Shown: piece after piece, positions 1 to 43,224 of the stretch
Position numbering within the stretch: the stretch's first letter is position 1
Layout of the letters: each line of letters starts with the position of its first letter
Assembly (NCBI GenBank): GCA_944389495.1
Contig: CALXMN010000007.1
Span: forward strand, 1-43,224
Source of the DNA: an uncultured Alphaproteobacteria bacterium
GTDB lineage: Bacteria > Pseudomonadota > Alphaproteobacteria > Rs-D84
Length of the DNA: 43,224 bases
Reading direction: 5' to 3'
Notes under the pieces: generated by a model
What the model was told of the DNA's origin: nothing
The model's database searches: none
The model's input: the letters and a program-made list of their open reading frames with translations, nothing else
Position numbers and translations under genes: made by a program

Positions 1-390
1 GAACGTGCTCCGATATTATCATCTACGGTAAGGTTAGTACAGTCATCAGTATCACCGCAGACAGCGATCATAGCTTCATTAGCGATATTTTGGCATTCTT
101 CGAGTAAATTATTATCGATATTCAAGAAAATGCCCTGAGCGATATTGTAAAGTTCATCATAAACGGCATCATCACGGATAGAAGTTTCGCCATATTCTTG
201 TTGACAACCGACAAGGGAGTCATAAGGGCACATTTGAACGATAGTATCAGTATCCAATCCGATACACTGAGTATAATCAGGGCCGCAAAGATCTTCGGAT
301 TGCAAGCATTCTTTAAATTGAGTTGCACAGGAATTAACGCGCATAGAAGCCATTCGTGCCAATATGAAATCCCAGATGTCGCAAGATGAA
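1..390 (-). pseudogene. 5'-truncated paralogue of the large Cys-rich secreted protein family (runs off left edge)
   Basis: The minus-strand frame is open from the window edge up to about 431. From about 383 downward it is clearly homologous to the interior (roughly residues 420-530) of the 834-aa protein at 26605-29109. Shared segments include a CGP-[DN]-[YF]-x2-CIG motif, a CP-x-DSLV-x-C motif and an LNIDN motif. Upstream of about 383 the frame has no similarity and overlaps the end of the next gene, so some 400 N-terminal residues including the signal peptide are missing. The remaining C-terminal part lies outside the window. Either this is a decayed or recombined gene copy, or the sequence is joined wrongly here. 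Without an N-terminus it would not be exported. Its function is unknown, like that of its paralogues. Confidence 0.65.
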
Positions 391-1392
391 TTACTGGATT
401 TCAGATATGTCGGTGATGACCGTAACGCCATTACCAGACCACTGCGCGTGGCGTGCCTCGAAATCCATTATGTTTGTGTATCCCAGGTATAATACAGGGC
501 GCACGCCGCGTGCCGCGCCGGCCGCCAAAATTGCGTCGATGGGCGATGGTTTTTGTTTGCCCGCCGCAAACCACGTACCGTCATCGGCAATCCAAAAATC
601 AGGGTCATTATGCGCGGCAATCGCATCCCGGTCTGTTAAGATTATCCCGTTCTGGATTTCGAATTTGATATTGTTTTGTTCCAAGTGTTTCACAATCGGT
701 TTTAAATCGTCTGGTGTGTTTTGTGTGTTTGGGGTATTCGGTGTTTCTGGGGGTTGGGCGGCATCTTGGTCGTCAAAGTTCAGGTCGGAAAATACGGGCA
801 CGAAAGATGGTGTCGCGTTGTCGGATTGTTCGGGTATATCAAAATCTGTTGGCAACGGTAATTCATCCACTGGTTGCATTTCTTGTTGATTTTTCGGCGC
901 AGATGATGGGGTGATTTGTGCAAGATTGCTTATGTCAAAATTTGATTTCGGGGTTGAACCAATGTGCAGGCGGGCGCGTGCAAACGCGGCGCGCATTTCG
1001 GGTGGAATTATTTTTTTGGGTGTGTCGTTTTGTTTTTGTTCTTGGACAGAAACGGGCGCGTCCAATTTTTCAGATGGTGCATTTTCAGATTTTTTTTCAT
1101 CCGGAACAGGACGTAAAAATTCGGGTAATGGAATTCTGAAAAGCGGCTTTTTCGTGCGCAAAATAATATTTGTTGTGGCAATGTACATCGGTATAGCCGC
1201 CAAAATCAAGATGCCAAAAACAAAACCTGGAAAACCACGAAGTTGGGCGTGAAAAAGTATGTGCCATTGCGCGGCGGAAAAAATGCTGAAATTAAACATC
1301 CATTTCAAAATCGCCCATACAATAAATATGTAACACACCGTCCATATAAGTGCGTATTTGTTTTTTTGCAAAAGTTCCAGAATCTTTTTCAT
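391..1392 (-). CDS. Two-TM membrane protein with Pro-rich linker and a small C-terminal cytoplasmic domain; unknown
   Basis: The predicted product is 333 aa. Two hydrophobic helices (about residues 13-32 and 53-75) are followed by a Pro/Gln/Asp-rich, probably disordered stretch (about 90-235). A compact C-terminal domain of about 95 residues follows, with alternating beta/alpha pattern and a VLYLGYTNIMDF segment. I do not recognise the domain. An upstream in-frame TTG at 1410 is possible, but the ATG at 1392 encodes a typical MKKILELL start. A strong promoter (-35 at 1427-1422, -10 at 1405-1400) would place the transcript start within a base or two of that ATG, implying leaderless translation. 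The gene ends exactly where the truncated Cys-rich paralogue begins, so its own 3' end might be affected by the same rearrangement. Confidence 0.75.
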   Translation of the reverse strand: MKKILELLQKNKYALIWTVCYIFIVWAILKWMFNFSIFSAAQWHILFHAQLRGFPGFVFGILILAAIPMYIATTNIILRTKKPLFRIPLPEFLRPVPDEKKSENAPSEKLDAPVSVQEQKQNDTPKKIIPPEMRAAFARARLHIGSTPKSNFDISNLAQITPSSAPKNQQEMQPVDELPLPTDFDIPEQSDNATPSFVPVFSDLNFDDQDAAQPPETPNTPNTQNTPDDLKPIVKHLEQNNIKFEIQNGIILTDRDAIAAHNDPDFWIADDGTWFAAGKQKPSPIDAILAAGAARGVRPVLYLGYTNIMDFEARHAQWSGNGVTVITDISEIQ

Positions 1393-1399
1393 TATAATA

Positions 1400-1427
1400 A
1401 TTATAGACAATTATAAATATTTGTCAA
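1400..1427 (-). promoter_or_regulatory. Sigma70-like promoter, TTGACA-16-TATAAT
   Basis: On the minus strand, TTGACA (1427-1422) and TATAAT (1405-1400) are separated by 16 bases. The expected start point near 1393 is adjacent to the ATG at 1392. Confidence 0.75.
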
Positions 1428-1488
1428 TATTCTTGTTGCCTTTATATCAAAATATGTCTAAAAAGTGCTTTTGTTATATTTGCTTTAA

Positions 1489-1497
1489 TGGTATAAT
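1489..1497 (+). promoter_or_regulatory. Extended -10 promoter for the 711-aa gene
   Basis: TGG followed directly by TATAAT (1492-1497) forms an extended -10. No good -35 is seen. An AGGGGGAG ribosome-binding site sits just before the ATG at 1527. Confidence 0.5.
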
Positions 1498-1526
1498 TAA
1501 AGGGATATATTATAAGGGGGAGTTTT

Positions 1527-3662
1527 ATGCACCGTTTGATGAATTTGTTTGGTACATTTGTGGCGGGGTTGGGATTGTTTGCTTTTGTTGGCACCGTTTA
1601 TGCCGCAACACCGGCGGGACGTGCCGCGTACAGCAATGTTACCCAGGCAAATCGTGCCGGGGTTACGACATCTGTGTCTTCACAGCGTATGCCAACAATG
1701 CCGACTTTACCGAATTTTACGGTTGGTAATACTTCGGTCGATTTGCCAACAAATGTAACCCCAAGTTATCCTGATAATCCAGATGACCCAGATAATCCTG
1801 ATAATCCCGATAATCCGGACGAGCCGGATAATCCAGATGATCCGGATGTGCCGGCAACGGAATGTCCGGATGGTGGCGTTGAAAATTCGGAATACAGTGT
1901 CGATGATTGTATGGATGATATTTTAATGTGTGTAAATACCGGGGCTTTGCCGGGTGGAATAAACGATTTGTTTAATGAAGATTTGCGTAATTCAATCGTG
2001 AATGGTATGAATCTTTGCGCAAGCCAGGTGGAACGCTGTATCGCCGATGTGCGGCGCAACTGTGCAAATGTGTATCGTACATCCGCAGATGTTTGGATTG
2101 ACTTTAATTCGCGCAGGGTTCAGCCCGCATATTATAACTTTGTATTGCGTAAAACGGGCTTGACACCGAACCAGGCAGAAAATACCTGTCGCTTGTTGGA
2201 CGTGAATACGTATGGTTCTTCGTTTGATGCCGTTGCAAACAGCGGCAATGTTACCGCCGAATATAATATTCAGGTTGGGGCCTATAACAGCCAGGGTGGA
2301 AATATGCTGGTAAAAAATAATCCGTTGGGCGCAGATTTAAACTATGGCAATTCTGGGGTTGATGGTGAACGTGGACATTATGCGCGTTGGGATCCGACAA
2401 CGGCCGAATGTTGGGTTCGGGTTGCGGCATATAATAAAAATAGTCAAATTAAAAACAGTTGGCTGTTCGGGGCCGCGGGTAATGATCAACCGGCCGAAGT
2501 ATGGCGCTTGGCAGGGGATACGTTTACCTGTAATCGTGATTTATTTGGATTTTCTTTGATGAATCAAACCAATACCGCCGCCGTCGTTGGTATGGGTGGG
2601 GGCGCGTTGGTCGGCGCCGGTGTGGGTGCAATCGCAGGGCACGGTGCGCGTGCGTTTGATTGTACTAAAAATTCACATCGGGAAATGTTGACCGAAGAAT
2701 TGCGCGCAGATGCAAATTTGGGTTCTATTAGTGAATATCTGGAAGATCCAATTTCGGCCACAGTTGGTGTTATAACGGAAAATCAATGTCGCGAGGTGGT
2801 TGAACTCTATAATCGTTTTGTCCAGGTGGAAGAGGCGTTAAAAAAATGTAATACGGTTAAGGTTACATATGAAGAAACCACCATTTATTCCCAAGCCAGC
2901 GTGGCCTGTGGAAAGTATGTGGTTTTAGAAGATTGTTTTGCAAATGTGCCGGAATTGGCACCTTGTGTTGGGCGGGGCTTTACCACGGCCCAACAGTGTG
3001 CGGATTTTATTGCGGAACAAAATGCCGCAACGGCGGATGCGTTGGCTGGAAATAATTCTGGGAATTCGGAAAATGAATTCTGTTCATTCCAACCACTGAA
3101 TTTGGCGCGTGCGCGTGGCGAAAGTATATACTGTAATGCCGGTAATGGTGAATGCGTAGGTGCCGTTCAAATTGAACCCGATGTAGAACGATTGGATGAT
3201 ATATTTACTGCGGAAATCAAAGATTTGCTGTTAAATGGTGAAGAATCCAATATGGGTAAAAGCATTGGTATTGGTGTCGGTGTTGGTGCGGGGGCCGGTG
3301 GTTTGGCCACGGCAATTACCGCATTCGTTGAACGCAGCAATATTAACTGTCGTGTGGGTGATGGTTTGGCCCAGGTTGGTTATGGAAAATCGTATTCGAT
3401 TGAATCGTTGAAAGATTTCTATGTTAAGTGGAATTTGAATTTACCGGATACAATTTCGCCAACGGGTACGGCGGTTGATTGTGAATCTTGGAAACGCGCC
3501 TGTGGTACGATTACGGATTTGAATCAATGTAAGAGTGCCCAAATAAATTATAAACCGGCCGATGCTGTAACAATGACTTTGGTGCCGACGGCGTGTACTG
3601 TGTCGGGCAGTGCGTGTATAGAAAACTATCCGGTTGCCAAATCGTATGGTGCGTGCGAATAA
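1527..3662 (+). CDS. Secreted Cys-rich protein with PDNPD repeat and two glycine-zipper segments
   Basis: The product is 711 aa. The N-terminus is a Sec signal peptide ending near VYA-AT (about residue 27). A Ser/Thr-rich stretch is followed by a low-complexity DNPDDPDNPD repeat (about residues 80-108), probably an extended spacer. The rest is rich in cysteine. Two glycine-zipper hydrophobic segments occur at about residues 352-370 and 575-595, as in outer-membrane-associated proteins. The overall plan (signal peptide, low-complexity spacer, Cys modules, Gly zipper) is shared with the proteins at 7247-9004, 24368-26545 and others in this window. It therefore probably belongs to one envelope protein set, stabilised by disulfides in the periplasm or at the surface. 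No enzymatic motif is visible. The strong ribosome-binding site AGGGGGAG supports the ATG at 1527. Confidence 0.85.
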   Translation: MHRLMNLFGTFVAGLGLFAFVGTVYAATPAGRAAYSNVTQANRAGVTTSVSSQRMPTMPTLPNFTVGNTSVDLPTNVTPSYPDNPDDPDNPDNPDNPDEPDNPDDPDVPATECPDGGVENSEYSVDDCMDDILMCVNTGALPGGINDLFNEDLRNSIVNGMNLCASQVERCIADVRRNCANVYRTSADVWIDFNSRRVQPAYYNFVLRKTGLTPNQAENTCRLLDVNTYGSSFDAVANSGNVTAEYNIQVGAYNSQGGNMLVKNNPLGADLNYGNSGVDGERGHYARWDPTTAECWVRVAAYNKNSQIKNSWLFGAAGNDQPAEVWRLAGDTFTCNRDLFGFSLMNQTNTAAVVGMGGGALVGAGVGAIAGHGARAFDCTKNSHREMLTEELRADANLGSISEYLEDPISATVGVITENQCREVVELYNRFVQVEEALKKCNTVKVTYEETTIYSQASVACGKYVVLEDCFANVPELAPCVGRGFTTAQQCADFIAEQNAATADALAGNNSGNSENEFCSFQPLNLARARGESIYCNAGNGECVGAVQIEPDVERLDDIFTAEIKDLLLNGEESNMGKSIGIGVGVGAGAGGLATAITAFVERSNINCRVGDGLAQVGYGKSYSIESLKDFYVKWNLNLPDTISPTGTAVDCESWKRACGTITDLNQCKSAQINYKPADAVTMTLVPTACTVSGSACIENYPVAKSYGACE
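1766..1850 (+). repeat. Short tandem coding repeat (PDNPD-type)
   Basis: Units of 9-12 bases (gataatccggac-like) repeat imperfectly and encode alternating Asp-Asn-Pro/Asp-Pro. Such tracts expand and contract easily by slippage. Confidence 0.8.
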
Positions 3663-3679
3663 TTTTTCAAGGTGTTCGA

Positions 3680-3705
3680 AAAACGGGGCTGTGCCCCGTT
3701 TTTTT
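3680..3705 (+). terminator. Intrinsic terminator after the 711-aa gene
   Basis: An AAAACGGGGC/GCCCCGTTTT stem with a TGT loop is followed by a T run. Confidence 0.85.
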
Positions 3706-3776
3706 GTGGAATGAAGTAAAGTTTTGTTGATGCGTCCGTTCAATTCGTACGTGTGTGATGATAGTAACCGTACATT

Positions 3777-4058
3777 TTATTCCAACGGACAGGCGGGGGT
3801 AAATTTATATGTGCCGGTTGCGTCGGTGTATTCTGTGTTTGTGGGGGCGTACATTATACACGAACCGGCGGGGGTGGATATCAGGCAACTGGTCGTGGTG
3901 CCAACAGGTGCATATCCCGTGGGACACGATGTGTTGGCAATGGTTATATATTCTTCCACAATCGTTGTATAGTTCGCGGGGCACGATGTGGATGGCACAG
4001 CGGCAAATGTCGCGTATGGCGTAATCGCCAAAAAAAATGTAAAAAATATTTGTTTCAT
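3777..4058 (-). CDS. Small secreted Cys-rich protein, 'CPLE' family, copy 1
   Basis: The product is 93 aa: a signal peptide (about residues 1-19, cleaved near TFA-A) and a mature domain with six cysteines. Motifs include SCP-x-[GN]Y, GSCIMYAP and a terminal G-T-Y-x-[FY]-T-x2-CPLE. Close copies occur at 34247-34525 and at the right window edge (43030-43224). The ATG at 4058 follows a GGGATC Shine-Dalgarno-like sequence and starts a typical signal peptide; longer upstream readings would bury it. The gene lies 13 bp downstream of the 143-aa gene on the same strand, and the same order and spacing recur in copy 2. The pair is therefore an operon and probably a functional unit. Location is inferred to be periplasmic or surface; function unknown. 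Confidence 0.85.
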   Translation of the reverse strand: MKQIFFTFFLAITPYATFAAVPSTSCPANYTTIVEEYITIANTSCPTGYAPVGTTTSCLISTPAGSCIMYAPTNTEYTDATGTYKFTPACPLE

Positions 4059-4071
4059 ATCTGATCCCGTT

Positions 4072-4503
4072 TTAGTCGGATAAATTGCCAAACATTGCCG
4101 TTCGAAATGATTCATTGTCCCGGCTGTCAAGTGCGCAGTCACGTGCACAATTGCGGGCACAAAAGTCCGCATTTGTTATCGTGTTGTGGAACACCAAAGG
4201 TGATACACCGGGTGAAACCAGTTTGCACCAACAATATTTGTCGTCTGTCCCGTTGCTGACAGTCAAGGACGTGGTGGTTTGGCCGTCGATGCTGCCGCTG
4301 GTGCTGGAACATTGGCTTATGCCACTTATTGTGATGTTGGTACCATTGGATGTACAGTTTAAAGTCCAATCAACGGCATAAGCACCGGGATAGACATATG
4401 AACATTCTGTACCGGAATTTAATGCCACACACTTGGTAACGGCCGTGGCGGGCGAGAATGGGAACGTAAACATCAGTCCCACAATTAATAAATGTTTTTT
4501 CAT
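4072..4503 (-). CDS. Secreted Cys-rich protein, 'MKKHLL' family, copy 1
   Basis: The product is 143 aa with a signal peptide (MKKHLLIVGLMF..., cleaved near TA-V, about residue 21). The mature part has a Cys-poor, Ser/Thr/Asn-rich beta-like middle, then a YCWC-[KR]-[LM]-[IV]-SP motif, a CARNCARDCA cluster and a conserved FRTAMFGNLSD tail. The paralogue at 34541-34963 shares signal peptide, CWC motif and tail, while the middle is divergent, as expected for an exposed or partner-specific face. Its start is preceded by GGGAGATAAGAAT. Upstream lies leader RNA copy 1 (4710-4536), whose terminator ends about 33 bases before this ATG, so expression is probably controlled by attenuation. It is the first gene of the pair with 3777-4058. 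Confidence 0.85.
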   Translation of the reverse strand: MKKHLLIVGLMFTFPFSPATAVTKCVALNSGTECSYVYPGAYAVDWTLNCTSNGTNITISGISQCSSTSGSIDGQTTTSLTVSNGTDDKYCWCKLVSPGVSPLVFHNTITNADFCARNCARDCALDSRDNESFRTAMFGNLSD

Positions 4504-4535
4504 ATTCTTATCTCCCTTTTTTCATTTTTGATATG

Positions 4536-4710
4536 AAAAAAACACCGGAAAGGTTCAGGTGGTTGGGGTTTAAGAACAATCAGTAGTAATTGCGTGGTTT
4601 ATTCGATATATTCGTCACACCCCAACCGCGTGGGTTGGATCGTTTTTACGTAGTTATGCCAACGCTGCTGATGTGATCCTTAAGCTCGATGTGGGGAAAC
4701 ATCCCGCATC
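4536..4710 (-). promoter_or_regulatory. Structured attenuator/riboswitch-like leader RNA, copy 1
   Basis: Positions are on the minus strand. Hairpin P1 is GATGCGGG (4710-4703) with CCCCACATC (4696-4688) around an ATGTTT loop. The long-range helix pairs TTAAGGAT (4683-4676) with GTTCTTAA (4577-4570), including two G-U pairs that replace Watson-Crick pairs of copy 2. Hairpin ATCCAACC (4640-4633)/GGTTGGGG (4627-4620) is followed by GTGTG...CACGC enclosing GAATA...GAATAA. The later strand ACCCCAACC (4569-4561) can instead pair nine bases with GGTTGGGGT (4627-4619). CACC/GGTG plus seven T (to 4536) resembles a weak terminator. It directly precedes the gene at 4503. Confidence 0.75.
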
Positions 4711-4763
4711 AAGTTAATAATGTCATACGTGGATTGTACTGTTGTTTATATTTGTATCTTTGT

Positions 4764-4787
4764 AAAAAATCCCGCCAATGGCGGGGA
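4764..4787 (-). terminator. Intrinsic terminator of the 9896-4796 operon
   Basis: On the minus strand CCCCGCC-ATT-GGCGGG is followed by ATTTTTT, just after the stop codon of the OmpA-fusion gene. It also separates that operon from leader copy 1. Confidence 0.85.
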
Positions 4788-4795
4788 TGTTTAAT

Positions 4796-7225
4796 TTAGC
4801 ATTTGCTGTTAGAAAATTCAATTACAACCTTGCGACACGATTTGTCATATTTTGTGTTGCTGGTACATTGGGATGAACCAACGCCCGATGCGGTTATGTT
4901 GTTGGCATTCAGGCCGGCCGTTATCAGTGCGGAACGTACCGCATTTGCGCGTCGTTCAGACAATGGAACATTAATTGCGTCTGAACCACTTTTATCTGTG
5001 TGGCCCGTTATGTTGATGCAATATTCTGTTTGATTTTGCAATGCAGTGTTAACATCTGTAACAAATGTGTTTATTACACTTTGTGCATCGGCCGTTAATT
5101 TATCCGAATTTAATTCAAACAAATTACTGGCGTTTAATTCGATGGGTTCGATTTCCTTGGGCGTGATAACCGCCGGGGTTACAGATTTCGTGACACATTG
5201 ACCGTTTGCATCCAGTGTATGTGTTGCCGTTGGGCATTCGCATTTCGGTGGTGTTGTCGTACTTAATACATAACCATCTGTACAGGTGCAGTCGCCGGTT
5301 TGCGGATCAACCGTTACGTGTCCCGCAGATGTATCGCATTTCGCAACAATCGTCGGTGTCGCCGGTGTTACACAGGTGTTGTTTTCGCCCGGTAATGTTC
5401 CGGATGGACAATCGCATACATTGTTAATGGATATTTTGTCGCCGGGGCAAACCTCGCATAAATTTGTGTTTGCGTTATGGATGTATTTTGAATTTGTGCA
5501 TACACAATTTGGATATGTGCCGGTTGAATCCGATGGGCATTTGGCGGTTGCCTCGGCATCCGGTAACTTGGCCGTGTTGTCACGCAGTTTTTTTAATGGT
5601 TCATATTTGGCCAAGATTTCGGCGGAACTTTCTTGGGGTTTGTCGCCAATGTGATTGGCCAAAATGTTCCCGCCAATTCCAAGTAATGCGCCCGCGCCCG
5701 CAATGGCTGCACCCGTACGTAATTGTGATGTGGTGTCGGCCTGTTGCGCGGCCCAGGCGGCGGCATCTGCGCCCGCAGGATTGGCCAGTGCACGTGATAC
5801 TGATGCGTATGCGCCGCCGGTTATTCCGGTTGCCGCGTTATCATACAGACCAGATGTGGCGGGATCAAGGATAACCTCGGCCTCGATACCGGGTAACATT
5901 CCCAATGATTCTTTGCGTAATTTCAAATCTGCGGCCAATGCAGTATATTCGTTATACAATGGCAATAATACATTTGCACCCGGTACAGAAATATTTGTTT
6001 CGCCACCAATGATGTTCATTCCCTGGCCATAGTCGCACCGAAAAGTTGCCAGATATGCCGCCATTTCGCGTTCTGCATCCGAATCCGCATTGCGTTCGGC
6101 CAATGCAGATGCGACTTGCATCCCGCCAATACCCATTGCACCAATCGCGGCACCACCGATCAATTTGTTTGCGGTTGATTGTTCACGTTCGCGCATTGCA
6201 TCGGCGTTTTTCTGTAATTCGGCAATTTGTTTTTCGGAATCTTCTTTGGACAATGTTGGTTCTATACAGGATTTTTTATCATTGCTGATACTGAATCCGT
6301 CTTTGCAGGCGTCGATTATACAAATCTCGGTACTTGTGGTGGCGTCCCATTCACGGTGTGCCGCGGTTGCGTTTTCCGGCATAGGATCGCAATTTCCCGA
6401 AATAGGAACGCATTTTCCATCAGATACATCGTATCCCGCCGCGCATTCCGTGGCATAACAAACCCCGTCACGCAATTCACCCGCGGTTGCGTGCTCGATT
6501 TGTGCAAGTTGGGCCGCAGAACAAGGGCCAGAACTGACTTCACAGGCGGTCCCATCAGAGTTCGGCAGATAACCTTTGTTACATTCTTGGATTTTGCATT
6601 TTAATGTTTCGTTTTCCCATACGTATTCGGCGCGCTTGGAATTTGTGTCGGTGGCGGTACATTTTTTGCCAACCTGGTCAACACAGGCGTCGCCGATTGT
6701 AACCGATGTACACTGGGAATCGGTACAAAATTCTTCGCACGGGCCACCTTCGGCATTGGAGCCCAGGCATACGGCGTTGTTACTGCTTAACTGTACAGAA
6801 CGCGGATTTTCCAATGCATAGCGTTCAGATGTGCAGACGGTCGGAATGCATTGTTTGCTTGCAATGTCGTATACCGCCAAACGCATATTTTTTTCTGGGT
6901 CAGGAGAGCATCCCATAACAACAACGTCGCCCAATAGTATTTCATCGTCTTGTAATACAATGTTCAGATTTGTGCCCGGGGCAACAACCTGGGTTTTGTA
7001 GCCAACATATGATATTTGTATATCTGTATTTTCCGGAAAATTATTAATTGTAAAGTTTCCGTCAATGTTCGTTGTGCCGCCAACCCCAGTAGAACCAACC
7101 GGAACAATTGATGCACCCGGCAGTGGCAGCCCCGTCGAATCAACAACACGGCCCGATACAGTTATTTCCGCCATCGCGGGCAGGGCGAATAATAAAGTAA
7201 ATATACTGACCAAATATTTTTTCAT
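4796..7225 (-). CDS. Secreted CarboxypepD_reg-like / EGF-like Cys-rich / OmpA C-terminal fusion protein
   Basis: The product is 809 aa. Signal peptide (about 1-19, ALPAMA-E); a CarboxypepD_reg-like beta-sandwich (about 21-105) with VSGRVVDSTG, PLPGASI, a DGNFTI turn and SYVGYKTQ, closing with LLGDVVVMG. That arrangement is the signature seen before the plug of Bacteroidetes SusC-type receptors. Next come Cys-rich EGF-like modules (about 105-315), a coiled coil with two Gly-zipper segments (about 335-560), more Cys-rich EGF-like repeats (about 560-660) and an OmpA domain (about 690-809). The OmpA domain carries the peptidoglycan-binding residues in ITGHTDKSG and NVPLSERRANAV. It probably anchors a periplasmic or outer-membrane complex to the cell wall. 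Last gene of the 9896-4796 operon. A GGGGAA site favours the ATG at 7225 over 7243. Confidence 0.85.
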   Translation of the reverse strand: MKKYLVSIFTLLFALPAMAEITVSGRVVDSTGLPLPGASIVPVGSTGVGGTTNIDGNFTINNFPENTDIQISYVGYKTQVVAPGTNLNIVLQDDEILLGDVVVMGCSPDPEKNMRLAVYDIASKQCIPTVCTSERYALENPRSVQLSSNNAVCLGSNAEGGPCEEFCTDSQCTSVTIGDACVDQVGKKCTATDTNSKRAEYVWENETLKCKIQECNKGYLPNSDGTACEVSSGPCSAAQLAQIEHATAGELRDGVCYATECAAGYDVSDGKCVPISGNCDPMPENATAAHREWDATTSTEICIIDACKDGFSISNDKKSCIEPTLSKEDSEKQIAELQKNADAMREREQSTANKLIGGAAIGAMGIGGMQVASALAERNADSDAEREMAAYLATFRCDYGQGMNIIGGETNISVPGANVLLPLYNEYTALAADLKLRKESLGMLPGIEAEVILDPATSGLYDNAATGITGGAYASVSRALANPAGADAAAWAAQQADTTSQLRTGAAIAGAGALLGIGGNILANHIGDKPQESSAEILAKYEPLKKLRDNTAKLPDAEATAKCPSDSTGTYPNCVCTNSKYIHNANTNLCEVCPGDKISINNVCDCPSGTLPGENNTCVTPATPTIVAKCDTSAGHVTVDPQTGDCTCTDGYVLSTTTPPKCECPTATHTLDANGQCVTKSVTPAVITPKEIEPIELNASNLFELNSDKLTADAQSVINTFVTDVNTALQNQTEYCINITGHTDKSGSDAINVPLSERRANAVRSALITAGLNANNITASGVGSSQCTSNTKYDKSCRKVVIEFSNSKC

Positions 7226-7246
7226 ATTTTTGTTATTCCCCATTTA

Positions 7247-9004
7247 TCACCGTGTTCCGACACCACGACTTGTTACCGAACGGGTGCCCAATAAGTTATT
7301 TGTATTATTACCGTTATTGCCAAAGTTTAATAAACTGTTGTTGTTGCTATTGGTATTGGTCAGGGTTGGTGTTAATGCCGCCTGGAGATCGACAACACAT
7401 ATACCATCAACCAATCTTTGATTTTCGGCACATTCGCATATACCCGTTGTTGTATTAAATTTTCCGCCGTTTGAACACGTACATTTTATGCCATCAAACA
7501 TTCCGCCCGCGATTTTACAACGGGTTTCCATCTGGTCGTGTGGAATAGCGGTGTTTTCACGGCAACGACCATTAAAATCATCCCATATTTGTCCGTCGCC
7601 ACAATCGGGGTCTGTGCATATTCCGTCCTTCCACGTGCCACCAACCTTTTCACATTCGGCACGGCGCGCATCCGCAGATGGACGTGATGTGCCCGTTGTT
7701 GCGGCGGCCGCATCGGGTTCTGTTTCTTCGTCCGCAGAATCTGTGCCATAATTTTCGTCGTGTTCATCCTTGGCATCTTTGAGTGCGTTTTCAGCACGTT
7801 GACGATCGATTGCACGTTCAATTGCGCCGGATGTAATTGCACCCGCCGTAACGCCCAGGCCAGATCCCAGTAATGCAGATGATGCGGATGTCTGGGAACG
7901 GGTAAGGCGATATGCGTTTTCCATAAATGTGGTTATATCAATGCCGAACCAGTTTGGCGTGCAATCAAATACATCGCCCGCAAATAATTTTTTGGATGCG
8001 TATAATGTTGTATCTTCGCCGGCATAGAAATTAACAGTAAATACACAAGTTAATGTACGTGTGTCAAGTGATGCACCCATCGATTGACATTGTGCCGCCA
8101 TTTGATCGCGCAGTTCATATAAACGTTCGGTGTCGCGTTGAATTTGTTCTTCGGCATCAACGCGCAGGTTGGCAAATACCTGCATTGCGCGGGACGCCAG
8201 ACCACTGTCTTGTTCAATGCAATTTTGCGCGATTGTTTCACATTTTGCAATTGCGGCGTCGCCCGCGGATTTGCCCAAACATCCACCAAATGTTGTTCCG
8301 CATTCCGTTACAATACAGTCATTATAACGGTTGCCGCAATCAATAATTGCATTATATGATGCCAAACGGGCATTCATATCACGATCTGATTTTATTTCGG
8401 ATGCAAATAATCTGTATTCTTCGCCCGTGCACGTTACGTCCAAATCGTTGCGGCACGTATCCATTTTATTGCCCCAGATTGTGTCGGTGTCACCACTGCA
8501 TTCTGTGAAATCTTCACCGCATTTTTCACGCATACACGCACGCAGGCCCATATCACACGCATTTTGATTGCCCGATAAAACACGGTTGGCGGTCCCAACC
8601 GCATCCGCCGCGTCCAGTTCGGCGCGCTGTTGACGAACCAATTCCGCCAATGTCGCTGCAGATGTATCGGTGCCCGATGTGCTGGATTCCGTTAAAATTA
8701 AATCAAATTGAGATGATTTGTTTTCTATTTCTGGTTCGGGTTCGGACGGCGTCGGTGTTGGTTCCGGTTCTGAATTTTCCGGTTCAGTCGTTGTTGGGGT
8801 CGTGGTGGTGCCACTTGCCGTTGTGGTTGGCATACGGCCCGTAACGTTTGGACGGATGGAAACCGTTGGACGTGACGATACGGATGCGCGTGATACAACC
8901 GCCGCATCGGCCGTAAATATTCCACACATTGCAAATAATACCGCGTACATTGTTATGCGTGATATTGATGCGTTGTGATAAATTTTTTTATGCATACGTA
9001 TCAT
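7247..9004 (-). CDS. Secreted Cys-rich protein with Thr/Pro/Glu linker and EGF-like C-terminus
   Basis: The product is 585 aa. A longish signal region (residues about 1-34, ending TADA-A) precedes a low-complexity Thr/Pro/Glu linker (about 55-100). Two four-Cys modules follow (C-x6-C-x4-CG-x2-[FW]-x3-C, about 145-175 and 215-240), of the kind repeated across the larger paralogues. Then come a coiled coil, a short Ala/Gly hydrophobic segment (about 375-395), an acidic stretch and a C-terminal set of EGF-like Cys repeats (about 455-545) resembling those in the next gene. Middle gene of an operon: 19 bp after the 290-aa gene and 21 bp before the start of the OmpA-fusion gene. An alternative ATG three codons downstream (8995) is equally plausible. 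Function unknown, probably structural in the envelope. Confidence 0.8.
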   Translation of the reverse strand: MIRMHKKIYHNASISRITMYAVLFAMCGIFTADAAVVSRASVSSRPTVSIRPNVTGRMPTTTASGTTTTPTTTEPENSEPEPTPTPSEPEPEIENKSSQFDLILTESSTSGTDTSAATLAELVRQQRAELDAADAVGTANRVLSGNQNACDMGLRACMREKCGEDFTECSGDTDTIWGNKMDTCRNDLDVTCTGEEYRLFASEIKSDRDMNARLASYNAIIDCGNRYNDCIVTECGTTFGGCLGKSAGDAAIAKCETIAQNCIEQDSGLASRAMQVFANLRVDAEEQIQRDTERLYELRDQMAAQCQSMGASLDTRTLTCVFTVNFYAGEDTTLYASKKLFAGDVFDCTPNWFGIDITTFMENAYRLTRSQTSASSALLGSGLGVTAGAITSGAIERAIDRQRAENALKDAKDEHDENYGTDSADEETEPDAAAATTGTSRPSADARRAECEKVGGTWKDGICTDPDCGDGQIWDDFNGRCRENTAIPHDQMETRCKIAGGMFDGIKCTCSNGGKFNTTTGICECAENQRLVDGICVVDLQAALTPTLTNTNSNNNSLLNFGNNGNNTNNLLGTRSVTSRGVGTR

Positions 9005-9023
9005 TTTTTATCTTTGTCCGTTC

Positions 9024-9896
9024 TTAGTCCAACAAATCACAGGCCTGGTTATAAAAATCGCACAACAGATTTGCGTTTACGCGTTCCGATTCGTATCCGT
9101 CGGCGCATTTGTTGGGCATATTGCGTTCGCATACCGTTTCGATACAGGCGTTGCGACCCGCGTTATCGGTACAGGTTGCACGTGCATCGTTTAACTTTTT
9201 ATCGCGTGCATCTTGGTACCAAGTAACCAGATTTTGAATTAATGTGTCTGCGTTTTTAATTGCGGTATCACGCGCAGATTCCATTGCCGTACGTATGTCG
9301 GCAATATAGTCGCCACAGTCAGTTGCCTCTATGCTGCAGGTGGAAAAGAAGTTATTAAATGCAGCGTCGTCTTCGCACGCCGCCCAATTCGCGCCACAAC
9401 GGTTGCTTGCAACAAGGCACGCACGAATTGTCGTTTGGCATCCCGCCGCAGTTGTTGTTTGGCGGGCATTGTCCGCCAGCGTTGCCGTCATCTGGGCGTT
9501 TACGCCCGCGGCACGACAAGATTGTTCAATTAATTCATCGTACGCGTCAGATACATCGTCTGCATCACAGCCGTCTATTTTTTGTATGCACTTTGCCGTG
9601 GCCCAAGCATAACGTTCACCCGGGTCGGTGGGTGCATCCTCTAGCTCATCGGAACTTAGTGTATATCGGGCAGAGGCCCCCAGTGATAAACTTTGCATTC
9701 CGGTGCGAGTTGATGGCGGTTCGCCCGCGCGCGATGTACCACAATATTGGCATCGGGCCGCAGGATTTGATGACACGTTTATTGCGCACGCAGAATCCAA
9801 ACATCGGGTTAAATTCATCACAGAACACGTGGCCGCCGATGCAAAACCCGGCGCGACAACAAGTCCAATTATTAAAAACAGGGCACTTTTTTTCAT
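9024..9896 (-). CDS. Secreted Cys-rich protein, first gene of the three-gene operon
   Basis: The product is 290 aa with a clean signal peptide (MKKSALFLIIGLVV..., cleaved near ASA-A, residue 21). The mature N-terminus has clustered cysteines (a CQYC motif near residue 48-51). A four-Cys module (C-x6-C-x6-CG-x-NW-x2-C) sits at about residues 150-175 and is the same module as in the larger family members. The C-terminus is helical with further cysteines. Start ATG at 9896, preceded by GAGA. It heads the operon 9896-4796 and shares a 150-bp intergenic region with the divergent 207-aa gene. Function unknown; the module suggests co-folding or assembly with the downstream products. Confidence 0.8.
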   Translation of the reverse strand: MKKSALFLIIGLVVAPGFASAATCSVMNLTRCLDSACAINVSSNPAARCQYCGTSRAGEPPSTRTGMQSLSLGASARYTLSSDELEDAPTDPGERYAWATAKCIQKIDGCDADDVSDAYDELIEQSCRAAGVNAQMTATLADNARQTTTAAGCQTTIRACLVASNRCGANWAACEDDAAFNNFFSTCSIEATDCGDYIADIRTAMESARDTAIKNADTLIQNLVTWYQDARDKKLNDARATCTDNAGRNACIETVCERNMPNKCADGYESERVNANLLCDFYNQACDLLD

Positions 9897-9992
9897 TTCT
9901 CTCTATGCAATAAAGTATATCAAAAAACAATTTGTCTGCAAAGCGAAAATAAGCAATATTTGTATGAAAAACTTTTATTTGTATATTAATGG

Positions 9993-10021
9993 TTGACAAA
10001 TGTTTTGTTTTGTCCTATATT
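9993..10021 (+). promoter_or_regulatory. Sigma70-like promoter TTGACA-17-TATATT
   Basis: TTGACA (9993-9998) and TATATT (10016-10021) have ideal 17-base spacing. The start would be near 10028, giving a 5' UTR of about 20 nt with an AAAGGA ribosome-binding site before the ATG at 10047. Confidence 0.8.
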
Positions 10022-10046
10022 ACAAGCGTAAAACAAAGGATTCAAA

Positions 10047-10670
10047 ATGAATTGGAAAAGAATTATTGGTGCCAGTGCAATTGTTATTGGTGGCGTTGCC
10101 GTTATTCTGTTGGGGGTACGTTCTTGTCAGGAAAGTAATGTCACAGAATCTATTGAAGAAACGCGTAATACTATTAAAGAGGCTCGGGAAACAATGGAAC
10201 AGGTTTCCAAGCAAAATGATGCATTACGTGATTCTGTTGCTATGTGGCGCGATTCAACCGAGTTCTATAAACGCGGTTTGGAAGATTGTGAAAACAGCAA
10301 GCGCAAGCAGCCAATTAACAAGAAAAAGCCCGTCGTTACACCGCGTCGCGACGTTGTTGTGATACGTGACCAGGATTGTCCTGATAACGAAAATGGTATC
10401 AATATTAAATTGCACGATAATGCAAGAAATAATCAAAATATCGTTGTGCAAAATGAATGTGAAAAAGTTGCCGGGGCAGAAATCGTTCTGGGCAATGGTG
10501 CGGTAAATGATGGTAACATAATTGTTAATAATGGCGGTAATGTCACAATTAATGATAATATGGAAAAGGTTGATTCTTTGCGTAACGTTATTAATTCAAC
10601 CCCAAAGGTTGCGGCCGCGTCAAGTGTTGTTATCATTAAAAAGGTAAAAACGTATCAGCGTGTACGCTAA
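10047..10670 (+). CDS. Membrane-anchored coiled-coil protein with beta-repeat-like C-terminus; unknown
   Basis: The product is 207 aa. A single N-terminal helix (about residues 6-24) is followed directly by a Cys and a heptad-rich helix (about 30-85), then a basic Lys/Arg/Pro linker (about 88-110). The C-terminal part (about 112-190) is rich in Asn, Val and Ile, with short repeats such as NIIVNNGGNVTIND that resemble rungs of a beta-solenoid. There is no lipobox and no enzyme motif. The arrangement would fit an inner-membrane protein whose coiled coil and beta region reach into the periplasm. It has its own strong promoter (9993-10021) and its own terminator, so it is monocistronic. A phage spanin was considered, but no lysis genes are nearby. 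Confidence 0.7.
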   Translation: MNWKRIIGASAIVIGGVAVILLGVRSCQESNVTESIEETRNTIKEARETMEQVSKQNDALRDSVAMWRDSTEFYKRGLEDCENSKRKQPINKKKPVVTPRRDVVVIRDQDCPDNENGINIKLHDNARNNQNIVVQNECEKVAGAEIVLGNGAVNDGNIIVNNGGNVTINDNMEKVDSLRNVINSTPKVAAASSVVIIKKVKTYQRVR

Positions 10671-10698
10671 GTTACACATATAAGTAAGTGCGTTTTTG

Positions 10699-10729
10699 AT
10701 GACGTCGTATCTTTACGGCGTCATTTTTT
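10699..10729 (+). terminator. Intrinsic terminator after the 207-aa gene
   Basis: A TGACGTCG/CGGCGTCA stem with an 8-base loop is followed by six T. Confidence 0.8.
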
Positions 10730-10798
10730 GTGCAAGTTTTTTCTAGACATATAATTTCAATGTATGTTAAGATATTTTTTGTACAGAGAGAATTGTTA

Positions 10799-13700
10799 AT
10801 GAAATACATCAGATTAGTATTGTTTGCATTATTCTTGATTCCTGTGGGTGGTGCGTTGGCGGCAACAATGCCAAATAATGAATTTATGGTGGCGGCCCAA
10901 TTGTTGTCTGCGGCAAAAAATGCCGATATTCAACAGGTGCAAAATTTAATAAATGCCGGTGCAGATGTTAATTATGTGGACAGTACGGGATTGTCGCTGG
11001 TGTGTACGGCGTTGATGAATAATGATGTGCGGGCGGCGCAAATTCTGCAGATGTATGGTGCGGACGCATCACAATGTGACCGACAGATAAAGCAATATGA
11101 ATCACGAACGCAACCGACAGAAAGTGGGGGACTGTTCAGCGGATTATCCTCCGCCCAGACGATTTCTTTGGCGGCGGCGGGGGCCGCCGTTGTTGTAGGT
11201 GGATTGTTTTTATTAACCGATTGGTTGGACCCGGGAAATGAAAATGATGGCGGGTCGTCGTCCGGTAATCGACCCGGTGGTGACAATGGTGAAAATGGTG
11301 GTGGCGCAACAATCGAATCGTCTGAAATACCCGTTGGACCCGCATATTTTACGTCTGATGACGAAATTGCATATAGTACGGCGGCATATCAACAAAACTT
11401 GGCACAATGGGATCCAACGGCGGGTGGTATTCGGGCGGTGGATTTTAATTATTTCCGGCCGGGTGTAAAAACAGATTCGGGGGATGACGAAGATGCACCA
11501 CAAATTCAGCAGACATATTATACAACCGATGGAATAAATTTACCGTTGCAGAATTATTTGTTAATAATGCACGGGTATTCTTCGTTCGCAAATGGTTATA
11601 TGGGACAATATACTTTTCGGGATGATAAACATAACCCAGAAAAGATTCTTAATACAACAAGTGGTGGTAACCCGATTCGTACGGCGTTAATTACCGCAAA
11701 TGGTGTGAATCCGGCGGGCTCGGCCGATAGGGGGGCGGGTATTGTTTGGGCCAGTTCAACCGCAGTGAATGCAAATACAGGCACGGTGGATAAATATGCA
11801 AACTATAATAATCCGTCTGATGGGGCAATGGGTGACGAAGTTGCAACGGGCGGGTTTGATCTGTCGGGCAGTGGCACCGCAATGAACCCATTTGCAAGCG
11901 CGACAGAAAGCGCGTTGGCCAAAATTGTTGCCGGATGGGAGGCGGATGGTCGTGCATATGGTGATTTGTACGGCTTTGCACCAAACAGCCAATTGGCAAT
12001 TTATCGTACCGGTAACGGCAAAGGTTGGGTTAATATAGAAAATCCAACCGAGGGCGAAAGTGTCGGGACATTAACCGATGGTGGTGCGGCCGGTGTTGCC
12101 GGTAAACTTAACCCGGGGGATACAATTACCTTTGGTGGAAAAACGTATACTATTTCGTCTGCGCGCGATGATGCGGGGGTTACGAATCCCACAATTACGG
12201 TTGGTGATACGACGTATAAATTGGGCACGGGCAGTGATATGATGCGCGGGGTTTGTGTCGGTGAAGGTACCGAATGCGAAGATGTGTCTGATATTGTGAT
12301 ATACCAGGGAACAGATGGTTATTATTACTTTAATACCAGTGGTGGTGACACAATTGATGGTGTCTATGTTATCGATAATAACAATATATATGCGCAAAAA
12401 AAATTAAAAGACATAGATGTAAAAACGTTCGAGGCCCTATTTAATATGCCCAAGGTTTATGAAATTGGGGGGGTAAATGGTTTGTCATCAATTGCGGTGA
12501 CAACGTTAAATCCGCAATCGCGTAAAATATCTTATACAAATACAGATGGTGTGGAATCTTATATTGCGCTGGTTGGGGGAAATGAACGTACCGCAATGAT
12601 AAATTTGGTTGATGCATATTATGATGTGGATTCGTCTGATCCACAAAGCCAGGGTCAATATGCAAATGCTGTTTTGGGGAATTATGTTGCCGGAATGCCA
12701 ATCCTGATTATGCCGGCGGGTGAGTTTGAATATGGGATTGGTGATGGAAAATCGCTTAGCGTGTTGGATGCAACGTTTGAAAATTATGCGCCGGCAATTT
12801 ACAATAATCTGGAACATCATTTTATGACAATTGTTGCGGTTCAGCATTCTGTTGGTACCTCGGCGGCAGACAGTATTGCAGATTATGGTAATGGTACGGG
12901 GGATGATTTTGGGCGGTTGTATTTATCGGCCTGGACCGATACCAAAGGAACAACTGAAACAGATGACGATGTTATGTATATGTCGCGTAAGTGTGGTGTT
13001 GCGGGACTGGGGATAAACGGTGTTGATCCGTGGTGTTTTTCGGCCGCCGGCCCAACGGCCGAAATGGCCGTTGCGTCCGCCGCCGGTGCGGTTGCCGCAT
13101 TAAAGGGGGCTTTCCCATATATGGCCAATGGTGATATATTTACATTAATGGCATTAACCGCAGATGGACCTTATCTTGGTACCGACAGTGCAGGAAATGC
13201 GTTCACAACCGATGGATTGGTTTCTTACTTAAAAACTATGTATGCTTTACCGCCCGATGTGGCCGAAGATCAATTAACGGGCCAGGCGTATCTTGATGCC
13301 TTTGCCGATATTTATGGGTATGGGATGATAAATCTGGAACGTGCAATGACGCCGGGAAATAAAATTTATTATTATGATGGTGATACAATAAAATCTGATA
13401 ATGGTAATGCGTATTGGCGTGCGGCGTCAAATACCGTATTCCGTGCGTCGTCGGCATTTGGTGGTGCGCGCGCCGCCACAATCAGTGCCCCGTTCTTTGA
13501 TGTGTTGGAAAGCGTCGATGGTAAATTGACATTGCCGCGTGTTTGGAAAAATGAATTCGCATTGGCCGCGGATGCCCGGCGTGGTTTATATATGGGTGAT
13601 GTTTTGGGCGAATTTAAAACCCGGCGTGTGGAACCAAATCGCATCCAATTTGGAAACTTTGGTTTTTCAATGACCGCCTCTGAAAAGCCGTATGCGGATA

Positions 13701-14590
13701 ATCTTGATGGTTTGGATAATATGCGTTTGGATTATACGTCTGGGAATTGGAATTTTGCGGCCGGATATCAGCGGCATTTTACGGATGGGACGTCGCGATT
13801 TGATGGGATGTCTAATCCGATTTTGGGATTGGCATCAAATGCAATTACGACCGATGCGTTGTATAATATGAAAAATTGGGCATTTGGGGCCCGGGTGTTT
13901 TCAGGCGCAATTACAGATGAAACGATGATGGATAACGATCCGACATTGGCGGCACAATATTTGCCGGCTCGTTTGGGGTTGATGCAGGGGGCCCAGGCCG
14001 ATATTATCTGGGACGGTGATAATTTTGGTTTTACCGCATCCGTGGGGACGGCGTATGAAACGAATACCGTTTTGGGGGCTGTGTCGGGTGGATTGTTGGA
14101 TATGGGTAATGGTAATACCGTGTATGTCGATTCGGAATTTCGTTACAGCCCGTCGGATAAAATTTCATTTAAATTGCGGTCTACGTTTGCACGTACAGTC
14201 ACGGATGCAAGTGGTGAATTTATATTGGGATTGTCCGAAATTGATTCAAACGCCTTTGCGTTTGGTATGGATGCCGGAAATTTCAGTTTTTCCGTTTCCC
14301 AGCCACTGGCGATAACGCGTGGGTATTTGCAATATCCGTATGCAAATTACGATGTTGTTGACCTTGGGGATGGAAAGTATGATTTGAATATAACAGATAT
14401 GCATATTGAAAATGTGGATTTAAGCCCAATCCATCGCGAGGTCAGATTTACCGGTGAATATCGTCATAATTTTGGTGATTTTACCGATGGGGCAATTGGA
14501 TTTATCTATCGGGTAAATCCAAATAATACGGATGTGTTTGGAAATGAATCTGTTTTTATGATGAAATTAACACATAGATTGGGAATTTAA
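10799..14590 (+). CDS. Ankyrin-repeat, subtilase-like (apparently inactive) autotransporter
   Basis: The product is 1263 aa. Signal peptide (about 1-22); two ankyrin-type repeats (about 30-100, LINAGADVN and TALMNNDVRAAQIL); a hydrophobic Ala/Gly segment (about 119-144); a Gly/Asn/Asp linker; then a domain following the S8 subtilase layout (about 190-860). The block matching the His motif reads ESALAKIVAGW (about 370) before GFAPNSQLAIYR. The block matching the Ser motif reads GPTAEMAVASAAGAVAALKG (about 750), with Glu where Ser is expected. Catalytic His and Ser thus appear lost and I find no clear Asp motif. About 300 C-terminal residues alternate aromatic and polar residues and end in LTHRLGI, as an autotransporter barrel. 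It is probably a surface binding protein built on a dead protease. The ATG at 10799 gives the signal peptide; the longer reading does not. Confidence 0.75.
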   Translation: MKYIRLVLFALFLIPVGGALAATMPNNEFMVAAQLLSAAKNADIQQVQNLINAGADVNYVDSTGLSLVCTALMNNDVRAAQILQMYGADASQCDRQIKQYESRTQPTESGGLFSGLSSAQTISLAAAGAAVVVGGLFLLTDWLDPGNENDGGSSSGNRPGGDNGENGGGATIESSEIPVGPAYFTSDDEIAYSTAAYQQNLAQWDPTAGGIRAVDFNYFRPGVKTDSGDDEDAPQIQQTYYTTDGINLPLQNYLLIMHGYSSFANGYMGQYTFRDDKHNPEKILNTTSGGNPIRTALITANGVNPAGSADRGAGIVWASSTAVNANTGTVDKYANYNNPSDGAMGDEVATGGFDLSGSGTAMNPFASATESALAKIVAGWEADGRAYGDLYGFAPNSQLAIYRTGNGKGWVNIENPTEGESVGTLTDGGAAGVAGKLNPGDTITFGGKTYTISSARDDAGVTNPTITVGDTTYKLGTGSDMMRGVCVGEGTECEDVSDIVIYQGTDGYYYFNTSGGDTIDGVYVIDNNNIYAQKKLKDIDVKTFEALFNMPKVYEIGGVNGLSSIAVTTLNPQSRKISYTNTDGVESYIALVGGNERTAMINLVDAYYDVDSSDPQSQGQYANAVLGNYVAGMPILIMPAGEFEYGIGDGKSLSVLDATFENYAPAIYNNLEHHFMTIVAVQHSVGTSAADSIADYGNGTGDDFGRLYLSAWTDTKGTTETDDDVMYMSRKCGVAGLGINGVDPWCFSAAGPTAEMAVASAAGAVAALKGAFPYMANGDIFTLMALTADGPYLGTDSAGNAFTTDGLVSYLKTMYALPPDVAEDQLTGQAYLDAFADIYGYGMINLERAMTPGNKIYYYDGDTIKSDNGNAYWRAASNTVFRASSAFGGARAATISAPFFDVLESVDGKLTLPRVWKNEFALAADARRGLYMGDVLGEFKTRRVEPNRIQFGNFGFSMTASEKPYADNLDGLDNMRLDYTSGNWNFAAGYQRHFTDGTSRFDGMSNPILGLASNAITTDALYNMKNWAFGARVFSGAITDETMMDNDPTLAAQYLPARLGLMQGAQADIIWDGDNFGFTASVGTAYETNTVLGAVSGGLLDMGNGNTVYVDSEFRYSPSDKISFKLRSTFARTVTDASGEFILGLSEIDSNAFAFGMDAGNFSFSVSQPLAITRGYLQYPYANYDVVDLGDGKYDLNITDMHIENVDLSPIHREVRFTGEYRHNFGDFTDGAIGFIYRVNPNNTDVFGNESVFMMKLTHRLGI

Positions 14591-14707
14591 TTTGAATTTT
14601 TGTCCGGCAATGTCCCGCGTGTATAAAATATTCGTGGGACATTTTATATGCTTGATAAATATTTTTTTTTGTTTAATATAACTTGACAAAACCAAGGATT
14701 GTTAATT

Positions 14708-15115
14708 ATGAAAATTATACAAAGAATAAAGGATTATTTTGCGCCAGCATACAGTGTTAAATATGCAGAACCCACGGTGGATGTTCGGGTCTTGTCGGCA
14801 ATTGGTAAAGATGCGGTGTTTTTAACTGCATCTAATAAAAAGGATTATTTTTATTATTTCCCTGTAAAGGTAAAGAATATTGATGTTGCAAAATATTTGT
14901 TTATAAGAAATGGGATACCGGTTCGTATGCATAAAACAATGTATAACTATACCAAAGAAAGTGTTTTACGTGTTCCAATGACGGCAATTCCCAAAAATTC
15001 GCCCCAGCGGAAGTTCGTTGATGCCATAGATACGTATCCAGATTTGATGTCGGCCGAAGAAATTGAATCAACTTTGAGTTTGTTGCGTCGTCAAATGAAA
15101 GGATATGAAAGATAA
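14708..15115 (+). CDS. Small basic protein, unknown
   Basis: The product is 135 aa with no signal peptide and no membrane helix, probably cytoplasmic. The N-terminus is basic (KIIQRIKDYF), the middle is beta-rich with many aromatic residues (KKDYFYYFPVKVK, about 47-59), and the C-terminus is helical (SAEEIESTLSLLRRQMKGYER). The ATG at 14708 has an AAGGATT ribosome-binding site; an in-frame TTG three codons upstream is less likely. It lies between the autotransporter gene and a terminator shared with the convergent grpE. I do not recognise the family. Confidence 0.65.
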   Translation: MKIIQRIKDYFAPAYSVKYAEPTVDVRVLSAIGKDAVFLTASNKKDYFYYFPVKVKNIDVAKYLFIRNGIPVRMHKTMYNYTKESVLRVPMTAIPKNSPQRKFVDAIDTYPDLMSAEEIESTLSLLRRQMKGYER

Positions 15116-15116
15116 T

Positions 15117-15141
15117 AAAAACGCCCATTTGGGCGTTTTTA
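15117..15141. terminator. Bidirectional terminator between the 135-aa gene and grpE
   Basis: AAAACGCCC-ATTT-GGGCGTTTTT is symmetrical, serving genes converging from both sides. Confidence 0.85.
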
Positions 15142-15726
15142 TTTACAGACGGTTACCATTGCCGTACGTAAAACCGTGTCGCCAAACATATATCCCGGTT
15201 GCAGTTCTGATATTATTGTGTTTGGGGCAGGTTTGGAATCGGCGTTTCCCGGGGCATCAACAACCTGGATCGCGTTATGCAGTAATGGATTTAATATTTG
15301 TCCAACCGATTCGATTTTTGTAATTCCAATTTGGGTAAAGGCATCATTCATCGCCATTGCCATTGATTTTATTCCCGCATCATCTGGGGCGTGTTCTTGG
15401 GCGGCCTGGATGGCGTCCATTACCGGCAGAAACTTTTTTGCAACCGACATCGCGCGATTTCGTGATGCAGATTCAATGTCCAATGCCGCACGGCGACGTG
15501 TGTTTTCCAATTCCGCCGCCAGACGTAAAAACTTGTCTGTTAATTCGGCAATTTGGGAATTTAATTTTTCTGTTTCTGGATTTGATTCGGAATCCGATGG
15601 TTTCGGCGAATTTGTCGCCGCATTTGCGGCGGCGTCATTCACAGACGTCGATTCGGCCGCGTCTTTTGTTGTTTTATCTGTATCAGAAACAGAAACTGTA
15701 TCTATTTTTACGTCTTTTTCGTCCAT
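15139..15726 (-). CDS. grpE: GrpE, nucleotide exchange factor for DnaK
   Basis: The product is 195 aa, the usual size. GrpE dimers promote ADP release from DnaK in the cytoplasm. Visible features are an acidic/Ser-rich disordered N-terminus (about 1-50), a long helix (about 53-100) with the family segment RLAAELENTRRRA, and the C-terminal beta domain with NPLLHNAIQVV and LQPGYMFGDTVLRTAMVTV, matching the family motif for the DnaK-contacting wing. The gene starts 31 bp after tpiA on the same strand, so it is probably co-transcribed with it. The ribosome-binding site is weak. A heat-shock promoter was not found directly upstream. Confidence 0.97.
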   Translation of the reverse strand: MDEKDVKIDTVSVSDTDKTTKDAAESTSVNDAAANAATNSPKPSDSESNPETEKLNSQIAELTDKFLRLAAELENTRRRAALDIESASRNRAMSVAKKFLPVMDAIQAAQEHAPDDAGIKSMAMAMNDAFTQIGITKIESVGQILNPLLHNAIQVVDAPGNADSKPAPNTIISELQPGYMFGDTVLRTAMVTVCK

Positions 15727-15757
15727 AATAATAACCCGTTATGTTTTTAATATAATC

Positions 15758-16462
15758 TTATTTTACGCTGGTTATTATAGGTATGAAGTCGTCCGGTTTC
15801 AAGGATGCACCGCCAACCAAAACACCATCTACGTTTGGTATTGACATAATTTGTGCCGCGTTTGTGCCCTTGACACTGGCGCCGTACAGTACGGGGGTGC
15901 CGCCAAGCCCCATATCCGTCAATGTATCTGCAATTAATTTGTGGGCGTCCGCAATTTCAGAATCCGTCGGGGTCAGGCCCGCACCAATTGCCCAGCGGGG
16001 TTCGTATGCGATTATTATATCTGTGCTGACATCGGCGGGAACAGATTCTCGGACACCGGATTCAATTACCGCCATTGTCTTGCCGGCTTGTTTTTCGTCC
16101 ATTGTTTCACCAACGCAGATAATTGGAATTAATCCCGCGGCCAGGGCGGCAGAGGCCTTTTGCCGGACGGTGCCGTTTGTTTCGGCGTGGTATTGGCGGC
16201 GTTCACTGTGGCCGACAATTACATATTTTGCGCCGGTGTCCGCGATCATCGGGGCCGATACTTCGCCGGTGTATGCACCGTGTTCGTGTGTGCTGACATC
16301 CTGGGCCCCAAGGGCGATGCGACCGCCATCAATCCCAAGCATTGTGTATGGAACACACAGAACAACGGTGTTTTCTGAATCGATATTTTGCAATGCGTTA
16401 ACCATTTCACGTAATGCCGTACGTGATCCGTTCATTTTCCAATTTCCTGCGATAACTTTCAT
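15758..16462 (-). CDS. tpiA: Triosephosphate isomerase
   Basis: The product is 234 aa, slightly short for the 245-255-aa family but complete. It interconverts dihydroxyacetone phosphate and glyceraldehyde 3-phosphate in glycolysis/gluconeogenesis. Key residues are present: Lys9 in GNWKMN, His85 in GHSERR, and Glu154 in AYEPRWAIG (usually AYEPVWAIG; the V-to-R change lies next to the catalytic Glu). The phosphate-binding VLVGGASL motif is near the C-terminus. AAGGGAAAA precedes the ATG. It is divergent from the PpiD-like gene and followed by grpE. With pgk at 37032-38201 it points to a working lower glycolytic pathway. Confidence 0.97.
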   Translation of the reverse strand: MKVIAGNWKMNGSRTALREMVNALQNIDSENTVVLCVPYTMLGIDGGRIALGAQDVSTHEHGAYTGEVSAPMIADTGAKYVIVGHSERRQYHAETNGTVRQKASAALAAGLIPIICVGETMDEKQAGKTMAVIESGVRESVPADVSTDIIIAYEPRWAIGAGLTPTDSEIADAHKLIADTLTDMGLGGTPVLYGASVKGTNAAQIMSIPNVDGVLVGGASLKPDDFIPIITSVK

Positions 16463-16529
16463 TGATTTTCCCTTTTTTTCATTGATTTTTTTGATATTGT
16501 TTTGCTATGGTATCGCAAAAGGGGATTAA

Positions 16530-17942
16530 ATGCTAGAATATTTACGTAATGCGGCGGACAAGCCGGTCGCAAAGATTTTAATTGGAATTTTGGCTTTTTC
16601 TTTTGTTGGGTGGGGCGTTGCAGAATGGATTTTTGGTGGCGCGGCAAGTGATACAACTTTGGTGCGCGTAGGTAATGCAGATGTTACCATCCAGCAGTTC
16701 AGTTTGGAAAAATCGCGTGAATTGGCCGCAATGACTCGCGAACAACAGCGCGAAGTATATGCCGATCCAATCAAGACCCAGGCATTAAATAAACAGGTTA
16801 TGACAACACTGACCACCCAGGCAATGGCCGATAATCGGGCCGCTGATTTGGGGTTTGTTGTATCGGATGCCCAGATTGCACGTGAAATTCGTGCATTTCC
16901 AGAATTTCAAATTGATGGCCAGTTTTCAACATTTGCGTTCGATTCCGTCTTGGCAAACAGCGGATACAGCGAGGCGTCTTTTGCCGATGTTCTGCGTCGC
17001 CAGGTTTTGCGTGGATATACACTGGGGGCGATGTCTATCCCGGTCGAAGTGCCCGAATTTGCTGTTCAGGCCGTGTTTGATGCGCGATATGCACAACGTG
17101 AAATAGACTATGTGACCGTTGATTTTGATGATTCCAAGGTCGGTAACCCAACCGAAGATGATTTGCGGGCATTCTATGACCAAAATCCGCATATCGTGCC
17201 GGAACAGCGTACTGTGTCTTATGTTTTGGTGCCGGCCGAAATGGATAAACCGGACAGTTATGACGCCGCATATGAACAGGCAATCGCCGTCGAAGATGAT
17301 ATTATTGCCGGAAATTCTATGGCCGATGCCGCAGATGCACACGATGCCAAGTTTGTTGCATTGGGGACATTTGATGCGGAAAACAGGCCCGTGGACGAGA
17401 TTATGAATGATGTAATGTTGGCGCGCGTGTTCGATATGGAAGAGGGGTTGGAAAGTGAACTGATTGAAACCAAAAAGGGCTTTGTCATTGTGCGTGTTGA
17501 TAAAGTTATTCCATCCCATAATGCGGAATTTGATTCGGTGCGCGATGAATTGGTTGGTGCGTGGAAACGTGCTGAACAGCGTAAACAGGCATATGTCCGT
17601 GCAAATGAATTATTGGTCGATTTAAACCAAAATGGTAAATTGGATGGAAAAAAAACAGTAAATGTGACGCGGGCGGCGGGGGCGCCGTTGGATGTGCTGA
17701 ATGCCGCATTTAATTCTGAAATTGGCAATAATTCTATTGTTAATGGTACGGATGCGTTCTTTGTTTTGCACATAGAAAGTGAAACCGCGCCGGATGCAGA
17801 TGAAAAAAAGATGGCCGAAATTCGTGTCGAATTAGAAAAAATGATGACCCAGGAAATTGCCGAAGATTATAATGCGTTTTTGCTTCGTGAATATCCCATA
17901 GAGGTTAATGAAAAGGTATTCAATCGTTTCTTTGCAAAATAA
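16530..17942 (+). CDS. ppiD: PpiD/SurA-type membrane-anchored periplasmic chaperone (parvulin family)
   Basis: The product is 470 aa. The N-terminus has a short cytoplasmic piece (MLEYLRNAADKPVAK), one TM helix (about 16-36) and the periplasmic SurA_N-like chaperone domain (about 40-185), with the family patterns VGNADVTIQQF and QALNKQVMTTLTTQAMADN. A reduced parvulin-like region (about 205-335) includes LGTFDAENRP and GFVIVRVDKV, but the canonical catalytic Cys/His residues of active parvulins are not obvious. It may be chaperone-only, as PpiD is often described. The gene lies next to and divergent from tpiA. AAAGGGGATTAA precedes the ATG. It probably assists folding of exported proteins, which are abundant here. 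Confidence 0.9.
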   Translation: MLEYLRNAADKPVAKILIGILAFSFVGWGVAEWIFGGAASDTTLVRVGNADVTIQQFSLEKSRELAAMTREQQREVYADPIKTQALNKQVMTTLTTQAMADNRAADLGFVVSDAQIAREIRAFPEFQIDGQFSTFAFDSVLANSGYSEASFADVLRRQVLRGYTLGAMSIPVEVPEFAVQAVFDARYAQREIDYVTVDFDDSKVGNPTEDDLRAFYDQNPHIVPEQRTVSYVLVPAEMDKPDSYDAAYEQAIAVEDDIIAGNSMADAADAHDAKFVALGTFDAENRPVDEIMNDVMLARVFDMEEGLESELIETKKGFVIVRVDKVIPSHNAEFDSVRDELVGAWKRAEQRKQAYVRANELLVDLNQNGKLDGKKTVNVTRAAGAPLDVLNAAFNSEIGNNSIVNGTDAFFVLHIESETAPDADEKKMAEIRVELEKMMTQEIAEDYNAFLLREYPIEVNEKVFNRFFAK

Positions 17943-17969
17943 AAAACCGCCCATTTGGGCGGTTTTTTA
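17941..17969. terminator. Bidirectional terminator between ppiD-like and methyltransferase genes
   Basis: AAAAAACCGCCC-ATTT-GGGCGGTTTTTT works in both directions for convergent genes. Confidence 0.9.
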
Positions 17970-18581
17970 TCGGGTTTTATTATTTCGTGGTATCGCCCAA
18001 AATGCGCCATATTTTTTATCAAAGTCGGCATCGAATCCATTTTTATTTAATGTATATAACCACCAATTTATTGGCCGTATAAGACGTGGTTCGGCGTGCA
18101 ATAATTCTTCGCCCGTTTTTTGCGCGTTTAATATATCTTCGGATGTGTTGTGTATTGCAACCAGCATACCAACATTTTTAAATTTTTGCAGTGCCATTGG
18201 TAATGTGGTTTCTGTCATATATGTTAATGTGCCGTTGCAATATGCCAAATCTGTGATCGGTGGCGGACAATCCAATATGTTTGTTATTTTTATGCGACCG
18301 GATTGAAAGTATTTTACATACTTTTGTTCCGATTCGAATTTTTCAACCGGGTATTTCTTGATATCAATTCCGCGGGCGTCCATTCCCAGGTTGGTCGCCT
18401 GGTGTACCAATTCGCCAATTGCCGCACCACAGTCAAAGAAAGATTTTGGCATTTTACCGTAATAAGATTGGTAAATCTTTGCCAATTCTGTAACGGGAAT
18501 GGAATACATAAACCAAACAGAACCGTCTGTTTCGTGAAAAGGATAACGTAAATATGGATATTTTATATCATAGTAAAACAT
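17967..18581 (-). CDS. Class I SAM-dependent methyltransferase-like protein
   Basis: The product is 204 aa, cytoplasmic. A Rossmann-type SAM-binding motif I is visible as FFDCGAAIGELVHQA (about 48-62, Asp50 and glycines 52 and 56), followed by an acidic beta2 end in ARGIDIKKYP (about 70-79) and a PITDLAYCNGTL segment as motif IV. The C-terminal third (INWWLYTLNKNGFDADF) resembles the end of the fold. The substrate cannot be told. No good ribosome-binding site precedes the ATG at 18581. The gene stands alone between two terminators. Confidence 0.75.
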   Translation of the reverse strand: MFYYDIKYPYLRYPFHETDGSVWFMYSIPVTELAKIYQSYYGKMPKSFFDCGAAIGELVHQATNLGMDARGIDIKKYPVEKFESEQKYVKYFQSGRIKITNILDCPPPITDLAYCNGTLTYMTETTLPMALQKFKNVGMLVAIHNTSEDILNAQKTGEELLHAEPRLIRPINWWLYTLNKNGFDADFDKKYGAFWAIPRNNKTR

Positions 18582-18621
18582 ATTGTTGTTATATCATATA
18601 ATGTGTATAAATCAACGAAAT

Positions 18622-18649
18622 AAAAAACGCCCCCAAGGGGCGTTTTTTA
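18622..18649 (-). terminator. Terminator of the 322-aa Cys-rich gene
   Basis: AAAAAACGCCCC/GGGGCGTTTTTT stem at the stop codon of the minus-strand gene. It is symmetrical, so it may act both ways. Confidence 0.85.
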
Positions 18650-19615
18650 TTTATAATAACAATTTTGGGTGTACGCGTATTTGCCGGTAACATCAGACAA
18701 TTCTTTTCCGGCCGAAATATAACATTGCGTTATACTGGTATTTGTGGCGGCTGTACTGGTGCCGGGGGATGGGCACTGGGTACATCCAGATGTACCATTA
18801 GTTGATGTTCCATAATATCCATTTGCACAACGATATGATGTTGTGGCGGCGGTGCAAGAACCATTTTCAAATGTGGCCATTGTTTGCTTTTCATAACCGG
18901 TTGCCGTTGTTGTCCACACGTTATATCCACAAATATAGTTTGTTGCCCAAGATGGCAATGTATCAAATATATCCAGTACAGAGCAGATTTTTGGATATGT
19001 GTTTGTACACATACAGTTTTCTACGCCATCCGGGCATTCAAATTCAAATTTGTCCATTACCCGACAACCAGATGCTGACATTGTGGTTTTTACGCAACCG
19101 GTTTGACCATCTGTGGATGTGCCGCAATATCCGGATGCGCAACGGTATTCAATTGTTTGATTTATACATTCACCATATGAAGTACAAGAATTATTAACAC
19201 ACGTTCCACCTGTTTTTTTTATTTCATATCCCGTGCCATAACTTTCCCAACCTGTATCAACACACGCGGTACAGGGTAATGGTTCATCACAGTCGTCGCC
19301 ACCACCACCACCACCTGGATTCTGACCGTCACTGCCCAAATCTACACCTGTGACCGGGTCTACGGTTCCGGTAAGATTGTCATTGCACGTGCACCGTTCC
19401 GCCCATCTTGGGCAATGATCCCTATAAACATCTGTTATTCTGCATATTGGTGGATTGGCATTGTTACATATACAGTTTGGATTGTTGCCAGGAAAAAATT
19501 CTAAATCCTCCGCAGATGGACAGCCATTGAACCAATCTTGTGTTATACATCCATATGAATGTGCGACACGTGGTAATACCAGTAATATTAATACCGTAAA
19601 AAATATTTTTTTCAT
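18647..19615 (-). CDS. Secreted Cys-rich protein, mosaic pair member A
   Basis: The product is 322 aa. Signal peptide (MKKIFFTVLILLVL..., to about residue 19, AHS-Y). A variable N-terminal Cys domain (about 20-95) is followed by a Gly-rich linker GGGGGGDD (about 100), a domain beginning LPCTACVDTGWESYGTGYE (about 107-165), a second variable Cys segment and a C-terminal module. That module has the pattern C-x2-CP-x-PGTST...CY-[IV]-x5-LSD-x-TG-x-Y, ending CYYK. The linker plus following domain is nearly identical at DNA level to 29832-30494, whereas the N-terminal domain is not. The protein is one module longer than its partner. The ATG at 19615 has GGGGG five bases upstream. Its 127-nt leader is 96% identical to that of the partner. 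Probably surface-exposed; function unknown. Confidence 0.85.
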   Translation of the reverse strand: MKKIFFTVLILLVLPRVAHSYGCITQDWFNGCPSAEDLEFFPGNNPNCICNNANPPICRITDVYRDHCPRWAERCTCNDNLTGTVDPVTGVDLGSDGQNPGGGGGGDDCDEPLPCTACVDTGWESYGTGYEIKKTGGTCVNNSCTSYGECINQTIEYRCASGYCGTSTDGQTGCVKTTMSASGCRVMDKFEFECPDGVENCMCTNTYPKICSVLDIFDTLPSWATNYICGYNVWTTTATGYEKQTMATFENGSCTAATTSYRCANGYYGTSTNGTSGCTQCPSPGTSTAATNTSITQCYISAGKELSDVTGKYAYTQNCYYK

Positions 19616-19741
19616 TTTTCCCCCATTAAAATGACCGTTTGGATTCGTCAAAAAGGGGAAATAAAAAATCCCGGAAATCCGGGGTTTTTACAGGTAATAA
19701 AAAAGCCGCTTGTAAACGGTGGTTTTTTTTCGGCTTTGATT
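19613..19741 (-). promoter_or_regulatory. Leader A: tandem terminators plus RBS-sequestering pair
   Basis: In gene orientation: AAAGCCG (19737-19731)/CGGCTTT (19708-19702) with a T run; then CCCGGATTTCCGGG (within 19684-19669) with a T run; then TTTCCCC (19661-19655), which can pair with the GGGGGAAA Shine-Dalgarno (19624-19617). In addition ACCGTTT (19720-19714) is complementary to AAACGGT (19640-19634). The same elements recur before 30494. This suggests premature termination and translational control. Confidence 0.55.
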
Positions 19742-19748
19742 TACGTTT

Positions 19749-19778
19749 ATTTTACCCCAATTTCTGCGGGCGTGTCAA
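19749..19778 (-). promoter_or_regulatory. Promoter TTGACA-18-TAAAAT for leader A
   Basis: Minus strand: TTGACA at 19778-19773 and TAAAAT at 19754-19749. Start near 19742, exactly where the conserved leader begins. Confidence 0.7.
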
Positions 19779-19861
19779 CTGTATTTTTGTTGTTTTATAT
19801 CGACCGTTTGGATTCGGCATAATTAAAAATATAACCTGTTGTTTTTACTGGGGGAATAAAA

Positions 19862-20257
19862 ATGAATGTAACCAGAATTTTTACATTGCCAATTTGTTTG
19901 GTCGCATTGATTGTGATGGAACATAATGCTCGGGCGGTTTGGGGAACCGGGATTTATACTTGTTATGAAGAATATGAATGTATATCGGATCCAAGATGTG
20001 CATACGATGTTGAATGTTGCCCAACGGGACGTTCTCAACAGGTTCAGGATGATTGCGGTTCGTATCGCGGATGGCATTATGATTCAAATACAAAACTGTG
20101 TGTGCGAGATGCCATAACGTCAAGCGATGAAAAGGGCACATATACGCAATATTATGGTACCTGTTCGCCAAGGATGCGTTATGTCACTTGTTATAATTTT
20201 AATAGTTCACCCCAAGGTTTGACGGGGTGCATATCTTGTGATGATTATGGTTACTGA
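19862..20257 (+). CDS. Small secreted Cys-rich protein, unknown
   Basis: The product is 131 aa with a signal peptide (about 1-25, NARA-V) and 12 cysteines in the mature part, including vicinal CC (ECCPTG) and C-terminal GLTGCISCDDYGY. That end recalls the TSGC-x2-C segment before the C-terminal module of its neighbours, but the module itself is missing here. It may be supplied by the next gene, 15 bp downstream (87 aa), which consists almost only of that module. The two genes look like a split or paired version of the mosaic proteins at 18647 and 29832. A GGGGGAATAAA ribosome-binding site precedes the ATG. A possible promoter is TTGGAT-16-TATAAC (19808-19835). Confidence 0.75.
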   Translation: MNVTRIFTLPICLVALIVMEHNARAVWGTGIYTCYEEYECISDPRCAYDVECCPTGRSQQVQDDCGSYRGWHYDSNTKLCVRDAITSSDEKGTYTQYYGTCSPRMRYVTCYNFNSSPQGLTGCISCDDYGY

Positions 20258-20272
20258 AATGGGGGATAAGGT

Positions 20273-20536
20273 ATGAAAAAATTTTTTGTTTTTATGATTG
20301 CCATAATGTTTTTAACGGATGCGTATTCTGATTGTGTGGCGACAAATCGTGTGTATACATCCTGTAATTCCGGTTATTATTTAAGTAACGGGGATTGTTT
20401 CGAGTGTCCAAAACCGGGAACCGAGTCGATTGGCGGTACCAGTGGTATAACCGGATGCTTTATACCCGCGGGCGTTTCGGGCGAAGATGAATCGGGTCCG
20501 TTTACATATACTGCAGATTGTTATTATGTTAATTAA
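20273..20536 (+). CDS. Mini secreted protein carrying only the C-terminal Cys module
   Basis: The product is 87 aa: signal peptide (about 1-19, AYS-D) followed by TNRVYTSCNSGYYLSNGDC and the module C-x2-CP-x-PGTE...CFIPAGVSGEDESGPF ending TADCYYVN. The same module closes the proteins at 18647-19615 and 29832-30494 and, in variant form (CPLE end), the 93-aa proteins. GGGGGATAAGGT precedes the ATG, and the gene is co-directional with the 131-aa gene 15 bp upstream. It is closed by a strong terminator. It could be an independent unit of the module or the second half of a two-chain protein. Confidence 0.75.
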   Translation: MKKFFVFMIAIMFLTDAYSDCVATNRVYTSCNSGYYLSNGDCFECPKPGTESIGGTSGITGCFIPAGVSGEDESGPFTYTADCYYVN

Positions 20537-20560
20537 AAACGGGGCAGCGCCCCGTTTTTA
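20535..20560. terminator. Bidirectional terminator between convergent genes
   Basis: AAAAACGGGGC-A-GCGCCCCGTTTTT lies between the 87-aa gene (+) and the 237-aa gene (-). Confidence 0.9.
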
Positions 20561-21271
20561 ATCGTTTGTGAAATATATTTCACGCTGGGATTCAGATAAT
20601 GATTGCATAGAATCAAACATCTTGTCCGCGGCAGATTCGTCAACCGGGGCATTACCCGGACGGGTCGAATAATCCGCGCCGTTTAAAACGATTATACGAC
20701 TGGGTAAAATATCGTTGCCATTACATTCTATGTAATATTTTGCCATATCATAATATTTGCCATAGCAGTTATTATCAACCGTTGCAATATATCCATATTT
20801 TGCCAATTCGGCACAGGTTGGTGGGTTGCCGTACGTGATTTCGCCATTTTCCAGATATGCATCCACGTCGTCCGAATCCAAAATGCCGTTACACCATACG
20901 CGTACATATTCACCGTTAACAGATGCCATCGCACCATTGTTTGATGTCTTGCGTACACCAAAGCAATCACCATTTAATATATCCGTGTCGAAATCGGGGC
21001 TGATATTTTTTCCATCTTCGATGTCCGTACGACTGACCGCGACAGGAATGTCGGCACCAGATGTCAATGCATCGGGACATATCATCTTCATCCCCCAGCA
21101 TCCTGTTTTATTGTCCCATAATTCGCGATCAAATCCGGCGCCCATTGTTGCATAGCATTTGGTTGGATCCAGTTTACAGACCGTGCTTTGTTCCCACCAG
21201 TTAAGTGATGCAGCAATCGATGTCGATGCAGCCATCATACAAATTACAGAAATTGCAAATATCTTTTTCAT
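20558..21271 (-). CDS. Secreted protein of unknown function
   Basis: The product is 237 aa with a signal peptide (MKKIFAISVICMMAAS..., to about residue 20). The mature part has about eight cysteines, an SLNWWEQSTVC start, a central GDCFGVRKTS segment, NNCYGKYYD (about 168-176) and an acidic, Cys-free C-terminal tail ending SQREIYFTND. It lacks the four-Cys module of the large neighbours, so it is probably a separate fold. It lies about 75 bp downstream of the 837-aa gene on the same strand and could be read through with it. AGAGA precedes the ATG. No family recognised. Confidence 0.75.
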   Translation of the reverse strand: MKKIFAISVICMMAASTSIAASLNWWEQSTVCKLDPTKCYATMGAGFDRELWDNKTGCWGMKMICPDALTSGADIPVAVSRTDIEDGKNISPDFDTDILNGDCFGVRKTSNNGAMASVNGEYVRVWCNGILDSDDVDAYLENGEITYGNPPTCAELAKYGYIATVDNNCYGKYYDMAKYYIECNGNDILPSRIIVLNGADYSTRPGNAPVDESAADKMFDSMQSLSESQREIYFTND

Positions 21272-21345
21272 CTTTTTCTCTTGTTATTAAATTTTAACAA
21301 AATTTTTTTATCAAGGCAAGATAACATATTTGTATTTGTTCTTTT

Positions 21346-23859
21346 TTATGGTGAACGGGTCGCGATTGGGACACTCTCGGAATCTGCACAATAACCCCAC
21401 TTGGTATTAGAACCAGTTTCGTCATAGAAATATTTATGTAACTTGTGCCCGGTTTTGTCGTGTATGTCGTCGGGACCGCCCGTTTCTGGGTCGCCGGTTT
21501 CATCAATCCAAGGGGTATCAACCCACGTACCTTCAAGACGTTCACATTCTGCAGATAGAGATTTGGCCATATCAACACGAATGGCGTCCATAACAATATT
21601 AACATCCTGGAGAACGGTGTTCGGAATCGGCGTGTTAAAACTGGTCGAAATTTTTTCGTATTCTGATGGACGCAGGCATACCTGGGTTGCATATTTTACC
21701 ATTTTTTGATACAAGCTGCCGGCATAGTCGGTGCCACAATCTTTATCAATTTCGGCATCGAAATCACCCGTACATACTTTGTCCGCCAAATTGCCTTCGC
21801 ACGTACATCCAAGCGGACAGGCAAGACAGGCATTGCCCGCAACAGGTATATTGTTATGTTCCCATTCGCCATCGGCATTCTTGGTTGCCATATAGTAGCC
21901 CGGATTACACGATGTATATCGTTTGTACGTTGGACAGGAATATCCCGGTCTTATTGGTTCTTCGGGTTCGGTATCTTCTTCGTCTGAAGCGTCTGTGTTC
22001 CACTGCAATTGGTTACAATATGGTTTTGCCGCGTATATCGCATCGCCCGGTGCATAAACACGACATCCGTATGGATAACTGTGTACTGTATCGTTGCTGG
22101 GGACGGTGCACATATCGGTGGCAAATGCCTCTAGTAAAGATTGACATTCGGCCACAATCTTTTGATCCGTTATGTCGTGCATCGCAGTAAGTAATAATTC
22201 CAAACCATCACTGTTCGGGTCACCGTACAAATTACTGCAGGCGTATAATTTTTCTTCGCACAGTTCTTCGGACAGTTCAAGACGCGAGCCAAGTAATAAT
22301 TCTTCTTTGACGTTACTGAAGTCTTTTAGCGATTCGCTTTGTTCATCGTAACAGGCATTTACAACATCCAAACATTCGTTCTTGACATCGCGGATTTTAT
22401 TTTGCTGGCCCTGATAGATTTCAACAATTGCCTGGCGAACAAATTCATCCCATACCTCGTCCGCGATGTCGCGACACGTTTCCAATCCACGTTCTGCGTA
22501 AATACGTTTGTTGTTTAATTCTGCAACAATCATTCGATTCGTTGCGTTTGTCATAACATCGCCTTCAAGTGAAATCTGGTTCCCCAATTGATAAAAGTCG
22601 GGTGTATAAATTGGTTCGCCTGTGTCGCGATTTAAATAACGTCCCGTTATGTCAAGACAGTGTATATAATTTTCGCCGCATACCGTGTCTGCGGTGATGT
22701 CGGTTCGTACCTGGGCAATACAGTCGTTAATTTCGGTGGAATTGTGGGCGTTATAATTTTCAAGACGGGCCGTGTTCATTTCGCGTTCGGTTTCGCGGAT
22801 GCTGCTGTTGGCCTGGACCAGTTGGCCGTCCAATGCATTCAGTAATGTAGAACAATCATTTTCTATGTACATTCCGTATGCAGATACAACCATATCCAAT
22901 GTTGAAGCAGATGGACATTGTTCAGAAACCAATTCAAGACATTGGGCGTGAACGGCGTTATATAATGCCTCGCCGGTAAGGTTGGCAATGTTTTGACCCG
23001 ATGCCAAATCGGTCGTTGCCCATATTTGGTTTATGTCGCCCGCAATATCCAGTGTGCCAAGGGTGGATAATGCCTGGTTCTTGGATGATGATAGTATTTC
23101 GCGTATACCGGCCAACTGTTGCGATGAATTGGATGTGTCTTCAAGTATCGCAAGTTCCCCTTCGGTTGCGTTAAGCATTGCGTTAACTTCTTCTGCACTT
23201 TTGGGAATAACCTCTATATTCAAATCGTGAAAATCCTGTAATTGATAGGATGTTTGGGCCAGGGCGCGTTCGCGTTCTTGGATCGTGTTTAATCGTGATG
23301 AACATATGCACCGACGATATGAATCATTGGCCGTGGCACAAAATTGGTCCATACAGGTAAAATATGCATTTCTGCACGTGTTATACCCCGTCCCAAATGT
23401 GTTTGTTACAGTTGATGGGGCAATTGTTGTTGCGCGTGCACTGCGCGCCGGACGTGATGACGTGGTTTGTGTATTGTGCGGCGCGGTATTGCGTATAACA
23501 GTTGTGGTCGACGTACTGCGCGCCGTGTTTGACGGCGTGGATGAATTGCGGGCGACCATCGCAGAACGTACAGATTTGTCAGATTGGGTGGTTGCGGTGC
23601 CGCGGCCAGTTGTGGATGTCGTGCGTGTTACAGTTCGATTGCCCATATCACGTGTCACAGAATCAGTTGTTCGACGGGTTGCAACCTTGGCAGATGTTGG
23701 TGTTGGGGTGCGCGATGTTCGGGCAATAACCGTTTGGGTTGTTGTGGTGGCGGAATTATCCGTTGACGTGCGACTTACCGTGTTTTCACCACGAACCGCA
23801 GCGTCGGCATTTGCGATGCCGATAAAACACGCAACGACAAAGAATATAATATTCTTCAT
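21346..23859 (-). CDS. Large secreted Cys-rich protein with Ser/Thr/Arg-rich N-terminal spacer
   Basis: The product is 837 aa. Signal peptide (about 1-20, ADA-A), then a long low-complexity Thr/Ser/Arg stretch (about 22-150), probably disordered. A head motif C-x2-AY-x2-CMDQFC-x9-C-x-CSS (about 158-185) is shared with the proteins at 24368 and 26605. A mostly helical body with widely spaced cysteines contains a CGENYIHC block (about 393-400). A Cys-rich C-terminal part (about 640-740) includes a TSCNPGYYM and a CPLGCTC block. It is the least conserved of the three large paralogues. The ribosome-binding site (AAAGGA) touches the ATG, an unusually short spacing. Probably an envelope or surface structural protein; no catalytic motif seen. 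Confidence 0.8.
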   Translation of the reverse strand: MKNIIFFVVACFIGIANADAAVRGENTVSRTSTDNSATTTTQTVIARTSRTPTPTSAKVATRRTTDSVTRDMGNRTVTRTTSTTGRGTATTQSDKSVRSAMVARNSSTPSNTARSTSTTTVIRNTAPHNTQTTSSRPARSARATTIAPSTVTNTFGTGYNTCRNAYFTCMDQFCATANDSYRRCICSSRLNTIQERERALAQTSYQLQDFHDLNIEVIPKSAEEVNAMLNATEGELAILEDTSNSSQQLAGIREILSSSKNQALSTLGTLDIAGDINQIWATTDLASGQNIANLTGEALYNAVHAQCLELVSEQCPSASTLDMVVSAYGMYIENDCSTLLNALDGQLVQANSSIRETEREMNTARLENYNAHNSTEINDCIAQVRTDITADTVCGENYIHCLDITGRYLNRDTGEPIYTPDFYQLGNQISLEGDVMTNATNRMIVAELNNKRIYAERGLETCRDIADEVWDEFVRQAIVEIYQGQQNKIRDVKNECLDVVNACYDEQSESLKDFSNVKEELLLGSRLELSEELCEEKLYACSNLYGDPNSDGLELLLTAMHDITDQKIVAECQSLLEAFATDMCTVPSNDTVHSYPYGCRVYAPGDAIYAAKPYCNQLQWNTDASDEEDTEPEEPIRPGYSCPTYKRYTSCNPGYYMATKNADGEWEHNNIPVAGNACLACPLGCTCEGNLADKVCTGDFDAEIDKDCGTDYAGSLYQKMVKYATQVCLRPSEYEKISTSFNTPIPNTVLQDVNIVMDAIRVDMAKSLSAECERLEGTWVDTPWIDETGDPETGGPDDIHDKTGHKLHKYFYDETGSNTKWGYCADSESVPIATRSP

Positions 23860-23946
23860 TCCTTTCTGTATATATTATAAATAAATGATAACAAAAATAT
23901 GTTTTTTTGAAAAGCGATATTTGTATTCAGGGCGTAAGTTTTATAA

Positions 23947-23972
23947 TAAAAAATCCCGCCGATTGGGCGGGG
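23947..23972 (-). terminator. infA terminator
   Basis: Minus strand CCCCGCCC-AAT-CGGCGGG followed by ATTTTTT directly after the infA stop. Confidence 0.85.
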
Positions 23973-24224
23973 TTAATTGCCTTCGGTGCCATCCGCAGTG
24001 GAACGGTTCCGTTCAACAAATGTAATGCGCCCCTTGTCTAAATCATACGGGGTCATTTCAACACGTACGCGTTCGCCAACATTAACCCAAATGCGTAACT
24101 TGCGCATTTTGCCACATACGGTTGCCAGAATTTCGTGGCCGTTTTCCAATTTTACACGAAACATTGTGTTCGGTAATTTGTCAATAACCGTGCCACTGAA
24201 AACAATAACGTCATCTTTTGCCAT
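23973..24224 (-). CDS. infA: Translation initiation factor IF-1
   Basis: The product is 83 aa; the family norm is 72, and the extra residues are a C-terminal acidic/Thr tail (STADGTEGN). It is an S1/OB-fold protein that binds the 30S A site with IF-2 and IF-3. Diagnostic segments are [39 protein letters not shown] and [14 protein letters not shown]. An AGGAAAATAT ribosome-binding site supports the ATG at 24224. It is monocistronic, an island of core function between large accessory genes. Confidence 0.97.
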
Positions 24225-24308
24225 ATATTTTCCTATGTATTTACTTAAAATTTTTTCGGCTTATATGATATTATTTTGCGGAAATAAATGCAAGTTGTTT
24301 TTATATGC

Positions 24309-24337
24309 TTGCACACGGGCGGCGCATTTGATAAAAT
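24309..24337 (+). promoter_or_regulatory. Promoter TTGCAC-17-TAAAAT
   Basis: -35 at 24309-24314 and -10 at 24332-24337, about 30 bases before the 725-aa gene. Confidence 0.6.
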
Positions 24338-24367
24338 TATGTGTAATTAATAGGGTAGGTGGGACGT

Positions 24368-26545
24368 ATGAATTTTAGAATTTTCTTTGCTTTGTTATGT
24401 TTCTTGCCGGGGGTTGCGGATGCCGCAACGCGTGATAATGCCACGGTTCGTATCGGTGTAAACCGTATGGCCCAGGCCGCATCACGTGCACCAAATATGT
24501 CGGTTGATTTGTCTGAATCGTCCGGTGGAAAGACGTCTATGCCAACGCTGAATATTAATCCCGGTATTTCTGGGTCCGGTGGCGGGGGAACAACAAATAC
24601 AACCCCGAATGTAAGCGGCGATGTTACAACGGGTGGAACAACCACGGATACAACGGTTGCCAGTGAAAGTTGTCGTGATGCATATCGGGCCTGTATGGAT
24701 GAATTTTGTTTGCTGGATGAATCTGAGGGTGGACGCTGTGCCTGTTCGTCTAATATAAATCAATCAAAGTCGTTGATTCAGGAAATCCAAGAAATCCAAG
24801 AAGAGGCAGATTTGTTATATACCGAGGGTGTTGAACGTGAACAAATGGGGGCCCAGGCGCGTTTGGTTTTTGGCGAGAGCGAGGCCGCACAAAAAAGTTC
24901 GCGTGTTTCCGGCATAAACTTTATGGATTGGATAAACAGTGGTACAGAAGATACGGGCGTGTCATTGGGCAGTGACAGTGATATTGGTGATCCGCTGTAT
25001 GCGATGGCGTCTGAATATTGTGCAGGTCGGTTGGCGGCCTGTGGTGATGATGCAGAAATGGAAGAAATGTTATATGCACGTCAAATTGTCCAGGATTGTA
25101 AATCGTTTGAATCCTATTTGGCGGATCAAAAGTCAATTGCAGAATTAAATTTGCGTACGGCCGAGGCCGCTGTTCGCCAGGCACGTTTGGAAATGTTGGA
25201 TACAACAAATAAGTATAATCGTGGTGAATGCTTGTTGGCGTATCGTTCCTGTATTGCGGACAAAGGCGGTTGTGGCGTAAACTTTGAAAACTGTTTGGAT
25301 GCAGATTTGTTACAGCGTCGTGCAAATGCCTGTGAAAATGTTTTGGATCAATGTATGGCGGTGCGTGAATATGTTTTAAGCGATTGGCAGGAAGAAGCCG
25401 TCAGTATTCTGACCGATGCGGCAAAATATGCCGACAGAAATGCGCGTGCAACCTGTTTGGCACGAATTCAATTGTGTTTGGAAGACGGGTGTTCCACGGA
25501 AACAAATTCGGCCTGTTTGACCGATGTTAATGTTGCGGCCGGAATATGCCCCGTTATTGATGAATGTGAAGCAATGATTCCGGGAATTAAATCGGTTGTA
25601 AATGATAAATTGGGATATTTGCGGACACAGTTCTGTCAGAATGACGTTGATGCGTGTTTGCGTGACAGATGTGGCGAAAATTTTACCGCGCCGGAATGTG
25701 TTGGTAAAAGTCCGCTGGAAATTGCGGAATTATGCCCCCAGGATATGTTCCCATCGTGTAATAATGAAACGCAATTTGATATTATTGTCCAGGCGGCTAT
25801 GTTGCAAATGGATTATCAAATGCTTCAGGGGTGTTTGAATTATTTCAGTGAACAATTGGGCGCAGTTTGTGGAACGGATATGTCGTGTCTGCCGACAGAT
25901 ACCCAGGTTGCATCATTGGTTGCGGTGCCCGAAGAACAGGAAGATTTGGCCGCGTTGCGCGAATCTGTGCGTGCCAATACCGAGGCCGCGGTTGAAGAAT
26001 TCTTTGAACAGTTTGAACAGGACAAAACCGTTGCCGCCTGTCAAGACAGTCAAAAGCCGGCGGATCGCAGCAGTTTGGGCGACAGCGTGTTTAATAGTGC
26101 CAAAATGATTGCGCAAATTAATGCGGAGAATCGCGCAATGCGTGAACTGGAAACGAAAATTGCCGAATTGTCACGTGAACAGGATCTGGAAGAGGCAGAA
26201 GAAAATTGCTATAAATTGTACCAGGTTGAAACACCGGATGAATCCAGCAAGAACTATAGTTATATCCGCAGTGTATCGTTTGAACCGGCGTTGCGTAACT
26301 GTCACGTTTGCCGTATGCAACAGGTTTGCGAGGTTGGCGGACAATCCAAGGGTGCCGCCGGTGCCCAGGGTGCCGCCGGTGGATTGGCGGCGGGTGCCTC
26401 GGCCGGAACAATGGTATCGCCCGGATGGGGAACTGCAATTGGTGCCGTTGTTGGTGCCGTTGGGGGATTCTTTGCGGGACGGGCCGCCGGCGGTGAAGAA
26501 GAATTCTGTCAAGAAATAGAAAGTTGCGAGGATATTAATATGTAA
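24368..26545 (+). CDS. Large secreted Cys-rich protein with head motif, four-Cys modules and C-terminal glycine zipper
   Basis: The product is 725 aa. Signal peptide (about 1-19, GVADA-A); Gly/Thr-rich spacer (about 60-98); head motif C-x2-AY-x2-CMDEFC-x9-C-x-CSS (about 100-127); a helix rich in EIQEIQEE (about 138-150); repeated modules such as C-x3-YRSC-x5-GGCG-x2-F-x2-C (about 288-308) and CENVLDQCMAVR (about 318-329). The body continues with many paired cysteines and ends in a CHVCRMQQVC block, a Gly/Ala zipper able to enter a membrane (about 660-705) and a short CQEIESCED tail. It is clearly paralogous to the next gene (26605-29109). The ATG at 24368 gives the signal peptide; GTG at 24359 is an alternative. 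No enzyme motif. Confidence 0.85.
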   Translation: MNFRIFFALLCFLPGVADAATRDNATVRIGVNRMAQAASRAPNMSVDLSESSGGKTSMPTLNINPGISGSGGGGTTNTTPNVSGDVTTGGTTTDTTVASESCRDAYRACMDEFCLLDESEGGRCACSSNINQSKSLIQEIQEIQEEADLLYTEGVEREQMGAQARLVFGESEAAQKSSRVSGINFMDWINSGTEDTGVSLGSDSDIGDPLYAMASEYCAGRLAACGDDAEMEEMLYARQIVQDCKSFESYLADQKSIAELNLRTAEAAVRQARLEMLDTTNKYNRGECLLAYRSCIADKGGCGVNFENCLDADLLQRRANACENVLDQCMAVREYVLSDWQEEAVSILTDAAKYADRNARATCLARIQLCLEDGCSTETNSACLTDVNVAAGICPVIDECEAMIPGIKSVVNDKLGYLRTQFCQNDVDACLRDRCGENFTAPECVGKSPLEIAELCPQDMFPSCNNETQFDIIVQAAMLQMDYQMLQGCLNYFSEQLGAVCGTDMSCLPTDTQVASLVAVPEEQEDLAALRESVRANTEAAVEEFFEQFEQDKTVAACQDSQKPADRSSLGDSVFNSAKMIAQINAENRAMRELETKIAELSREQDLEEAEENCYKLYQVETPDESSKNYSYIRSVSFEPALRNCHVCRMQQVCEVGGQSKGAAGAQGAAGGLAAGASAGTMVSPGWGTAIGAVVGAVGGFFAGRAAGGEEEFCQEIESCEDINM

Positions 26546-26604
26546 ATCCCGGGGTTACGGCCCCGGTTATGTGCGCTTTGTGCATATTATCGGAGAATAC
26601 ATAA

Positions 26605-29109
26605 ATGAAAATAAAAGTGATAATTGGGTCTGCGGTTTGTTTGGCTTTGGCGGTGGTGGCGTTAAACTCTTATGGGGTGGCAACATCCAGTGGCCAGCGT
26701 CAGTCCGCAATACGTCAGGGTACAACCGTTCGAACCAAAATAGAGGCGACCGGTTTATATGACCAGGCCTGTTATGATGCTTATTTTGGTTGTATGGATC
26801 AATTTTGTATCACAGATAATGCCAGTGGTGGTGCCTGTAACTGTAGCGACAGCGTTTTTGAATATGATTCTGAATTGGCGGAAATTCAAGAAATCTTAAA
26901 CGAAGCCAATCGGTTGCGCACAGAAGAGGTTGAACGTGTGCGCGCCGGCGCAGATGCGGATATTATTTTTACCGGTGAACGTCGATATGATGCCGAAGGT
27001 AATATTGTTGATGAAGATGAATTAACCGCCGAAGAAGAAAAGGCGCAAAAACGCGCAGACCTGTTGGCGTTATTTAATACCAATATATATGATGACATTT
27101 ATGAACAGGAAAGTACCGTTGCCAATATGGCGGATTTAAATGGTAATGAACTGTATGTTGCAGCAAATGATTTGTGTGTTGCCCAGGTGCCGGATTCCTG
27201 TGCCAAGGATATAGAATTTTTACAGCAATTGTATTCGCGCCAGATTACGTCAGATTGCCTGGGGTATAAGAATTCTTTGACGCAACAGCGCGCCAATGCA
27301 GAAATTGAATTGGCATCCGCAGAATCCGAAGTGCGCCAGGCTTTACAGGAAAGTTTTGAAAGTGCAAATAAGTATGATTTGGGACAATGTATGGTTGAAT
27401 TTCGTCATTGTATGCAGACCGAAGATGCCTGTGGCGAAGATTGGGAAAATTGTGTCGCAACAATCGCGATGGAAAATATGCAGAATAATGTCGCAACCAG
27501 TACCGCCGGTACAACGGTTGAAACCATCGATACGTATGATATAACCGCGTCAACCCTGGAAATGTTAGAGGCCAAACGTCCCATATGTGAAAATGTGTTG
27601 GATCAATGTGTGGCGGTTCGCGATATGGTGTGGCCAAACTTCCTGCGCGAGGCCGCGCCAACAATCAAGGTCGCGGAAAGTTATGCCGAATCCAAATTTC
27701 GCCAGTCGTGTTTGACATCTATTTCTGAATGTATTCAAACGGCGTGTCGTGATGATATTGCAGGCAAGGGGGTCGCAACAATGGATGCCTGTTTGTCGCG
27801 ACCGGAAATGGCCCGCAGTTTTTGCAAGGTGGAAATTGATCCTTGTGAACGTATGGAACCGTTAATTTGGGGGTATGTTGAAGATAAGTTGGCCGCAATG
27901 CGGGTGGATGCCTGTACGCAAGAGGTTAAAGATTGCTTTACCGATGAAACGCGTTGTGGGCCGAACTTTGAAAATTGTATCGGTATGGACTATGAATATA
28001 TTCACGAGATTTGTCCAATCGACAGTTTAGTTGTTTGCAAGGCCAATAATCCTGCGTTTTCTATGGATGATTTGGATGATATGTTGATGGGGCTGTATCT
28101 GAATATTGATAATGCAATGATGGATCAGTGCCAGGAAATTGTTGATACCAAAATGGCCGAAGTTTGTGGCAGTACAACCGACTGTAACCGATTCGCAAGT
28201 GATGATACAATTGGTACCGGTTCGTTGCGCAGTCAAAAGGATGGAACAACGTATCGTGTAACCGGTATGATTTCGTTTGGCAGTATTAAAATGGGTGGCA
28301 GTAATGGCGAAACCATTGATGATGGTCAGGGCGGAAAAATACGGTTGGGCCCCGGTGAAATTGGTGTGTCTGAATATATCGCGCAAATTCGTGAACGTAA
28401 TGCGGGTGTTGAAAATGCCGAAGGTATAATATCGTCTATTGAAGAAGAATTGAACAATATTGCGGGAACCATTAATCGTACTATTGAAATGATAGAAGAA
28501 GATCCAGAAATTCAGTTTTGTGTTAATGGGCGCGATTTGTCACAAATTACCGGGGAAAGGGGTGAAACTACGTCCGGACGGTTCCCGAATCTGTTGAATC
28601 AAATCAAAATGCAGATTGCGGTCGCTGCCCTGCGCCAGGCCCAGGATAATTATAATACTAAATTAAACTATGAAATTGCCGAGGCAACCAAAAATGCATC
28701 AACTGATTTGGCGCAGTATATGTGTCAAAAAATCGCAGAAAATGGCGGGGCCGGTGGCGGTGATATAAATGCATCAACACCGTTGGCACCGCCGTATGCA
28801 ATCAGTTATGATGTTGGATCGGGGCTGACCACCGAAGATTTGGCCAAGGGTGGTGCCGGTGTATTACAGGCAGATGGTGTTTCGTTTACAAATGGTGGAT
28901 ATCTTGGCGGGGCCAGTATGTCGGGCGGTGGTATGACCAAAACTGTTCGTGCGATATTCAGCCGTGAAACAAGAACGTGTCATATCTGTACGCAAACAAT
29001 AACCCAAGATTGCAAAACCACAGGCAGCAGCAGTTGGTTCCATAATAGCCGGAATACCAGTTGCACAACCAATGCATCAGACGAGGTTTGTGAAGATATT
29101 GTTATGTAA
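26605..29109 (+). CDS. Large secreted Cys-rich protein, tandem paralogue of the preceding gene
   Basis: The product is 834 aa. Signal peptide (about 1-26), head motif C-x2-AYFGCMDQFC-x9-C-x-CSD (about 53-77), EIQEIL helix with VERVRAGADAD, module CMVEFRHC-x5-ACGEDWENC (about 263-285), CENVLDQCVAVRDMVWPNF (about 331-349) and a further module at about 435-456 (C-x6-C-x5-CGPNFENC). The homologous part of the truncated left-edge gene covers about 420-530. The C-terminus has a Gly-rich region and a CHICTQTI block but, unlike its neighbour, no strong Gly zipper. It follows the 725-aa gene by 59 bp, behind a GC hairpin without a T run, so some read-through is likely. A tandem duplication that has since diverged. 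Confidence 0.85.
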   Translation: MKIKVIIGSAVCLALAVVALNSYGVATSSGQRQSAIRQGTTVRTKIEATGLYDQACYDAYFGCMDQFCITDNASGGACNCSDSVFEYDSELAEIQEILNEANRLRTEEVERVRAGADADIIFTGERRYDAEGNIVDEDELTAEEEKAQKRADLLALFNTNIYDDIYEQESTVANMADLNGNELYVAANDLCVAQVPDSCAKDIEFLQQLYSRQITSDCLGYKNSLTQQRANAEIELASAESEVRQALQESFESANKYDLGQCMVEFRHCMQTEDACGEDWENCVATIAMENMQNNVATSTAGTTVETIDTYDITASTLEMLEAKRPICENVLDQCVAVRDMVWPNFLREAAPTIKVAESYAESKFRQSCLTSISECIQTACRDDIAGKGVATMDACLSRPEMARSFCKVEIDPCERMEPLIWGYVEDKLAAMRVDACTQEVKDCFTDETRCGPNFENCIGMDYEYIHEICPIDSLVVCKANNPAFSMDDLDDMLMGLYLNIDNAMMDQCQEIVDTKMAEVCGSTTDCNRFASDDTIGTGSLRSQKDGTTYRVTGMISFGSIKMGGSNGETIDDGQGGKIRLGPGEIGVSEYIAQIRERNAGVENAEGIISSIEEELNNIAGTINRTIEMIEEDPEIQFCVNGRDLSQITGERGETTSGRFPNLLNQIKMQIAVAALRQAQDNYNTKLNYEIAEATKNASTDLAQYMCQKIAENGGAGGGDINASTPLAPPYAISYDVGSGLTTEDLAKGGAGVLQADGVSFTNGGYLGGASMSGGGMTKTVRAIFSRETRTCHICTQTITQDCKTTGSSSWFHNSRNTSCTTNASDEVCEDIVM

Positions 29110-29115
29110 AAAATA

Positions 29116-29141
29116 AAAGTCCGCAAAATAGCGGACTTTTT
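29116..29141 (+). terminator. Intrinsic terminator after the 834-aa gene
   Basis: AAAAGTCCGC/GCGGACTTTTT with a 6-base loop. Confidence 0.85.
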
Positions 29142-29223
29142 ATTTTGGATAATAATTTCCTCTAGACATTTTTTGTAATAAATGTGATATTATATGTGCG
29201 TAAACGAACAAAAGGGGTAATGT

Positions 29224-29610
29224 ATGAAAAAAATTTCTGTTATGGCGGCGGTATGCGCATTGGTTACAGGTGTGGCCAGTGCTGATTTTAAGCCGAATAA
29301 TCCACAACAAATGGGGCCGTCGGCACGTGGTGGCTTTGTTGGCGGGGCTGAAACAATCGCCACAGTAAAACAGGTTAAAGAAATGCGTGATGATGTGCCG
29401 GTTATTGTCCAGGGTAATATTATCCAGCGTATGGGTGGTGAAAAATATTTGTTTGAAGATGCAACAGATTCAATCACTGTTGAAATTGATGATGACGATT
29501 GGCGTGGTCAAACGGTTTCCCCATCGGATACAGTTAAATTGTATGGCGAGGTTGACGCCGGTCTGTTTAAAACAGAAATTGATGTTGACTATGTCGAGAA
29601 GTTAAATTAA
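29224..29610 (+). CDS. YgiW/YdeI-family periplasmic OB-fold protein (BOF)
   Basis: The product is 128 aa. Signal peptide (about 1-20, VASA-D), then the BOF pattern: GPSARGGFVGG, TVKQVKEMRDDVPVIVQGNIIQRMGGEKYLFEDATDSI split across about 42-80, and VEIDDDDWRGQTVSPSDTVKLYGEVD. These are typical of the NirD/YgiW/YdeI family, small periplasmic proteins linked to stress tolerance and cation or toxin resistance in enterobacteria. Normal family length. AAGGGGTAATGT precedes the ATG. It is monocistronic, with a TAGACA-type -35 near 29163 and its own terminator. Confidence 0.85.
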   Translation: MKKISVMAAVCALVTGVASADFKPNNPQQMGPSARGGFVGGAETIATVKQVKEMRDDVPVIVQGNIIQRMGGEKYLFEDATDSITVEIDDDDWRGQTVSPSDTVKLYGEVDAGLFKTEIDVDYVEKLN

Positions 29611-29612
29611 AT

Positions 29613-29639
29613 AAAACCGCCCGAATGGGCGGTTTTTTT
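29613..29639 (+). terminator. Intrinsic terminator after the BOF gene
   Basis: AAACCGCCC-GAAT-GGGCGGTTTTTTT. Confidence 0.9.
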
Positions 29640-29803
29640 GACGTGATTTATTCCACGATTTAATTGGGGAATAAAAATTGGGGCGGGGCTTTGGGTAAGC
29701 AATAAAGAACCGTCATATCGAATGTAATTTTGAAACATTTGGGGGGTGTAAAAAGCAATTGCCAAAGTCCGTGGTTTGGTGATTCATATTTTATTATAAG
29801 TAT
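29640..29803. other. Intergenic stretch without recognisable content
   Basis: Between two terminators, with no convincing open frame, promoter or repeat on either strand. Confidence 0.5.
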
Positions 29804-29832
29804 AAAAAATCCCGCATTTGCGGGATTTTTTT
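29804..29832 (-). terminator. Terminator of the 220-aa Cys-rich gene
   Basis: AAATCCCGCAAATGCGGGATTT flanked by A and T runs, so able to work in both directions. Confidence 0.85.
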
Positions 29833-30494
29833 CAATTGTAATAACAGTCATTTGTAAAGGTATAATCGCCTGTATTGTCGGACAGTGCTGTATTTTTTGG
29901 AACATAACATTGTATTACGTAGTTTGCGGGTGGCGTACTGGTTCCCGGTGCGGGACAGGAAATGCATCCGGATGTACCATTAGTTGATTTTCCCCAATAT
30001 CCCGTGGCGCAACGGTATTCAATTGTTTGATTTATACATTCACCATATGAAGTACAAGAATTATTAATACAGGTTCCACCTGTTTTTTTTATTTCATATC
30101 CCGTGCCATAACTTTCCCAGCCTGTATTAACACACGCGGTACAGGGTAATGGGTCGTCACAGTCGCCGCCACCACCTCCACCCTCTGGATATACTGGGGC
30201 ACCGGTGTCTGGATTTACGTCGCCCCTTTCTCCGCTGGTACATTGGCATTGTAGATTGTCTGCGCCATAGTAATTTGTTGGGCATTTCCCATCATATATA
30301 TCCGTCATCCTGCATATTACCGATGGTGGTCTTGAACATACACAGGTTGGGTCTTCTGCTATTGACCCCCAACCCAAATCACGTGCACTTGGGCACGTAT
30401 CTTGGAAAGTATTTGTTACTCTGCAGGCATATTGGGTTGCATCTGCAATATTTGGCAGCATTATTATGATCAGTGAATAAATAATTTTTTTCAT
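29832..30494 (-). CDS. Secreted Cys-rich protein, mosaic pair member B
   Basis: The product is 220 aa. Signal peptide (MKKIIYSLIIIMLP..., to about 19, ADA-T), a variable Cys-rich N-terminal domain (about 20-95) only distantly similar to that of member A, then a Gly-rich linker and the nearly identical segment LPCTACVNTGWESYGTGYE through TIEYRCA (about 107-160). It ends with the C-x2-CPAPGTST module terminating TNDCYYN. Compared with 18647-19615 it lacks the central extra Cys segment. The ATG at 30494 is preceded by the same GGGGG site. The leader and promoter arrangement are shared with member A. It looks like the product of domain shuffling or gene conversion. Confidence 0.85.
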   Translation of the reverse strand: MKKIIYSLIIIMLPNIADATQYACRVTNTFQDTCPSARDLGWGSIAEDPTCVCSRPPSVICRMTDIYDGKCPTNYYGADNLQCQCTSGERGDVNPDTGAPVYPEGGGGGGDCDDPLPCTACVNTGWESYGTGYEIKKTGGTCINNSCTSYGECINQTIEYRCATGYWGKSTNGTSGCISCPAPGTSTPPANYVIQCYVPKNTALSDNTGDYTFTNDCYYN

Positions 30495-30619
30495 TTTTCC
30501 CCCATTAAAATGACCGTTTGGATTCGGCAAAAAGGGGAAATAAAAAATCCCGGAAATCCGGGGTTTTACAGGCAATAAAAAAGCCACTTGTAAACGGTGG
30601 TTTTTTTCGGCTTTGTTTG
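30492..30619 (-). promoter_or_regulatory. Leader B: tandem terminators plus RBS-sequestering pair
   Basis: About 96% identical to the leader at 19613-19741 (five differences, mainly single-base indels in T runs). The ACCGTTT/AAACGGT and TTTCCCC/GGGGAAA pairings and the two hairpins are intact. One change in the first stem (G to A) affects the AGCCG/CGGCT pair. Confidence 0.55.
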
Positions 30620-30625
30620 TATTAT

Positions 30626-30655
30626 ATTTTATCGAATTTTCGGTATTGGCGTCAA
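30626..30655 (-). promoter_or_regulatory. Promoter TTGACG-18-TAAAAT for leader B
   Basis: Minus strand: -35 at 30655-30650, -10 at 30631-30626. Same spacing and same distance to the leader as in copy A, although the flanking sequence differs. Confidence 0.65.
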
Positions 30656-30671
30656 TGACTTTTTTGTTTGT

Positions 30672-30705
30672 ATAAAAATATTGGGGCATTGCCCCAATAT
30701 TTATC
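30672..30705 (-). terminator. Terminator of the OmpA-like/ExbB-like operon
   Basis: ATATTGGGGCAATGCCCCAATATTTTT on the minus strand, overlapping the end of the OmpA-like gene. Confidence 0.8.
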
Positions 30706-31813
30706 GATTCGTTAATTGCAGTTCTATACGGCGGTTTTTTTGTAAACTTTCGGCATCTGTGCCCAGGGCGACGGGATGTAAATCGCCAAATCCACTGGGG
30801 ACCAGACGGCGTCTTGATACACCATCGCGTGCCAATTCTTTGGCAACCGCATTTGCACGCAACAGGGACAGTTCCATATTGTTTGAATAACCACGCGTGC
30901 CGGGGACAACCTGTTGACGATCTGTATGGCCATCAACACGTATAATCCAGTTTATATTTGATGGAATTTTGTTTTCTAGGTCCTTGATTACGTTTGCAAT
31001 TAAACGCAGTTGATTTTTTCCTTCGGGTGAAAGTGTGTATGAACCGCTGCTGAATAAAATGTCGCTGGATATTATAAAACGATCGCCTTCGGTTTGGATA
31101 AAACTGTCGTCGCCCAAGGCATCTTTTATGGCCTTGTAAAATACAGATTGGTATTTTGCGACATCGTTCAGTTCGGCAACTTTATCGGCCAAAGCCTTGT
31201 TCAGGCGTGTTGACATTTCAACGTATTGAATGTCTTTTTGATGTGCAGCTTCTTCTGCTGCATCAAGTGCCGCCTGTAATTTATTTAATTGGTCGGCCAA
31301 TTCTGCGCGCTGGGTGGCCATTTGTTCTTGGAGTGCGCGCCGTTCCTGTTCCAGTTCGGCCGTGCGCTGTTTATCAAGGGTGGCCTGGTTCAATTGGGTG
31401 GTAAGATTCGCAACCTGGGCCTGTAAATCTGTTCCCTGGGATTGCAGTTGGGCAACCTTGGATTCATATTCGGCGATTAATTCGTTCATACTGACGTCAA
31501 CCTGGGCCAATTCTGTGGACAGTGCATCGTTATTAGCCGCCAGGTTTTCTAATTCTGTGCGCGCCAATACCAACAGACGTTTTGCTTCTTCTTCATCGGC
31601 GGTCATTTGAACAATTCGTTCGGCCTGTTCTGCATTTGTTTTTTTCAAATCAGCAACGGTTTTGGCACCGGTATCACGGTTAAAAACACTGGTCGTGGTC
31701 CACAAAAATACAAATATGATAAGTAAAAAGATAAGTATTATTACCAAGTTCGAAAATAAATCTACGAACGCAGGCCACGCATTTGTCTTTTCACGAAATC
31801 TTATGTTCAACAT
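30701..31813 (-). CDS. OmpA/MotB-like peptidoglycan-binding inner-membrane protein
   Basis: The product is 370 aa. One N-terminal TM helix (about 19-42) is preceded by Asp18 in WPAFVDLF, the position of the proton-carrying Asp of MotB/TolR-type stators. A long coiled coil (about 55-220) is followed by a C-terminal OmpA-like domain (about 245-370) with RVDGHTDRQQV and LSLLRANAVAKEL, holding the Asp and Arg that bind diaminopimelate. It is the partner of the ExbB/MotA-like gene 25 bp upstream on the same strand. The pair should form a proton channel anchored to peptidoglycan. Such pairs are common in Alphaproteobacteria, and their cargo is not well known. No flagellar genes are nearby. Confidence 0.9.
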   Translation of the reverse strand: MLNIRFREKTNAWPAFVDLFSNLVIILIFLLIIFVFLWTTTSVFNRDTGAKTVADLKKTNAEQAERIVQMTADEEEAKRLLVLARTELENLAANNDALSTELAQVDVSMNELIAEYESKVAQLQSQGTDLQAQVANLTTQLNQATLDKQRTAELEQERRALQEQMATQRAELADQLNKLQAALDAAEEAAHQKDIQYVEMSTRLNKALADKVAELNDVAKYQSVFYKAIKDALGDDSFIQTEGDRFIISSDILFSSGSYTLSPEGKNQLRLIANVIKDLENKIPSNINWIIRVDGHTDRQQVVPGTRGYSNNMELSLLRANAVAKELARDGVSRRRLVPSGFGDLHPVALGTDAESLQKNRRIELQLTNR

Positions 31814-31838
31814 TTTTTCTCTCTCTTGTGGTTTTTAT

Positions 31839-32615
31839 TTAGGTCAGTTCCGAAAAAGTTTGTTTTAATTCCCGAACACTGTTGTTTAATTCTGTTGTTG
31901 CGTTTTGTATCTGGGGCAGTACGGTTGCAACCGTGTCTGTGGCGGCAACACTGGTATGGGCAGACAAGTAATCTTCTAGCTCGCGATATATACCGTTTTG
32001 GGCCAATTGCACCTGGAGCCCAAGAAAACCAATGGCCAAACTGCCCGCAAGGCCCATTAACGAACTGGTAAACGCGGTGGCCATTCCCGATAATGGGCGT
32101 GTTAAACCCGCCTGCATATTCTGTAAAACCGATTCGTCAGAAAAATTTAAATTGCCAATTAAGTCCGCAAAACCGCCAACCGTTAAAATTAACCCCCAGA
32201 ATGTGCCCAGTAACCCCAAAAATATCAACGTGTTTGTTATATAACGTACGGATTCGCGCGAATCTTCGAACCGTAATAAAATCATATCCAGCATTCCGTT
32301 TAATGTTGTTGCAGATATGCGAACCGGACGTGCACGTAATATTAATGCAACCGGACGCAGCAGATGGGGCGGCAGGGGCGCATTCTTGCGCCCGGCAAAG
32401 TATGCACGGGCCCATTTGTATTCAGGTAATAACTTGAACATTTCGACAAAACACAGACCAATACCAAAAATTGTCGTACCAATAATAATACCGTTTAACA
32501 GAATGTTTGCCGATGCAACACGCAAAAACGGTTCGTAAAATAAAATCAGGCCCGCCACCAATAATGCCGTGAAAAACGCCATACGATTTAATGCGCGATG
32601 AAATTGGTTGGTCAT
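31839..32615 (-). CDS. MotA/TolQ/ExbB-family proton channel protein
   Basis: The product is 258 aa. Helices at about 12-30 and 37-57, then a cytoplasmic loop (about 60-120), then the conserved pair of helices (about 125-150, LIFLGLLGTFWGLILTVGG; about 172-200, GMATAFTSSLMGLAGSLAIGFL) that define the family. The C-terminus is a short helix (VLPQIQNATTELNNSVREL). The ATG at 32615 has AAGAGAGATAT upstream; a longer reading from 32645 lacks support. First gene of the two-gene operon with the OmpA/MotB-like protein, with which it should form the stator complex in the inner membrane. Confidence 0.92.
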   Translation of the reverse strand: MTNQFHRALNRMAFFTALLVAGLILFYEPFLRVASANILLNGIIIGTTIFGIGLCFVEMFKLLPEYKWARAYFAGRKNAPLPPHLLRPVALILRARPVRISATTLNGMLDMILLRFEDSRESVRYITNTLIFLGLLGTFWGLILTVGGFADLIGNLNFSDESVLQNMQAGLTRPLSGMATAFTSSLMGLAGSLAIGFLGLQVQLAQNGIYRELEDYLSAHTSVAATDTVATVLPQIQNATTELNNSVRELKQTFSELT

Positions 32616-32748
32616 ATATCTCTCTTCTTTTTGTGTTTTGTACATATATATGTTAGTAAATTTTGCAGATTTAAGTCAATAGAGATTGTTATTTTTATAT
32701 TTCGATTTATTTAATATAAATAAATCCAAATATATTTTATCTTTTTTC

Positions 32749-32776
32749 TTGATTTTATTCGATTTTTCGGCATAAT
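32749..32776 (+). promoter_or_regulatory. Promoter TTGATT-16-CATAAT for rpsF operon
   Basis: -35 at 32749-32754, -10 at 32771-32776. The start near 32783 gives a leader of about 57 nt. Confidence 0.6.
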
Positions 32777-32780
32777 GGGT

Positions 32781-32839
32781 GGGATTCCTGCTGGCGACGT
32801 GGGGTCGTCGGCTGCCTATTAAACCAAAGGAAAACATAT
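32781..32839 (+). promoter_or_regulatory. rpsF leader with hairpin; possible S6:S18 autoregulatory site
   Basis: GGCGAC (32793-32798) pairs with GTCGTC (32804-32809), one G-T pair included, near GC-rich flanks. Many bacteria have an S6:S18-binding element here. I cannot match the consensus with confidence. An AAAGGAAAACATAT sequence precedes the ATG. Confidence 0.4.
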
Positions 32840-33178
32840 ATGGCTTACTATGAAAGTGTCCTGGTGTTTCGTCAGGATCTGACCGAGTCGCAGGTCAAAG
32901 AAAAGGCGACAAAGTACACCGATATTATCAAAGAATTGGGCGGTGACGTTAAATCTGTGGAATTTTGGGGCTTGAAAAATTTGGCCTATATTATTCGTAA
33001 AAATCGCAAGGCACATTATGTTATGCTGAATATCGAATTGCCGGGCGATAAAATTGCAGAACTGGAACGTCGTTCACGTATTGATGAAGACGTTATTCGT
33101 TTCTTGAATGTGCGTGTTGATAAGTTATCTGATACACCGTCGATTATGATGAAAAAGAATACAGAAGAGGTGGAATAA
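32840..33178 (+). CDS. rpsF: Ribosomal protein bS6
   Basis: The product is 112 aa, normal for S6. It binds the central 30S domain together with S18. Family segments: [40 protein letters not shown], and the C-terminal [17 protein letters not shown]. The stop overlaps the rpsR start by one base (TAATG), so the two are translationally coupled. Confidence 0.97.
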
Positions 33179-33405
33179 TGGCAGTTCGTGCAGCAATTTA
33201 TCGTAAAAAATCAAACCCACTGAAGGGCAAGGTTATTGACTATAAAGACATTAAAACTTTGTCACACTATATCACAGAACGTGGTAAAATCGTTCCGTCA
33301 CGTATAAGCGGCGTTTCACAAAAAGATCAACGTGAATTGGCAACCGCAATCAAGCGTGCACGTCATTTGGGATTAATGCCATTTGTTCGCAATAATTTAG
33401 GCTGA
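33178..33405 (+). CDS. rpsR: Ribosomal protein bS18
   Basis: The product is 75 aa, usual size. It carries the S18 core [23 protein letters not shown] and the basic C-terminus [19 protein letters not shown]. No zinc-binding cysteines, so this is the Zn-independent type. Partner of bS6 in the 30S platform, second gene of the operon. Confidence 0.97.
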
Positions 33406-33429
33406 TTCTGTGGCGATTTGTTGTGTTCA

Positions 33430-33465
33430 CAGTTCCTTGTGTATGTTCGGTATACGTCGGAACTG
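33430..33465 (+). promoter_or_regulatory. Long hairpin in the rpsR-rplI gap
   Basis: CAGTTCC (33430-33436) pairs with GGAACTG (33459-33465) around partly paired GTAT/ATAC inner sequence. There is no T run, so it is more likely an RNA-processing or regulatory structure than a terminator. The gap of 149 bp is long for this operon. Confidence 0.45.
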
Positions 33466-33554
33466 AAATGAATGTTTCCAATTCGCGTACATAATTATCC
33501 AACACACACTTAGTATTTGGGTTTAACCCTAACTTGAAATAAAGGACAGATAAA

Positions 33555-34151
33555 ATGAAAGTTATTTTGACAGAAAAAGTTACAAAACTGGGTAACATTG
33601 GTGATACAGTAGAGGTTAAAACAGGTTTTGCACGTAATTACCTGTTGCCGATGGGCAAGGCGATGCGTTGGTCACGCGAAAATGTTGCTTTGTTCGAGGC
33701 GAAAAAAGCCGAATTGCAGGCACGTCAGGATGCCGCACGCAAAGCGGCCGAGGCCAATGTTGATGCGGTTAAGAATGCGAAACTGTATATGATTCGCCAG
33801 GCGGGGGATACCGGTCAATTGTATGGATCTGTTTCCACACGCGATATAGCACGTATGTTAAAAGATGTTGCAAATGTTGTTGTTGAATCGGCCCAGGTTA
33901 TGTTGGGTGCGCCAATTAAATCGGTTGGTGTTTTTGATACCCAAATTGCTTTGCATCCAGATGTTATTGTTCCGGTTAAAATCTATGTCGCCCAGACCCA
34001 GGATGAAATTGATGCGCTGGTCGCCGGCAAGGTTTTAACATTCGGTACCAAAAAAGTTGAAGAAGATAATATCGATGCAGAAAAGGTTGAAAAGGTCGAA
34101 TCTGAATCAGCGGATGCGGCCCCAGAACAACAGCCGGCAGAAGCCGAATAA
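33555..34151 (+). CDS. rplI: Ribosomal protein bL9
   Basis: The product is 198 aa, longer than the typical 150 because of an acidic Glu/Ala/Pro tail (about 165-198), common in Alphaproteobacteria. The N-terminal RNA-binding domain is typical: MKVILTEKVTKLGNIGDTV and VKTGFARNYLLPMGKA. The connecting helix (about 42-75) and C-terminal domain (LYGSVSTRDIARML, DTQIALHPDVIVPVKIYV) follow. Ends the rpsF-rpsR-rplI operon. An AAAGGACAGATAAA site precedes the ATG. Confidence 0.97.
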   Translation: MKVILTEKVTKLGNIGDTVEVKTGFARNYLLPMGKAMRWSRENVALFEAKKAELQARQDAARKAAEANVDAVKNAKLYMIRQAGDTGQLYGSVSTRDIARMLKDVANVVVESAQVMLGAPIKSVGVFDTQIALHPDVIVPVKIYVAQTQDEIDALVAGKVLTFGTKKVEEDNIDAEKVEKVESESADAAPEQQPAEAE

Positions 34152-34154
34152 TTT

Positions 34155-34182
34155 AAAAAATCGCCTGTACAGGCGATTTTTT
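34155..34182 (+). terminator. rplI terminator
   Basis: AAAAAATCGCCTGTACAGGCGATTTTTT perfect inverted repeat with flanking A/T runs. Confidence 0.9.
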
Positions 34183-34246
34183 AATTATTGTGAAACCGTG
34201 CCACAGATGGACAGGCGATATTTATTCTTTTGCGAATAGTTTACCC

Positions 34247-34525
34247 TTATTCCAGCGGACAGGCGGCGGTATATTCATATGTGCCGGTGTTGTCGGTATA
34301 TGTTGTATTTGCCGGTGCATACATTATGCACGAACCCGACGGGCTTGACACCAGACAACTGTCCGCCGTACCGGCGGATGCATATCCCGATGGACAAGAA
34401 CCATCCGCAATATCCATATATTCTTCCACCACCGCGACATAACCCGATGGGCACGAAGTGGACGGCGCGACGGCAAATGATGCACACGGCGCAATTGCAA
34501 AAAATAATATAAAAATTCGTTTCAT
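34247..34525 (-). CDS. Small secreted Cys-rich protein, 'CPLE' family, copy 2
   Basis: The product is 92 aa: signal peptide (MKRIFILFFAIAPCASF..., about 1-20) and the six-Cys mature domain with STSCPSGY, GSCIMYAPANT and the end GTYEYTAACPLE. Very similar to copy 1 (3777-4058), including positions of all mature cysteines. A GGGGTGG sequence before the ATG at 34525 selects that start over the GTG at 34534. It lies 15 bp after the 140-aa gene, reproducing the copy 1 arrangement. Secreted partner of that gene; function unknown. Confidence 0.85.
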   Translation of the reverse strand: MKRIFILFFAIAPCASFAVAPSTSCPSGYVAVVEEYMDIADGSCPSGYASAGTADSCLVSSPSGSCIMYAPANTTYTDNTGTYEYTAACPLE

Positions 34526-34540
34526 ATTCGCCACCCCAAT

Positions 34541-34963
34541 TTAGTCAGACAGATTACTGAACAACGCGGACCGGAAAGACGTAGGGATCTGAGCGTAGTA
34601 CGCACAGTTGTACGCGCAATCGTCCGCGCAAGTATAGGCCGACAAGCTCGCGTTGTTGAAAACCCAGCGCGACACCGCAGGTGAAATCATTCTGCACCAA
34701 CAATATTTGTTATCATCACTGGTTGTACTGATTGTAACGGCGGTGGAGGTTGCACCCTGTGAACCACCGTTTTGCGAACCACAAAATGCAACACCCTGTA
34801 TTGATACGCCACCGCAAGTTGCGGACCAATTTGATTGACCGTGTTCGCCCGAATAAGTGGAACACGTTGTTGATGACGTTAATTTTACGCATTTGGTGAC
34901 GGCAAACGCCGGTGGAATTATGGCCACGCACAGCAGGCCGGCAATTAATAAATGTTTTTTCAT
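34541..34963 (-). CDS. Secreted Cys-rich protein, 'MKKHLL' family, copy 2
   Basis: The product is 140 aa. Signal peptide MKKHLLIAGLLC... (cleaved near AFA-V), mature start VTKCVKL as in copy 1 (VTKCVAL), a divergent Ser/Thr/Gly-rich middle, then KYCWCRMISPAVSRWVF, a CADDCAYNCA cluster and the tail FRSALFSNLSD. The region upstream of the ATG (GGAGATAAGAATATG) is identical to copy 1. Controlled, I infer, by leader RNA copy 2. The middle differs strongly while ends are conserved, which suggests diversifying pressure on the centre. Confidence 0.85.
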   Translation of the reverse strand: MKKHLLIAGLLCVAIIPPAFAVTKCVKLTSSTTCSTYSGEHGQSNWSATCGGVSIQGVAFCGSQNGGSQGATSTAVTISTTSDDNKYCWCRMISPAVSRWVFNNASLSAYTCADDCAYNCAYYAQIPTSFRSALFSNLSD

Positions 34964-34994
34964 ATTCTTATCTCCATTTTCTTTTGTTTTTGAA

Positions 34995-35167
34995 TAAAGA
35001 AAACCACCAGAAATCTCAGGTGGTTGGAGTTTAAGAACAATCCAATAAATTGCGTGTTTTATTCTGTATATTCAACACACTCCAACCATTATGGTTGGAT
35101 TAGTTTTTCGTCCGTATTACAGACGTATTGGATGGGTTCTTAAGCCCAATATGTGAACACCACATAT
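34995..35167 (-). promoter_or_regulatory. Structured attenuator/riboswitch-like leader RNA, copy 2
   Basis: Minus strand, 5' to 3'. P1 ATATGTG (35167-35161)/CACATAT (35155-35149) with loop GTGTT. Long-range helix TTAAGAAC (35143-35136)/GTTCTTAA (35038-35031), eight Watson-Crick pairs. It encloses CGTCTG/CGGACG (35125-35109), TCCAACC/GGTTGGA (35099-35081) and GTGTGTT/AACACGC (35080-35052) with loop GAATA...GAATAA. Then ACTCCAACCA (35030-35021), able to pair ten bases with TGGTTGGAGT (35088-35079), overlaps the terminator stem ACCACC/GGTGGT (35024-35003). The two states are mutually exclusive. Confidence 0.8.
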
Positions 35168-35219
35168 CAATGTTTATTATTATCACAGCCTGTAAATAAA
35201 TCAACGATAAAATCATTCA

Positions 35220-35248
35220 TTGGCGTTTGGCAATATTATTTGTATAAT
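35220..35248 (+). promoter_or_regulatory. recO promoter TTGGCG-17-TATAAT
   Basis: -35 at 35220-35225, -10 at 35243-35248. The start point near 35255 leaves only a few bases before the ATG at 35259, and no Shine-Dalgarno is visible. Confidence 0.6.
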
Positions 35249-35258
35249 ACCACACGAT

Positions 35259-35912
35259 ATGAAATTGGAATCAAGCGGGATTTTGATAAATTTGCGACCA
35301 TTGGGCGAACGCGATGCGTTGGCACGTATCTTTACCGCTGATTTTGGTGTTGTGTGCGGAATGATGCGTGCGGCACAAATTGCACGTAAAAATAAACCAC
35401 TGGTTGGCCAGGTTGGCGGTGTGGTTTGGAATGCGCGTCTTGATTCCCAGTTGGGTGTGTTCCATTGGGATGCCGAAAGAAATCTTGGGGCGGGGTTGAT
35501 GATGCGGCGCGAAACATTGGAATATATGAATTGCGTTTTTGCATTGATTGCCGCGTTGTTGCCGGAACGGGAACAGTATCACACATTGTATAATGAAACA
35601 TTGAATTTATTACTTTGTTTGTCCGGTAAAGATGCCGATGTTGCATATCTTAATTGGGAAATATCTTTGTTGCGTGAATTGGGGTATGCGTTGAATTTAT
35701 CGTCTTGTTCGGGATGCGGGGGGCACGAAAACTTAATGTACTTATCGCCAAGGACGGGACGGGCCGTGTGTGAAAAATGCGCCGCGCCGTATGTCAGTCG
35801 TCTGTATAAATTGCCGGTAAATTTGAATGTTACGCGATGTTTTTTGGAACGTGCGTGCGCGACCCAAGGGGTTGATTTGCCAACGGTGCGAATGATGTTG
35901 GGGCGGGGTTAA
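35259..35912 (+). CDS. recO: DNA repair protein RecO
   Basis: The product is 217 aa. RecO anneals single strands and loads RecA with RecR in the RecF pathway. The N-terminal OB fold shows GILINLRPLGERDALARIFTADFG (split here at about 7-30) and a helical middle. A zinc-ribbon-like motif CSGCGG...CEKCAAPY (about 142-180) matches the Cys pairs found in many RecO proteins. The ATG at 35259 fits the family N-terminus; a longer frame start at 35220 falls inside the promoter. The promoter position implies leaderless or near-leaderless translation. Confidence 0.9.
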   Translation: MKLESSGILINLRPLGERDALARIFTADFGVVCGMMRAAQIARKNKPLVGQVGGVVWNARLDSQLGVFHWDAERNLGAGLMMRRETLEYMNCVFALIAALLPEREQYHTLYNETLNLLLCLSGKDADVAYLNWEISLLRELGYALNLSSCSGCGGHENLMYLSPRTGRAVCEKCAAPYVSRLYKLPVNLNVTRCFLERACATQGVDLPTVRMMLGRG

Positions 35913-35992
35913 ATTGTCGCAATTTATTCCTTGCATAACAAAAAAAATTTGATTATTGTATATCCTGTTCAACAGATATAAAGGAGAAAATT

Positions 35993-36820
35993 ATGACTTG
36001 GACAATCTTGGTTCTGGTTGTTGGTATCCTTTTGTTCCTGTTCGGCGGTATGTTGCTGCCCAAGGGTGATGAAAAGAAACCATCTGCTGGAAGAAACGTT
36101 GCAAAAAAATGTATCAGCCTTATTGCTATTATCCTGATTTCGGGCAGTATGTGTCGTCTGTATATGCCATACTATCTGACCGCCATTAATCCGGCAATTG
36201 TTCAGGAAATGGTTAATGGTATGCAGGAACAGCAGCAGGCCGAAAAAAATAAACAAATTCGCAAATTCGTTCGTTCCGAAGGCGATAAAATGATGCGCGA
36301 TGCACCGGTTTTGGGTAACCGCGATGGTAAAAAAACAATTTATGTTTGGACCGACTTTTCTTGTCCGTTCTGCCGTCGTGTACACGGTGAAATTGAACGC
36401 GTATTGGCCGATCGTGACGATACACGCGTAGTTATTAAAAACTTCTCTATCCACGGGCCATTGTCTGATGCACCGGCCAAGGCGGTTATTGCGGCAAATC
36501 TGCAGGATCCGGCCAAGGCGGCAGAATTGACAAATATGTTGATGACACGTGAATATTACACCCAAGAAGATTTGCAAGACCAGGATACAATCGCTGAAAA
36601 GGTCGAAGCAAATGTTATGAAGATGGCCAAAGAAGTTGGCTTGGATACAGAAAAGTTAAAGGCCGATATGAATGGCGATGTTGTTGCACGTGAATTGCGC
36701 AATGTTCGTGATTTGGCCCAGCGCTTTGAAATCAGCGGAACACCGTTCTTGATTATTGGTGAACAGGCGTTCCCGGGTGCGATTCCGGCCGATCAAATCG
36801 AAACAGCCTTGGATGAATAA
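35993..36820 (+). CDS. Membrane-anchored DsbA-like thiol oxidoreductase
   Basis: The product is 275 aa. Two N-terminal hydrophobic helices (about 3-22 and 40-56) are followed by a short helical linker and a thioredoxin-fold DsbA domain (about 100-275). The redox site is CPFC (124-127) in WTDFSCPFCRRVHGEI, with the cis-proline in GTPFLIIGEQAFPG (about 249-262). This resembles Com1/BdbD-like DsbA proteins. It should oxidise or shuffle disulfides in the periplasm. The unusually many Cys-rich exported proteins in this window are obvious candidate substrates, but that link is inference. An AAAGGAGAAAATT ribosome-binding site gives strong expression. Monocistronic. Confidence 0.9.
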   Translation: MTWTILVLVVGILLFLFGGMLLPKGDEKKPSAGRNVAKKCISLIAIILISGSMCRLYMPYYLTAINPAIVQEMVNGMQEQQQAEKNKQIRKFVRSEGDKMMRDAPVLGNRDGKKTIYVWTDFSCPFCRRVHGEIERVLADRDDTRVVIKNFSIHGPLSDAPAKAVIAANLQDPAKAAELTNMLMTREYYTQEDLQDQDTIAEKVEANVMKMAKEVGLDTEKLKADMNGDVVARELRNVRDLAQRFEISGTPFLIIGEQAFPGAIPADQIETALDE

Positions 36821-36842
36821 TTAAAATATAATCCAAAGCAAT

Positions 36843-36897
36843 TAATCCCGCTGTATGGCGGGATTATTATGTCCGCACAGTGTGCGGATATTTTTTA
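36843..36897 (+). terminator. Double hairpin terminator after the DsbA-like gene
   Basis: AATCCCGC/GCGGGATT (36843-36864), then GTCCGCAC/GTGCGGAT (36871-36890) with a T run. Confidence 0.8.
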
Positions 36898-37005
36898 TTT
36901 ATAAAGAAGTGTCATAGAGTGTAAATTTTGGTTACGGTATGACAAGAATTATTTAATGTGCGTCACTATTGTGGGGCGTCGCCAACCGGATATATTTTGA
37001 ACCAT
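36898..37005. other. Short intergenic gap, no recognised content
   Basis: About 110 bases between the terminators of the DsbA-like gene and pgk. There is no convincing ORF or promoter. Confidence 0.5.
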
Positions 37006-37034
37006 AAAAAACAGGGCATATGCCCCGTTTTTTA
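37006..37034 (-). terminator. pgk terminator
   Basis: AAACGGGGCATATGCCCTGTTTTTT on the minus strand at the pgk stop. Confidence 0.85.
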
Positions 37035-38201
37035 TTTGTCCGCCAGTATTATAATGCCAGGCAGGGGGCGTCCCTCGATAAACTCAAGAAATGCGCCGCC
37101 ACCGGTTGATACATATGTGATGTCGTCTTTGACACCACAGGCCTGTAATGCGGCAACGGTGTCGCCACCGCCAACAATGCTGGTTAATTTACCGGCGCGC
37201 GTTTGTTCGGCAATTGTTTTTGCAATTGCAAATGACCCGTATGACCACGTTGGTTGCCATTCCGCCATACCGACCGTACCGTTCCAGATTACGGTTGATG
37301 CATTACGAATTGCATCTGTGTCGCGTTCGGTTGTGGCGATGCCGGCATCGATAATTACATCGTCATCCTGGATTTCGGTAAAGTTTTTGTTCATACGGGG
37401 GGCGTCCGGTTTAAATTCTTTGGCAACACCCTTGTCCAATGGTAACAGAACTTCGCAATTATTTTGTTTTGCGTATTCCAAAATTTCCAGTGCGGTGTCT
37501 TTCTGGTCGGCTTCGTATAATGAATTGCCGACGCGGCCACCGGTGGCATAGTTAAATGTCGTGCCCAATGCGCCACCAATGATTAATTTGTCGGACAGTT
37601 TGGCCAATGCCTTTAACACACCGATTTTTGTTGAAACCTTGCTGCCGGCGACAATGGACAGTAATGGACGTTTGGGATTTTCCATAACCGCGGATAAGTT
37701 TTCTATTTCATAGGCCAGTAATTTCCCCGCATATGATGGCAAGATTTCTGCGACGCCAACAGTACTGGCGTGTGCGCGGTGTGATACGGCGAATGCGTCA
37801 TTTACAAAAATGTCAAATCCGTTGGCCAATTTTTTTGCAAAGTTGGGGTCGTTTTGTTCCTCGCCCGCGTAAAAGCGAACGTTTTCCAGCAAAACAACAT
37901 CGCCGTCATTCATATTCTGCATAAAATCCCGGGCCAGACAGTCGGCAATTAATGGAATTTTCATATATTCTGCAACCGGTGCCAATGTGTAATCCATATT
38001 ACGCGTACCCTTTGGCCGGCCCAGGTGCGCACAAATTGCAATGCGTGCACCACCCGCGCGCAGCGCGTTAATTGTTTGCATACTTTGTTCAATGCGAAAT
38101 GCGTCGGTAATGTGTCCGTCAACGATTTGTACATTAAAGTCGTCGCGCAGTAAAACATACTTGCCGCGCACGTCCAGATTATCAATCGTGCGAAGTTTCA
38201 T
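37032..38201 (-). CDS. pgk: Phosphoglycerate kinase
   Basis: The product is 389 aa, normal length. It transfers phosphate between 1,3-bisphosphoglycerate and ADP in glycolysis. Substrate-binding motifs: DFNV (21-24), HLGRPKG (59-65), LLENVRFYAGEE. The nucleotide-binding C-terminal domain has SIVAGSKVSTKIGVL, GGALGTTF and VGGGDTVAAL (343-352). Its start lies inside the end of rnhB (20-bp overlap), and an AAAGGATGGATAAAA site within rnhB drives it, so the two are translationally linked. A complete enzyme with no missing key residues seen. Confidence 0.97.
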   Translation of the reverse strand: MKLRTIDNLDVRGKYVLLRDDFNVQIVDGHITDAFRIEQSMQTINALRAGGARIAICAHLGRPKGTRNMDYTLAPVAEYMKIPLIADCLARDFMQNMNDGDVVLLENVRFYAGEEQNDPNFAKKLANGFDIFVNDAFAVSHRAHASTVGVAEILPSYAGKLLAYEIENLSAVMENPKRPLLSIVAGSKVSTKIGVLKALAKLSDKLIIGGALGTTFNYATGGRVGNSLYEADQKDTALEILEYAKQNNCEVLLPLDKGVAKEFKPDAPRMNKNFTEIQDDDVIIDAGIATTERDTDAIRNASTVIWNGTVGMAEWQPTWSYGSFAIAKTIAEQTRAGKLTSIVGGGDTVAALQACGVKDDITYVSTGGGAFLEFIEGRPLPGIIILADK

Positions 38202-38808
38202 TTTTATCCATCCTTTCTTTTACGGGTTTATAACTTTTACGATAATGTTCGTTTATACCATATTTTTCAATTGCGCGCAAATGTTCGGGGGTGGGATAGC
38301 CCGCATTTTTATCCCATGCGTACATTGGGTATTGTGTGGATAATTCCTGCATAATTTTATCACGTGTTTGCTTTGCAATAATGGATGCGGCGGCAATGGA
38401 CAGTGACTTTGCGTCGCCACGTACAACGGGCACACCGGTTAAATGTGGTGGCAATTTGTTCCCGTCAATAAGACAAAATTGCGGTGTGCAAGTTAATTTT
38501 TGTACCGCACGTTCCATTGCGGTCAGGGATGCGTGCAGAATGTTTAATTCATCTATTTCGGCCGGGCTGCATTGTGCCACCGTCCAAATTGTGTTTTGGG
38601 TTATCCAATCGTACGCCATCATTCGCATATGTGCGGTCATTTGTTTTGAATCACGAATTATAACCGGTATTTCGATGTCACGACGTGGGAAAATAACCGC
38701 CGCCGCAACCACCGGCCCGCACAGGGGTCCACGGCCGGCCTCGTCCACACCGGCGACGGTGGTAAATCCCGTTTCGTTTTCAATATCAAATGTTGGTGTT
38801 GTTTTCAT
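38182..38808 (-). CDS. rnhB: Ribonuclease HII
   Basis: The product is 208 aa. It removes RNA and single ribonucleotides from DNA. Catalytic residues are visible in VAGVDEAGRGPLCG (Asp22, Glu23), a further Asp in IDGNKLPP, and another in GDAKSLSIAAASIIAKQ. The C-terminal YPMYAWDKNAGYPTPEHL is family typical. An ATG at 38823 adds five residues (MVLIT); neither start has a ribosome-binding site, and I chose 38808 because PTFDIE is the usual family N-terminus. It overlaps pgk by 20 bp and is divergent from leader RNA copy 3. Confidence 0.95.
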   Translation of the reverse strand: MKTTPTFDIENETGFTTVAGVDEAGRGPLCGPVVAAAVIFPRRDIEIPVIIRDSKQMTAHMRMMAYDWITQNTIWTVAQCSPAEIDELNILHASLTAMERAVQKLTCTPQFCLIDGNKLPPHLTGVPVVRGDAKSLSIAAASIIAKQTRDKIMQELSTQYPMYAWDKNAGYPTPEHLRAIEKYGINEHYRKSYKPVKERMDKNETSHD

Positions 38809-38858
38809 AGTGATTAAAACCATATCACAAATTTATGGTAAATGGAAAACTTTTCATA

Positions 38859-38864
38859 TATAAT
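38859..38864 (+). promoter_or_regulatory. -10 box for leader RNA copy 3
   Basis: TATAAT; transcription would start near 38871, one or two bases before hairpin P1. The -35 is poor. Confidence 0.5.
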
Positions 38865-38870
38865 GTATGG

Positions 38871-39049
38871 CGTATCGGCGTGTTACCGGTATGGGGTGTC
38901 ACAACCCGTCAAAACGCGTTTCGCATATGCGAAATGAAAAAATCTCCAACCCGGGGTTGGAGGGTGCTGAATAACCAATAAAGCACACTATTCGTTTTGA
39001 TAGTTGTGAACCTCCAACCCACCTGAAAAAATTTTTTCCGGTGGTTTTT
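38871..39049 (+). promoter_or_regulatory. Structured attenuator/riboswitch-like leader RNA, copy 3
   Basis: P1 TATCGG (38873-38878)/CCGGTA with loop CGTGTTA. Long-range helix TCACAAC (38899-38905)/GTTGTGA (39003-39009), different bases from copies 1 and 2 but still paired. A 16-base perfect palindrome around GCATATGC follows, then CTCCAACC/GGTTGGAG (38944-38962), then GTGCT/AGCAC (38964-38986) with loop GAATAACCAATAA. CCTCCAACCC (39011-39020) can pair ten bases with GGGTTGGAGG. Terminator CCACC-T-GAAAAAA/TTTTTTC-C-GGTGG, then TTTTT (39019-39049). It precedes the Xre gene by 17 bases. Confidence 0.75.
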
Positions 39050-39066
39050 ATTATGGGGGGAAAATT

Positions 39067-39417
39067 ATGGTTGGAATAAAGCACCGGGCGTGTGAATTTG
39101 ATATTAATGCCGGACGGATTATTACAATGCTGCGCACGCGTATGGGATTAAGCCAGCAGGATTTGGGTAAAAAATTGGGCGTTACTTTTCAGCAAATTCA
39201 AAAATATGAAAGTGGAAAAAGCAGTTTAACCGCCGCACGATTGGGCGATGTTTGTCGTGTGTTTGAAGTTTCGCCGGCCGCGTTTTATGACGAAGCAAAT
39301 CGGCCGTATATTAGTGATGGGCATATGATGAAATTAATAAATACCATTTATAAATTACCAAATGACAGGCGTAATATTATTTTGCAAATTGCCACCGCAT
39401 TTCATTTGGCGGGTTAA
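39067..39417 (+). CDS. Xre/Cro-family helix-turn-helix regulator
   Basis: The product is 116 aa, cytoplasmic. An HTH_3 domain lies at about 17-73: GRIITMLRTRMGLSQQDLGK, then VTFQQIQKYESGKSSLTAARL, then VFEVSPAAFYD. The helical C-terminus (KLINTIYKLPNDRRNIILQIATAFHL) is typical of the small alphaproteobacterial Xre regulators. It may regulate envelope or stress genes; its targets cannot be told. A GGGGGG run six bases before the ATG is the likely ribosome-binding site. The gene follows leader RNA copy 3, so its level is probably set by attenuation. It overlaps the convergent lytic transglycosylase gene by 4 bp. Confidence 0.9.
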   Translation: MVGIKHRACEFDINAGRIITMLRTRMGLSQQDLGKKLGVTFQQIQKYESGKSSLTAARLGDVCRVFEVSPAAFYDEANRPYISDGHMMKLINTIYKLPNDRRNIILQIATAFHLAG

Positions 39418-41144
39418 ATTGCCATACGGTCGGCGATTTGTTTTTGGACGTATTCGTCTTCGCTGTTGTACAGTGGCCATTCGCCATCTGATAAATCGCG
39501 CATTGTGGTTAAGGGCTGGTCCAGACGTGCGCGATACAGCCACATATTTGACATTACACGTTTAATATATGCGCGCGTTTCATAGGTTGGAAAACTCTCG
39601 ATATATAATAATGGATCGTATGTTTCAAATCTCTTTTCAAAATCAACCAATGTGCCCATACCCGCGTTATATGCCGCCAACATCTTGATTATATTATTAT
39701 TTATATTTGGGTGTGCCAATAAATCAACGATGTATTGTTGGCCCAAAAACATATTATGTTCGGGATTTAACATATCAATATCGGACATATTAACCTTGTT
39801 CTCGCGTGCGACGCGTTTGGCGGTACTGGGCATAATTTGCATCAGACCGTTTGCGCCCGCACCAGATTTCGCATTTGTGCGGAATCCGCTTTCCTGTTTT
39901 GTAATCGCCAATAACAGTGCGCGATCAATTGACCAACCGCCCATAGGTTCCCAATCAGGCAGGGGGTATTGCGCCGAATATATAATATTGTCATCAATTT
40001 CCAAAATGCCACGATCTTTGATTAAACTGGATGCCTGGATTGATACACGCGGCAGGCCATACGCCGTTGCCACAGAGTTTATTGCGTGCAGGGTTTTATC
40101 AGACACCTTGGCCGTAATCATATATTTCAAGTATATTTCAGCGCGGTCTTTTTCACCAACCTGGAGTAACGCCAGGGCAATTTTTCCATATTTTGTTTCG
40201 CGCAGTTCATCAATATCTTCATCGGTGCAATCTTGTTCAAAAAATTCATAGCGCGGTGTGTGCCCCAACATAACGGATGATAATGCACCATAAAATGCCA
40301 TTGGATGGATGGCGGCAATTTTCCAGTACTTTTTTGCCGCACCGCGATTGCCGTTGGCGTCCGCCGCGCGGCCGGCCCAGAAGGCAGCCTCGGTCTTTCT
40401 GGCGTTGTTTATTTGTTCCAGGTCCAAAATCGCACTGAAATATTTTTCACTTTCATCGTATTTTTCTTCTTTGAAATACAGTAATCCCATTGCCCACAGG
40501 CCATATTCTGATTTTGCGTCCGCGGCAACAAAACCCCATTTCTTGGCCAATTCAAATTCGCCATTTGTATAGTATATAAATGATAAACGACCCGCCAGAC
40601 GTCCATAATCTGATTCGGTCAGGTTTTTTTTGAATGAAGAATCTTCCAGTATAAGGCGGGCAGTTTTTGTTGCGCCACTGCGTATTGCGCGTTTGAATTT
40701 GGTTATTTTTGTGTTTGTTGCGCCGCTGTATTTTTTTGCGGTCCAGGTTTCTGATTGGGCCGTTTCAATTGATGCGCCGCCACTGATGCTGTGTGGGATA
40801 ACGGCCTTGCGTACGGTGGCCTGTTTTATTTTGGCCAGTTTTACCATTCTTTCTGCGCCCGGCATATCATAATATTTATCCATCCAGGCAACCAATTCGC
40901 GGCCGCGTGTGCGATAGGTGTCGGAAATATAGCGTTGATATAAAACCTCGTTCATTAAAAGGGGATCGGTTAATTGTTTTTCTAATTTTTGGGCCGCGCT
41001 GATTTCTTCTTCGGATTGTAACAGGAATATTTGTGTATATAAACTGGCGTCGGAATCGGACAGTACGTCAATGTTTGGCAGATCCGTAGCAATCACAGCG
41101 CACGGCAAAAATATTGCAATTAAAAATGTGAAGATTTTTTTCAT
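39414..41144 (-). CDS. Soluble lytic murein transglycosylase (Slt family)
   Basis: The product is 576 aa. Signal peptide (about 1-19, AVIA-T), a long alpha-helical superhelix (about 25-400) with repeats such as EYGLWAMGLLYFKEEKYDESEKYF split across 205-230, and a C-terminal SLT goose-lysozyme-like domain (about 405-545). The catalytic Glu is near residue 417 in ITKQESGFRTNA, followed by GLMQIMPSTA and AAYNAGMG. It cuts the glycan strands of peptidoglycan in the periplasm. It follows nrdR by 8 bp and may be read through from it, an unusual pairing. Convergent, overlapping by 4 bp, with the Xre gene. Confidence 0.93.
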   Translation of the reverse strand: MKKIFTFLIAIFLPCAVIATDLPNIDVLSDSDASLYTQIFLLQSEEEISAAQKLEKQLTDPLLMNEVLYQRYISDTYRTRGRELVAWMDKYYDMPGAERMVKLAKIKQATVRKAVIPHSISGGASIETAQSETWTAKKYSGATNTKITKFKRAIRSGATKTARLILEDSSFKKNLTESDYGRLAGRLSFIYYTNGEFELAKKWGFVAADAKSEYGLWAMGLLYFKEEKYDESEKYFSAILDLEQINNARKTEAAFWAGRAADANGNRGAAKKYWKIAAIHPMAFYGALSSVMLGHTPRYEFFEQDCTDEDIDELRETKYGKIALALLQVGEKDRAEIYLKYMITAKVSDKTLHAINSVATAYGLPRVSIQASSLIKDRGILEIDDNIIYSAQYPLPDWEPMGGWSIDRALLLAITKQESGFRTNAKSGAGANGLMQIMPSTAKRVARENKVNMSDIDMLNPEHNMFLGQQYIVDLLAHPNINNNIIKMLAAYNAGMGTLVDFEKRFETYDPLLYIESFPTYETRAYIKRVMSNMWLYRARLDQPLTTMRDLSDGEWPLYNSEDEYVQKQIADRMAI

Positions 41145-41152
41145 AGTGTTTT

Positions 41153-41653
41153 TCAGAACAGGGATGTTTTGGGTAGTTCACATACCGCCGCATCATCGTC
41201 ATCCGCGGGAATTTGTGCAAGAATCTTCTTGAAATCCGAAATGCGCGAAAATTTGCGATATACCGATACAAAACGCACAAATGCAATCGGATCAAGGTTT
41301 AATAAAGAATCAGATACCATTTGACCAACCATTGCACTGGTTACCGTGTCATCGGCCGTTTCTGTTTCCAATCTGCGGTGTATGGATGTTACCAGTTTTT
41401 CGATTTGTTCGTCACCGACGTCGCGATTGCGACACGCCAATTTTATACTGCGACGCAGTTTTTCACGGTCAAATGCCTCCAACTTGCCGCTGTTTTTGCG
41501 TACCATCAGGTCGCGCATTTGAACACGTTCGACGGTTGTAAACTTGGCCCCGCATTGATTGCATACACGACGACGCCGAATAATTGCATCTTCGGTATCT
41601 GGGCGCGAGTCTGTTACCCGACTGTCGGTAGAGTTACAATATGGACATCTCAT
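41153..41653 (-). CDS. nrdR: NrdR, transcriptional repressor of ribonucleotide reductase genes
   Basis: The product is 166 aa. A zinc ribbon (Cys3, Cys6, Cys31, Cys34; MRCPYC and VCNQCGAKF) is followed by an ATP-cone domain (about 47-140) with VRKNSGKLEAFDREKLRRS. It binds NrdR boxes upstream of nrd operons in response to ATP/dATP. The C-terminal tail (DDDDAAVCELPKTSLF) is longer than in E. coli (149 aa). Start at the ATG 41653, since a zinc ribbon starting MRCPYC is invariant; a TTG upstream is not needed. Leads the probable nrdR-slt unit. Confidence 0.96.
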   Translation of the reverse strand: MRCPYCNSTDSRVTDSRPDTEDAIIRRRRVCNQCGAKFTTVERVQMRDLMVRKNSGKLEAFDREKLRRSIKLACRNRDVGDEQIEKLVTSIHRRLETETADDTVTSAMVGQMVSDSLLNLDPIAFVRFVSVYRKFSRISDFKKILAQIPADDDDAAVCELPKTSLF

Positions 41654-41804
41654 ATTGATATACGGTAGCAATCAAATCCCCAACTGTAAAGCAGAAAGTG
41701 ATTTTTGGTTTTCGGGGTAAAAAATGCGTTTTTTGTAAAAATCAAGCACTTTATTTGTCTCGCCGGACGAAGGGACAGGTTTTTTGGGGGGCTTTTTATG
41801 GTAA

Positions 41805-42929
<1,125 letters not shown>

Positions 42930-42961
42930 AAAACGCCGGGGCACGTTTTTATATGTGTATA

Positions 42962-42993
42962 TATTGTCCGCGCATTGTGCGGACAATATTTTT
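42962..42993 (+). terminator. ccrM terminator
   Basis: ATTGTCCGCGCATTGTGCGGACAATATTTTT stem-loop with T run. Confidence 0.85.
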
Positions 42994-43029
42994 ACAAGAT
43001 TGTGTTACGTGCTTGTCAATGATTGGGCT

Positions 43030-43224
43030 TTATTCCAACGGACAGGCGGCTGTGAATTTATATGTGCCGCTGGTATCGCTGTATTCTGTGTCTGCGGGTG
43101 CGTACATTATACACGAACCAGCGGGGCTTGATACAAGACAACTGGTTGCCGTTTTGACAGTTGAATAGCCCGTTGGACACGCATCGTTCGCAAGTATTAA
43201 ATGTTCTTCTTCTATTGTTGTGAA
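43030..43224 (-). CDS. Small secreted Cys-rich protein, 'CPLE' family, copy 3 (partial, runs off right edge)
   Basis: The visible 64 C-terminal residues contain DACPTGYSTV, TSCLVSSPAGSCIMYAP and the end GTYKFTAACPLE, matching copies 1 and 2 almost residue for residue. The N-terminus with the signal peptide is outside the window. By analogy an MKKHLL-type gene and a leader RNA should lie further right on the minus strand. It sits downstream of and convergent with ccrM. Confidence 0.85.
   Translation of the reverse strand, partial: FTTIEEEHLILANDACPTGYSTVKTATSCLVSSPAGSCIMYAPADTEYSDTSGTYKFTAACPLE

Follow-up and report, generated by a model that had tools for sequence, protein, structure and literature searches.

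A candidate transcription attenuator in a family of structured leader RNAs from the Rs-D84 lineage of Alphaproteobacteria

Which role is played by an element of about 175 bases that lies immediately ahead of a gene for a secreted protein in an uncultured alphaproteobacterium? The window (the whole stretch of DNA analyzed, 43,224 nt) belongs to the order Rs-D84 (Ca. Enterousia), an uncultured group with genomes of less than or about 1 Mb and a possible dependence on partner cells (PMC12306168). A first-pass annotation had placed a leader RNA at positions 4536-4710, and our covariance model, built from 43 copies, confirmed the element as a match at 4536-4712 on the minus strand, a strand that the annotation had not given. 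Our comparison extended this picture to a multi-pseudoknot RNA of ~175 nt on the minus strand with its own promoter.

Leader copies in the window and across the order

The features of the window are as follows.

4536..4712, minus strand: leader RNA copy 1, whole element, 177 nt (covariance model R1, 125.7 bits, E 3e-32), made up of P0, the S1/S2 pseudoknot, the X/P5 pseudoknot, P2, P3 (the A:B hairpin), P4, strand C, and the terminator
4634..4641, minus strand: strand A ATCCAACC of copy 1, putative anti-antiterminator (sequence and aligned columns)
4620..4628, minus strand: strand B GGTTGGGGT of copy 1, with A or C as predicted partner (sequence and aligned columns)
4564..4572, minus strand: strand C ACCCCAACC of copy 1, predicted partner of B, whose AACC end overlaps the 5' arm of the terminator
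4537..4565, minus strand: weak intrinsic terminator of copy 1, CACC/GGTG and a T-run (hairpin, -5.5 kcal/mol)
4072..4503, minus strand: gene downstream of copy 1, a 143-aa Cys-rich protein with a signal peptide (MKKHLLIVGLM...)
34998..35170, minus strand: leader RNA copy 2, canonical (157.5 bits)
34541..34963, minus strand: gene downstream of copy 2, a 140-aa secreted paralogue of the same protein family as the copy 1 gene
38870..39050, plus strand: leader RNA copy 3, with B GGTTGGAGG and C CCTCCAACC (109.3 bits)
39067..39417, plus strand: gene downstream of copy 3, a 116-aa Cro/C1-type helix-turn-helix (HTH) protein starting 16 nt past the leader
4762..4790, minus strand: inverted repeat with a T-run, 3' of an OmpA-family gene (4796-7243, minus strand)

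Read from 5' to 3', copy 1 begins with the P0 hairpin, S1 with its loop CTTAAGGA, strand X, P2, A, and B, and continues with P4 (loop GAATATATCGAATAA), P5, the S2 strand GTTCTTAA, C, and a CACC...GGTG-T7 terminator, followed by the Shine-Dalgarno (SD) sequence and start codon GGGAGATAAGAAT-ATG. The same order of elements recurs in copy 2, and the distance of about 33 nt to the gene, previously noted for both copies, was measured as 32 nt (copy 1) and 34 nt (copy 2) from the model end to the ATG. Because the inverted repeat at 4762-4790 would terminate the preceding OmpA-family gene, copy 1 needs a transcription start of its own. Elsewhere in the window, positions 19094-19688 and 29964-30567 form a long direct repeat with ~90% identity across 227 nt.

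A DNA search with copy 1 recovered seven places in the genome, and the covariance model matched the 0.9-Mb genome at 24 sites (E <= 0.001), three of them within the window. Matches occurred in 56 of the 59 genomes of the genus (54 copies in the relative G072, 28 in G089) and, throughout the order, in 176 of 190 genomes and 19 of 22 genera. Three genomes of the genus that are at least 90% complete (G134, G064, and G149) had no match, and the RNA is therefore dispensable in some species. At the class level, 20 of 289 genomes matched, and 17 of these lie outside the order, with best E-values from 2.6e-18 to 7.5e-4, which points to a sporadic occurrence elsewhere in Alphaproteobacteria; under strict filters, a phylum sample gave 2 of 398 genomes, both of the window's genus. 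Copies were present on three IMG/VR contigs, one of which also has genes for a tail sheath and a tape measure. At L243:12019-12194, on an IMG/VR contig bearing phage genes for a contractile tail, the leader lies 20 nt before a 316-aa ORF, for which no PHROG match was found. The phage and plasmid collections searched contained no match to the leader. Rfam at the gathering score returned no family in the window and only tRNAs at divergent loci, a permissive Rfam search of five loci (L001-L005) gave nothing credible on the leader, and the literature on the lineage and on orphan leaders yielded no description of it. The leader RNA family appears to be undescribed.

RNA architecture and the exchange of strands

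Comparison of the copies indicated that the feature is a genuine, heavily structured RNA of ~175 bases. Structure statistics were computed on sets of 43 and 122 copies, and both pairing and covariation exceeded all 500 shuffles, counts that are descriptive rather than probabilities because copies within one genome are related; a slid-column control that kept this relatedness also gave values far under the observed ones. Among the 122 copies, S1 (GGG/CCC) was paired at 97.0%, S2 (the S1 loop with the strand just before C) at 91.4% with two-sided changes seen somewhere at all seven pairs, A:B at 97.9%, and P5 at 99.2%; in the 43-copy set, P2 reached 89% and P4 81%. The X helix was misaligned by MAFFT and was accordingly tested by per-copy complementarity: X against the P5 loop gave a mean contiguous run of 6.7 bp, compared with 3.05 +/- 0.09 for mismatched copies. 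S1 and S2 follow the order of an H-type pseudoknot, X/P5 forms a second one, and both pseudoknots covary. The P4 loop GAAUAUAUUGAAUAA is the most conserved unpaired part of the leader. It reads GAAUA...GAAUA in all copies, and in three outgroups (L248, L249, and L254) an additional stem closes the motif, which there forms an internal loop (AAAUAA / GAAUA). This GAAUA/GAAUA motif is a possible symmetric binding site.

The central feature is a set of three pairings, A:B, B:C, and C:D, each paired at ~95% among the 122 copies, which the sequences predict to be mutually exclusive, with C doubling as the 5' arm of the terminator. The first-pass annotation had interpreted the long-range GGTTGG/CCAACC pairing as a selected state, citing a changed base in B of copy 1 that is matched in the downstream strand. 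Both points held. Relative to copy 2 (GGTTGGAGT), an A-to-G change in B is accompanied by a U-to-C change in C, restoring a Watson-Crick pair, and strand A of copy 1 keeps a T opposite the changed base, leaving a wobble. Across the family, B:C was paired at 97.9% in 43 copies and 94.7% in 122, where most misses came from ~16 copies with B GTCAGGAGG and C CCTCCTGAC, in which the fixed columns skip one extra T in CCTCCTGAC and direct reading restores full B:C pairing. A ninth B:C pair, lying outside A:B, also covaries (GC 66, UA 40, AU 2, UG 5, GU 1, other 8; 122 copies). Comparison with homologous loci further revealed that the three switch strands change in concert, both within the genus and in other alphaproteobacterial families, as in L247 (B GGCGAGAGG, C CCTCTCGCC, A CCTCTCGC) and L249 (B GGCAGGAAG, C CTTCCTGCC). 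Three-strand sets were also sought blindly outside the family and were present in 17 of 29 copies, versus 10 of 1160 shuffles. The covarying B:C-only pair and the concerted changes in all three strands imply selection on B:C.

It had also been suspected that copy 1, with a terminator stem of only CACC/GGTG, might be leakier. Its hairpin is the fifth weakest among the 122 copies (median, -10.2 kcal/mol), and when both states of the three copies were compared by constrained folding with nearest-neighbour energies, the antiterminator was favoured in copy 1 alone, where it is the computed global minimum (-44.8, against -40.9 for the terminator state), unlike in copy 2 (terminator state -61.9, antiterminator -43.7) and copy 3 (-69.2 and -55.4, respectively). 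Nested folds of this kind put the antiterminator at a disadvantage, since it and S2 exclude each other there, and nested folding alone is insufficient because S2/S1, X/P5, and B:C/S2 are pseudoknots. For the local helices only, the difference (A:B + C:D) minus B:C had a median of -5.8 kcal/mol, the individual values being -7.2 (copy 2), -6.0 (copy 3), and +1.7 (copy 1); by these values, termination is the probable default state and copy 1 probably leaks, with a bias towards read-through, and the default carries the uncertainty of nearest-neighbour energies, which ignore pseudoknots and tertiary contacts. The median gap of 5.8 kcal/mol is one that a signal could reverse. Signs of decay in copy 1, namely a broken S1 GGG/CCC hairpin and a shortened X helix, suggest that its leakiness may represent a loss of control.

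Gene linkage, tandem arrays, and readings of the leader

In 103 of 132 copies, the model end is followed at 13-39 nt by the start of an SD-led ORF (at least 40 aa), compared with 0 of 132 in a mirrored control and 4.3% of random positions (216 of 5000). A -10 box with at least five of six matches was found in 124 of the 132 copies (58 after shuffling), and in 114 the best match lay 7-12 nt ahead of P0. No promoter fits into the short stretch that separates the terminator from the start codon, and the genes should therefore rely on read-through for their expression. Signal-peptide-like N-termini were present in 69 of 107 SD-led ORFs (5 after shuffling). In a Pfam scan of 84 downstream proteins, Cro/C1-type HTH proteins formed the largest group, joined by outer-membrane proteins (OMP), PAP2, and glycosyltransferase groups; most proteins had no Pfam family, and this also holds for the 143-aa Cys-rich protein downstream of copy 1. 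The latter belongs to a secreted Cys-rich family of ~140 aa (motifs CWCKM.SPAVS.WV and CAxxCA) with ~20 paralogues in this genome, of which ~13 are preceded by a leader and some are not. Damaged leaders precede damaged genes at L003 (B lost, gene frameshifted), and those at L044 and L006/L073 likewise stand before broken or start-less genes (start lost at L006/L073). At L019/L053, L038, and L076, leaders have tRNA-like sequence GCTCTAACCAGCTGAGCTAACCACCC beside them and an HTH-like ORF of 62-66 aa after them; such a location beside tRNA genes is a possible sign of integration. At G000:C4:16582-16744(-) and 16850-17000(+), two leaders stand back to back ~105 nt apart, one preceding a pseudogene and the other a small HTH-like ORF.

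Comparative sequence analysis thus establishes the promoter position, the helices, the exclusive A:B / B:C / C:D pairings, and the gene linkage, and on this basis the leader is likely to be a cis-acting, riboswitch-like transcription attenuator; we infer that it switches in the cell and is off by default. RNA polymerase would start at P0 from the dedicated promoter, and the nascent RNA would fold P0, the S1/S2 pseudoknot, P2, the A:B hairpin, P4, and P5, whose loop pairs with X. By default, B would be held by A, leaving C free for the terminator, and transcription would stop ~30 nt ahead of the gene. A signal would stabilise B:C, located between P4 and S2, thereby removing AACC from the terminator arm and allowing the gene to be transcribed. 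For this signal, a small ligand seems somewhat more probable than a protein or another factor, with the two pseudoknots and tightly packed junctions resembling ligand-binding aptamers. The same anatomy might instead be switched by a protein, a tRNA, or another macromolecule, for example a dimer on the near-symmetric GAAUA/GAAUA loop of P4. The conservation of that loop, which extends to other families (AAAUAA.../...GAAUA), and the many HTH regulators among the regulated genes speak for such a switch, which we regard as possible but on the doubtful side given the aptamer-like architecture.

Tandem arrays bear on a further alternative. At L277 (G104:C2:66900-69600), L076, L067, and L278-L280, two to five complete copies follow one another at ~240-nt spacing, each with promoter and terminator, and only the final copy is followed by a gene. 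Spacers were 89-99% identical in the three arrays with at least two comparable spacers; P0 was mostly >90% and terminators 90-100% identical, and identity in the inner S1-P3 region was 44-83%. Despite 53 two-sided changes, 99.7% of pairs were kept, suggesting that the gene-less copies are under selection for structure, because pairs persist while the inner sequence diverges. These intact gene-less copies count against the attenuator, since a pure leader needs none, and would suit a stand-alone, trans-acting small RNA that has a promoter and a terminator to itself and for which the neighbouring genes are of secondary importance. We nevertheless consider this quite unlikely, as the SD-led ORF keeps its position relative to the leader, with gene-less array copies as the exception, no space exists for a second promoter, and a B:C antiterminator would be pointless. 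Array copies could possibly act as series attenuators, provide insulation between copies, or have a trans role. It is also conceivable, although improbable, that the leaders additionally form a diversified set in which S2, X, P2, and P4 are copy-specific barcodes for insulation or for a trans or decoy role of the gene-less copies.

A leader expressed constitutively past a leaky terminator, with an alternative pairing that never switches, would fit the predicted greater stability of A:B plus C:D over B:C in most copies; the covarying ninth pair and the concerted changes of the three strands make it very unlikely. Ribosome-dependent attenuation, in which the SD-like GGAG of B would serve a short ORF behind it, can practically be dismissed: B is purine-rich and 59 of 122 copies have GTG or TTG ahead of the P4 loop, but many others carry GCG, CTG, ACG, or CCG as the start triplet, the end of the frame varies widely in position, the helices covary as RNA, and with start and frame this variable no conserved short ORF was found.

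Relation to known systems and significance

As in riboswitches, a structured, conserved domain lies in an mRNA 5' leader, and comparative evidence points to an expression platform with mutually exclusive structures. The attenuator reading resembles transcription-terminating riboswitches in its 5' leader position, pseudoknotted sensor-like domain, and antiterminator/terminator exchange, but differs in the lack of an Rfam match, the unusually many copies per genome, and the promoter carried by each tandem copy. Tandem arrangements of such riboswitches are mentioned in the literature (PMC9481103). The exchange of A:B, B:C, and C:D follows the same logic as the 1:2, 2:3, 3:4 exchange of trp-type attenuators, which differ from our leader in having a conserved leader peptide. 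T-box leaders combine terminator/antiterminator competition with an H-type pseudoknot; the genes downstream of our leader are not aminoacylation genes, and no Rfam T-box match was found in the window. Type III toxin-antitoxin RNAs (ToxI-like) are pseudoknotted, have their own terminator and a gene just downstream, and can occur in tandem, whereas the units here are ~240 nt long and promoter-bearing, and many unrelated gene types rather than one toxin family follow them. c-di-GMP-I (GEMM) riboswitches occur in many copies per genome ahead of genes for surface or extracellular proteins. Our leader shares the high copy number and the secreted or surface-type genes downstream but has a different fold and no Rfam match; a search for GGDEF (PF00990) in the 96.8% complete genome found none (8 of 14 control genomes were positive), which disfavours c-di-GMP as the signal.

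If the barcode reading were true, bacteria whose genomes are strongly reduced would possess, in these leaders, a global layer of RNA-based control. The family presents a concrete orphan-ligand problem, for which the sequence offers directly testable switch mutants. With about two thirds of leader-linked genes having signal-peptide-like starts and many others encoding HTH regulators, one RNA class ahead of dozens of genes would be a main regulatory channel in Rs-D84.

Follow-up and report, generated by a model that had tools for sequence, protein, structure and literature searches.

Background

sRNA-Xcc1 (RF02221) has been described as a trans-acting virulence sRNA. The annotated c4 locus of phage P1 runs in the order a1, b1, c4, a2, b2, followed by icd-ant, and Rfam places both C4 (RF01695) and c4-a1b1 (RF03163) there. 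Trimming by RNase P has been described for C4, and multi-copy, host-encoded C4-like RNAs for Acinetobacter baumannii (PMC5320573). IsrK of Gifsy-1 (RF01394) is a terminated leader RNA that acts in trans (PMC4825925). For sRNA-Xcc1, a symE-sRNA-Xcc1 integron cassette (PMC12444791) and tandem copies in Xylella (PMC12189769) have been reported. The analysis presented here joins sRNA-Xcc1, C4/c4-a1b1 and isrK, which are catalogued separately, in one architecture.

The window, a contig of 43,224 nucleotides, belongs to a 0.9-Mb genome of the Candidatus Enterousia type and carries a leader at 34995-35167 on the minus strand, for which a literature search found no earlier description in this bacterial group. 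With a probability of roughly 0.75, this leader is a diverged C4/sRNA-Xcc1-type antisense RNA that serves as a transcription attenuator; the most likely reading is a self-recognising antisense attenuator of phage ancestry.

Elements of the leader

Every element named by the initial annotation was located in the leader; all coordinates in this section refer to the minus strand unless indicated. An extended -10 promoter element, TGTGATAAT, was identified by sequence inspection at 35179-35187, and a -10-like element (at least 5 of 6 matches to TATAAT) was found upstream in 70 of 75 Enterousia-side copies versus about 34 in shuffled sequence, most commonly ending 3-7 nt before the leader element. 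The 5' hairpin (35147-35169, loop G(U/A)GUU) corresponds to the first hairpin in the Rfam family c4-a1b1; 84% of its cells are paired and 7/7 pairs change on both sides. Its presence had been claimed correctly, while its UGUU loop is not invariant and reads G(U/A)(G/A)UU across copies.

The adjoining small hairpin PA (35134-35147, GGG-CTTAAGAA-CCC) holds the a1 segment inside its loop. PA is paired in 95.8% of cells (alignment A3), with stems GAGG/CCTC, CGTG/CACG and TGGA/TCCA in other copies, and strong covariation is absent because it varies too little. The helix PK is formed by a1, TTAAGAAC (35136-35143), and a', GTTCTTAA (35031-35038), with 8/8 pairs changing on both sides among 48 sequences; it is the long-range helix of the initial annotation, here recognised as a pseudoknot because it begins inside the loop of PA. 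The 5' strand of helix P2, b1, was placed at 35126-35133 by alignment and sequence inspection. It is followed by a variable hairpin, P3 (35109-35125), at the position of which the phage P1 and sRNA-Xcc1 loci have a terminator-like hairpin, and by the hairpin P4 (35081-35099), which sequesters GGTTGGAG, the 5' strand of the C4 closing stem.

The C4-type core (35019-35087) consists of an acceptor-like closing stem GGTTGGAGT/ACTCCAACC, P5, the b' hairpin, a' and a terminal ACC, a layout whose register agrees with that of RF02221 matches in other copies. P5 (35052-35080) carries the conserved loop GAAUA..GAAUAA, its sRNA-Xcc1 counterpart being GAAUACAA..GGAAUA. The b' hairpin (35038-35052) reads CAAT-TTATTGG-ATTG, and its stem CAAT/ATTG alternates with CTAT/ATAG and GTAAT/ATTAC among copies; in the locked fold, b1 is the partner of b'. 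An intrinsic terminator (34996-35024) overlaps the 3' strand of the closing stem.

Two further copies in the window sit where they had been placed, with the base changes between the three copies as claimed. Copy 1 (4536-4711, minus strand; element 4558-4711, terminator 4536-4563) lies upstream of the gene for a secreted protein (4072-4503), and copy 3 (38869-39052, plus strand; element 38869-39023, terminator 39018-39052) upstream of an XRE-family HTH gene (39067-39417).

Covariation and mutually exclusive folds

When 48 distinct sequences from Enterousia are compared, both sides vary in 36 of the 40 base pairs. The covariation score was 0.590, versus 0.181 for shuffles and below 0.10 for slid partners, the sequences being related rather than independent and the slid control retaining that relatedness. 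This alignment was fitted to the model and is biased towards it; an unfitted 12-sequence MAFFT alignment agrees (0.408 versus 0.180). The proposal of a selected cis-acting RNA fold is borne out by these scores. The closing stem and the b' hairpin covary as well (0.230 versus 0.088 shuffled), with 97.6% of cells paired; as in C4 RNAs, the acceptor-like stem is followed by CC-ACC, with b' in a hairpin loop and a' after it.

The strand GGUUGGAG has two partners, the upstream copy (forming P4) or the 3' strand CUCCAACC, and both pairings are conserved and covary; copies with CAGGAG on the shared strand carry CTCCTG in both partners. The alternative 10-bp pairing TGGTTGGAGT/ACTCCAACCA is present, overlapped by the terminator at 34996-35024, and corresponds to the closing acceptor-like stem of the sRNA-Xcc1/C4 fold, the 3' strand of which continues into the terminator. 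Terminator and antiterminator helices are mutually exclusive, as had been proposed. The overlap of the terminator with this 3' strand occurs in 70 of 75 Enterousia copies versus 3.0 with shuffled downstream sequence, and in 18/19 host copies the P4/locked fold with terminator is favoured over the C4 fold by a median of -9.1 kcal/mol in a comparison that leaves out pseudoknot energy. In another family of the order (L109, L118, L124), where this strand reads CCUCCAA, its partner is the Shine-Dalgarno sequence.

Complementarity of a1/b1 to a'/b' is specific to each copy: own partners beat permuted ones in 81 of 83 Enterousia copies, and both helices concerned, PK and P2, covary. The pairing arms diversify with compensation and the copies are therefore mutually orthogonal: of 380 pairs among the host copies, 1 would cross-match in both a and b, as would 5 of 1332 in a second genome (G010). 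Such compensated diversification would amount to a natural set of orthogonal transcription switches.

Relationship to sRNA-Xcc1

At the gathering score, no Rfam family was found in the window, which agrees with the initial annotation, where the conserved loops were not recognised from any class; below the cutoff, sRNA-Xcc1 does match. In permissive Rfam scans, RF02221 matched the 3' half of the leader in three loci. The match had at first been set aside as chance, a reading that was dropped because separate loci showed the match at the same position. In-register matches scored 33.8 bits in L194 and 34.3 bits in L109 (E 3e-4 and 2e-4 over 401 nt), and scores on leader copies were 28-40 bits against a gathering score of 53, which was not reached. 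At E<1e-4, RF02221 was found at G000:C1:26685-26760, G142:C4:23069-23145 and G142:C2:55363-55436, to which our covariance models R1 or R2 (see below) give 93-115 bits. RF02221 occurs in 58 of 398 genomes of the phylum, a count that includes matches to Enterousia elements also scored highly by R1/R2.

In the reverse direction, R2 aligned 6 of 30 RF02221 loci in register (E 8e-5 to 0.011); the sRNA-Xcc1 loci are out of reach for R1, which was trained on host copies alone, so that the link between the models requires R2. Three copies in the host genome (L240-L242) match RF02221, one of them (L242) also R2 at E 6.5e-6, and are intermediate between the two.

The core of sRNA-Xcc1 has the same closing stem, P5 with a GAAUA-type internal loop, b' hairpin, a' and ACC tail. 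Outside the Rfam model, an upstream a1 hairpin, pseudoknot strand and b1 were found in many of the 30 RF02221 loci, and the antisense region beats permuted partners with its own upstream sequence in 28/30 and with its downstream sequence in 25/30. In these loci the Shine-Dalgarno region often repeats b1 and sometimes a1, whereas no such target is detectable in Enterousia copies. The Enterousia copies differ further in the overlapping terminator and in the P4 copy of the 3' strand; as a general sRNA-Xcc1 feature P4 is unsupported, exceeding permuted sequence in 13 of 30 loci. By eye, the ORFs that follow the sRNA-Xcc1 loci look similar to SymE and to Bro-N-type phage antirepressors; Pfam confirmed Bro-N only for the phage gene in L182.

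The RF02221 model seems truncated (L208-L237), as it leaves out the conserved a1 hairpin, pseudoknot strand and b1 on its upstream side. By implication, sRNA-Xcc1 would be the 3' half of a longer leader, and this leader may control the adjoining gene.

Relationship to C4 RNAs and other known systems

The P1 locus sequence contains the 5' hairpin, the a1 hairpin, b1 and a core with closing stem, together with an upstream strand that could form 10 bp with the closing stem in the manner of P4. The in-register alignment of R2 to this locus is weak (10 bits, E 0.0087 over 501 nt); our case for common descent with P1 C4 is therefore built on architecture rather than on sequence. The C4/c4-a1b1 RNAs of P1 and P7 share with the leader the 5' hairpin, a1 hairpin, b1, possibly P4, a core with b' and a', CC-ACC, and a promoter directly upstream. 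Their core sequence is unrelated at the Rfam level, and RF01695 had no match in 40 relatives. The Enterousia leaders also differ in standing before chromosomal surface genes rather than icd-ant and in having no a2/b2 at the ribosome site: a2/b2 targets there exceeded permuted sequence in 47 of 83 copies, which equals chance. We therefore class the leader as working like, or derived from, C4 and not as a classical C4 member.

The Group 1 C4-like sRNAs of A. baumannii are likewise multi-copy and chromosomal with variable specificity segments; they are reported as processed RNAs of unknown target and not as terminator-bearing leaders of surface genes (PMC5320573). IsrK, too, is the terminated leader of a phage antirepressor operon, and its short form acts in trans on the corresponding long transcript; it differs in working on translation and in having the terminator ahead of the C4-like part rather than behind it (PMC4825925). 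The isrK model overlaps a1/b1 of P1 below its cutoff.

Proposed mechanism

The transcript would start at the 5' hairpin and carry its own targets, a1 in a hairpin loop and b1, which match the antisense segments b' and a' in the C4-type core. In the default fold, a1/b1 would be paired with a'/b' (PK, P2) while P4 keeps the 5' strand of the closing stem occupied. The 3' strand ...CCUCCAACCACC would thereby be free to form the intrinsic terminator, and the gene would be off. If a1/b1 were captured, or if the core folded first, GGUUGGAG could pair with CUCCAACC, the terminator would be blocked and the gene read. In Enterousia, regulation seems to have shifted from the level of translation to that of termination.

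The natural competitor would be the C4 core from the same leader, terminated and possibly trimmed by RNase P, recognising only its own a1/b1 allele. By analogy with IsrK, such a core RNA may capture a1/b1 and so favour read-through; by analogy with C4, RNase P may trim it, and the leader core begins with GG, as at reported RNase P sites (PMC5320573). Taken by itself, this trans-acting read-through step is put forward tentatively and is somewhat doubtful; a cis-only switch, or a protein co-factor, is conceivable. What we infer for the model includes the direction of the regulatory effect and the physiological signal. An RNA-based trigger, which the initial annotation had named as a possibility, remains a candidate.

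The strongest competing explanation, although an improbable one, concerns P5, the internal loop of which is the best-conserved sequence from Enterousia to the phage and sRNA-Xcc1 copies and for which the antisense model has no need. An RNA-binding protein could read the loop GAAUA..GAAUAA and shift the switch, a function that could be added to a C4 ancestry; no candidate protein was identified, and the loop may be only a structural part of the core.

Downstream genes

The gene regulated by the leader (34541-34963, minus strand) encodes a secreted Cys-rich protein of 140 aa without Pfam family. Most relatives of this protein (L146-L171) have the same leader just upstream, the named bearers being 'Candidatus Enterousia' and uncultured Alphaproteobacteria. 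The median distance from leader to start codon is 47 nt (quartiles 41-53). By a simple in-house rule, signal-peptide-like starts were called in 57 of 92 targets versus 10 of 51 background ORFs. Pfam searches of the targets returned XRE regulators, outer-membrane barrels, Stealth and glycosyltransferases, and trypsin-like proteins, with most targets matching nothing; leaders and transcription stop are placed mostly before genes for secreted and surface proteins.

The targets have no common pathway, which speaks against a metabolite or ion riboswitch, in which the pseudoknotted multi-helix junction would be an aptamer and a ligand would stabilise the locked fold. Such a switch would account for the complex conserved junction and internal loop, the two-state expression platform, and the existence of two platform types, terminator or sequestration of the Shine-Dalgarno sequence (in L109, L118 and L124). 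Nearly all helical arms vary freely, however, the architecture is common to the antisense C4/sRNA-Xcc1 RNAs, and a scan of divergent copies at E<=1 placed no Rfam riboswitch family at the element. GGDEF (PF00990) and RelA/SpoT (PF04607) domains were not detected in nine genomes of the genus including the host (G000-G008), while searches of control genomes and of other families in the order did find both, and c-di-GMP and ppGpp, two signals common for genes of this kind, look unlikely as ligands. We consider a riboswitch very unlikely, and the initial description of a candidate new class with an aptamer-plus-platform layout gives way to the RF02221 match in the 3' half and the complete architecture shared with P1 c4 and with sRNA-Xcc1 loci across Proteobacteria.

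If true, the antisense attenuator would explain how dozens of surface proteins are individually controlled in a ~0.9 Mb genome without detectable c-di-GMP/ppGpp synthases. A broader and rather unlikely extension is that phage superinfection-immunity RNAs have been domesticated in reduced-genome Alphaproteobacteria as dozens of orthogonal self-recognising attenuators, giving a per-gene on/off state to surface genes, with orphan arrays as libraries of trans antisense RNAs.

Similar small secreted proteins (MKQIFFTFFLAI... and MKRIFILFFAIA...) are encoded after both leader-controlled genes (3777-4172 and 34247-34534, minus strand), which suggests a duplicated two-gene unit.

Copy number and distribution

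With copy 2, the leader at 34995-35167, as query, BLASTN retrieved 13 host-genome copies at E<0.005, a level far above chance. The covariance-model search of relatives that the initial annotation had suggested was performed with R1, built from 12 host copies; it yielded at least 20 strong copies in the host (E<1e-14) and matches in 45 of 59 relatives, with a maximum of 47 copies in one genome of ~1 Mb. A broader model, R2, was built from 66 sequences, phage copies included, and matches 183/201 genomes of the order and 25/385 genomes drawn from the class, the latter over many families. The E-values of both models are rough and the contexts stem from metagenome-assembled genomes.

The copies are dispersed and tandem, in both orientations. 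Units of the tandem arrays carry promoter and terminator without a gene, score 119-130 bits and differ in compensated stems. A repetitive selfish element (MITE- or recombination-site-like) lying upstream of genes by accident would account for such copies and orphan units, but is hardly credible given the fixed orientation and start-codon distance, own promoter, terminator overlap and two covarying folds. An integron attC site or MITE had been considered because of copy number and arrays; the fixed gene distance, promoter, terminator and covariation argue against it.

Phage contigs also carry the element (L182 1310-1499; L173 4065-4253 and 8661-8851; L183-L185), and most matches of the 17-base P5 loop on viral contigs were not accompanied by the remainder of the element. 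The copies in L182 and L173 precede antirepressor-type genes by ~50 nt and are near an integrase, the downstream gene in L182 being Bro-N by Pfam, and the Shine-Dalgarno region in these contigs repeats the 5' strand of P2. Tandem arrays of 2-6 units, with a and b alleles mixed, were seen in L200 (1459-2565), L201-L204 and L137; in L200, L202 and L203, which were read completely, the array ends before a small XRE gene.
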